Of a stretch of 64,000 bases of DNA, positions 1 through 64,000 are shown in pieces (within the stretch, counting starts at the first letter, position 1; each line of letters opens with the position of its first letter). The DNA lies in the NCBI GenBank assembly GCA_963457665.1, contig OY735207.1:47550196-47614195 (forward strand), given 5' to 3'. This stretch comes from Thysanoteuthis rhombus. Lineage: Eukaryota; Mollusca; Cephalopoda; Oegopsida; Thysanoteuthidae. Position numbers and translations under genes: made by a program. The notes below the pieces were generated by a model. The model had not been told where the DNA came from. It saw only the letters and a program-made list of their open reading frames with translations, and made no database searches.

Positions 1-518
1 CGAATAGTGCTACAGCAGTCGCCCATGTCACTTGTTCAACAAGCCAAGCTCTAATACGTTTTCTTTATAATGGATGTTTGTTGTTTTTTTTCAATATCTG
101 CTAGCGCATCTACGTTCTCACACACGTGCATACTTTTTTGGCTTAAAATATAAGATTTTAACTTTTCTTATCAGAATCCGACATTTCATGTTTTTCCAGC
201 TCATATCATCGCCCGGAATTTATAAATGGTCTTACGTTTATAACTTTTTTTTTTCTATTTACTGTCACTACATCCGTGAGTTACACGACGTTCGAGTGAA
301 ATATTGCTTTCCCTGGAATAACAACTAAGATAAAACGTTAAAATTCATGAATTATGTCTACTGTCCTTACCGTTGTTATTTGTATCATTGAAACTAACAT
401 TCATGATATTCTTGATGTTTTTCTACTCATAGGGAATTCTTTGGGCGTAGGATATATCTTCTTCTACGTTGCGATTCCTCGGACGAATCAAGTAATGTCT
501 ATGTCGGTTGTATTTCAG
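1..518 (+). other. Intron sequence upstream of the first PDE9 exon in the window
   Basis: No coding similarity is visible here. The preceding PDE9 exon, which in the family ends just before the LKM residues, was looked for and not found, so it lies off the left edge. The stretch ends in a pyrimidine-rich run and TTTCAG at 513-518, the acceptor for the exon that follows. The open frame starting at 354 simply reads through this intron into the exon. Confidence 0.6.
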
Positions 519-752
519 TTAAAAATGGTCCTGATAAAATGCTGCGATATTTCGAACGAGGTTCGTCCAATGGAGGTGTCAGAACCGTGGGTAGATTGCC
601 TTCTTGAAGAATATTTCAACCAAGCTGACCGGGAAAAGCTTGAAGGACTCCCAGTCGCTCCCTTCATGGACCGGGAAAAAGTCACGAAACCCTCGGCACA
701 AATAGGATTTATCAAGTTCGTTCTACTCCCCATGTTCGAGAATGTCGCAAAA
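519..752 (+). CDS. PDE9A: PDE9-type high-affinity cGMP phosphodiesterase, catalytic-domain exon (gene partial at its 5' end)
   Basis: This exon encodes 78 residues of the PDE catalytic domain and starts and ends in phase 0, between TTTCAG and GTAAGT. PDE9 hydrolyses cGMP to 5'-GMP and is an intracellular enzyme. Family hallmarks seen: CCDISNEV, carrying the metal-binding Asp (Asp402 in human PDE9A2 numbering) and the PDE9 Glu406; [12 protein letters not shown] with Leu420 and Tyr424; and AQIGF with the invariant purine-binding Gln453 and Phe456. Nearly every residue matches the PDE9 pattern, so a pseudogene is unlikely. The other metal ligands (the HD signature) must lie in upstream exons outside the window. 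The exon joins in frame to 2925-3023. Subfamily assignment is from recalled family motifs; the exon limits are read directly. Confidence 0.95.
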
Positions 753-1435
753 GTAAGTTTCTATTTTTCCCTTATCCTTGTTCCCAACTAATCATCTTTA
801 TATCAAGTATCAAATCTTTCTTATAATCAAGCATTATAATAGTTTTATTATCATTAATTATTAACATCTTCAGCGTTATTAATCTATTATCATCGTCGAC
901 CGCGTAACTCATTGGAGATCATTACCATTATCATCAGCCTTTTAGCGTCAGTCAGTGGACATAAAACTTCCTCAAGACATCGCTAGACATTGCTTTCATG
1001 GTTGTCACAGTCAATACTTTCAGAACTTCTTTCGTTTATAATTCTTTTCTCGGAAGCTAAACATTCAAAAAATTAGTTGCCGTCGGCTTAACAATAACAT
1101 AAAAAAATCAACGGCTTTTCAAACAGAAAGGATGTGTTGACGGCTATCTCGCAAAAAATCTATTGTTTTCTTCTGTTTAGTCACTGTACATTGTAGGTTT
1201 AGACATTTACAAAATATCAATAACTTTTAATTAATTCATTAGCTTGCAAGGACATTTTACATCAATATATGCAAACAATGATCTATTTTGCTTTTAATTA
1301 GAAAAGAACAGTGTTTACTCGTGAGTGAAAGTAAGTAAAAAGACATTTAGAATTTACATCATTGTCAATAAGAAGAGATTAAAGTCTGTTTACTATGGGT
1401 CTTGTTTTTGGTGATTATTGAATAATCGGTATAAT

Positions 1436-1855
1436 CAACGCATCCTCTCAATAGTCATTTATGGAGCTGAAACATGGACCCTAACCTAGAGACAGATCCG
1501 CAAATTGAGAACTATGCAACGTGCTCATGAAAGAATTATGTTAAGCCTCACATGGAGAGACCACAAGACAGCACAGTACATCCAGGAAAAGACAAGAGTC
1601 AGGGACATTATAGAATCCATTAAAAAGCTCAAATGGCAGAGGACTGGCCATGTTGCACGAATGGCGGACAACCGATGGACATGCAACTCACAACATGGAT
1701 CCCAAGAGATCATGTGTAGAACCGAGACCGGCAGAATATTAGATGGAAAGACGAGCTAGACAAATTCAGAAAGTACTGGCTCCGCAACGCCCATGATAGA
1801 GAAGTGTGGCGAATCCTGTGGAAGGTCTATGTCAAACAACGGACGTTGAAAGACC

Positions 1856-1893
<38 letters not shown>
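1436..1893 (+). mobile_element. RTE-like LINE, C-terminal and 3' end, with (GAT)n tail
   Basis: Broken frames encode the C-terminal tail of an RTE-clade pol protein. Diagnostic pieces are MQRAHERIML, TWRDHKTAQYIQEKT and LKWQRTGHVARMADNRWT, followed by a degraded WRDELDKFRKYW-like stretch. Upstream sequence encodes the family's YGAETW-like segment. The reverse-transcriptase and endonuclease domains are absent, so the copy is 5'-truncated and dead. It ends in a GAT trinucleotide run (1857-1893) instead of poly(A), as is usual for RTE elements. It lies in the PDE9 intron in sense orientation. At least nine other copies occur in this window. Confidence 0.85.
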
Positions 1894-1894
<1 letters not shown>

Positions 1895-2550
1895 CTCATA
1901 GAATCTTATTCAGTTTCCGTGGCTTAAACTAAATTTTTCTGACTGCAATTGCTCTACAAATCATTTTTAATATCTTTTATTGAATCTTATCACTGTACAA
2001 CAGTGCCTCAGTCCATTTCAAAGTGCTTTGTTCTGGGCCTCACACACTTTTCAAAATTGTATGCCAAGTTCTCTCTCCGTACCACCATCAAAAAATTCTC
2101 GAAATATTTGGTTACCGTGTGACGGGAAAGTATGTGAAAGTGTCAAGTATGGAGTTTTTCATCAAAATATTTCATTGAAGTATGTCAGGCAGTGGCAGGT
2201 ATTAGAAGTACCGTCATACGCAAATGAGCGTATTAGTATCTGTAACTGTGAGTGTACACACTTCTGTATAGCCCAACAAGATTTATTAGATGTCAAAGTA
2301 ATAAATATACAGAAAATCTGATGATCTTATGGAAAATGTATGTATCTAAGTGTATCAAAAAGTCAACAGTCTAATAATAAATGGAAATAATTTACTTTAC
2401 GAAGAATATACGTACGTAGATTAATAATTACACGGCCTGATAAAGGAAAGGGCATGTTTGCACAGCAGATATGCTATTTTTTCATCTTTAGTCAACGGAC
2501 CTACTAATAATAGCTTGATGATGGAAAAAATAATTTATCTATTAAAACAA

Positions 2551-2667
<117 letters not shown>

Positions 2668-2924
2668 CATTCCACAGCGTAAGGATGAAATAAGCACTTA
2701 TTTTACACAACAAATGTTTTTTTGTCAATATAATATCCTTCCTCGTCAAAACACTTTATTCAGTTCCGAATTTCGATCACATAAACAGGCCGGACATTAT
2801 GCAGTGAAATTTTCAAATCAAAATTCAGCCGATAACTGTTCTAAATTATAGACTTATTGATGCATATCCGTACATGAATATCGATTCTCTAATCTTCAAA
2901 TGTATGTATATTTTCAAATTTCAG

Positions 2925-3023
2925 CTCTTTCCCAAGATCGAATCCAACATGGTTGTCCAGTTACAAGGAGCCTTGGAGAGATACAAAGAAATGAAAATTC
3001 ATGAAGATGCTATGAAATCAAAC
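2925..3023 (+). CDS. PDE9A: PDE9 exon encoding the end of the catalytic domain and start of the C-terminal tail
   Basis: After AATTTCAG this exon encodes 33 residues beginning LFPKIESNMV, corresponding to LFPMVEEIM in vertebrate PDE9A, then a charged helix (ALERYKEMKIHEDAMKSN). It joins in phase 0 to the exon ending at 752. The donor at 3024 is GTACGT. If that donor is ignored the frame runs eight more codons to TGA at 3051-3053, so a read-through isoform is possible. The spliced form is preferred because a good acceptor and poly(A) signal lie downstream. The C-terminal tail of PDE9 is poorly conserved, so divergence here is not evidence of decay. Confidence 0.93.
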
Positions 3024-4015
3024 GTACGTAATTCCTCAAGAAGGACTAAATGATCAACAATTATCAATTATTTTTCTCTTCGATAACAAAACACGAACTA
3101 TTTTCTTCCCTATCGTTCGACTTTTGGGGAGAAGAACGACGTTTTTTTTCTAATTAGTTTTTAATAATTTTCTTTTCTTCATTCCATTTTGAAACTTTTT
3201 TGCGATAAAAAAGCCACAAAAATATGATGAATACAAATAATAACAACTCTTCTGTTAGTGATGAGTTATTTTTAGTCAGGATATCTGACAACGAAACAGA
3301 GAATCCGTGCTTTTCCCAAAATCATCATCATCATTAGCAGCAGCATCTTTTTAGCGTCTGTCGTTGGACATAGACCTTCGCCAGATCTCTCTATCATGGG
3401 CATCACAGAACCAACACTTCCTGATCTTGTCTCATCCATCATGGCCATAGATTCGCATATTAACACCATGGGATCCATGTTGTAAGTCGTTATGTCCAGC
3501 GGTTGCCTCACATTGTTTTTGACCAACCCGTTGCTATTTGGGTTTTCTGCTGCATTCCATGATATCTCAACCGGAATTCGAGATCAACTGTCATTCCAGT
3601 TTGCTGCACTGATACCCGTATGTCAATGCACATTGATTTAGATAACCCAATTCACGCCGAGAGAAATGGGTTTATATTTATTTAGTTCTCGCTTCCGTTG
3701 TGTGAGTGCTTTTTGTTTTTATAGTGAAAAGGTCATTGGCTCCTTTTTTTTGGCTTGTTTATAATGGCTGCTAAAATGAACAGAGATTATTAGCTGCGAA
3801 CTAATTTGTGTATTGATTGAATTTATTTTTCAAATTTTGCCAGCCATAATAAGTGTTTTTCGAGTCTCACGTAAAACGAAGTATAAGAGTTTGTTATTTG
3901 ATGAGTTACGTTTTCTCTCCTTCAATTAATATATCTCCAATGAATTATTAGCAACAACGTTCACTTGATATGTTTTGAATACTCGCTTTATCTCTGTTTC
4001 TACTTTCCATTGTAG
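3024..4015 (+). other. Probable last PDE9 intron
   Basis: Runs from GTACGT to a strong polypyrimidine tract and TTGTAG ending at 4015. It contains an antisense RTE fragment (3325-3590). Nothing else was recognised. Confidence 0.6.
3325..3590 (-). mobile_element. RTE-like LINE 3' end fragment
   Basis: On the minus strand this is the same C-terminal RTE region as at 1436-1893, recognisable by its terminal trinucleotide run (short here), the GTCGTTGGACATAGACCTT block and the GATCCATGTTGT block. It is more diverged than other copies and breaks off within the LKWQ region. It lies antisense inside the last PDE9 intron. Confidence 0.75.
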
Positions 4016-4220
4016 CAGACGATACCAAAATCATAGGGGTCAGAAAAGACCAGCAACCTGGATCTCGACGCTGGATCGATTATACAAGGATACACATTGA
4101 AAATGAAACGAAACGAATCTGACAGAAATCCAAACAAATCATTCTCTACAGTGAATCACTACGGAAGAAAATATTTCAAATTTTTATCCAAAGTAATAAA
4201 ATCTTATTTGTCGAATTTCC
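4016..4220 (+). CDS. PDE9A: Probable PDE9 terminal exon (six codons, stop, then 3' UTR)
   Basis: A pyrimidine-rich tract (about 3990-4012) and TTGTAG give an acceptor at 4015. In phase 0 the exon would add QTIPKS and stop with TAG at 4034-4036. The second AG three bases on (NAGNAG pattern, CAG at 4016-4018) would drop only the Gln. The remainder to about 4220 would be 3' UTR, ending shortly after AATAAA at 4195-4200. The evidence is splice-site quality, phase compatibility and the poly(A) signal; there is no conserved protein sequence to confirm it. Confidence 0.5.
4195..4200 (+). terminator. Candidate PDE9 polyadenylation signal
   Basis: A canonical AATAAA about 160 bases after the predicted stop codon, followed by a T-rich stretch (TTATTTGTC). 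This is where the PDE9 transcript would end. Confidence 0.5.
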
Positions 4221-7119
4221 TCACTCTTGTTATCATTCAAGACAGTTTTGAATTGATTTGCTGAAACATTAGCTTTGCGACCGGATGTTTAATGCTTAAC
4301 GCTTTCTGGAAGGACGTTAGCCAAGACGTACTATTAAAAAGTTGAAGATAAAAAAAAACATATTTCTCTCACTGTTAAGTTAGAGATACACACAGTATGA
4401 TTACAAGGTCTGTGTAGGAGATATCCAGCCATTTCATTATAATGAGAAAAATAAATTGCCAAGGGCAACGGTGCATTAGTCCATTTCAAAGTACTCTCCT
4501 CGGGGCTTCATATACTTTTCAAAATAATATATAAAACAGTAAAGATTTCTGTTCATACGTGAATAATAAAATCTATTCTTATGGGTTGTCAAGTTACATC
4601 AAGGTGGAGTAACCGTATCTCAAAATATTTAAGATGGCTTGATACTTTGCAGAGATACATTGTAGTATAAATACCTTGCCACCAGTCTCTTTCAGTGGTG
4701 ACAAGCAGGTGCAAGCTCTCTTTAAGATTCATTTGAGAAAACGACAACAAATTCATAAGGATATATCTTTGGAAATCCATCAGTAGATCTTTACTAAGAT
4801 TGTTTTTTTTCCTTGTACACGTCAATTAATCATGGAACGCCTGGGGAGGACTGAACTCACTATAGTTGATATTTACCAAGCTTAAGTAAGTGCTTTACAT
4901 GGCCAAAGTACTGAAGCACTCGTTGAGGGTCAAATTTTAGCCACGAGCAATGACTTGCTAGACTAGTTTTGTAATCACTGTTCTATGAAAGATGTCCGTG
5001 AATTTACTAATGGAGCAGGTGTAGTTTGCTTGTTTCCACTCTAGGGCAGGCGCCTTGCTTAGCCTCCAGGCTATCGAGTTTAATTTTCAACCAGAGTCAA
5101 AATGACGCTCCCTCGCAATGACAGAGTCAAATTTGCTTTGGGTACAGACGAGAAATACGAGTTTGTCAACCGGCAAGGTTTCCAAACCAGGTGAACCAGA
5201 AGGTTAAACGTTTGGTTTCATTTGAAGACGAGAGCAAATGAAATAATGTCTTCTGACTGAATTTCTGAGACAACAAGTTTTTTTTTTATTAATATACCTT
5301 ATTATTAGTATAGGTAAATTTACCCACGCCGCATAAAATGACGGCATACATAAAATACATGGATACACACGTTGCGTATTACATATACACGGATAATAAA
5401 TACTTGCATTGTAGCGAGTTTGGAGAATAACTTTCTATTGACTACAAACAGATTTTTATTACTTTTTATACATATCATTCTTCTTTTTTTCTATTATTCT
5501 TTAAATTCGGTATTTTCATTATTCCATCAGTACACGAATGGAATTCTATTCTACTACGTCAATTTGATGAATGAAATTCTACTTTACTCCGTAAGTTACG
5601 TCCAATCGCTTTACAGAAGACATCTGCACATCGGTAATTATTGTATGTGTGGATTGATGTAATCACGGCGAAGTGAAGGGTGAATAGATATATTCCAGCT
5701 TTGTTGGTAGAGGTAGATGATGATTAACTATGAATCATATGACCGCACAGATTTGGTTAATTGATCGAACAATGGATTCGTTATCTTCCTCAGTTATATA
5801 TAAAGAGTAACAAAACGTTATTGATCGTAAATTGCCTGGGGGATCAAAAACTAAATTTGCATCAGTGAACATCTCGCTTGGTCAATGGGAGAGTTCTGTG
5901 TTTAAATAGATGCTTCCACACGCATCTTTATAAGAGGGCCAGTAGGTAGGTCAGTCGGTCGGTCGGTCAGTTTGTCCCTAGGTCTGCCGGTCGATCCATC
6001 CCTAATATGTTTGAAATTGATTTTCGGCCCATGGCAGAAAGAATATTTTCAGCCCTGCATTTACAGAGACTAAATCGGGTAATCTCTGCCCGTTATGTCA
6101 TATTTTAGAAAGGGGTTCAATTTATTACAAAATTAGAACGCAGGACTCGGACATTATGGCCCCTTGGAATTACATCGTTCAGAGAATGAAAGGAATTCAA
6201 TAGAGGATAATGGAAGGCGACATTTCGTCCATGTTGGATAATTGGGGACAATTTTCGAGGTCTTCTCGCTCGAATCCTTTCTTACTGTGTCCGACTGCCA
6301 TGTCCCCAAATGTCAGTTGCATGGTTTCTTGGTGTCTGCATATCATATATCAATCTCTCGGAATCGTTCCCAAACTGTTATAGATTTTGAAAAATGGCAG
6401 TCAGTAAGTCTAGTTTAGGATATATTTGTATTGAAAATTGGCTGTCCCAGGGAGAAATACAAGGTCTGATTCAAGTCTTACATGGTACGTACATTGTAAA
6501 TCGATGAACTTCTTTGGAGCAAATTCACTCACTTCAGAAATGAGTTAATTTTTTCTCAAAAACGAAAGGATTATCCAATAAATCAATCCAGTTAAAACAG
6601 TTCATTAAAGCATTGTAAAAATATGTTTCTATAACGATTCCGTTGATTTTGAGTAAACGGATCCTGACCAATTTTTTATCCTAAATTAAAGCATTTATTT
6701 TATAACCAAAAATATAATATTACAAAAGTATCTGAAAGTACTTGATTGATTAATAGAAATATAATAACAGTAGAGGATATGGATTATGTGATGAGACTAA
6801 TTTTTTACCAACGATTCCTTGCCTTCCAGTGACCTCTTGGATCTTTCATCCTCCCGTTCGGGAATCACTGATCTAAAAATGAAAATATAATTTTCTTTAT
6901 CAAAAAAATAAAAAATAAAAAATAGATTGCTATCATGCGTCACTTAGATAAATATGGTGTGCACAGAATTTTAGAATAAAAAGTGATAGAAAAACTGCAG
7001 ATTTTTAGCCCCGCTTATCCATTGACGATTCCGTGACTGAAGTGATTTGGGTGACGTCCAAGAAAGACAAAGTTTAGGATACGAGTTCTTTATTTCTGAA
7101 TTTCCATTGTTTGTAGTGG
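4221..7119. other. Intergenic; no gene recognised
   Basis: No coding similarity is visible. Minor items: a short dispersed repeat near 4465-4530 that matches about 1998-2070; a tRNA-like head around 5040-5105 with a weak box B; and a short GGTC/GGTCA tandem run at about 5955-5990. Confidence 0.6.
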
Positions 7120-7335
7120 CGGTTGAAAAGGGTATCAACTCAGAGCGTTGTGACAAAAAAGCAAGATTAATAAGATGGATTAAAACTAGTAATTGAAAAA
7201 AACGAAAATAATTTCGAAATATCTTCATTTAGAAAAAGTATCAACAATGAGATGGAGTGAAGCTTGTAATAAAATAATGAGAGTGAGATTGCTTCATCTA
7301 AAAGTTATACGATAGAGTGAAACCATCAATCTATT
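7120..7335. repeat. Degenerate minisatellite, unit about 70 bp (locus 1)
   Basis: Recurring phrases (gatggagtgaagcttgtaa, ataatgagagtgagattgc, cttcatctaaaa) spaced about 70 bp apart. The same phrases recur at 8225-8440 and 45940-46290, so this is a dispersed family and not a chance low-complexity patch. Confidence 0.5.
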
Positions 7336-7794
7336 CGAGTAGGAACAGTGATTTTCCTGGTACGTTATTCATAACACACGACGCTTCCAATGATAAAATG
7401 TTGCTGAACGTACGTCGTGTAGCAACAATCAGCAAGCTAACGGATGGTCTGAGGATATGATCAACATACATACAATTTGTTTCTCTGTTTGTTTGCTCTC
7501 ATGCATTTCATTGGTCAGTTTACTTTCCTACTATGACGCAACAATTACGTCATAGATTAAGTCATAGAAACTCTTGAGACTCCATGTTGGATCACGCATT
7601 GAAACAGCTTGGATTGAGTTAAGGCTTTTTTAAAAAGTTAAAATCGGGATACTAGAATTGATAGAAAATGAACTACCCAATAAAAGAGCCAAAGTTTCAA
7701 TAGTGTCGTGAATACGTGGATAACCTCGTCATTTTGACAGGTATATTCTAGTATGTTAAGAAGGAGAAATAAATGGATCTGAATGCACGTAGTT

Positions 7795-8015
7795 GATCAA
7801 TGACTAGCAAGCTTATCTTGCTGACCTTTGTTAATGAGTTCAATCCTCATTGGATCTCACACTATTGATAGTCTCATACGAAACTATGCTAAGTAATCAA
7901 ATTAAAAAGAAAAGAGAAAGGCACAAGTCTTATAGCAAAGATTAGCCAGCTGATCTTACTGGTCGTTGATAGTGCGTTCAATGCTTGTCGTATTCTCCAC
8001 TATGGATGGTCTTAC
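7795..8015 (+). repeat. Two tRNA-like heads (SINE remnants) in tandem
   Basis: Two stretches of about 70 bp (7795-7862 and 7930-8005) have spaced box A-like and box B-like elements; the first box B is GAGTTCAATCC. They share a block reading CTAGCAAGCTTATCTTGCTG or a close variant. A related block occurs near 46755-46790. The cloverleaf is not preserved, so these are tRNA-derived repeats and not tRNA genes. Confidence 0.35.
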
Positions 8016-8224
8016 ACCAACCGAGTTATACTTATATAATGTGTGACCTTTTCATTTATTCAACTATGGACTCTTCCACTCGGGGTGAATATTTTGCTGA
8101 TAAAAAATACCTCTTACCAACGATTTGAAACTATGGACTTTTCAACTGAGACGAAATCACTTTATCTGATTTTCTCAAAAAATCATTTTATAGAAATTCA
8201 AATATACTAGTGAATTTCGTTACG

Positions 8225-8440
8225 GGTATTAACTTGTGAAATAATTAAGAGCAAAAAGTTTTGGAAGAAATAATGATAGTGAAAAGTTCTAAATAAAATT
8301 GTAATGATGAAAAGTTTTTAAAAAAATTATAATAGTGAAAAGTTTTGAATGAAACTATAATTCTGAAAAGTAACAAAAATAAGATGGAGTAAAGCTTTGA
8401 ACAAATTATAATGGTGAAAATCCTTTATTCAAAAAGCTAG
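8225..8440. repeat. Degenerate minisatellite, unit about 70 bp (locus 2)
   Basis: The phrase aatgatagtgaaaagtt and variants recurs several times, and AAGATGGAGTAAAGCTTTG matches loci 1 and 3 of the family. Confidence 0.5.
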
Positions 8441-9143
8441 CATATAATTTCCAAGATTTATTCCGATAACTGAACTCCACCTTTGTATGGTCTATGTTGT
8501 TACCACAGCATTTCAACCTATCCATTCTACAGCCGTCTTCAGGTACAATCTGTAACAAGAGAGCGGTATCTTTATCTTTTTCACATATCTTTTTGGCACA
8601 AGTAATGGAAGCTACTATAGGATTTGGATCAGTATAGCAAACCAAACAGACAATACGATTCACAGCCACTGATGTAACACAGATGACTCTAATTTATCTA
8701 CGCAGGTCCCCCATACGTTCCCTGTTGAGCTAAGAAAACTACATTGCAAAAATCCACATCGTCTCGACTTATGCACGTAATCGGCAAGTTGCTCTATGCT
8801 GTTTCTTACAATGTGCTCACTCTTCAGCTGCGTATTTTCTCCGAGTTTTAGACAATAGCATATAGTTTCTTTTTCCAATCAAATCACCAAAAACAAGTTT
8901 TATGGTAGAGTTTATGGAACGACTTAAGTTTTATGGCATTTTCATTTGATGCTCAACTCTTTCTATCTGATCACTGGGTAGACAAAAAAAAGCAGCAATT
9001 TTTCCTGCTTTGCCAATTGAAAACCGGCCGTTATCTGCGCATGACAGAAAAGAATACAAATGTTTGTGACGTTTTTTTAGTTCGAGCGTACTCTTGAATA
9101 AAAGACGTTTGCCTGTTCCGTCAGTGGAGAACAGGTCTTTCAC
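8406..9143 (-). pseudogene. Unrecognised coding-like remnant, minus strand, in three broken frames
   Basis: I do not recognise this protein. Three open stretches follow each other on the minus strand (9143-8931, 8878-8660, 8669-8406), of 60-90 codons each. The first is Lys-rich (STLELKKRHKHLYSF, then KAGKIAAFFCLPSDQ); the last is Cys-rich (CLVCYTDPNP, ITCAKKICEKDKD, RLKCCGNN). Less biased base composition than the flanks suggests an old gene or transposase. A competing plus-strand frame (9102-9257) overlaps the first stretch, so even the strand is uncertain. Confidence 0.2.
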
Positions 9144-9257
9144 TCAGTAGTTAGCGGAGCAGCCGTTAATTCTAAATTTAGTATCCCTATAGAAAACTTG
9201 CTCAAGGAAGCAATTGTTAATGCCGCTCGAGCGGAAAGGCTAGAACTAAGGAAGTAA
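9102..9257 (+). CDS. Small coding-like frame of unknown function
   Basis: An open frame of 51 codons without ATG, bounded by TAA at 9099-9101 and TAA at 9255-9257. Its end looks like a charged helix (IENLLKEAIVNAARAERLEL). It could be a terminal exon or a transposase tail. It overlaps a minus-strand frame of similar quality (9143-8931) and at most one is real. No family was recognised. Confidence 0.2.
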   Translation, partial: KTFACSVSGEQVFHSVVSGAAVNSKFSIPIENLLKEAIVNAARAERLELRK

Positions 9258-9939
9258 GAATACTTATTCAATTTCCCTCAACGGTATCAGGACAATGAAT
9301 TGGTAAATTTGGCATTCAAGAATTAAGCATGGCTCTCTGATCGAGAGCCCCAAGGGAAATAAGACGGTTTCAGGTCCGTTATGTCGCTGAAATAATTATA
9401 ATGATTTCTACAAGCGACAGCAGTTAGTTTCCAAGTTCAATTATACGCTGGGTTTTTAGATGCTGATTCTCTATACAGTCAGACCCTTTTCACGTGGAAG
9501 GTTGTCTTGATGAAACCTTCTTCCGCGTATTTCTCCTACTTAGCTTAATGAAATACTAAGCTAAAGACCAAACTTTCATCTGCATATTTCTCATACTTTG
9601 CTTTGTTCGCATATTACCACCCATGCAATGATAGAATGTAAAAGAATTTACTTTTGAAATTAAGTATTTCATAATAAGTTTTTGACTAGTTTCCTCCATC
9701 TTATGTCATTTTTCCTTCCGATTCTTCACACTACTTTGTTTTATTTACTACTACTATTACTAATAAATACTTTATCAGAATCTGCAAAACCCAAAACTAC
9801 TACTACTACTACAACTACTGCTGGTATTAAAAATAGTTGTGAGGGTTTGGTACTCTGAGATGCCGTATTTTCATAATTGGCTTTCATGATTGGTTCTCAT
9901 CGTCTTTTTGTTGCTCTTTCAATACCGTAAACTTTAGGG

Positions 9940-10200
9940 CATCTTTCTCCAGGTCAACCATTGGGCTATCGCCTCGAAAGTCGACGTTAAGCTGTTCCTG
10001 CTCTCAAGCAACATTCGTAGCATGTTTCCAGACATTTTCTGAAATTAAAGCATTCGAAGTTTACAAGAGTGTAACAGACGATTTTACGCTTAGGCAAATT
10101 TCTGTCACTTGGCAAAGAAGCCTGTAATATGATCCTCCTTATTCCATTACCAAACAGATTGATTCTCAGCAATTTAATCAGCTCACTCTTCGGAGAAAGT
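9940..10200 (-). pseudogene. Unrecognised coding-like stretch, minus strand
   Basis: Minus-strand frames include 10172-9987 (from MLRINLFGNG) and, one frame over, a run ending VDLEKDALKFTVLKEQQKDD before TGA. A frameshift between them would give one decayed product. Hydrophilic composition and the short, clean C-terminus argue for former coding sequence. No family was recognised. Confidence 0.2.
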
Positions 10201-10829
10201 TCTTAAGTGTATCGGTTGCTCATATGATTTGACCTCTCCATAAAACCGTCTTCCAGTCATGTTTAATAAATTCCACGATGCTATAATTTACTTGGCATAA
10301 ACCGGTTCGCACACACTGCAACACGCTGCACATTGTTTATATGCATATGGCTAGTTAGGAACTGCGGGCAAAGGAGATGTGGTAAACAAAGAAAGAGAGA
10401 GATATTGATTCTTGTTTTTAACGAATCCGTAGATTCAATTTCAACAAGGTAATCATGAATATAATTGAATGCATGTTTCAGAATCTGGCTTTTGAAAGGG
10501 AGACAAATAATCAGACAGTTCGTCCACAAATGCACGTCTTAAGTGGTTGCAAGAGATTTAAAAAAAAAAATTCCCCACTGATGATTTCTGCAGTCAAAAA
10601 CATTTTTATGCAACCATACAAGGTCTGTCTTGAGGGCATTCAGTCATTTGGAATATCTCAAGATCCGGTTACGTGACCTCGATGTAACTTCGTAACCAAT
10701 TAGAAGAAACCTTACTGCACGTTGAGAAGCAAATATTATCCCGTACCGTTACTCAGTCGACAGTGACGTGCAACTGAGTGAGATTGTATACTGTGTGACC
10801 AGCTGAAATCGCTTACCCAGAATAATGGT

Positions 10830-11305
10830 GTACGAGAGAACCTGACACTAAAACAAAAAAAAAGCTAAAAAAAAAAAAAAAGAAAAGAAGGCTCCTAAAG
10901 CTTTATCTTACATACGTAGCCATTCGTATATTCCCTCTTTGCGCAATGATTTCAAGTCGGGTATCTTGATTGGAACATCAGTCGTGTCGGTTTTCCTTTA
11001 TACAAGCCGGAATGAAAGCGATGTTTTTTTTTATTGATGAAATTATTTTCTGACAGGATGAACAAGCACTCTAGTTTTTTTCACGTGGGGTAACGAACTT
11101 ATGAACGCGAACGCAACTAACAGGTACGTTTGATCAAAGAAACATTCAAATGGAGATTAGTCAGCGGAAATAGTAATTTCATACGGCTCTCTAATTAAAA
11201 GGAGAGATTCACACTTACAAGAGAGAGAGAGAGAGAGAGAGCGAAAGACGGAGAGAGTAGGAGGGAGTAAGATAGAGATAAAATGAGAGCCAGCAATCTA
11301 AAAAG
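10830..11305. repeat. Direct duplication, copy 1
   Basis: Matches 12785-13290 in the same orientation over roughly 450 bp with many small differences. Shared blocks include TCGGGTATCTTGATT, GATGAAATTATTTTCTGAC, TTAGTCAGCGGAAATAGTAA and AAAATGAGAGCCAG. Both copies end in a GA-rich tract (11221-11241 here). Inside this copy the segment after the GA tract is repeated once more near 11340-11400. Confidence 0.8.
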
Positions 11306-12500
11306 ACAAAGAGATAGACAGACAGACAGACAGAAAGAAACTGAGAGGGTAGGAGTGAGTAGGGTGGAGATAAAATGAGAACAAACATTTGAAAAATTTC
11401 TGATATTCATACAAATCGATTATAGGAATGAACTCATTGGATCATGTGACCTTTTTTTCCCATTGGTAAAATAGTTAACTCATACGCTCGGGTTCCCGTT
11501 GGAGACACCTTTGGTGATGGGAATTGAATAACATGACAACCCCATGTGTAAAAAGAATCGATGTAATTTGACACATTCCTTCTTTCATATTGATCATAGA
11601 AATCTGTAATTTGTACCGGAGTATCCCTTTTAGTGACTTGTACGGTCGTGAAAGCCCCCATTCTCTTATTGCATGAATTTCTCGTCTTTTTTCCCTCGGC
11701 GGACAACTGCCGATACGTACCCATCACAACTGAACGTAAGCACTACTCAAGCCATGCCATTTCGGAAAATCTCTGACCAAATGTCCTCATCATAACAATT
11801 TGTTCGTTATCGAAGTAGCTAAAATATTTCGATTTGCCGATAACTAAATATTAAAGTAATTGCACCACTATATAGGTATTTCAATTCGTGACCATCACTG
11901 TAAATGACAAATATGTTCTGTACGTGGGCTACCAAATATCCAAATGAATGATTCAACATGTCTACGTTGGCTTCTGTTAGTTTGTGCAGTTATCTATTGC
12001 GTTAATGCTTATAGTTATACCTTTACCCGACACAAGCATTATTTAAAGATAAGAGGGTATCTCCCCACAGCACCCTTAGGGTGGTGTATCATCTTTGGGA
12101 ACTTCGAAAAAGAAGGATCAATCAACACGCTTATTCATTCGTTTTAATATCGGTGTCAAGTGTGAAAAGCGTTTTTGTAGGGAGAGAAAAGTTGGTGAGT
12201 TTGTTGATGTTTGTGTGTGTATATGTGTGTGCACGTGCTCGTGTTTATGTGAGTGAATGAGGGAAAAGACACTTGGACGTTGCTTTCTAAATTGATCGGA
12301 CTTTGCCCCGAAGGCTGTCTATCCCCCGAATGTTCACAGTCTCTTCATACGTTATATGTCAGATTTTATTGGCCCGATACAGTGGAAATAAACTAAAATT
12401 GAAAAGCAAAAGTGAGTTTGGATTTTATATGATTTCCCACTTGGTTAAAAGGCAGAAAGGAAGTCATCGTACATCGAGACCATCACACGTCTGTATTTAG
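11306..12500. other. Spacer between the duplicated copies; nothing recognised
   Basis: Short open frames on both strands (for example 11727-11434 minus, 11944-12147 plus) have no recognisable similarity or splice context. Confidence 0.5.
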
Positions 12501-12504
12501 CGCC

Positions 12505-12638
12505 CAAGGCAGATTTGGTGTCAACGTACCAAGAACTGTCCATCTGAGAAGACAACGTGTTGACCACTCTATCTGCAAGTCGACAGCACGTCTTCTCAGA
12601 CGGACAATTCTTGGAGGACTGATGCCAGCTCTGCCTTG
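12505..12638. repeat. 134-bp imperfect palindrome (long hairpin)
   Basis: CCAAGAACTGTCCATCTGAG near 12529 pairs with CTCAGACGGACAATTCTTGG near 12597-12614, inside outer arms CAAGGCAGA (12505) and TCTGCCTTG (ending 12638). The inner arms match over 25 positions with two differences, and weaker pairing continues toward the loop. Both differences would be G:U pairs in a minus-strand transcript. It could be a foldback element, a MITE or a long hairpin RNA precursor. Confidence 0.6.
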
Positions 12639-12784
12639 ATACAGAGCTTAGAGGTCTACAAGAAGTAATTTGACTCGCTTCCGCCTTTTAGTTGTCAGGA
12701 AATCAAGACCAACCTAAACATGCTCTGGCTTGCTGAGTTTTATTTTTTCGTTTTCATGTAGATATTTCTTTTGTGCTTGCCGTA

Positions 12785-13180
12785 CTTTCTCCCTGATCAC
12801 ACACGTGACCTGACAACAACGAAAAGACACTCCCAAAGCTCTATCTTGTGGGACACACATTCCTCGTCATTTCTGCGATACTTCTTTGTGCTATAATTCT
12901 ATGTCGGGTATCTTGATTAGAACATCAATCGTGTCGGTTATCTTTGTACAGGCTGAAATGAAAGCAAAGTTTTTTTTTATTGATGAAATTATTTTCTGAC
13001 GGGTTGAACTGGCACGCTAGTTTTTTTTTTTGTTTATTTTTTCACGTAAGGGAACGAATTTATGAACACGGGAGCCACTGACAGATGAGTTCGATCGTAG
13101 AAACATTCAAATTGGGATTAGTCAGCGGAAATAGTAATTCCATACAGCACTCAGATTAAAAGGAGAGATCCACACTCAGG

Positions 13181-13230
<50 letters not shown>

Positions 13231-13290
13231 AAGGCGGAAGGAGGAGGAAGGTAGAGATGAAATGAGAGCCAGTAATCTAAAAAATCATCA
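12785..13290. repeat. Direct duplication, copy 2
   Basis: Second copy of the block at 10830-11305, about 1.95 kb downstream in the same orientation. Its GA tract (13183-13228) is longer. The copy runs straight into an RTE 3' end at 13287. Confidence 0.8.
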
Positions 13291-13716
13291 TGATGATCAT
13301 CATCATCATCAGCAGCAGCATCAGTCTTTTAACGTCCGTCGTTGGACATAGACCTTCTCCAGGATTCGCCACAATTTTCTATCATGGGCGTCACGGAGCC
13401 AGTATTTCCTGAATTTGTCTAGTTCATCTCTCCATCTGGTGTTCTGTCGGTCTCGGTTTCTTATGCAATCACTGGGGATCCATGTTGTGAGACGTTATCT
13501 CCATTGGTTGTCTTTCATTCTTGCAATATGGCCTGCCCATTGCCATTTAAGTTTTTTGATAGTTTCTATGATGTCACGAACACCTGTTTTCTTCCCTATA
13601 TACTGTGCTGTCTTGTGATCTCTCCATGTAAGGTTGAGCATGATTCTCTCTTGCGCATGTTGCATACTTCTCAGTTTGCATGTCTGTCTCGTGGTTAGGT
13701 ACCATGCCTCAGCTCA
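13287..13716 (-). mobile_element. RTE-like LINE 3' end
   Basis: Minus-strand copy of the family's C-terminal region with an ATC-rich tail at its left end (13287-13325). The shared blocks cover the tail, WRDELDKF, the DNRWT-like region, WRDHKT and the MQRAHE region, with several frame breaks. It is 5'-truncated near 13716. Confidence 0.8.
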
Positions 13717-13724
13717 AAAGTGAC

Positions 13725-13815
13725 TACCTCACAATATTCTAATAAAAAGCCGCTACTATGGGTCGCATAGCGAGGATTAAACTCACCACGGCATGCTGAC
13801 CACTGCTCCACTGAA
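13725..13815 (-). repeat. tRNA-like SINE head
   Basis: The minus strand carries GGAGCAGTGGTCAGCATG (box A-like) and GAGTTTAATCC (box B-like) at tRNA-like spacing. It is too diverged for a tRNA gene. It abuts the 5' side of the RTE fragment at 13287-13716. Confidence 0.4.
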
Positions 13816-13974
13816 AAGCCTTCAAAGATTTAATTTTTTTCCACTTATCTTAGTCTCACACAAATCTCTTCTACTGGGGTACCTGGTGACAATCAAACTC
13901 ACTACCGAAGTAATGGCCAGAATAAAGAAGAGACCGAAGACGAAAAAAAAGGAAAGACGAGGAGAAAGGCAGAG

Positions 13975-14099
13975 AAGAAGAAGAAGAAGAAGAAGAAGAA
14001 GAAGAAGAAGAAGAAGAAGAAGAAGAAGAAGAAGGAGAAGAAGAAGAAGAAGAAGAAGAAGAAGAAGAAGAAGAAGAAGAAGAAGAAGAAGAAGAAGAT
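13975..14099. repeat. (GAA)n tract, about 125 bp
   Basis: An almost pure GAA/AAG repeat with one GGA interruption near 14033. Purine-rich sequence continues on the same strand to about 14420, giving an extended polypurine/polypyrimidine segment. The long Arg, Ser, Leu or Phe open frames here only reflect the repeat. Confidence 0.97.
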
Positions 14100-14109
14100 A
14101 ACAAGGGAA

Positions 14110-14958
14110 AAACAACTGAGAGGAAGGAATTTCCCTGATGTAAACAACGAAGGAAATTGGGAATGAATAAAAAAACAAACAAACAAAACAGGAAAGTTGC
14201 TAGACGGCGATGACAAAGAAACAAATAAGAAGGGGAAAATGAATGCGTATTAACAACAGAAAGAAAATAGACCCTGACCAAAACCTAAATATGAAAGGAA
14301 ACAGACCGAAAAAGCAGTTAATAATGACAAAGACGAATGGTAAATAGTAATAATAAAAGCAACAATGACTGAATAGGCATAGGAAAAAAAGAAAACAATG
14401 GAGAAGAAAAAAAAAACTACTAAATACTTTAAAAACTGGAAAATCAACTCTTTTATAGAAGAAAACAGAATAGAAGGTGGAAGGGACAAGAGTTGTACAG
14501 TTCGGCAACTAAGCTTAACATAGTTTTCAAATATAAAAAAAAAAAAAATAACGAACATATTCTTTCTTCATTGTTCATCATACCAGAAAATGTACAGATT
14601 AAACTACATAACGTGATTCATATTTAAGAAAAACGTTAGAAGTTGATATCTTTCGTATTTTCCCCATTTCGAAGGTATTCTTCACTTGTGACAACCTCTC
14701 AATATTAAAAGAGACATTTTAATACGGGCCGATTTGATTAATTCCCCAAACCTGTTTATCTTGTTTTCATTTTGTTCATCATCATCATCATCATGGCTTG
14801 GCTCTGAGAACGAGGATTTGAGAGGGCTCAGTGCGTCTTTCAAGTCCATCGCTGCTACCGGTACCTGTGCGTGATTTTGAATCACGTGAAAGATGAATAG
14901 AAGTCTCCTTTATCGAGGTGGGGGGGGAATAGCAGCAGGCAGGAGATGGAAGATGTTC

Positions 14959-15006
<48 letters not shown>

Positions 15007-16370
15007 TAAGCATGTGTGTGTGTGTCTGTGTGCGTATTGTCAAACTGCATTCCAAGTTGGAGCTAATTCTATTTTCAATCCTGTAACAAGAGCAAGAACA
15101 ATCCTCACCTAATTTAAACAAGTGAACTATTTCCTTAAAAAAAAAAACGAATTTATCAGTATATATACGATACAAAAGTTGCTATAATCATCCTCAGCTG
15201 GAATACAGGTAGGAGTGGAGTTTGACCCTGCAGCAGCCAGGCATCTTCGTTGGTATTATCATTTCTCCGATTTATTCAGAGAGTTATATTCCGTATCATC
15301 CGGTCTCCTGCCGATTTCGGTAATTATCTCGGGATTTCGAACTGAACCCTTTACTTGACTCACAGGGGTTGACTATTCTCATTCAGCTTGTCCGTGGTAT
15401 GGGATATCTAAGTGTTCTACTTAATCCCTCTCTTATTTCGCTCTTTCTATTTATTTTTTCATCGTGATGTTTCTGTTCATTCCGCTGGGTCAAACTGCTG
15501 GAGCTTGCGACCAACGTTCAAATATCCGCTAGGCCATTGACCTTTATTTGCAAATTAATTTTTTTTTTCTGCTCCAACTTAACCTCTTTATTTGAGTTGT
15601 GATTCTCTCCACTCTTGCACGAAAAATGATTGCTGCCCGAGTGCTGATAGAAAATACAACGGATCACACCTATCACGTTCTTACCTCATAAAGTATGATT
15701 TCTTGATATAGCATTATCATTTTTTTAAAATTGTCATGTTCTTTCTTCCTGTAACTTTAGGGGTGGCTTGATAATTTAGTTCGGTTTATCTAAAGACCAG
15801 AATAAACAGTTATCCAACGATACAATATCTGGTAAATATTGCTGCCTTCATCAACTGTAAATGAGAGCAGTACTTGTTCGAATCAATCGTTTACTCATCT
15901 GGAATGAACTCGTATACGAGATATCAACTTCTCTGGATGGAGACTGATTTTTGGTAGTTAGTTTCTCTTGCTCGACGAACTTGAATCCCAAGTTGTGGTG
16001 AATTATCCACTTTTCAATCAATTTTACAAAAACAGTACGTTTGAATAATAAGTTCCATTATTTTTTATTTGCTTAAATCAAGTGGGAGTCATACATCAAA
16101 GCAATTGAATAACCGAGTCGGTGAAAATGATTTTCGATGTTTGATTTGGATATTTTGGGTGGTGTGGCAATCTTTTGTACCGTACAACGTTGATAATTCT
16201 CAAGAAGTTATGTGACCACAATCTTAGTCAACTGGTCTACCCGTGAGAAATCTTCAACGTGACATTTTGCAAACTACTTTTGACAATTCCAAATCATTCA
16301 CTCTACCTTCCCTACGTACTGCAGGAATCTTTGGACGATTTTTGCCTTTTCCGCGTTAAATTCAAGACAT
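14110..16370. other. Intergenic; no gene recognised
   Basis: Contains a TA microsatellite (14961-15003) and a short dispersed repeat at 15178-15230 whose second copy is at 27948-28000 (shared TTGCT.TAATCATC and AG.GTAGAGTTTGA.CC). Nothing else was recognised. Confidence 0.6.
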
Positions 16371-16431
<61 letters not shown>

Positions 16432-17125
16432 GTCTGTTAGCATCCATTGTTGAACATAGACGTTCGTTTCCCAAGATTCATCAAACCTCTCTATCATGGG
16501 TATCACGTAGCCAGTACTTTCAGAATCTATCTAGCTCGTTGCGCCATCTCAGTTTCTCTCGGCCTCAGCTTCGCGCCCGACCTCTTGGAATCCATGTTGT
16601 GGGTCGTGTAATGAACTGCACTCATTTTTAGAAAACTGTCAACCTAGTTCAACATAGGTGTATCCAGTTTTTAAATGATTCTGGCTGGCTGGCTGGATAT
16701 CTGACTATGTACGTGTTACGTGTTAGGCTGCTCTAACGGAGGTGGATGGTTGAAATTTTAAAGATTTTCTCCTTATCATAACTGGAAAAACGTTTCGATT
16801 TTTTCTTTTTACCAAATAAGTTTCTGTCAGGGGTCAATATGCAATGTACGTGTGTTAAATTGTCAACTTAGTAAGTGTAAGTGCTTGTTTTTTTTGTAAA
16901 TTCGGACTTTCTAGAGATTCCTCCAAAGTGAGAATAGTTACTTATTCATTAACCCTTCGGTTAGTCCAGCAGTTATCTGCCATTTTCGCAACATGTCAAG
17001 CTCATTGCCATTTGGGTTTTCTAATAGTTTGTATAATGGTTCGAACTCCTGTCTTTTCTCTAATATAGTATACTTTCTTATGATCTCTCTATGTGAGGCC
17101 AAACATTATCCTCTCATCCATTTTT
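16371..17125 (-). mobile_element. RTE-like LINE 3' end split by an insertion
   Basis: The minus-strand tail region with a pure ATC run (16371-16430) continues to about 16612. The next part of the same element resumes at about 16956 (from GTTATCTGCCATTTTCGCAA) and continues to about 17125. The 16613-16955 interval is foreign to the RTE and includes a dispersed repeat with a second copy near 26.3 kb. The RTE copy is therefore older than the insertion. Confidence 0.75.
16681..16875. repeat. Dispersed repeat nested in RTE, copy 1
   Basis: Similar to 26237-26435 in the same orientation: GGCTGGCTGG near the start, then a GGCTGAAATTT-like block, GGGGTCAATATGCAATGTA, and a block ending AAATTG.ACA. 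No coding capacity. Class unknown. Confidence 0.6.
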
Positions 17126-20100
17126 CACAGACGAAACTATCATCTCAATAAGAACAACTTGGCTCCTTTCCTTTGTTCCGTAATTGATTTATATAACCTC
17201 AACATTAAAACTAGACCTAATTTATATCATTTGAAGTAGAATTTAATAACTTACAGTTTCGAGAGTCCAAGTTCTCGAAAATAAAATTTTTGAAAAATAA
17301 ATAAACACATGAAGTTTCCAAAAAGTTGAAAACCTGTGATCAGAAGAAAAATTTGCGAAAGAAAATTGCCGTTCTGAGGTCCCCATACAAATTTCAGTGC
17401 TGCGAAATCAAGCTCAGAAATGTTTCGAAGTTAACGCAGGAAAGGTAACAATTGCTTTTTTTCTATGTTTTAGTTGTATTTTCACCTTCCTGTAAAATAA
17501 AAATAAGCGTAATAAGCAGAAATGTTGTTTATTCTCTGCTCTGTTCAATTTTAGAATCAATGAACAAGAATAAACCAATTTTGACCATTAGAAAAAAAAC
17601 AATGCTCACTATAAGAATACAACGAGAAGCGATCGTTTTTTCATGAAGTTACTAGAAACAAAACACTCCTGATGTCATCTAACGATAAAAAACAGAACGA
17701 ACTTTTTGGCCACCCAATTTCTGGGGGATATCCACCTCTGCTATGAAGACTAGATAAAATATCTTTTCTCATGGAGATGGATTATTTCAAACTTGTTCTT
17801 TTTTCTTTTTCTCTTAAAGCACGTTCAACAAGAATCCTATTTCACCAAATGAAGCATCGGTTACGTCGTAGTACGTGACTTATCAAACTCACAAAAGTCC
17901 CTTTTATGCAACGTATTGCGCCGTGGGAAACGGCATACTGGTACCATTCCAAACTAATTCCTTTGAACTAGTGCCATAGACCCAATTATGTTACATTTGA
18001 ATAAGAGCCACATCCTTGATAGCAAATTGGTGTAAACGGTAAGAAGTACTTGTCTTGAGTTGATAGCAGCATGGTCGTGTTTTAGCCATAAGCCTAGAGA
18101 AATGTGAATTTTATACTAGAGAAAAGTGGACTAATATGAGACTATCTGTAAAATGCAAAGAAATGTCGTAATAATGAAAAAATGCCGGAGACTTAGGGGT
18201 TTTTTTATGGAAAAAAAAAGAGACTTGCCTGAAGAAAAAATAAGGAAAACAAACGAAATATAACGATGAAAAAAACATGAACGACAAGAAATGAATTATA
18301 ATTGTGTCCCGTTTATCTGCCACCAAACCATGAACTCAGTTCGCGACAATTTATGGATTTCGAAATTCCAACCAAACTGTTAATTCTATAGATCAGAATA
18401 TGAAGTGCAAACAATGTTCGGTTGGTAGAACTGATTCTAGTTCAGAAGATTCCTCATTTGAAAATAAATGTTACAGCTCTTTAAATGAGGGGCTGTAATT
18501 TCGGTCAGCAAGTTCTTGTGTCTGCGCTACCGTACACACTATGTGGCCTATAACAATCCAAATCAAATCACATGAGTTCTCAACGAGACATTTTTTAAAA
18601 CTGTTATTTTTTGTTGTCTTTTTGATTTATCATGAATATTTTCTGTATTTAAAATTTTTTTTTTACTATTTTTATCTACGGGACACACCATTTTAGCTCA
18701 GAACCTTCCAAATGCACCTGAGTGTATCTTATAGATGCCTGAAAACATTTTTACGAGTATTGCTTTTACAGATGAAATAGTTGAAGTAGTAGCCTTGACA
18801 TACAAACATGTGCACCCTACTTCCGATTTTCCAGATGACAAAATCAGATCAAAATGTTTACTCTAAATGTTTTATTATTTATTCTCTTTTTATCGAATGG
18901 AGTATAGTAAACCAGGACTTTTCTAAGTCAGGCCAGGACACCCCTGGAATCCTCTGGAGATTATTCGAGACCGAGTAAATATTATAAAATATGTTTTTGA
19001 GGAATGATTTCTTTTTCTTTTTCGGAACAAAAAGTATTCATCGATTCTCTCAACACGGAGGTTTATGACAAGTATTCATCCGAACATCTGCTTCTTTCTT
19101 CCCTTTATTTAGTCCCGACCTTTTTAATGTTCTTTCCAACCTTTGTTAATAAGATTACTAGTTCCACATCTTCCATTTACGTAAGTTGAAACAAGGAATA
19201 ATTCGAAGAAATATCTTATTTTGCGTATAATTAAACAGCTTTATAATAAGTGTAATTTGATAATTGTACAGTCGCCGCTTTGTATATGTTACTCAAAGAA
19301 AGAAAGCGAAAATGAATAGGACACATAATTCAGCAGACTTTTATTTATAGCTTATAACTTCATTCTCCCCTCGAACTACCTCGGTGGAATCTAATCTTCC
19401 TATCTCGATAGGGAACCACGGACTAATCATTCGATTTAATGTTCATTTGTAGGCAACACACAAGTTAATTCCAGATATCAGAGAGAAAAATATCATCAAA
19501 TTTAAATTATAAATTCAATTGTTCCATAATTTTTTTCCTGAAATATTTACATAGAAAAGTAAAAACATTTTCTTGTTGAATGTTTAACATGGGTGTTGGA
19601 ACGTAAATCCGATTTCAAATGTAAACAGACCACTTAGAATTTGCTCAAGTTAAATCGTATGATTACCATATTTCGTTATTTGAAAAAGAAAAAATCTCTA
19701 TGTTCTCTCTACTCAGTGACATTTTTAAAGGAAGGAGGTAAAGTTCAATGTTATTACATTTTAAGATTCAGTAGCATAGACTTTCTAAAAAGGGGAGCCT
19801 TTTTCGCTGAATCGTATTCTGAGACTATTGAACATTCTGCCAAAAACAGTTTTTTGATACCATGCAAATCTTTAAAAAAAGAACTATATATTTATTGTAT
19901 TTGTATTTAGAGAATACTTTGGATTATTTATGATTTAAACCGTGATTACGAATTAAATAAAAAAATACGTCAAGTCAAAAACACAATATTCGCATTTTTG
20001 GATTCTATCCAAGGGAGGGAACCCGGTGAAATGAATTCATGATAACTTCCCCTTTATCGCCGATTCTTATAAATCTATGTTAACTTCCCTTTGATTAGTG

Positions 20101-21839
20101 GGTCTGAGAATTAGGAGCTTTTTTTTTTGTACTTTGATATCCAAAATACAAATCAGCACGCACACGCACACATGCACTCACACCTACTTTTAAAACTGAG
20201 TGAAAATAATCTTGTTTTTCCAATGGTTTTATGAACTGTAATTAAAAACACAGCAAAAATGTACCGACTTTCTTAAGACCAGTTTCCTCGACATCGGTAT
20301 CTTCATCACATCGTTTCAGTCCATGTAACCTCCGGCCTTTCTCAGGTTTCTGCAGTATTTATGGTATTTGATAACTGTCCTTTGATTCCACCCACAGGGG
20401 AAAATTTTCTCGTTTTTTGGACATTTAGATCCCGGGACATTCCCACGGAATTTTAGAATCTGTAACTGTCAATCGTTCTTTATGGTGTTGGTCATTCTCT
20501 CAACCGGGGCGGTAAACATTTCTGCCCCACCAAAGACAAGACTTGAACTCATGAATTCCAAAGAACCAAACGAACGTTATTACTGATTTTATCAACTAGG
20601 CCCTGACTCGTAGGGAAGGACACCCGATGTGAAGGGTACCGAATGCTGAAGATGGCCGGTGGGTATAGCGACTGAAGTGTTATGATGAATAAAACTAAAA
20701 AAATTGATCTGGCAGAATCAATGTATAATAGTAACAACATCACATCTTGAAAAATTGAAACCAAGATTGACAGCAGAAACAGTCATTTATATTTTCTAAC
20801 CATTAACAATCTGTTTCGGTCAGATTCCGCCCCAATGGCCTGGATTTAAACGGGGGGAGGGATTGCACCCTCCTATACACAAATATGATAATTAAAAGTA
20901 GTTTCTTTAATAATGAATTATCAATTTCTACTTGGAATTCATTTTCGAATTCAATTCATTATAATGCCTCCAATAATTCAAGTAAATTAGCACAATCACT
21001 TCTTGTCATTTTTTGTCGACCGTAATTGAAGTACATGGGAACACTAATAATCTATTTTTTTTTTTTGCCGGCATATTTACATTTAGAGATTTGCCAGCAT
21101 GTATTCACATGAGTTTACCAGATATATAGCACAGATCATAACTCAGATATATCACTCATTTAACGTTTCTATGTATATAGATAACTTGCAAGTTCCAATA
21201 ACATGTAATAAACGGACTTTGACGCGTAAAATTTTGCGAGTTTCATCTCTGTGTATGAAGAGACCGCCGGACCTGATGTGCAACGGGCATTCGTAGTCTA
21301 AATCAAAACCTCGCGTCTTGCTTTTAGTGCTTCTCACATCAAGACTGTTCGAAGCGATGAAGATTCGTCTAATGGTGTACGTAGCCAACTCTCTAATCAT
21401 TTTCTTTCGTTAGTTCTTCTCCCACAAATCGTTTACATTTCTCCTACTTCAATAGAGCCAGAGACTCTCTTAAATTCAAAATAGCTTTCCGTAAGATTAT
21501 GTGTCAGTTCTAAAAAGCAGATAACTAATTGGCTATGTAAGGCTTGTTGATGGCTTCCACCCTATTCTGTCCTTCCATTCGGCGCAATCTCATTTCATAT
21601 ATTAGAAGATAAAAACGATCCAGATTAATTTATCTGAAAACAATTCTACATGAAGACAAAAAATGTTGTGCACGCCATTTATAAGAATTCATTTATCTCT
21701 CTGTCCTTTGGAGAAGGTATTTGAAAATACAACGTAATACCTGGAGTATAATTTACAGAAATATCCAGTTAACAGTCGGCTATTCCATAAGTCTTCTGTA
21801 AGTAAATGGAATTGTTGTAAACGATTTGTCCATATGATA
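17126..21839. other. Intergenic; no gene recognised
   Basis: About 4.7 kb of AT-rich sequence without recognisable coding similarity, microsatellite or RTE copy. A weak tRNA-like box B on the minus strand lies near 20528-20545. Confidence 0.5.
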
Positions 21840-22450
21840 ACCTTTATTTTTCAATGAGGCTTGCCTTGATTCCTGACCTTCAATATATTTTTTTAGCTCA
21901 TTTTCAATGCATTTCAATGATGTACGTTTCAACCCTGAAGGGAAAAATGTGTACGATACATTTTTATCTTATATTCATTAGTAATTCTTCCATATAGTAT
22001 ATAGCGTAGACTTATTCTGTCAATAATACTTGGATTGATTCCTAACTTATGAAGATCCCATTTTTTAAATTTTCAGTGCATTTCTGGAGTGTAATAATTT
22101 TTAGGGGTGATTGTATGGTGAGATTATGTAAAATGCGTTTCTTCAGCAAAGTCGAACGTATTTCTTTAAGAATGCATTTATTTTATAGATATATTAGCCC
22201 TCGGCAGTCAGTCACTCTTAAGTTGATTACTGACCACAGACGAACCACGTTTAATATAATTTAAAATGTTCTCATGTAATGAAATAATTTGCAACATTCG
22301 TTTAGTAAAACCATTTGCAATGCAATACTGTTGTGATATATGAAGCTTCCATTTATATCGTGAAATGATTTGCAATGCAATTACATGGGAAAATAATAAA
22401 CAATGCGTTGATATATCAAAAGATGTACAATGCATTTCTATAAAAAATTA
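21840..22450. repeat. Weak degenerate tandem repeat, period about 165-170 bp
   Basis: TTGATTCCTGACCTTC (about 21867) and TTGATTCCTAACTTATG (about 22034) start similar blocks, and AATGCATTTC or AATGCAAT phrases recur through to 22435. The similarity is low and the boundaries are approximate. Confidence 0.35.
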
Positions 22451-24409
22451 CAGTAAAAAAACTTTAGCAGTACATTCATGATCTACAAATATAGTTTTAT
22501 TTCGTTAGTAATGGAGGTTGCGGAGAATTTTTACATGGAGGTGGTGAGTTATGACGGTCCTAATTTGTTGTTTAGATTCTGTAAGCATAGAAAAAATCAC
22601 GGTTAACAATCCGAATAAACAAGTAACTGCAACTCTCTCCTTTGCTCTGTTTCAACCGTTTTCTGCCAGAGACCTGTAAACATTTAGAGTTTCTTCAGTT
22701 ATTACACCGAACTAGCCAACATAACAAATAGCTAGTTGTATCAGCAATAAGATTTCTCGATATTTTCTAAACAAATACAAAGAATTTTCTTAGACCAAAA
22801 CATAAAATCCAGATTCGTCTTTCTTTATAAAAAGCAGACTGGGATAGAAATGGAATATGCTATCAGCTATACTGCAACATGATATTTTTGCAAGAAGAAA
22901 ATTTGCTTGAAATTTGAGATGGTGACTTTCTTCACTTGGTTACGAATAGAAGAGAGCTTATGAAAAAAATCGCTTGTTTATGATAAACTGATTTTAGAGG
23001 GATTTCATAAAGACTCCTGGCAGGCTTAAAACCCCAAAGATTAAATTTTCTGAAACCTAAGAAGTCATTTGATCACTTTTGGCGGTAGTAATTTGCACGT
23101 TAATGCGAACAATCAGATTTAAATATCGCCCGCGTTTTATTGCTGGATTTATATTTGGGTTAAAAGCAGGATTAGTGTTTTTGCTTCGAGAAAACATGAC
23201 ATGTATATATTGTCGGTTTAGGGGTTGATTCTTATAGAAAAAGATTGAGACAAACTGGCATAAGGACTGAGAAAGAGTACTTTACGTCTATGGTCACCTA
23301 TTTCGGTTCATTTTCCGTAGAATACGACCTTAAATTGAGTGTTGAAGGTAAATTGTGACCGGCTGATTTCAGATATGCCGTTTTCCCCCCTCTGTGATCC
23401 TTCATTGATTGGGCCAGTATATATCCCCAGGCAGGCTCGCGCAGGCCAACGTGCAACTTTGGGCAAACTGGCATAAGCCATGAGAGACAGATAAATCCAC
23501 ATCCATAGTCACCAAGGGCGAATGGATATAGAGGTTGCAGTTTAGAATTATAGATATATTGTAGATATACCTCATTTCAATGGAACCTTCAGATATTTCC
23601 TTTCTCAAACCTGACGAATTTCAAGAAGGCCAGATACAGTGAAAGCATACGAAATCAAAAGAAAAAGATATTCAGTACTTTATATAGTATAGACTCAACA
23701 ACTATTGCATTGACACTAAGAGAAAGAGAAATTCATAATTCAATAGACAAATGGAAAGTGAGGGCCCATTATAACTATACTTCCGTTTGAAGATCCATCT
23801 GAAATCAGAAAAAATATTCCATTAAAACTGGTCCATTCACATAAGGTTTAATGGTTGGATGATTTTAAGCATATGATATTGAAAGGGAAAAAACTTTCTC
23901 CATCGTAGTTTGAACTTGGTCCCGTAACTCAATTTTCAGCCATTTTAACCATTCAACTTTTGAACTTGGAAACAAAAAATCACTGCCCCAAAAGAATTTT
24001 TTTAAACGTCGACCCCACTCCCTTGCATATGAATGAGTTCAAATAAGAAATGAAAATAAAATCCTGAGCGATCCAGATTCAAAGTATGCCTGTAGTTTGA
24101 GAAAATCCTAGGTGAAAAATTTGAGAGTGCAAATGTAGATCCCACAGTAATAGATAGGTTTTTTTCTTTGCAAAAATTGATCCAAAGAAGCAAGTTGTAA
24201 GTAATTTGAGGCCTTCTGATTCCGGTCATGCCTTTGTTTTTATTCTGCAATGCGAAAGTTTCGATATTTCTGAGTATAAACAGACATATACCTGCTTTGG
24301 TGCTTTGAAACATAGATACATATTCAATCGACGCAATGTGGTTTCCTAACTGATGAAGATTTTAGCATACGAATGTTTTTCCTTCCGATTTAGCAGGTGA
24401 TATGTTTAC
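22451..24409. other. Intergenic; no gene recognised
   Basis: Only a probable tRNA-like head on the minus strand (about 23890-23975: TGAATGGTTAAAATGG with a weak box B) was noted. Confidence 0.45.
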
Positions 24410-24448
24410 CACACGTGCGCGCTCACATACACACACACACACATACAA

Positions 24449-24488
<40 letters not shown>

Positions 24489-24612
24489 GCATCAAAACCG
24501 TGTTATGATGCCTAGTTCACCTTTACTTTCTGTCATACTAGAAAATGAGTGAAACAACAACAATAACAACAAAACAACAACAACAACAATAACAACAACA
24601 AAAACAACAACT
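24410..24612. repeat. Microsatellite cluster: (CA)n, (TA)n and (AAC)n
   Basis: CA-rich run at about 24425-24467, TA run at 24468-24488, and an AAC/AAT trinucleotide run at 24556-24612. Confidence 0.95.
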
Positions 24613-29270
<4,658 letters not shown>

Positions 29271-29344
29271 GAGAACTTGATATATAACCTCCCGTTATTA
29301 CATGGAGTACGTATCACTTGGCCCAGACGGCATAAATATAACAA

Positions 29345-29425
29345 ATAATTAGAAAAAAATGCCACAGGAAGCGAACCTGCGACCGATTCCTTGCCTGTCT
29401 TCCTGATCGTGCTGATTAGTCACGT
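29345..29425 (-). repeat. tRNA-like SINE head
   Basis: The minus strand carries GTCGCAGGTTCGCTTCCTGT, a T-arm-like stem with a good box B, and a weak box A at tRNA-like distance. Its downstream side runs within about 80 bp into the (TA)n tract at 29143-29268, the same head-plus-microsatellite layout as the ribozyme retroposon at 49.1 kb. Confidence 0.45.
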
Positions 29426-29629
29426 GAAAACTAACGAAATAACGTTGCTAATTAGTAATTTAGCAGTTAAGAATAAATTCATCCCTGGCCGGAGAAACAA
29501 TGTCTTCAACTGCTTGGTGTCAAACACGTAGCTTCATGCGTATGGTATATCTCTAATCAAATTATAATTCAATTCTGAGAAACACTCTGACAAGCGAATC
29601 CTTACGACTAATTCAATTCCGAATCGAGG

Positions 29630-29890
29630 TCATTGACCAAGAAATTGAATCTTCCAGAAATTGTCAGGATCAGAATGCAATTTTCTTTGTTCGCTGATCC
29701 ACTTAACGACTGTCCGAAACGTCAAGCATCCGAAACTTTCAACTGCCTTTGCTTCTTCAATATTGTTAACATCTACACCAAATCTGATTAGGCGAGTCGA
29801 TAGATCAATAGGAATTTCCGTATGAAAGTCTTCCCGGTAGATTGAGACAGATTTTACAAAGACAGAGTGTCTTAAGTATAAAGCAAACGG
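29630..29890 (-). CDS. Unrecognised exon-like frame (86 codons and stop)
   Basis: On the minus strand 86 codons stay open from CCG at 29890 to TGA at 29632-29630, without any ATG. The translation has natural-looking composition and no low-complexity bias, with phrases such as FHTEIPIDLSTRLIRFGVDV, ESFGCLTFRTVVKWISEQ and HSDPDNFWKIQF. The upstream side shows a pyrimidine stretch and AG (CCTGGTTTCCCTGTAGATAG), so this could be a terminal coding exon of a minus-strand gene. A TAG sits directly before the first codon, so the acceptor must be the second AG. No matching family was recognised, and transposon origin is possible. Confidence 0.35.
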   Translation of the reverse strand, partial: PFALYLRHSVFVKSVSIYREDFHTEIPIDLSTRLIRFGVDVNNIEEAKAVESFGCLTFRTVVKWISEQRKLHSDPDNFWKIQFLGQ

Positions 29891-29899
29891 CTATCTACA

Positions 29900-31876
29900 G
29901 GGAAACCAGGGTGGCGATTCTTTTCATGCAATAAATAGGCAATGAAAAAAAAAAATCAGTTAGAGACTCAATCAGAAAATCGTCACGTGACCAACTTTTT
30001 TTCGGCAGCGAGTCGTATTGGGGATGATCATTGAAACATTATGAAAAGGGGTGATTACAGAATAGGTCATATCTTTCGCCTCGCTTAGGTCAGGGATCAC
30101 CGGAAAGATAGAATCTCCTAAAAAAACAAACAAACAAAAAAAAAAACGTGAACACTGCTACACAAAAACTTAGAGACTAGTCTCGGATAAACTAACATTA
30201 CAAATTACCACCCCACACACACACACGCATGAACCACCAAAAACCTAATTAGGGTGTGGGTGGAATTTAAAAAGAGCAAAAAGCCATTTTCATCCCAGAC
30301 CGATATCTCCATCGAAAAAACAGATAGAGTGAATACAATATGAATAATTCAAAAACTTGCCCATTAAACACGCAGGAAAGAGCTCACACGTTCCAGGTCA
30401 AAAGAAGAAGGAAAAAAAAAAGATTTATGCACTTTTAATCGTATAAACGATTTTAACACCAGAGAGTATATATGGGTGCATATTAAGGCGAAACTAGTTA
30501 GGAGAAAACTTTGGAACACTGACCAGCTATGGGAAGCAGTCAGTGATGAATTAAACAACATTGTGCAGATCGGTGTAAATAACTACCGGACAGCTTGACC
30601 AAACGGCTCGGTTTTTTTGGGAGAAAACAAGGGAAAACCTATCCCATTCTAAAACGTACTCAGCGCATTAAACTTAGTCGAATATTTCATCTAAAATTAT
30701 ATTATAAAATTTATAATCATAAGATATTATGAGAGCAAAAACAATACAACAAAGACTGATAAAAAAAAAGCTTGACTCATTTTTTTTTGGCTAGGAGCGT
30801 ATATTCATAATGTTATCATTGCTAAATATTTTACTTTAGAAATGCATATTAAACGATTTTACAAAAAAAAATATATGATGAAGAATATTTCACAATAAAT
30901 ATACATTGTAAAAGATTTTACCATAAAAATGTATTGCCAATCAAGGAGAGGATATTTGTGTTCATGAATCAAGTGTTACTGGTAAAATATGACGATTATT
31001 TGTATCACCTGCTTCAAAAACTTTTGATCGGGTAGATGTTGGGACTTATAACTTAAAAGTGTGTTTCAAGTGCTATATCATCCATGGCACCTACAGATAT
31101 CGCATTTGTGATCCAAACCTCCTTTTTTACTTACCTATCTCCCAACTAACTGTCTGGTATCTCTGTCACTATCCGAAAAAACCATAAAAAGAATTATTAG
31201 TTTCCGTTGCACCCTTCGAAGAAGTCCTTTGCCTATTGTTCACCTGCTGGATCAGCAAAGGATGATGCTCACATTGTGTAGTGACAGAAATCCTTACTTT
31301 TTAGATTAACGTGTGTTATTGAAATTCCATGTACCATATATATGGTTATTGAGCTTTTCTGTCGAACCATCTCTACTATGCAGAGTCTTTCATTCTTACG
31401 GGGCATCCACACTTGTGATCTTGTTTCAAACTGACAACACTTATATATCTTTTGATATATTCATCAGAAAAAGAAAAAGTTACTAATATCGATCAATTAT
31501 AATCGTGGTTGTCTGAACTTGGCACTTTTATTTTAGCCGACAAATATATTTTCATGCAGCAAATTTTGTAAGACCGATATTACGTTTACAAGCACATAAC
31601 CGTAAAAAACGATGATGTTATTTATGTATTGATTCCCACTAAGGGGCATAGAGCTATTTTATTGGGTAATTTATTCTTAATAACTCAAGTATCCTAATTT
31701 GGGGTATTTTTTCCAAGTCTCAACTCCAGCTGTTTTAACTAAAACTTCATTGTTATGTCCCAACAGACGACTTCATATTTTCACAATCCTTTCGTTGTTT
31801 TATTAGCGATGTTATTCTTTTTCACATTGACCAATCTATTATAACTTTGTAATTATAACAGGACTCCAACAGAACA
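29900..31876. other. Intergenic; no gene recognised
   Basis: No recognisable coding sequence, tandem repeat or RTE copy. Confidence 0.5.
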
Positions 31877-32285
31877 ATCATCATCATCATCATCATCATC
31901 ATCAGTAGTCTTTTAGCGTCCGTCGTTGGACATAGACCTTCCCCAGGATTTGCCACACTTCTCTATCACGGGCGTCACGGAGCCAGTACTTCCTGAACTT
32001 GTCTAGCTCGTCTCTCCATCTAACATTTTGCCGGCCTTGGTTGCGCATGTGGTCTCGGGAATCCATGTTGTGAGTCATGATGTCCATCGATTGTCTGTCA
32101 TTTTTGCAACATGGCAAGCCCACCGCCATTTGAGATTTTTTATGGATTCTATGATGTCTCTAACTCTTGTCCTCTCTTGGATGTACTGTGCTGTTTTGTG
32201 GTCTCTCCGTGTGAGGCCCAGCATTATTCTTTCATGTGCACGTTGCATGGTTCTCAATTTACGGGTCTGTCTCTTGGTTAAGTAA
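31877..32285 (-). mobile_element. RTE-like LINE 3' end, one of the best-preserved copies
   Basis: The tail is an ATC run (31877-31905). The minus strand encodes, in two frames, MQRAHERIMLGLTRRDHKTA, then IKNLKWRWACHVAKMTDNRW, then GRQNVRWRDELDKFRKYWLR and KVYVQRRTLKD. That order is the family's C-terminus. It is 5'-truncated at about 32285, before the reverse transcriptase. Confidence 0.88.
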
Positions 32286-32834
32286 ACAAACATACAGCTA
32301 CACAAATAAACATACTAATTTGCATATATGCCTTTTATACTGAAGTATATTTTTTGTTGTTAAGTATTTGTCCTCCCGGTTTCCGTCCACTTTTTCATTC
32401 TTTCTCTCATCTGTCGTTACACATCTGGAATATACTATGATTATTTTCGAGTCTCTTGCTGTCTATGATAACTTATCAATTTGCTGTCTCTTGTACTGAC
32501 CGATCATGTTAGCACCACTGTTGTTTGCCGGCTCCCTTGACGGTACGCTATTAATCAGGAACGTAATTTTATGAGCAAACAACACCTGAAACAAAAGTGT
32601 TCGTTCATTCGATTCCTATTAGTTTAAACGTTAACTGTCAATTCTCTTTACCTACTTACCTGACATGTTTCTCAAATGATACATAGTGGTATTGACTGAA
32701 ACATCTGTAGTAATAATAACCTGAATACCTTTAAATAGGTTTTACTGACAGCTGAAGATCGCCCTGAAACCATATGCAGTTCACCAATCAGTCTAGCTAA
32801 GGTAGGCAGGTAAGTTAGGACTCTGCTAATATGA

Positions 32835-33050
32835 AAGTTGATACTTGGATTACAGTCACCTATATCCTCGAACGAATCATTTTTGACTGCATTGAGTGAT
32901 ATAGAAGAAATTATTTCTCCACTGAGAGCATTCCATAGTTTTGTCACTCAAAGGGAGAATGAATTTCTCCCATCCAAGTGGATTTCTGTACCTGGAGCTT
33001 CAGACTATATCCTCTGGTATTTGTAGATAGTTATGCTGTGAACATGCGCT
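32835..33050 (-). mobile_element. Non-LTR (CR1/Jockey-like) LINE C-terminal fragment
   Basis: The minus strand encodes TRGYSLKLQVQ, then after a frame break FSL-stop-VTKLWNALSGEIISSISLNA. This fits the typical end of CR1/Jockey-type pol proteins (RGHS...F..RV...WN.LP..VV...S.N.FK). It ends at the outer edge of the inverted-repeat arm at 33058, so the arm appears to have landed in or next to this older LINE. Confidence 0.6.
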
Positions 33051-33303
33051 TGTCCTGACACTAAAAATATTAGCTGCTTTGGTCTCGGGTGTGGATACTA
33101 TTATGAATTCGGTAGACCCCCAAAAGATTACGACAGACTACCCAAAAGCCACAAGTGCCATCTACCAGGATCGAAATTGCAATCGTTGGCTAAGCTAGCT
33201 TGCTGGCAACTACATCAAGAAGCAAAAATTTAGTTATTTACTGAACATAGATTAATTTAGAATGTGACCACAGAAGAGAGGCCCATATCCAGGCCTCAAG
33301 TCC

Positions 33304-33398
33304 CTGGCCGCGTGGATTAGACTAAGAAGCGAGCTTACTTAATATTAATTTTTTTGTACAACACTTAATTTTACGAGTTCGATTCTCAAGAGTATCAC
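33304..33398 (+). repeat. tRNA-like head (Leu/Ser-type) inside the inverted-repeat arm
   Basis: CTGGCCGCGTGGATTAGACT resembles the GGCCGAGTGG start of long-variable-arm tRNAs (Leu/Ser), and GAGTTCGATTCTC at about 33376 is box B-like. The partner copy is at 38470-38560 on the minus strand, where GCCGAGTGG is exact. The variable region is expanded, so this is a SINE head and not a tRNA gene. Confidence 0.5.
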
Positions 33399-33983
33399 AC
33401 TAAGGATCGATCTCATCACCCTGGCTATTGTTAGCCAATATTCGCTGTAAGTTAGACATCAAAAAGCCTGGTAAATACCTATAATTAATAATATTTCACA
33501 TAACACATATTTTTGCTGGCAGACTTACACATAATTCAAAGGAAAAACTATATATTTTGGCATCGTTTCAAGTGAAAATTGTTCTATAAGCAAAATGACA
33601 AATAATTGTTTTTTCATATAAAGTTTTATATGATAATGTCCTTTTCGATGTGTGGCTATCCGAGATTTCTTTTATTGAACAACGTCTGATTACCTGCTCC
33701 ACAGCCATATTACACCAATTATACATCATACTGTGCAACGTGGTTCCAATTTTTTGTTCCTGCGTGATATGTCTAATTTTTGAATGGATTATGTCTAAAA
33801 AGCATTGGATATATCAGTTACTCCTTTGAAACTTTGCTTATGAGACTGAGACAGTGGTAATTTGAAATTTTTTTCCCCAGTTGGATAACAGGCTAATTTG
33901 CACATTCTCTATTGCATGAAGTGAGATACATAATTACCATACGTAATTGTTTTTTCTTACTTCATGTCATAAGGAATATTATC

Positions 33984-34509
33984 ATTAGTATTTAAATGTC
34001 CGTCGTTGGACATACACTTTCCCCAGGATTCGCCACACTTCTCTATCATGGGCGTCCTGGGGCCAGTACTTTCTGAATTTGTCTAGCTTGTCCCTCCATC
34101 TAATATTCTGCCGGCCTTGGTTGAACATGTGATCTTGGGGAATCCATGTCATGAGTTGCAATGTCCATCGGTTGTCCGCCATTCGTGCAACATGGCCAGC
34201 CCACTGCCATTTGAGCTTTTTAATGGATTCAATGATGTCCCTGACTCTTGTCTTTTCCCAGATGTACTATGCTGTCTTGTGGTCTCTCCATATGAGACCC
34301 AGCATGATTTTTTCATGTGCACGTTGTATGGTTCTCAATTTGCAGATCTGTCTCTTGGTTATGTTCAATGTTTCAGCTCCATAAGTGACTACTGGGAGGA
34401 TGCATTGGTTATGCACCTTTCTTTTTAGGATTAATAGGATCTTCTTATTTTTGGAGGTTGAGCTTGCTCTGCCAAAGGCTTGCCATCATAGTATGATTCT
34501 TTGCTTGAT
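33984..34509 (-). mobile_element. RTE-like LINE 3' end (left inverted-repeat arm)
   Basis: The minus strand encodes the RTE C-terminus with MADNRWT, RQNIRWRDKLDKFRKYW and VWRILGKVYVQRRT, and further 5' the AFGRASS-like and YGAETL-like segments. The trinucleotide tail is almost absent (ATTATCATTAG). It is longer than most copies but still lacks the reverse-transcriptase core. Confidence 0.88.
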
Positions 34510-35593
34510 TTATGGATGAAAATATCACTGTTCAGGTCACAAAAGAAAAGTTTGAAGGGAATAATGTGCTATTATCTATATTTTTCACAGATAAACATAC
34601 ATGATATATAGTAACACTCACTACTTATGAAAGAAAATCGTTTTCCACGATTTCATAGGTCAAGTTTTCTAGATTTCTCAAATGGAGTGTTTTCATTGAT
34701 CATTTTGACTACATTTTTTTAAAAATTTCAAATCGTTTTCGTGGCTCTTCATCGTAACCCTCGGCTATAACCAAAGAATTTTGCTTGCACATTCGTACTG
34801 TCTGATCACAAATGATAGGACTTTAATCTCCCACTGTTGTAATCCGGATATTTATTTGCATTGAAATTTCTCTTACGTTCAAATCAATCACTGTGTGAAG
34901 CGAGAAAATCAATTCTTAAATGTCTTCCGAGGACATTATCTCGGAGTTGATGATTGGGCCATCGAATGACATCAACAACAGTTGTGGATGTTCTTGGGTG
35001 ATTATCTAGAGCAGGATAATCTCGATCCATCACTGTGTGCCCTCTACTACTACGGAATTATAAATTTTTTCTTTTGATAAGTATTTGATATGAGCTGCAT
35101 TTCATATGTTTGGTTTTGGTCCCTGACCTTTCATTGTCCAAACTAGTTTTGATAGTTTTAGAAAAGGTATTTTGTATCAATGTCGATCTTTGGTCCAAAT
35201 TACGTCAGTTTGGAAGCTCTATAAGAACGTCAGAAGAAACCTTATTATAATGAATTGGGTATTTTTTTGCACCCAAAGAATATGTGAGCACTATATTATA
35301 CATTTGGAAAGCAACTCTCCCATTATTCCCTTATTTGCCAAGGCAGTTACACGGAAAGAAAACTCATATCTATCGTCGACTGTGACAGTGACAAGTTGTT
35401 TTATTATACAATCATATTGACTTGAGATTAACTTGGTCCGTGCTTAGATTGACATGACGTATGACTTTCAAAGATCAGAATTCAATCTCTGTCATATTAA
35501 TTTTGCCAAGTAATTCTTTCTTTCTTTCTTTTGCCTTACTCTCTATCTGTTTACCTCTCTGTGTATCTCCTCCATCCCCCTCTCTCTCCATTG

Positions 35594-35688
<95 letters not shown>

Positions 35689-35914
35689 GTGTGATCTGGA
35701 ACGCGATGAGCACCATTTGAAAATTAATGTTTTACCTCTCTGAAATCAAATTCAAGATTTGAATTGTTTTATTTTATCACAACATTTACTTACTCATAGA
35801 CACAGACACAGACACACATATATGTATATGTGCGTGCTTCTGGGGGGATATATGTAGTGTATGAGGTTTTGATACACATTGATTTTTTAAATTGTGCTCA
35901 TTTTATGTTGGAAC

Positions 35915-35991
<77 letters not shown>

Positions 35992-36049
35992 GATTGTATA
36001 TATACATATATGTATATATATATATATAATTGTGAATGTGGGTGTTTGG

Positions 36050-36114
<65 letters not shown>

Positions 36115-36117
<3 letters not shown>

Positions 36118-36181
36118 GATAGGATGTGGGTTTGCTATGGAAACAAAAATATGTTTCTGCCCTCCCTGGGCCTCATCAGGA
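36115..36181 (-). repeat. Short repeat containing CTGATGAG and GAAAC boxes, copy 1
   Basis: The minus strand reads CTGATGAG, a possible GCCC/GGGC stem, then AGAAAC, ending in CCACATCCTATCATG next to TA repeats. A second copy lies at 36321-36385 in the opposite orientation. The boxes recall a hammerhead core, but helix I cannot be formed. Confidence 0.5.
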
Positions 36182-36320
36182 AAATAATTATCTGTGTTCC
36201 TTAGGATTGTAGTTCGAGGCATTTGATGAGAATCTTCTGAGTGTTGCCGTGAGTGGGAGGAGTTATTCATTTTGTTTTATTGTTTTTAGTAATGTGAATA
36301 TCTTTGTTGCAAACTCATTC

Positions 36321-36385
36321 GCTTGATGAGGATCAGAAAGAGCAGAAACATAAACTTATTCGTGTAGATCCACATCCCATTATAT
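36321..36385 (+). repeat. Short repeat containing TTGATGAG and GAAAC boxes, copy 2
   Basis: Plus-strand sibling of 36115-36181: TTGATGAG, AGAAACAT, then CCACATCCCATTATATAT. The stem between the boxes is degraded. Confidence 0.5.
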
Positions 36386-36440
36386 ATCTTCAACTCTACT
36401 CTAAAAAACCTGATTTTCGAAGAGCAAAATTGAATGTATC

Positions 36441-36508
36441 GAGCACTCAATGAAACAAATCCATTACGTATCAGACGTTGCTTTATATTATGCTATATTA
36501 TTAACCTG

Positions 36509-36512
<4 letters not shown>
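36441..36512 (+). repeat. Short dispersed repeat ending in CCTGAT and a TA run (copies at 36.4 and 47.9 kb)
   Basis: The block from GAGCACTCAATG to AACCTGAT matches 47877-47960 (AAGCACTTAATG to ATCCTGAT) with regular substitutions. Both copies lead into or lie beside TA microsatellites. Confidence 0.5.
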
Positions 36513-36573
<61 letters not shown>

Positions 36574-36821
36574 GAGAGAGAGAGAGAGAGAGAGAAAAAG
36601 AGAGAGAATTGGTTGTAATCCATAATGTAAATAAGCAGCGATTTATGCAGCCCCTAGAGATCTTCCACAATGTCTTTTTCGAATTGTATATAGATAATTC
36701 TCAATTGCAATCACTCCATATATAAATGCAGACATCAGAAGGCAGATTATGTTGAAAATTAATATTTTTGACTAAAATATGGACTTTTTCATAATTTGAC
36801 ATCTGACTAATTGATGTATGC

Positions 36822-36878
<57 letters not shown>

Positions 36879-37256
36879 GTTGTGTGTGTGTGTGTGTGTG
36901 TCGGTGCGTGTGAACGGAAAAGGAAATGCCAAGAATATTCATGAAGGGATAATTTCCTGAAAAATACGTGAGTTATTTTGACTTTGAAGAGATTTAATTA
37001 GAGGCATATCGTATTTGATATTCTCTCCAAAATGAAAAGAAAATTTGGTACAGAAGTTCGTCTTTACGGTAGGCTTTAATTTTATGGCCAATCTCCAAGA
37101 ACTTGGCTTTGCTTCTATAGATTGCCAGAGAGGAAAGGCGATAGAAGTTGCTAAATGGTGTTGAATTACCAGGAGAGACATTCTCACGCAATGAGATGCT
37201 GGTGAGAAGCGATGGCGTATGGCTCACTTCTTAGAAACATGTATGTATGATAGGAG

Positions 37257-37872
37257 ATAAAAACACCGATATCAAAATCGAGGACACGGAACTGGAAGAG
37301 TAGATCACTACATCTACCTAAGACAACGAATCTCCATGAGACCCTCAAAAGAAGAAATCAAGTGAAGAATCACACTAGGATGGCAAGCCTTTGGCAGAGC
37401 AAGCTCAACATTAAAAAGTAATAGGATCCCATTAATCCCAAAAAGAAGGGTGTATAACCGATGTATCCTCCCAATAGTCACTTATGGAGCTGGAACATTG
37501 AACATAACCAAGAGACAGACCCGCAAATTGAGAACTATGCAACGTGCACATGAAAAAATTATGCTGGGCCTCACATGGAGAGACCACAAGACAGCATAGT
37601 ACATCCAGAGAAAGACAAAAGTCATTGAATCAATTAAAAAGCTCAAATGGCAGTGGACTGGCCATCTTGCACGAATGGCGGACAACCGATGGACATTGCA
37701 ACTCATGACATGGATTCCCCAAGATCACATGTTCAACCAAGGCCGGCAGAATATTAGATGGAGAGACAAGCTAGACAGATTCAGAAAGTACTGGCCCCAG
37801 GACGGCCTTGATAGAGAAGTGTGGCGAATCCTGGGGAAGGTTTTTGTCCAACGACGGACATTGAAATACTGA
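37257..37872 (+). mobile_element. RTE-like LINE 3' end, longest copy in the window (right inverted-repeat arm)
   Basis: The plus strand encodes IKIEDTELEE, a frame break, IRQRISMRPSKEEIK-like sequence, LGWQAFGRASST, PKRRVYNRCILPIVTYGAGT, ITKRQTRKLRTMQRAHEKIM, then the LKWQWTGHLARMADNRWT and WRDKLDRFRKYW segments. The order matches RTE pol after the reverse transcriptase. About 100 bp at its 5' end extends beyond the inverted-repeat arm. Confidence 0.9.
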
Positions 37873-38801
37873 TGATAATATTCCTTATGACATGAAGTAA
37901 AAAAAAACAATTACGTATGGTAATTATGTATCTCACTTCATGCAATAGAGAATGTGCAAATTAGCCTGTTGTCCAACTGGGGAAAAAAATTTCAAATTAC
38001 CACTGTCTCAGTCTCATAAGCAAAGTTTCAAAGGAGTAACTGATATATCCAATGCTTTTTAGACATAATCCATTCAAAAATTAGACATATCACGCAGGAA
38101 CAAAAAATTGGAACCACGTTGCACAGTATGATGTATAATTGGTGTAATATGGCTATGGAGCAGATAATCAGACGTTGTTCAATAGAAGAAATCTCGGATA
38201 ACCACACATCGAAAAGGACATTATCATATAAAACTTTATTATATGAAAAAACAATTATTTGTCGTTTTGTTTATAGAACAACTTTGACTTGAAACGATGC
38301 CAAAATATATAGTTTTTCCTTTGAGTTATGTGTAAGTCTGCCAGCAAAAATATGTGTTATGTGAAATATTATTAATTATAGGTATTTACCAGGCTTTTTG
38401 ATGTCCAACTTACAGCGAATGTTGGCTACCAATAGCCAGGGTGATGAGATCGATCCTTACTGGGATATTCCTGAGAATCGAACTCGTAAAATTAAGTGTT
38501 GTAGAAAATAATAATATCAAACAAGCTTGCTTCTTAGATTAATCCACTCGGCTAAGGACTTGAGGCCAGGATATGGGCCTTTGTTCTATGGTCACATTCT
38601 AAACTAATCTATGCTAAGTAAATAACTAAAGTTTTGCTTCTTGATGTAGTTGCCAGCAAGGTAGCTTGGCCAACGATTGCAATTTCGATCCTGGTGGATG
38701 ACACTTGTGGCTTTTGGGAAGTCTGCTGTAATCTTTTTGGGGTCCACCGAATTCAAAATAGTATCCACACCCGAGACCAAAACAGCTAATACTGTTAGTG
38801 T
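37357..38801. repeat. Large inverted repeat, right arm
   Basis: Partner of 33058-34509 in opposite orientation. The outer end stops at TTAGTGT (38801), matching ACACTAA at 33058. Directly outside it another RTE tail starts at about 38806, whereas outside the left arm there is a different LINE. The arms are therefore inserted or duplicated material and not a palindrome of one locus. Confidence 0.93.
38470..38560 (-). repeat. tRNA-like head in the right inverted-repeat arm
   Basis: The minus strand reads GCCGAGTGGATTAATC followed, after an expanded variable region, by CGAGTTCGATTCTC. It is the partner of 33304-33398 and closer to a tRNA Leu/Ser consensus. Confidence 0.5.
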
Positions 38802-38805
38802 AAGT

Positions 38806-39017
38806 GCACGAATGACGGACAGCCGATGGACAATGGGGCTCACAACACGTATCCCCTGAGATCAAATGCGGAACTGAGGCCGGCAGAAGATTCGATGGAG
38901 AGACGAAGTAGATTAATTCAGAAAGTACTGGCCCACGACGCTCATGATGGAGGAGTGTGGCGAATCCTGGGGTAGGTCTATGTCCAACAACGGACGTTGA
39001 AAGACTGATGATGATGA

Positions 39018-39048
<31 letters not shown>

Positions 39049-39057
39049 GATGATGAT
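38806..39057 (+). mobile_element. RTE-like LINE extreme 3' end with GAT/TTG tail
   Basis: From ACGAATGACGGACAGCCG the last part of RTE pol (ARMTDSRWT, then a WRDE-like region and the end of the family) runs to about 39009. The tail is a GAT run that switches to (TTG)n and back to GAT (39009-39057), an unusual tail composition for this family. Confidence 0.8.
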
Positions 39058-40589
39058 TATGATGTATTTAAGTTAGATAGATATGCCATTGTCTGCCTTT
39101 GTAGTAAAGTTTATCTCCAGAGAAACTTGAAAGCGAACTCATTTCAGTATTGATTATCAAGAGAGAAAGTAATAAATGTACAATCAAAGCTTGACTATTA
39201 CGTCCGCAGCCTGACACATAGTTATCAGGTGAATTTTGATCTGAAATTTCCCCAATATGTTTGTTTTTGTGATCATTATTCACCACTGAGTTCAGTGCAT
39301 TGGCAAGGAAGAAGATTATGTTGGAGAATGATTGATTCTGATGTATGCTTTCCCTGGTGAATAGCTATGTCTAATGTATGAAGTTTTGCTCTATGCAAGA
39401 CTGTCCTTTCAACAGTTCTAAATATTTGAGGATAACGAAATTATCCAGCGGCTCAGTGATATTGATGATATTTATCAGAAAATCCATCAAATCCAAACTG
39501 GATTTTCCCCCTTCAGGACGTAATACACAATTTACTTGTGAGTTAACATGAGTTCAAAGACGCAAGCGAGAATACTTTGCTGATTGTATGATGCTGCAAA
39601 AAATCTATGCATTTCGTCAACAGATGCTAGAAAATGTTGATGAAAGTGACAATTGGGAAAAGAGAAAAAAAAAAACGGGAAAAAACAGGTGTTATATCTT
39701 GAACATTTTCATCATCACGTGGCTATGTTTCGATGCATTCCGACGGTAGCCAGCCATCTTTTTCAGAAAAATTTGCCACGGTACAGAGAAGATTTTACGC
39801 TAAAAATTCTACATGTTTGAGATTGAGGAAAAAAATGTTTTGTGCGTTGTTTTAACAAAAAGACTCTCCATTCACATAGCATTTTTATTTGGGAAAAAAG
39901 TAAACTCTAACCAACACGGATACAAACATCACCCACCCGCTGCCACTAAACAACGAAGATGTAGCACCTCTTTTCTTCTTAATTTTCTTGGTTCTCCTTC
40001 CAAACACATGTTTATATATAATGATTCGCTACACAAATACGCTTTTATTTTTACTCTGTTTACGCTTCTTCAGGCGAATGATTTGGGTTATTTTAGATTC
40101 CTATTCAGGACAGTTTTTTTTTAAGGGTTTTATTTTTCTAGATTGTCTTTCTTTGCTTCTGTTTACATATATGTATCTTTCTTCTTTGCTTGTTTAGTGG
40201 TTGGGCCTCGCTTGTTATGTTTTTTTGTTTTATCTAGTTGGAATACATAAATTAGGAGGATATGGTGCAGGCATTTCCAATTTCCCTATGTAGAAAATCC
40301 ATCAGTTTTTTGTGGTATGTTTCTTCTCTGAGAGTATTTTATTCTCAATCAAATTTGTTACTCAATATTAGGGTTCTCTTTTATATGACCTTAGCTGTTA
40401 ACTTAATTATTCTTGGTTTGGTCCGTTTCTACATGTCAACGATAATTCTAGTGATTTGGTTGTTCTTAGAGTGGCTTTGGGGATAGGATATCTGTGGTGG
40501 TTAATTCATGGTATATCTAAGCGTGGGTTATTAAGTTATGTTTATTAATAGAAATTTTGAGCAATACTGGCATTTTAAGGCTACTTCTA
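39058..40589. other. Intergenic; no gene recognised
   Basis: No recognisable coding similarity or tandem repeat. Confidence 0.5.
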
Positions 40590-40985
40590 TTTTGTTAATT
40601 TATAATTCTGTTGTTTTTTTTCCACTGGCAAAAGCGAAGATTTCAAATTTCTCATTTAGGCATAAGTAACATGGGGTTTCAATATTCTGGCATTTGTATA
40701 TTTATTTTAATATTTTCCATTTTATTGTAGGTTTGAATTTGTTATTGGTCTCTAACAATACAGTGGTGCACTGTTTATATTTTTCGCTCATAGTTGATAT
40801 ATATACATATAGCTATTCTTAGTTTAAAGTGTGATGTCGATATTCTTTTATGATATTTCACTTCTGAGAGTTTCTTTTGGGTTGATATTCCAGCATGGTG
40901 TACAATATTCGATTTGAGACGTTTGTTTTGCAGAGGATATCTGTTTATGTTTGTACTATTACAATCTGGTTTATTCATACCTTCT
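40590..40985 (-). mobile_element. Penelope-like element remnant: GIY-YIG endonuclease C-terminal region
   Basis: The minus strand encodes, across frame breaks, PLQNKRLKSNIVHHAG, ISTQKKLSEVKYH, then IKWKILK (about 40707-40730) and PCYLCLNEKFEI (about 40639-40672). This order (CPL...C...IVY.A, then .IKWKIL, then C.LCL.EK..I) is typical of the GIY-YIG module at the end of Penelope-like and related retroelement polyproteins. The GIY-YIG catalytic stretch is damaged and the reverse transcriptase is missing. Its subfamily appears to differ from that at 43880-45325. Confidence 0.7.
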
Positions 40986-40990
40986 CTGTT

Positions 40991-43721
<2,731 letters not shown>

Positions 43722-43798
<77 letters not shown>

Positions 43799-43800
43799 AT
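43722..43800. repeat. (TA)n microsatellite at the 3' side of a Penelope-like element
   Basis: An uninterrupted TA run of about 38 units. Confidence 0.97.
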
Positions 43801-43879
43801 ATAATTTAAACTATAGGAAGTGAGACTGACTTGGGAATGAATGTGTATGGAAATTAAGTTTATCATTCTGTAAATGTTT

Positions 43880-45325
43880 TCATTGATTGTCTACACTTGA
43901 AGTCTGTGGTGTTAGCAGTAGTAGTCAGTCTTGGAGAGGACATAGGGTGTCATCATAGGAAGGAATTGGTTTAATGTTAGATTGTGTGGGTAGGTTAGGG
44001 ATAGCATAAATGGAGGGATGATGAGGTTACGGATCTTCATATGTATTAACCTTCCAGATCATTGAAAGTTCATTGGCTCCGATTCGTACAAGTGGGATGC
44101 CCTACCAAATTTGTAGTTGTTTAGTGTCTGAGTGACTTTGAAATTCCAAATATTAGATATATCTGAAAGCGGGTAGATGTGGATGCGAGGTTATTGTTAG
44201 TGGGAGGATTGTGATTTAGAGATCTGTGTGGTTAGGGTTATTGAGTTTTGTGTTAAGTCCATTAGGGGAGAAAGTTTTGAGTTTGTTGATCCACAAATCC
44301 ATGTGTCTTTCTAGAATTTTAGTTGTGTCAGTGGGGGTGCTTTTTTCTGTTTTTTCAATGATTGTAAAGCTAGCCTCTGTGTCAAAATTGTGACGGGATG
44401 TGCGAAAGTATAGTTCTACGGGAAGTTGACTAGGATTGTTTTGTGATTAAATTCTGTGTCAGCAGTAATTAAGTCTAGTGTTAAATTTCCATTCGGACTT
44501 GTATTGTAAAATGCATCTATTACATTCTAGGAGGTATAATATATTTTTGCTACGATGCTTAGTGCTATGGTATCTATATTCTCTTTGGTGGTAGAGCTAG
44601 AGTAGGTATTGGTGTATTTGAGGTGGGTGCAACATAGACTATTTCTTTTGTCGCATGGTTTACAGAATTTAGTGGTTCTAGGGATATTGTTGTGCAAGAC
44701 TTTATTGTTTATTATATTGTTGATGCTAATCATGTCTTTGATGTTTTGGGGTCTGCACTAGTGATGACATACTGATATGTGAATATTTCTCTGAGATCTA
44801 TTTTAAGGGTGAGGATGTTCGATCTCATATTGATTATATGTAATGGGGGTGGGAGTGTGTTGTTGAAGGTGGTTATAAGTGGTATGCAGTCAGGTTTATT
44901 ATTGTCAGAGTGCGTACGGGTTTCAACTCTCGGTATTATAGTTGCCTTTTTCATTTGTTTTTGTATCATCTCATGGCTATCCTCGTTTAGTGAAATGTTT
45001 TACAAGGTTATGGTCGTGTCTTTTGAGTTCACTATCTGCAGAGCAAATTCTTCTAATTCTGAGAGCTTGTGAAAATGGTAGGCTTCTTTTTAGGTGTTGG
45101 GTTGTGCTGAAATAGAGTAGAGGTAATTGTGGGTATCTGTGGGTTTATTGAGGAGGTTAGTTTAAAGGTTCCTATTACTATCTATGTATATGCAGGTGTC
45201 TAGGAAGGCTATTTGAGTCAGTGTGTGCCACAGAATGAAAATTAATTGAATCGTGTGCGCAGTTAACATGTGCAAAGAGATTCTCTAGTATATATGAAAA
45301 ATGTCATCTATATATCTACCACAGA
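43880..45325 (-). mobile_element. Penelope-like retroelement, 5'-truncated: RT palm end plus GIY-YIG endonuclease
   Basis: The minus strand, with several stops and frameshifts, begins at the reverse-transcriptase motif C: GRYIDDIF with YIDD at 45314-45303. Then come a FLDT segment, KPTDTHNYL, a Penelope-type HKL..LE.FAL/VNSKD-like thumb, and MIQKQMKKATIIPRVETR. After a Cys-rich linker (CKPCDKR, CCTHLKYTNTYSS) the GIY-YIG-type module reads NILYLLECNRCILQYKSEW (about 44546-44490), where the usual VGET-like part is shortened. The end reads FW/MDLWINKLKTFSPNGLN-like. The 3' UTR extends to about 43880. Intact elements would copy themselves by RT with this endonuclease; this copy cannot. Confidence 0.85.
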
Positions 45326-45347
45326 AGATGCAATCATTGTATATTAC

Positions 45348-45349
<2 letters not shown>

Positions 45350-45434
<85 letters not shown>
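45350..45434. repeat. (TA)n(GT)n microsatellite
   Basis: A TA run (45350-45403) followed by a GT run (45404-45434). It lies between the truncated Penelope-like element and the start of a tRNA-headed unit. Confidence 0.97.
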
Positions 45435-45436
<2 letters not shown>

Positions 45437-45795
45437 TTCCAAGAAATGGATATATTTGGTCTGACAGAAAGAATTATAAATTGCGTTATATTATATAGAA
45501 ACCTATTTGAAAAGATACCCCCGTCGTGATATGGTTGATATATCTCTCAATTTAGACATTGTAAATAGATTACACAATTACCCGAGAAGGTAGCCGCTTC
45601 AACGTAGCGATGCTCCTACCATTGAGCTAAGCAGACGCTGATTATGCAAAGCCCTAAAAAACCGTTTCCACACCAAAGTCTCATTTTGTTTATTCTTGGT
45701 CTATTCTTCACTTTCAATACAACAATTACGTATCTAAGAAATGGACATAGTTGGTCGGGGGAAAAAAATCTTTCTGTTGGACCAAATATATCTAG
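45435..45795 (-). repeat. tRNA-headed tandem-type unit (about 318 bp), locus 1
   Basis: The minus strand carries box A TAGCTCAATGG (45629-45619) and a degraded T-arm region. The right end (about 45735-45765, AAGAAATGGACATAGTTGGTC) repeats the left end (about 45435-45465, AAGAAATGGATATATTTGGTC), so this is a little more than one unit of a head-to-tail repeat. Other copies are at 56210-56610 and 59402-60110. Confidence 0.65.
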
Positions 45796-45939
45796 TGAAG
45801 CCTTGGATGCAAGGGCAAATTTTGTCATAAGCTACCTATTCAGGTTGCATTCCACAATATCTGTCCGAGCAGTCAAGGAATTTATTAATTCAAAGTGCTG
45901 TGATAAAATCAACAATGGAAAGATGGAGATTAATCAATA

Positions 45940-46290
45940 ATACAATAATGGAAGTGAAAATGCTCTAAAATGATCTAAAGGTCAATAATTATCAGATAAA
46001 ATAAAACTAGCAATGAAATAATAGCAATGAAAATGCTTCATCTAAAATTTAATAATTATCAGATAAAATGAAACTAGCAATAAAATAATTGCAATAAAAA
46101 TGCCTCATTCAAAAAGCAACAATAATAAGAATGGATTAAAATTTGTAATACATTAATGAAAGTGAAATGTCCAATCTAAAAATCAACAATATTAAGGCGG
46201 TGAAATAACTATGAAATGCTCACACAAAAAATAACTATTAAAGGATCAGTGAAGCCTAAAACTTGTTATAGTATCATAATAGGGGAAATA
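45940..46290. repeat. Degenerate minisatellite, unit about 70 bp (locus 3)
   Basis: At least four units, with GAAAATGCT or AAAAATGCC phrases at about 45957, 46027, 46098 and 46168. TTATCAGATAAAATGAAACT recurs in near-identical form in adjacent units. Same family as 7120-7335 and 8225-8440. Confidence 0.7.
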
Positions 46291-47536
46291 CTAATCGGAA
46301 ATAATAATTACCATCATCCGGCTACCCCCCTCCCCAAAAAAAACCCTAAAAAAAATCGGAGAGTAATGCATGACCAAAATGACTGGAGATTTTGTTCGAA
46401 CTCATCGCCGACGTGATTAAAAAGACCTCCATAGAACACCGGCTCTCGAGTTTCGACGTGACAATTGAAGTTTTGGCATGTATGTATATAGTTCATATCT
46501 TGTTTCTTAGAATTTCATTATTAAAAATACATGCCTCTTCTTTGCTGAATCGACTAAAAATATTTTTCTGCTCGAATAAAGGTAGATCTGATGACCATTG
46601 AGACTTTTGTTAAGTAGATAACTATTAACTTACTTACCGTACCGTAGTTTCAACAATTTACATCACGTAGACTGAAAGCAACACTGGGTGTCTCGTGGTT
46701 GTGTACGTGTATCAGATTAAGCTAAGCTTGGTAAGTAACTATTAAGACGCTGACCATCGAGGGATGTCTAGCAAGCTCGTCTTGAAGACAAGTTAATAAG
46801 CTTTTTAGAAGACCTTGCGAATATATTGAAATTTCTACGGCGTATAAAAATCGGATAGGATTTTATTATGATTGTATTATTTTGCTATTTATTAAGCCAT
46901 CGTGATAAAACACAATTAGTCAAACTTTTGAAAGTTTTAGTCAGTTGGATATTTTTTAATGTTTTTCCATGAAAGATTTTCAAATATTTAATTTACCATC
47001 GGAAACAGAATAATTCTGAATTGATTGTTATGAAGATAATTTGGAAATCGCTACGTTCCACTTAACATTAATGTCTGTCTGGTATCGATTTCTTTCAATA
47101 ACATAGAAAAATGTTTAAAAAAATGAGGCTATTCAATTCTTGGTGGTATACTTTCGAGTTATATGAAATCTCCGGCGGGGCACAGGAAACACTAGGTAAT
47201 TTAACAGCTGAACAAATTGATCGATCTGAAAAAAAAAAAAAAACTCTTCCAACTTCTGGATATCATATTCTGTATGAGGTAAAAACGTTTAAAATGTTTT
47301 TTCTTTCATCAAATTGGCATTCCTTAAGGAGCAGCTGTTTGGTAGTCTATGAGACCCATACATACGAGCCAGAAAGATGAAAATTATTCACCATTTTCAG
47401 AGTAATGAATTTTTATATCAATTCATATCAAGTCGAAAAGTAAATGCAAGTTGGTTGATATAACCATGTTAATTACCACCATATATTTTAACGTATATTC
47501 AAATTTGCAAAACGTTTGGAGAGTATTCTGATTGCA

Positions 47537-47537
<1 letters not shown>
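46291..47537. other. Intergenic; no gene recognised
   Basis: A possible tRNA-like remnant near 46755-46790 shares a CTAGCAAGCTCGTCTTG block with 7.8 kb. Nothing else was recognised. Confidence 0.45.

Positions 47538-47605
<68 letters not shown>
47538..47605. repeat. (TA)n microsatellite at the 3' end of the ribozyme retroposon
   Basis: A TA run of about 33 units. On the minus strand it lies about 30 bp beyond the end of the hammerhead fold. Confidence 0.95.
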
Positions 47606-47608
<3 letters not shown>

Positions 47609-47629
47609 ATATAATTATGATAATAATTG

Positions 47630-47740
47630 ATAATTGTGTCATCCACAGACAGCTGTTTCGTTGTATTACAACTCCTCAGTGTGGCTATAGACTATCCAAC
47701 ACCCAGTACCACGAGTTAGGATTGAATCTTTAAAAATCTT
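47630..47740 (-). mobile_element. Ribozyme-bearing SINE-like retroposon, copy 1 (5'-truncated at box B)
   Basis: The minus strand begins near the tRNA-like box B (GATTCAATCC, 47728-47719), continues through GTACTGGGTGTTGGATA into a complete hammerhead fold (47692-47638), and ends at a TA microsatellite. It shares its whole length with 49100-49215. The tRNA-like box A is missing here, so this copy is 5'-truncated, as expected of a retroposed element. Confidence 0.7.
47638..47692 (-). ncRNA. Hammerhead ribozyme motif with all core elements present
   Basis: Read 5'-3' on the minus strand: helix I 5' strand CCACA; core CTGAGGA (47679-47673); helix II GTTGT-AAT-ACAAC, five perfect pairs; core GAAA (47659-47656); helix III ACA-GC-TGT; cleavage nucleotide C at 47648; then TGTGG, which closes helix I with five pairs. 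An outer GTC/GAC pairing across an internal loop extends helix I. This matches the hammerhead consensus CUGANGA...GAAA...UH. The very short helix III is the form found in Penelope-like elements, retrozymes and schistosome satellite DNA, where it works best as a dimer. Predicted by eye; activity is untested. Confidence 0.75.
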
Positions 47741-47749
47741 AAAACTTAC

Positions 47750-47961
47750 ATATATATATATATATATATATATATAGATAGATAGATATATGTGTGTGTG
47801 TGTGTGTGTATGTTTGCGTGTGTGTGTGCATGCGTGTGTAGTTGTGTGTGTGTCGAAATAAATACGATTAAATGAAGAATGTTTCAAGCACTTAATGGTA
47901 TAAACCCTTCATACATCGGATATTGCATCGTATATTGCAATCCTGATTTGTATTGTATATG

Positions 47962-47999
<38 letters not shown>

Positions 48000-48043
48000 T
48001 ATATCTAGCATATATATAGAATTTGATATACACTTGACATATG

Positions 48044-48075
<32 letters not shown>

Positions 48076-48138
48076 ATATACATAAAGTATATTTTATATA
48101 TATAAAAACATCAAATATTATATACCCCCCACACACAC

Positions 48139-48230
<92 letters not shown>

Positions 48231-48240
48231 ATATATGCAC
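47750..48240. repeat. Cluster of TA, GATA and TG microsatellites
   Basis: (TA)n at 47750-47773, (GATA)n, then a TG-rich run to about 47850; further TA runs at about 47971-47997, 48044-48062 and a long one at about 48139-48223. The segment 47877-47960 is the second copy of the repeat at 36441-36512. Confidence 0.95.
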
Positions 48241-49099
48241 GTTTATACATGCACATGATTTTCTATTTACAAAATAATCAATAACAATATGTATATGTTG
48301 ACGTGATCTTTCATTTGGCAAGTGTGTTTTGACGTTTTATGTATATCTTTCATTTCTAGGAGTACATTGGCTTAGTTCAGTTATAAGAAAAATGTGTTTG
48401 GTCTTATGTCTCTTATCCCACAGTTTACTGTCGAGATAGTCCCTTATATTTCAATCGAGGGTTAGACGGCTGAATTGTGTTGAGACAAGTGTCAGAAAGA
48501 ATTTGATCAATTTCAGAGATACGAGGGAAAGTCTAAATTTAGCTGCTGCGATGAAAATGCCGATTTTAGTTTTGATTTATTGAGCCAATTCCTTCTTCTC
48601 ATCTCATATTTATTACACCCATCATCATTGCGAGGTAGATTTGTGATATCAACAAATGTACGAAATAACTGATAAATTCATGCTAGGATATGAATTACCG
48701 TCTCGACTGTAACTTTCACTACAAAACAGGAGACCAACCTTGGCCTCTGAATTTCTGAGTGCACATCAATAAGTCAGCAACGTGAGTATGAGTGTTTTCA
48801 AACATAAGTTGATTATTATTAAAAAAAAATCATTTTATCATAACGTTCTAAAACCAAACTTAAATCGTTTTAAACTCAAATGCCAGGATGAAATAATTAG
48901 CATGCAATTTTTTTCTTGATTCTAAAACTCGCGACATCTATGATTCATATCTTGATAATGGCTAGAGAACAGTTGGAAGTGGAAAAATTCATACTTACGG
49001 AGAATTCTTATACGCATTTGGTCCGAATACCGCTAACCTGGTGTGAAAACAAAGATTCTGCCAATACTAATCTGTCGTTTTCAATAAAACCTACGCACA
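48241..49099. other. Intergenic; no gene recognised
   Basis: Nothing recognisable. Confidence 0.5.
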
Positions 49100-49270
49100 C
49101 ACATATATATATGTGTCATTCATAGACAGCTGTTCCGTAGCATTACGACTTTTCAGTGTGGCTATAGAATATCCATTATCCCATCCAGTACCTTGTGGTA
49201 GGATTGAAACCTTTGCTTCAGACCCAGAGGCTGGCAACCTAACTCAGCTCTACGCATAACTGGAGGGTCA
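49100..49270 (-). mobile_element. tRNA-headed retroposon with a decayed hammerhead motif, copy 2
   Basis: The minus strand starts with a tRNA-like head: box A region TAGAGCTGAGTTAGG (49252-49238) and box B GGTTTCAATCC (49211-49201). About 35 bp later comes the hammerhead region (49170-49115), and the element ends at CA/TA repeats. The hammerhead core is mutated: CTGAAAA for CTGAGGA and GGAA for GAAA, with mismatches in helices I and II, so cleavage is not expected. This copy shows that the ribozyme belongs to a unit of about 170 bp with an RNA polymerase III-type internal promoter. Confidence 0.65.
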
Positions 49271-50116
49271 GTAAGGTTGAATTTAGGCGATATATTTACT
49301 CACACATAAATCCCCATCCACCAGAGCGCTCTATTCTGGGGTTCCTGGTAAACATTATTTCCTCGCTAATGCTATCACATTTGAGATTTGATTTTGCCTG
49401 CCTGACCGGGATATTCTTCCAATACTTTTGTATGAATCTTAATTGTTGGCGAGCATCAGCTAAAGCATGGAAAAGCCTCAGTTTTAAAAAGATCAAACTA
49501 GGGTGGGGAATTAAAGTAATACTTTTACAATATGGTCCTCAGAAATTGACACAGAGTAAGAAAGTTTCCTCTTTATCCTACCCAGTTTAGCCAAGCCTAC
49601 CATTTTGCCTGTCACGCATACCTATTCTTTCTTTCTACTCCCTCATTAGACCCACAAACCAGCACGAAAATCACTATCATAACCCGCCCAGTGTAGCCAA
49701 GTATAGTTTGTTATCGATAGCTGAAACTGTCTTTTATAATGTCTGAAATCAGCTACATTTTCCATTTCCAGCTAACAAATCAAAGAAAATATCTATAGAC
49801 TGAGAATTCAAAACAAATTACTGGTATCATATTTATCATAATGTCAGATATAATTGGCTATCGTAGATTTTTATCGCCTAAAACATAGAGATGTCGACCA
49901 GATCTAATTTTAAAAGAATCGTTAATCCATTTGTCTACTCCCTAATTAGTGTTTCAGCCGAGGATTGCCAAGCACATTTGCTAACTCCTTCAATAATGTT
50001 TGCAACCAGGTAAGCTAGGGACATTTTTTTTCTTTTTTGTCACACCCTTCATGAAAAGTGTGACACTAACCTACAAACAGACATCTGTACACACACACAC
50101 ACATGAACGCACACGA
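49271..50116. other. Intergenic; no gene recognised
   Basis: Two similar phrases (about 49578-49605 and 49685-49712, both with an ACCC..CCAGT.TAGCCAAG core) may be an old short repeat. No gene was recognised. Confidence 0.4.
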
Positions 50117-50135
50117 TATATATATATATATATAA

Positions 50136-50187
<52 letters not shown>

Positions 50188-50254
50188 GTATATATATATA
50201 TATATACATATATATACATATATATATATATATGTATGTATATGTGTGTGTGTG

Positions 50255-50287
<33 letters not shown>

Positions 50288-50345
50288 GTGTGTGTATATA
50301 TATATATATAGAGAGAGATAGATAGATAGATAGACAGACAGATAG
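50117..50345. repeat. Complex TA/TG/GATA microsatellite
   Basis: TA runs interrupted by ATGTA and TGTG blocks, then (GATA)n with GACA (about 50310-50345), flanked by CA repeats on the left (50090-50103). Confidence 0.95.
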
Positions 50346-50552
50346 ATGGATGGAGAGAGAGAGGGAGAGAGGGGCGATGGGATTTAGTGAATGACTCGTT
50401 CAAAGAGGAAATCTTCAACACACTTTTAAAAGGCATTTGAAATAATGATCCCAACAGAGTGCCAAAAGAAAGAATGGAGATTTTTGAGATCTCTGGTGTC
50501 ATCAGAAAAAAAAATCCTGACAGTCGAAATCCAGCTGACCAACAAAGTTTTT

Positions 50553-50595
<43 letters not shown>

Positions 50596-50690
50596 GTCTT
50601 TCAAGGTCTGTCGTTGGACATAGACCTTCCCCAGGAATTAGCTGCGATTCTCTATCATGGGCGTCGCAGAGCTAGTATTTCCCGAAGCAA
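50553..50690 (-). mobile_element. RTE-like LINE extreme 3' end with (ATC)n tail
   Basis: Only the last about 95 bp of the RTE family, next to an ATC run (50553-50597). The shared block GTCGTTGGACATAGACCTTC identifies it. Confidence 0.8.
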
Positions 50691-52533
50691 GGTTTTAGGT
50701 ACAAATAAATGAATGTTGTTGATGAAACTATTCATGTATAAGCGATATGCCGTTCCGGCGGCAAGAGTCGGGGGACAAGCTAGAAACGAGAAGACAATAT
50801 ATCACCATTAGATAGATTTATCAACAGAGATAACTCTAACCAACTCAGTAACATGATGTATTGAGTCGCATAAACTACACCGAAGTCCACATTTGTTTTT
50901 GATTTAGACGTTTCTATCGGTCGGTTTCCGACTTGGCCAAAATTGATTTGCTTTTCATGGGTTCAGTCTTTTTTTCTTCTTCTCATTTTTTTGAGTGGCA
51001 AGTTATTTTTGAAATCACTGCAAGGAAGTGACAGAGATAATAACCAATTTCAAGTTGATTGGAGATCATTTGTTTGTTTGGGGCCATCAAAAGAAAAGTA
51101 AAAACGAAGTAGAATTGAAGTAATCGATGGAAGGCGGGAAGTTATTGTGGGAGGCAAACGTGGCGATATTAACGCCCCAGGGCCAAGTATATTCTTGTAA
51201 TATTGATCATACGATTGGTATGGGTGGCTCTGATAATTGCGACAAAATCGATTATACGTAGTGCTTCCTGATACATATAAACTAATAATTCTCCGACCAC
51301 ATGTTGACAATGAAAGCCTTAGGCATTTCTTCACATTGATGAAATTTCAAGTCTGTCCAACATTACCGAAGTTATCTCAACGATAAAACAGCGAGCTATA
51401 AACGGATATATTTGCTTGGTACGAGATGCTTAATAATGTTCATTTGGTTCATCAAGTAAAAGAAAGACAGGTATTTTTTTAGCTTTAGATATTAATCTCA
51501 TTGAACAATAAAGTTGCAGTTTTGTTCAATTATCTTCCGTCATCTTTCAGACAACTTCATTATTCAATCCCAATCAAAACTTGATATCTTTCTGACCAAC
51601 GAACAAATGAAGGTGACTTTTTCAATCTTCCAGGTAATTTATTTTATTTTTTTTTCAGGAAATCTGTAATGACTAAAATGAATTGTGGTCTGAAGGTGAA
51701 ATTTCTAGTGAATACGGTGAATGAGTGATAATTCGTTCCACCAAGCTGTGAAAACCTTTGACTGGTCTAAAAAGAAAAACTTGGTTTAATGTTATCCTCA
51801 TGAAATCTTTAGCCCTCCCTGTTAACTAATTCTCCACGCTTTTTGTTGATGGTTGCCTTCATTATTTGTTCCTAATTAGATCAGTACATGTTCGAATCAA
51901 TCATTTGATTCCCAAGAACAGGCCCATAAAGCACTCCTTTTTAATTCTACTACTGTTATTGGTGGTTCAGACCGCTCCACCTAGGATCTCTTACAGACCA
52001 AGTAGTGAGATTTTCCAAAAAAAAAGAACGTTTTTGTTACATTTGAGTAGCAAATCACACAAGGAAATAAGGTCAAGCAATTTTGTTCCCATGTACTTAT
52101 GTGGAAGCCAAGCATCAAACTAATTACATAACTATATTCATCTTTACCGTAAAATGATTTTTAAAAAAACAACATCATTCTTAAAACATAATTTAGTCTT
52201 TTCATATCTCTTTGATTAGCTTTTCACTTTACTTAGCTTAAGCTCACGAGCTGTACTGCACCTAAGGAACTAAAGACGATAATGATGGCGTGTAAGTCTA
52301 GCTTTTGAACCATTTTGTCTTGTTCTTTGTTTCATTTGGTTCAAATATTTTGGGGATTAGCAGTAACTGGGCCACCACGACTCAGTGTAGAAACCACGAT
52401 TTCGTCAATTGCTCCATGATCTCTTCCAACCTCACTAGACCATAGTTCAGAATGTTTCCAACTTTTTCAATGACAAACTGACTCTCGAACTCTCTGGTGA
52501 ATAATCTCTAGCGTTTGCGTTTTTTTTTTTTAG
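50691..52533. other. Intergenic; no gene recognised
   Basis: A short open segment between splice-like signals (51551-51633) was examined and not accepted. Nothing else was recognised. Confidence 0.4.
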
Positions 52534-52550
52534 ATTCCAACCGATCCAGT

Positions 52551-52859
52551 ATGGACCATCATCTTCTTGTTTTGTGTGGTCTGCATCTATGGACACAGAA
52601 TGTCATGGCAGATCACCTGCTTCAATTTCCTTTCAGGGGTCAGAATGATTGGCTCTAAGGTCATGAGTCGATTGTATCTGACCCGGTCAAAAGCAAAGAA
52701 CGGCTGAACGAGACCAAAGATCTGTATGGCACACCGAATACAAGAAGCAAAGCTACCCGTCTAGACATCTACCTCAAAGCAGTTGATTGTATCATCCAGG
52801 CTCTGCAGATGCGTTTTAAAAACAGCACAATGGCAGGGGATCTGCTCTCTACATTGTGA
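52551..52859 (+). pseudogene. hAT-like transposase C-terminal fragment, one internal stop
   Basis: From ATG at 52551 a frame of about 100 codons runs to TGA at 52857 with one TAA at 52656. The second half (KDLYGTPNTRSKATRLDIYL, then KAVDCIIQALQMRFKNS) resembles the region before the C-terminal dimerisation domain of hAT-type transposase-derived proteins (the 52-kDa PRKRIP-repressor/ZMYM group), where a GR..RS...(Y/L).YYR...I..L...L..RF pattern is found. The similarity is judged by eye and modest. A second frame (52534-52707) is also open and could instead be an exon. Confidence 0.35.
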
Positions 52860-53744
52860 TTTCAAATTTAGTTTTCAAATAATGTGTATACCGGTGTACA
52901 AATCGATTCAAAAATTGAGGTGCTAACGTTTAGACCAATATTCTCTGGATAAATCGACTCTTCAATACAGAGCAGCACTTAATCCATCAGAGTGTCAGGT
53001 TCATAGGGTCTAAATAGACTAATATCACCCATTAGGGAAAATAATTATTGCTTAGAAAGTCGACTTATACACCGATATGTACAGTATACTACTATTTCTT
53101 GTAACGTTAGTGCATTCTTATAAAAATTGTCTTGTCTTTTTGAATTTTTTATTTTTCTAATATTCTCAGTCCCCCAAAAATGATAAGTAATTGAAATTTA
53201 TAAATCTTTTTTTTTTCAAAATTCAAGTCCTTAAGAGTTTGAAATTTGATCTCCAAACCGTTGACAAAAATAAGCAAAATGACATTTGATAGATCTATTT
53301 TATTTAATATAATTTCCGCACACTTTTATTTCATGCACCCAATACTCACTAAAAGGAATCAAATCGACAAAAGAATGGAGATGGTACTTTTTTTTTTGCA
53401 AGCATGTGACAGAAAGTGACAAGCTTCCTCTGACACGACTGGACGTTGCCATATATTGGTGTTGACGGACTCCCAAACCTGGACTATTGCAGCTAATAAT
53501 ATATATCTTATTATGTGAATTCTATTTCCGGTGTTACTTTTGTTTTTCAAGTTCATTTTGAGATCGTGAATCACGTATCACGGTCATTTTATAGAATCAA
53601 TTTTAGTCCACATTATGAAAAATGGCGCTAGATATTTTTTGCGACTGATCTGTAATGTCCAGCAAATATATTCTTACTCAATGAAAGAGCTTCTAGCGTG
53701 TCCTATTGTTTTTATAAGTCAACTTGATATTCCAAAACAAAACA
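52860..53744. other. Intergenic; no gene recognised
   Basis: Nothing recognisable. Confidence 0.5.
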
Positions 53745-55700
53745 TTTTTAGATTTGAGGTTAGAGGATGGATTTTTTTCACTTTCAGGGATCAAAATCCT
53801 GGAAGGAATTTTCCTTCTATTCTTAGGGGTTAAAATCGAAAAGGGAGATATTTTTTTCTCTTTTTGGAGGCAAAATTGAGGAGGTACGTTTATTGTCCCT
53901 CCTATGAGCAAAACTTGAAGAGGAGTGTTTTTTTTGCTTTTGGGGCTCCAAATCAAAGGGGATTTTTTCCCTTTTTGGGGTCAAAATCGTAAAGAAACTT
54001 TTTTTTTATTAGATGGAGGATTCATATTCGTTTTCAGTGGTTGAAATAACAAAGAGACATCTTTTCACTCTAGGGGGTTTAAATTGCAGTGTAATTTTTT
54101 TCGGTTTCAGGGGTCAAAAATAAAGGGAGAGAATTTTTTCATTTTTTGTTGACGAGATCGAATGGATATCTTTGTTTTTCAATATCAGGAGTCAAGCTGA
54201 GGTGATTTAATTTTTCAACCTTAGGAATCAAAATTGATTTTTTCAAATTTGGAAAAGATGAGGATTTTCTCCCTCTTTTAGCGATCAAAATCGTGAGGTA
54301 AGGTTTAATTTCATGTTCAGAGGTGAAAATCAAATGGTATTTCATTTCACTATTTGAGATGAAAATCAAAGGGAACTGCTCTTTTATTTCTAGGTGTCAA
54401 AAGCAAAGGGTGATTAGTTTCAATTTTAGGGATGAAAATCCAAAGTTTTTACTGTAGTGGTCAAAATCGAAAGGGGAAGATTTTTTCCACTTTTGAGAGT
54501 TTAAATCAGGAGAGGCCATTTTTGCCATTTTCATGCATTAAAATCGAGAAGTTGTTTCAATCTTAGCGTTCATATCGAACATAAATTTTCATTTACAGTG
54601 GTCAAAATCGTGCAGGTGATAAGTTTTCCATATCTAAGGGTTAAATCGAGGATATTCTTTCTCTCTGTTATCAATCTGAGAGGAATAGTCTATTTTCATT
54701 TTTAAAGGTAAAAATAAAGTGTATTTTTTTGTTTATTAGTCAAAATCGAGTATTTTCTGTCTTACTTTCGAAGGTTAATATCGGGGGGCCTGACAATAAG
54801 GCGATTTTTGTTAATTCAAAGCGTCAAAATCGGAAGTATTTTAAAAACTTTTAGGGCCCAAAATTGTGGAGGTAGATTTTTTTTCCATTTTTGAGGGCTT
54901 AAGTACGAGGCAGAAGATTTCTTTTCTCTTTCTGGGGTAAAAAAATCGAGAGGATAATTTTTTCACTTTTAGGGCTCATAATCAAGGGTTCATTTTCCTC
55001 ACTTTTCGAGGTCGAAATCCAAGAAATTTTTTTATTACTTTTCAAGATCAAAGGGGAAGATTCTCTTTCTCACTTTTACACGTCAGAAATTGAGGCCAAT
55101 AATTTTAGTTCAATTTGCACTCAAGCAAAAGGGAAATTTTTTATTCATTCTCTTTCACTTTTATGAGTCAATATCTAGGGGAATCATTTAGAATCTTCTG
55201 GGTCAAAATTGAGATGGAAATCTTTTTCACTTTACCAGTCAAAATTGCGGGTAAGATCTCCCCACTTTCTGATGTCAAAATTGAGAGGTAATTTTCTCTC
55301 CCCTTTCAGGGATTGAATTTTGGAGGAATTTATTTTCAATGTTAAAAGGAAGAAAAATCGAAAGGGATGCTCTTGTTTCTTACACTTAGGAGTCAAAATC
55401 TTAGGGACTTTTTTTTCAATTCTAGTGGCCAAAACTGAGAAGGAACATTTTATCTCTTTCTGGGGTTCAAAATAATATGGGAGCCTTTATTTCACTTTTA
55501 AGGGTCAAAATTGAACAGGAAATTTTGCTCACTTTTAGGAGTCCAGACCGTTTTTTTCAGTTTTAGGTGTTCACATCAATATGGAACTTTTTTTTCAACT
55601 TCTGGGGTCAAAATCTTGGCTGAATTAGTGTTTTAATCTTGAGTGATCAGAATCTACAGGGGAACTTTTTTTTCTTTCAGGGTTCTAAATTGAAAGAATC
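53745..55700. repeat. Degenerate minisatellite, period about 35-40 bp, nearly 2 kb
   Basis: The phrase GGGGTCAAAATCGAGAGG and its variants recurs around 50 times, each followed by a T-rich run and CACTTTTAG-like sequence. Examples of the start phrase lie at about 53787, 53826, 53864, 53976, 54110, 54224, 54283, 54461, 54601, 54826 and 55013. Minus-strand open frames read 12-13-residue repeats of the kind ILTPKNRRKIPS and ILIPESEKNPS. Units are strongly diverged, so the array is old or unconstrained. Confidence 0.85.
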
Positions 55701-55969
55701 TCGAGGCATCTATCTCTCCATTTCATTTTTGGACGGCAATTTACTCCCGATAGGATGGGTGTTAAGTTCAGTCTTTTTAATGTGCTGTGCTCGATAAATG
55801 TTATACCGTAACTGCAGCATAGAATACAGAAGAAAAACGAAAAAAAAACTAATTTGAATAACAATGGCCTGTCAAAGATATCCAATCATTATTTACTGTA
55901 TCAGAATGAATCGTTGGGACGAACGTTAAAATAAGTTATTTGCAACGTAACAGGTACATTTTACAATAA

Positions 55970-55970
<1 letters not shown>

Positions 55971-56000
<30 letters not shown>
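55971..56000. repeat. (TC)n(TA)n microsatellite
   Basis: Short TC run followed by a TA run. Confidence 0.9.
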
Positions 56001-56209
56001 GGATCATATACCAATTTCCTAATAAGTATACATAATGATCTTTTCAAAAGTTTTTTGTGTCACTTCAGTCACTTATTTTCTAACACCCGTCAATGTAATT
56101 CATGTAATTTCCTCCAGTGTCTTTTTTTCGTCTCCCGTATACTTTGTTATTATTGTACAATGTATAAATTGTCTCTTGTTGGGTTCACCAGTTATATACA
56201 TATATGACA

Positions 56210-56610
56210 CTTGGAGAAGGACGTATAGTCCAACCGAAATAATGAATGTGTTATATTGCTTTGACAATTCATTTGGAAAGATCTCCCGTGATCCCAAAAT
56301 GAATGTATCATTTGGCGTAGACAGAGTTAGTAGAATGAACAATTAGAGAGAATTGAGCTGCAGCAGGAATCGAACCTACAACCGGTACTGTAGGTGCTTC
56401 AACGTAGCATTGCTCTTATCGTTGAGGTAACCTGCCACCGGTAATGCAGAGACCCGAATTCCCGCTTCAACTCCAAAATTCTCTTATCTGCCACACAGTT
56501 TCTCAAGGTAGACAATTATATTACAAATAAATGTATATTTAAACCTGACAGAAATAATCATAAATGCGTTATATTATTTAACCTTATTTGAAATGATTTC
56601 CCGTTCGGTA
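56210..56610 (-). repeat. tRNA-headed tandem-type unit, locus 2 (one full and one partial unit)
   Basis: Box B GGTTCGATTCC is exact on the minus strand (56376-56366). The left-end block with GTTATATT occurs at about 56251 and again at about 56568, giving a period near 317 bp. The second unit breaks off at about 56610. Confidence 0.65.
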
Positions 56611-56870
56611 ATCTTTTACTTTAATGTTCAACCCACAATCCACTTATGTAGTAAACACCAGATCGTGTCCTTTCAATCTCAGCGGCCACATATACCAACA
56701 CCCACAGCTGCATTGTGTTTGCGCCAGTGCTCCCACCAAAGACATTGCCCAATAATTCTCCTGAGAAAAAGGATGATTTAGGATATATATATATATATTC
56801 ACTATCCAGAACCGACATCACATTAGATTAAAATTCTGATCCATCATACCCACATTCGTAACCCATTCAG

Positions 56871-57270
<400 letters not shown>

Positions 57271-57714
57271 AGATAGTGATATATTATCTTTAATACGTAT
57301 TCGAAATTCTGAAATTGTGTTAGTGCTGGGAATAATCTTTTTTTCATATCCTGCACAAAGCTTGATTCAAATCGACATTGAAAACTCGGAAGTATTCATA
57401 AGAATCATAAATCAGTCTCTCTCACTTCTATCTCAAAAGTGAATCATTTTTATTTAATTTATCAATTAAATGAATCCAAGTAAAACTGGCAAGAATCGAC
57501 GTTTTAACGAAATCTGACAAACCAATAAAAAAAATCCCTGCCAAAAATGCTGCAAAGAATAAGGGTCTTGGCACCAGGAAGAAGCAGGTCGTGAGATCAA
57601 TGTCAAAAGAATATGCATGACTTTCAGAGTTATGTTGATCGAAATCAACATACTAGCAGTTATAAAATGTCTGCTTTATCACGAAAGACATATAATATAA
57701 AAGCGAACCAAATG

Positions 57715-58175
57715 GATATCCCACCCACTCCTAAATCCTTCCGATAGTCCCTTATGGATCTGGAAGATGAAAGCTAGCCAAGCGACAGACCTCCAAACTG
57801 AGAAGCATGCAACGCACACATGAGAGAATCATGCTCGACCTCACATGGAGAGATCACAAGACAGCACAACAAATAAAGGGAAAACAGGAGTCAGGGATAT
57901 CATGGATCGAAATCATATCACATAATCTATCAGAAAACCTAAATGTCAACGGGCAGGTCATGTTGTAAGAATGGCAAACGACCGATGGACATCACGACTC
58001 ACAACATGAGTCCCCAGATATAACAAGCGAAACCCAGGCCGACCGAATACAAGATGGAAAGATGGACTAAACAAAATCAGAAAATACTGGCTCTGAGACG
58101 CCATGGCAGAGAAATATGATGGATCCTGGGGTAGGTCTATGTCCAACGAGGAGCGTTTAAAGACTGATGATGATG
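57715..58175 (+). mobile_element. RTE-like LINE 3' end, diverged
   Basis: The plus strand encodes broken pieces of the RTE C-terminus (RSMQRTHERIMLDLTWRDHK-like, then RANDRWTS-like, then a WKDGLNKIRKYW-like run) and ends in GATGATGATGATAATGATGATG (58146-58170). It is more diverged than the copies at 31.9 and 37.3 kb. Another retroelement begins within 200 bp downstream in the same orientation. Confidence 0.8.
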
Positions 58176-58300
58176 ATAATGATGATGTCTTGCCGATAAC
58201 TCTGAGAGCACTCGGTAAATATGTGGATAATAAAAATGAAAACGATCAAGGATTGCTCTTTAGAAAAAAAAACAACAATACAACAGCAAAAATCATGACA

Positions 58301-58358
58301 AATAATAATAATAATAATAATGATAATAATAATATGAATGATAGTAGTAATAATAGAT
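58301..58358. repeat. (AAT)n-rich microsatellite
   Basis: AAT units with GAT and AGT interruptions. Confidence 0.9.
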
Positions 58359-58359
58359 A

Positions 58360-59105
58360 AGTTTCAAAAGGGGAATCTTCCAGGGAGACTCGCTGTCTCT
58401 CTTACCATTTGTTCTAACTATGATATCACTCAACAGAATCCTGAAAAACAGCAAAGGATACTAATTTTCCAAAACAAAAGGAAAAGTCAACCACCTGATG
58501 TATATGGACGACATAGAATTATTTGCAAAGAAAACAGGGGAGAAATCGAGACGCTGTTCAACAAAGTGGAGACAACGGGATAGAGTTTTGAATGGAAAAT
58601 GTGCAATAATGGTAAAGCACAAATGAAAGCTCGCAACGGCAGAAGGAATCAAACTCCCTGACAGCAGTAAGATTAGTACATAGACTGTACAAAAGACTGA
58701 TACAAATACCCGGGAGTTTTTGAATGTGACACGATAAAACGGGACGGAGAAAAATAAAAAGAGAATACCATTGAAGGATAAGTAAAATGTTAGAAACCAA
58801 ACTAACAGCAAGTACATTATAAAAGTAATGAACGCATGGGCTATATCGGTAGCAAGATACACAGGACCAATCGTTGGATGAACAAAAGAAGAACTCTAGT
58901 CAATGGACCAGCAAAAAATGAAGCTTATGACAATGCAGAAAGTCTTGCACCCCAAACACAACACAGATATAATTTACGTGAAGAGAAAAGTGATACCAGT
59001 ACGAATGGGAGTCAGTCTTGGATAATGGAAACCATAAATTACTGTGAGACTTTGACGTCCAAACGGACCACCCCATCCAAGCGAGAAGACCGGACCAAGT
59101 AATCG
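58360..59105 (+). mobile_element. Non-LTR retrotransposon reverse-transcriptase fragment with YMDD box
   Basis: Broken plus-strand frames encode a reverse transcriptase from the palm onward: a GDSLSP-like region damaged at the start; HLMYMDDIELFAKK, with YMDD at 58501-58512; then a GxxCxxM-like segment, a YPGVFE-like segment, VMNAWAISVARYTGPIVG (TGA in place of Trp), MDQQKMKLMTMQKVLHPKHN and IIYVKRK. This order is typical of a LINE family widespread in invertebrates whose RT reads YMDD(L/I)KLFAKN...LVRYSGPFLKW...ALHPRDD. It is a different family from the RTE copies. The copy is inactive. Confidence 0.75.
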
Positions 59106-59401
59106 TGGACAAGAAGAGAAAAACCTGCTAAATAATAGACGTGGCCGTACCTGCAGACCATACTGTAAAGAGGAAAGAGAGTGTAGAATCTATTTTCTGT
59201 CTAGAACATCCCAAGTAAGAAATCTTCGATACCTTACGCAGGAATTTTTTCCCCTCTGAAAACTAGTTCATTGTTTCATTATTCATAAGAGAAAGATAGT
59301 TGTTCACAATAATAATTAAATTCAGGGACGATTTCTCTACGGAATTGGCTTCACACATCATCCTTACATCTCAAGCGTTTGCGTAATTGCAATTTAATTA
59401 T
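59106..59401. other. Intergenic; nothing recognised
   Basis: No feature seen. Confidence 0.5.
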
Positions 59402-59890
59402 GAATTGCGTTATATTTTACAGAAACTTATTTGAAATGAACTACCGTCGTTACACTGTTAAAATACCATTTAATTTAGACAACGTAAATAGAATACATAA
59501 AGAAAATGGGGCTGCTGAAGGAATGGAATTGAACCTACCACCGATAGTGTAGCCACTTCAACATAGTGATGCTCTCACCATTTAGCTAAATGGCCACCGG
59601 TAATGAAAAGACCAAATAACTGCTTTCATTCAAAATTCTCGTCGTGTTTTTCTCGGTCTATTCGTCTCTTTCAACGCGACAGATATGTATTTGAGAAAAT
59701 TGATATATTTGGTTGACAAAATGAATAATAAAATGTGTCATCTCATAAAGCAATTTGTTAAAAATGATTATATCGTTAATATATCACTCGATGAGAGCAA
59801 CGTAAATGAAATAAACAGTTAAAGAAAATAGGGCTGCAGCCGGACTCGAACCTGCCACCGATAGGGTAGCCACTTCACGGTAGCAAATTT
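59402..59890 (-). repeat. tRNA-headed tandem-type units, locus 3 (head-to-tail pair)
   Basis: Two consecutive minus-strand units: box B copies at 59535-59525 and 59852-59842 are about 317 bp apart, and the first box A is at 59588-59578. The junction around 59690-59710 reads continuously from one unit into the next, so this is a true tandem and not two independent insertions. Confidence 0.75.
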
Positions 59891-59899
59891 GATTTGCAA

Positions 59900-60110
59900 G
59901 CACTCATTTGCTCTGTCTAGCTCAATGGTAAGAACATCGCTACGTTGAAGAGGTTACCATATCAGTAGCGGGTTCGATTCCTGTAGCAGCCAGGAATTTT
60001 CCTTAATTAATTAATTAATTGTTCATTCTATCTATGTTGTCTAATTTGAGTGATATTTTAACCGTGTAACGATGAGGTAATTACCATTGAAAAATTTCTC
60101 AAACAATACC
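59900..60110 (+). repeat. tRNA-headed unit in opposite orientation (head-to-head with the pair at 59.4 kb)
   Basis: The plus strand has box A TAGCTCAATGG (59918-59928) and an exact box B GGTTCGATTCC (59971-59981), followed by the unit body to about 60110. It faces the minus-strand units with only about 10-30 bp between heads. A short TTAA repeat (60003-60019) lies within it. Confidence 0.75.
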
Positions 60111-60749
60111 GTCGTTATTTGACCGTGTGGGTAAAAGTTGTAATAACTAACGATTTCTCAGGTTTCAATAATAATTAACAATTTACCGTCTATTACATAC
60201 TATTACGCATACAGATTAAACTATATGTGTTTGGCATCATTTTTCATTTGTTACTATTATTTGGATATCAACAAAATGTTTTGCAGACTGTGAGAAATTG
60301 TAATACCGTGCACAATTAGGAAATTGTGAAGGACAAGACAAGGAACGGTTTTGTGCAAGATTTGAATCTTTATTTATACAAAAAAATCTGAATTATGCCA
60401 TTGTGTTTATTTTTTTGACTCTTTAATTGAATAATTGATTGATGCAAGGCAGGTGGGGGTAAGGTCACAGTAACGCATACCTGGGAAAGTTATATATTTT
60501 TCATTATGATTTATGGCCCAGTCAAAAAAGATTTTATCAAGAAGTTTAACATTTAAAGCTATATTTAGGACTGTTCAGAGTATCATTTTATGTCGATAAA
60601 CATACTGAAAGTTCACCACAATTCACTTTGAAGGGAAATATCTTATTAAGCGAGATGTATGGAGCGCTTTTTATTGACATGTCAGTTGGTACAGTGCGGG
60701 TAAGATTTTTTTGAAGTGCGAAATATTGTCAAAACTTGTATACTGTTGG
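60111..60749. other. Intergenic; nothing recognised
   Basis: No feature seen. Confidence 0.45.
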
Positions 60750-62175
60750 ATTTTTCGATGATCTTCTACAGAACATCGGAAGTCACACGATCTGGACAAA
60801 ACTTTTACCGCCATTTTCATTTCAAAACGGCTACCATAAAAAAAAATATCTAAATTTGCAATATAGTACGATTGAATAATTGGAATTTTGGCCAGAAATG
60901 ATCCAAACGAAAGAATAAATGTGGAATCTCACTCACTTGTAGATTTCTTGGTGTTTACTTATGTAGCTGTAGGATACGCACGATTTGACTATAACGGCGT
61001 CCGCCATTGTTATTTCATCATAGCGATCATGAAGAAAAGAATTTATTGTATAGATTAATTCAAACAGAATCCTTCAAAATATCAAAAAATCGGGAGAACA
61101 CGCGTACAGAAGGTCGGTTTAATGACCTTCATATGGATATTTTGAATAAAACAACGCAAACAATCTTTATTTCAGAATTATTGCCATAAAAAAGGCATAA
61201 TTCACAATATAACACTGTAAACTGATTGAAATTTCAACCAGAATTGGAAAGAAAAGAAGTGCAGAAACTCTCAAACTAAAGCTCTTTCATATGGGAACAG
61301 CATACACATGATCTTATAAAAACGGCTGCCATCTTTATTTCAACATGGCTGCCATGATAAATACAAAATTTGCAATATAATTAATTGAAATTTCTACCGG
61401 AATTATTCAAAATGAGAAAAAGAAACTAACAAAAACTAGCTTCCTGGTAGATTTGATCACACTCTTTCATAGAGAAACACGCTACACTATTCAAATAAAA
61501 CTGCAGCCACTATTTTGAAAAAAAATGGCTGTCATTATAAATATAGGAATAGAGACTAAATTGAACTTCAACCAGAACTGTTCAAAATATCAAAAATGTG
61601 TGAAACCCCACATACCGGTAGGTTTTTAACGCTATTTTATATAAAAACAGGATACACATTAACTGGCTGAAACTGTAACCACCCTAAATGACTGCTTTAA
61701 AATGAGTTCACAATTTTTCGCTGTCGTAAAATTGAAATTTCATCCAGAATTGTTCAAAATGTGGCAAAAGTATGAAAAGTTGTACTCTGGTAGATTTCTT
61801 TTGATTTTCTTACATCCAAATAATAAAAAAAAAAGGATACACATGATCCGTCCGAAACTTCTCCGAAATCTTCATTTCAAAATAATCGTCATACAAATTT
61901 ACAAAATTTGCAATATACATTATATTAAATTTCTACTAGAATTGTTCAAAATGTAAAAAGAAGAGCGAAAAATTACATTCAGGTAGATTGTCAGTGATGA
62001 GAACAGAATACACATTTTCTATCTAATATTGCTACAACCTTCATTCTTTTGACAAGAATGCATTTGCGTAATGGTAGATTTTTATGCCGTCTTATATAAA
62101 ACCAGGATAGTCATGATCTGACCAAAAGTGGCTGTCATCTCCATTCCAGAATGGCCGTCATAAAAACCAGAATTC
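60750..62175 (+). repeat. Degenerate satellite array, period about 165-190 bp, forward orientation
   Basis: Eight or so units; a CAGAATTGTTCAAAATG-like landmark lies at about 60900, 61074, 61240, 61405, 61581, 61755 and 61945. Other landmarks are ATTTGCAATATA, GGTAGATTTT, AGGATACACATGATC and a CATTTCAAAATGGCTGCCAT-like block. Units are roughly 70-80% alike by eye. Confidence 0.85.
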
Positions 62176-62234
62176 GCAATTTTTCACTTAACTGCTAGAC
62201 ATACATCAACTAATCAAATTATTTATATTTGTAG

Positions 62235-62339
62235 ATACTGTGTAAACTGATACGTCTCCATGGACAAGAGATTGAATTGATCATAAATGGAATCAACACT
62301 GCACAAGAATTTGAAGCTCAACTCTCCAGAATCTGTTAA
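62235..62339 (+). CDS. Candidate terminal exon of unknown gene (34 codons and stop)
   Basis: After TTTATATTTGTAG (acceptor-like, AG at 62233-62234) a frame is open for 34 codons to TAA at 62337-62339. Its end reads QEIELIINGINTAQEFEAQL, an amphipathic, natural-looking sequence free of low-complexity bias. I do not recognise the protein. No clear poly(A) signal follows closely, and no upstream exon of the same gene was identified. It lies in the gap between two opposed satellite arrays. Confidence 0.3.
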   Translation: MLCKLIRLHGQEIELIINGINTAQEFEAQLSRIC

Positions 62340-62794
62340 AAGAGATCTCTTATAGTTTTGGCACGCAGATAGTTGTAAAGAATACAGAGCTGCAGTCGTA
62401 ATTCAGTCTACATATTGGGACTTTGTGACGTGCAGTCAGTCCTTTCCAGACAGTGAGCCTGACCAGAGGTTTTAACATCTGACTGGACAATAATTGTAGT
62501 TTATTAACGCAAATCTGAAAAATAGCGGAGCTATTTCACAATATTCATTCTGATATAGAAGCCTCACATCATTACTACAACAAATCAGTCATCGCCAAAT
62601 ATGCCTGACTATTGTATTTGCTTGGCTATACAGAAAAATGACATTTGTACGATTTTTACAAGGGTCTGTCCTAAGTAAAAATGATCGATGATCATAGCAA
62701 CAAGCTTCATTGCCTGTCTTATCGTTGCTTGGTTTACTGCATGCAGTTAGTTCCATGGAAAGGATACAATAACGAATGTCCCAGATTTGTGCTG

Positions 62795-64000
62795 TCTTTA
62801 CACAACATAACATAAAAATGTCTACCAGAATGTTAGTTTACACACATCTTTCTCTCCATATTTTGAACAATTTTGGTTGAAATTTTAACTGATCAGCTGT
62901 ACTATTACGTAAATTCAATTTATGTAAGTCATTCAAAAAATAACCGTATGCTAGTTCTCACACTTTTACCATCCTTTGAACAGATATGGTTTAAATTTCG
63001 ACATTTTCTGTTTCATATTGTGAATTTTCTTCATGAAAACCGTTTTGAAACGGAGATAATGGTCTTATTTTGAGCGAGATCGTACGTACCCTCTTTTCAT
63101 ATCAATAATGTTACAAAATATATTAGTATACAAGTTTTCACGATTTCTTTGATATCTTGAACAATCCTGGTGGAAATTTCAATTAATATGGATTGCAAAT
63201 TTTCTTTTTATAGAGCAGCTATTTTAAAGTAAAGGAAGTAGTCATAATTTTAGTCAGATCACGTCTATCTTGACACTATATGAAAAAAACATAAAACATT
63301 TATCGATATGCAAGTATCCCCATTTTTACGCATTTTGAACGATTCCTATCGAAATTTCAATCAATTTATTGAAAATTTTGTTTCTTCGAAGTGGACATTT
63401 CGAGATCTTGTGAGATAACGCGTGTCTTGTTTTATAAGAAAGAGCGCCAAAAGACCTATCATGATACGATTTTTCATACATCTTCCTCAATCTTGATAAT
63501 TCAGGTTGTTTTTCTTTATCTTTATATTACAGATTTTTTTCATGGCGTCGTTTTCAAATAGATATGGCAGTCGCAGTTTGGGTTAGATCGTGTGTATATT
63601 GTTCCCATATAGAAAGTCATTATAAAATCCATCGATATGCAAGTCTTCACAATTCTCTTTGATTTTAATAATTTTTTCATGGCAGCTATGTTGGAAGATG
63701 GGAACCATAGTTTTGATCAGATTGCCTGTATCCTGTTTTCATATATACATCTACCAGCATCCAAGTTCTCACATTAATTTTTTTTCCATATTTAGAACAG
63801 TCTAGGTTGAAATTTCAATTAATCTATATTACATTTTCTTTATAGTGGCCCTTTTGAAATAATGAAGGAAGCCATCAGTTTTGGGCTGATCGTGTGAATC
63901 CTGGCTTTTTATGAGGGAGCATAAAAACTCTATCAGTATGCAAGATTTCACACTTTTCCCCATTCTGAAAAATCGGCTTGAAATCTCACCTAATCTGGAT
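62795..64000 (-). repeat. Same satellite family in reverse orientation, running off the window
   Basis: Reverse-complement landmarks (TTTTGAACAATT.TGGTTGA-like) lie at about 62864, 62975, 63158, 63335, 63492, 63660, 63793 and 63963. On the minus strand the block order matches 60750-62175. The array continues beyond position 64000. Confidence 0.85.

Follow-up and report, generated by a model that had tools for sequence, protein, structure and literature searches.

A type I hammerhead ribozyme and its probable retrozyme family in the cephalopod Thysanoteuthis rhombus

Hammerhead-bearing retroelements and the ribozyme in the window

Metazoan non-LTR retrozymes have been described from coral, mussel and axolotl, with units of 170-400 nt and a G+C content below 50% (PMC7229834). 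According to that description, retrozymes occur in several phyla and Penelope-like elements are named only as a strong candidate helper; its main text mentions neither octopus nor squid. The schistosome elements Sm-alpha and Sj-alpha are SINE-like and carry hammerheads, the S. mansoni element being related to tRNA-Gln (as given in PMC2770079), which weakens the view of a preliminary description of the present locus that a hammerhead in a SINE-like unit is less usual. Hammerheads of Penelope-like elements are described as usually minimal, without helix III (PMC6155905).

The locus analysed here lies in a stretch of 64,000 nucleotides from Thysanoteuthis rhombus (the window; contig OY735207.1, positions 47,550,196 to 47,614,195). 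As in the metazoan non-LTR retrozymes described in PMC7229834, its element has a type I hammerhead, a similar unit size, G+C below 50%, seamless arrays, thousands of copies and no sense frame of more than 43 residues (two units, each examined as a doubled circle). It differs from them in being mostly monomeric, often 5'-truncated and strongly tied to (TA)n. Like Sm-alpha and Sj-alpha (PMC2770079), it is a short interspersed element with a hammerhead and thousands of copies but, unlike the tRNA-Gln-related Sm-alpha, no tRNA was found in its unit. With the hammerheads of Penelope-like elements (PMC6155905) it shares residence in a retroelement, and possibly element ends at one locus, although it has a three-pair palindromic helix III.

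The minus strand of the window carries a whole type I core at 47638-47684 (Table 1), in which CUGANGA, GAAA and an NUH cut site are all present and 13 of 13 pairs match, each element lying where the preliminary description had placed it. The window core (CTGAGGA) differs from the family majority (CTGAAGA) solely at position 7, a position that is free in hammerhead cores. The palindromic helix III could permit intermolecular pairing between two molecules. At the level of sequence, the motif is confirmed as a real type I hammerhead.

A covariance-model check, proposed beforehand, came out in two parts. Rfam Hammerhead_1 aligned end to end with 47686-47641 (model positions 1-45 of 45; E = 7.4e-4, computed for 301 bases × 4227 families), but at 24.4 bits, below the gathering score of 34, so that a scan at default settings lists nothing; an E-value scan of the whole 64 kb did not list the hammerhead at 47638-47684 either. 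The ribozyme of another genomic copy (locus L054) likewise covers the full model, at 23.1 bits against the same cut-off of 34. The gathering score, which is a cut-off and not a biochemical feature, thus passes over the family: neither the window nor any of 12 loci with copies has a hammerhead that reaches it. A stem-and-core descriptor requiring 4, 4 and 3 pairs or more in its stems matched the window only at 47638-47684 and gave one match in 300 dinucleotide shuffles. Loosened to 3, 3 and 3 pairs, it gave 17 matches spread over 16 of the 300 shuffles. The minimum-energy fold of 47638-47692 is a different pairing (-15.4 kcal/mol, z = -1.9; equally good in 11 of 200 shuffles). The best fold of the 42-nt motif has -9.6, as against -5.3 when only helices I and II are formed; a 2-nt loop such as that of helix III lies outside what the program can score.

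Table 1. Positions of the ribozyme, the element copies and associated features (window coordinates unless a locus is named)
Feature	Position	Strand	Basis
Retrozyme copy 1, 5'-truncated, unit positions 209-318 of 318, 87%	47623..47726	-	Match to L009 14-117
(TA)n run, 3' side of copy 1	47539..47605	.	Read from sequence
(TA)n run, 5' side of copy 1	47750..47776	.	Read from sequence
Retrozyme copy 2, unit positions 82-313	49104..49336	-	Repeat comparison
Type I hammerhead ribozyme including flanks	47638..47686	-	Rfam match, descriptor, element-by-element check
Helix I 5' strand CCACA	47680..47684	-	Read from sequence
Core CTGAGGA	47673..47679	-	Read from sequence
Helix II GTTGT-AAT-ACAAC (GTTGT 47672-47668, loop AAT, ACAAC 47664-47660)	47660..47672	-	
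Core GAA (A15.1 at 47656)	47657..47659	-	Read from sequence
Helix III, palindrome ACAGCTGT (ACA/TGT, 3 pairs, 2-nt GC loop)	47649..47656	-	Rfam match and sequence
C17; predicted cut 47648/47647	47648..47648	-	Read from sequence
Helix I 3' strand TGTGG	47643..47647	-	Read from sequence
Broken frame with CNICLKFYIGETSRSIEK, flanked by retrozyme unit parts	L054:90-680 (C1:2664000-2665600)		
Junction sequence of element, GATGACACANTAATTAAYGCTCC			

Copy 1, which bears this ribozyme, lacks most of the unit because it is 5'-truncated. Being cut short and having a single ribozyme, it is probably an inert relic in which the ribozyme sequence is intact by happenstance. Copy 2, also on the minus strand, is 1.5 kb distant and about 79% identical to it; its ribozyme is decayed (CTGAAAA, GGAA and mismatches in stem I) and gave no hammerhead match at E up to 10. 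Elsewhere in the window, an exon at 516-758 on the plus strand resembles the catalytic domain of human PDE9A, and 33058-34511 and 37355-38804 form an inverted pair of 1.45 kb with 93% identity. A repeat of about 440 bp occurs in this pair and also at 1429-1894, 13284-13726, 31877-32280 and 57735-58187.

Copy number and ribozyme variation across the genome

The genome searched comprises 2.73 Gb in 514 contigs. A loose core pattern gave 37505 matches, compared with 2087 for the reversed control, and pools several families. With copy 2 as query there were 3103 first-look candidates; the 40 that were scored were itself and 39 others of 84-86% identity. A 22-base tag just outside the ribozyme has 3773 exact copies and its reversed control none. 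Exact matches to the 32-nt core, helices II and III included, number 2655 for GTTGT/ACAAC and 3089 for GATGT/ACATC (reversed controls 0 in both cases). These 5744 exact cores differ by one compensated pair of helix II, T-A as against A-T. When all four W..W combinations at this pair are counted the genome holds 5856, only 112 (1.9%) of them unpaired. The preliminary description had placed its hammerhead within a short retroposon; this is supported, the unit being about 300-320 nt long.

Most ribozymes of the family are decayed, in copies picked by similarity as well as in a sample chosen independently of the ribozyme (the first 40 places of the tag on contig 1). The core is intact in 7 of 29 similarity-picked copies, and core plus all 13 pairs in two. 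Among the tag-picked copies, 32 of 40 were usable in a 47-nt frame (eight were dropped for more than 14 ungapped differences); 12 of these have an intact core and one has the core and 13 pairs. Intact copies such as that of the window are therefore a minority. The canonical base is the commonest at every ribozyme site in the 27 of 40 tag-picked rows that differ from a 54-nt reference at no more than 14 positions.

The two forms of helix II mark subfamilies. Between subfamily majorities (29 and 8 copies), 23 of 222 body sites differ but only 2 of 47 ribozyme sites, both belonging to one helix II pair; the chance of both falling on one pair is about 0.005 by simple count. The divergence of the ribozyme is not significantly lower than that of the body (Fisher P = 0.27). 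A pair test was made on 24 rows picked by core and not by helix, namely the window and 23 distinct sequences of the 25 usable from 26 loci. Paired cells amounted to 91.7%, compared with 88.5% in shuffled data, and covariation to 0.116, compared with 0.063, neither value being attained in any of 500 shuffles; the best slid version reached 0.033. Two of the five measures were weak, since both-side changes were as high in 26 of 500 shuffles and further pair types in 105 of 500. Covariation in helix I consists of two single both-side changes and helix III has none. The fold of three helices, open at helix I, is supported by covariation, which is essentially one strong event, the compensated helix II pair, and not many.

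The catalytic G12 is A in 11 of 27 (54-nt frame) and 11 of 32 (47-nt frame) tag-picked copies and in 11 of 29 similarity-picked copies. Selective loss of this base was considered and rejected: mismatches at its CpG are as frequent as at body CpGs (13 of 58 and 93 of 431 cells, respectively) and its loss is thus taken as CpG decay. Counting against CpG decay is the one-sidedness of the change (11 CA and 1 TG of 29), which plain deamination does not explain; one body CpG behaves alike (11 and 1) and others are mixed. Extra constraint within copies was likewise rejected, as non-CpG sites of the core differ at 0.073 and those of the body at 0.069. Non-CpG sites of the ribozyme as a whole differ somewhat less (0.047 versus 0.069 in the body, with no significance computed).

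Other hammerhead-like motifs recur in the genome. One (family B) has the core CTGATGA-A-GGCCG...CGGCC-GAAACGTT, seen at L048:106, L049:586 and L059:4106, with almost no helix III by eye; its cores presumably resemble the minimal hammerheads of Penelope-like elements, and by eye there is no clear coding frame beside them. At each of two loci (L061:2824/3016 and L063:2885/3073) a pair of family B cores lies in opposite orientation, separated by about 190 nt. A third recurring motif, CCA-CTGATGAT-GGGA-AGAA-TCCC-GAA-ACATGTA-TGG (L004, L006, L008 and L050), is hammerhead-like with an extra base before helix II. At L007 and L051, which are the same place, a repeated CTGAAGAGAAGTAACTG..GAAAC motif showed no full hammerhead fit by eye.

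Unit structure, arrays and TA flanks

Units range from 297 to 319 nt with G+C of 0.42-0.44 (six copies), within the size and composition taken here for a metazoan non-LTR retrozyme (about 150-450 bp, G+C < 50%), a class further marked by the lack of an LTR, primer binding site and polypurine tract, by long target site duplications where present and by abundant linear and circular RNA. Monomers, full or 5'-truncated, lie beside (TA)n, and seamless head-to-tail arrays are less frequent. Tandem units, each with a hammerhead and no TA between them, were found at five loci (L119, L054, L035, L092 and L098). In the trimer at L119, ribozymes start at 107, 418 and 729, in steps of 311 nt; the first has decayed, and in the other two the core and helices II and III are intact and four of five helix I pairs match. 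A (TA)n tail follows the last unit alone. The unit-to-unit distance is 319 nt at L054 and 297 nt at L035. Arrays are the minority form: direct junctions occur in two of the 40 tag-picked copies (L092 and L098), the remaining 38 having no unit joined behind. Among the matches listed, same-strand neighbours about 300 nt apart number one for the GTTGT/ACAAC form and three for GATGT/ACATC, and one of these three pairs (289 nt apart) has TA between the copies.

The association with TA repeats is strong. Within 60 nt beyond the element, 30 of 40 copies have a TA run of at least 10, compared with 27 of 600 background windows (Fisher P = 2.6e-27), and TA precedes the 5' end in 15 of 29 copies, compared with 2 of 29 at 600 nt upstream (P = 3e-4). 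As the flanks are often (TA)n by eye, target site duplications are unreadable inside them. Of the 29 similarity-picked copies, 13 are full, starting within 9 nt of a common 5' end, and 16 are cut short at various places.

On the antisense strand of the two doubled-circle units, stop-free runs reach 86 and 123. A protein search with a repeat frame found no relative, and three scans of viral contigs gave none (0). Predicted circles are 62-67% paired (z from -0.8 to -5.0; six copies, 15 mononucleotide shuffles each), which is below the 'above 70%' given for circles of other retrozymes in PMC4918200.

Origin and proposed propagation of the element

The locus is probably a genomic copy of a metazoan non-LTR retrozyme of about 300-320 nt, with the motif as its ribozyme; such an element would spread by way of RNA circles and priming at TA repeats. 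Transcripts of head-to-tail arrays would be cut after GUC by each of their hammerheads, and the unit-length RNA set free in this way would be circularised by a host ligase. Pairing of an AU-rich box (AAUAAUUAA), about 15-25 nt past the cut, with a nicked (TA)n microsatellite would prime reverse transcription, the enzyme being supplied by some other element, possibly a Penelope-like one. An early stop would leave 5'-truncated copies such as copy 1 of the window, one turn full monomers, and more than one turn seamless dimers and trimers. This scheme is the published retrozyme model (as set out in PMC7229834), to which the TA-target step is added here. It would explain the seamless junctions, the TA on both sides and the variable 5' ends. 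The common 5' start of full-length monomers (13 of 29) is not predicted by a circle alone, and microhomology between the AT box and (TA)n is an ad hoc account of it.

A relationship with Penelope-like elements is suggested by L054. There a full unit is joined to a second (positions 5-150), which runs into a broken frame with CNICLKFYIGETSRSIEK...EHR. After the frame come unit positions 28-151, directly followed by the tail CACAATAATTA(TA)n; in this last part the ribozyme half is absent and the tail is joined at the TGAC common to the ribozyme end. We take CNICLKFYIGETSRSIEK...EHR to be GIY-YIG-like, as in the endonucleases of Penelope-like elements. No Pfam family matched the frame, a protein search found no relative and its best other match among the collected loci and the window had E = 0.28. 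Tentatively, the element may be a retrozyme whose first half and tail recur as the ends of a Penelope-like element in this genome and which inserts through pairing of the AU-rich box with TA microsatellites. It is unlikely that the unit is instead the terminal repeat of a Penelope-like element, with the monomers as solo or truncated ends and no independent retrozyme. Despite the unit parts that flank the presumed endonuclease frame and rejoin the tail, this is a single locus, the three comparisons of its frame gave no support, and the 3773 tag copies and the trimer array fit a non-autonomous unit.

The element might also be linear and SINE-like, ending in (TA)n and mobilised by a LINE; its hammerhead would then trim transcripts or be idle. 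A fixed 3' end with TA, variable 5' truncation and the common start of full-length copies suit such an element, as does a weak A-box and B-box pair at a tRNA-like distance. The best such pair in 30 copies had three mismatches in 11, four in 18 and five in one, but three or fewer mismatches were also found in 45 of 300 shuffles, so the boxes are at chance level. The pair lies at the same place, with starts about 40 nt apart as in tRNA, in 10 of the 11 three-mismatch copies and in L054; since copies are related, this recurrence counts as a single observation. No tRNA was detected in the unit by ARAGORN at 38 loci, nor did the tRNA model of Rfam match it. A tRNA-derived SINE head was accordingly rejected, leaving the SINE-like head of the preliminary description unsupported. 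With units meeting at five loci with no intervening TA tail, the SINE-like reading appears quite improbable, and metazoan retrozyme is preferred to SINE as the label for the element. A tRNA-Lys-like gene recognised by both ARAGORN and Rfam lies at L018:1080-1161, outside the retrozyme copy.

Finally, chance resemblance with no ribozyme history, for which the score below the Rfam cut-off, the one shuffle that matches the descriptor as well and the plain fold that favours another pairing might be cited, can be dismissed as practically nil because the same core has thousands of genomic relatives with a genome-wide compensated pair, in agreement with the earlier judgement that a chance occurrence in 64 kb is unlikely.

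The retrozymes of T. rhombus, compared here with others by description only, thus constitute a real new family, ordinary in kind, large and with clear anatomy. New are the family itself, its size, its tie to TA repeats and, at a single locus, an endonuclease-like fragment flanked by the first half of the unit. In mostly freely accessible literature on cephalopod hammerheads and SINEs and on links between retrozymes and microsatellites, we found neither this family nor TA targeting described. A family with thousands of copies, exact junctions and a microsatellite association makes both the helper and the choice of target testable. If ends are indeed shared with a Penelope-like element, this would provide a direct link between a retrozyme and an autonomous mover, with a testable target rule.
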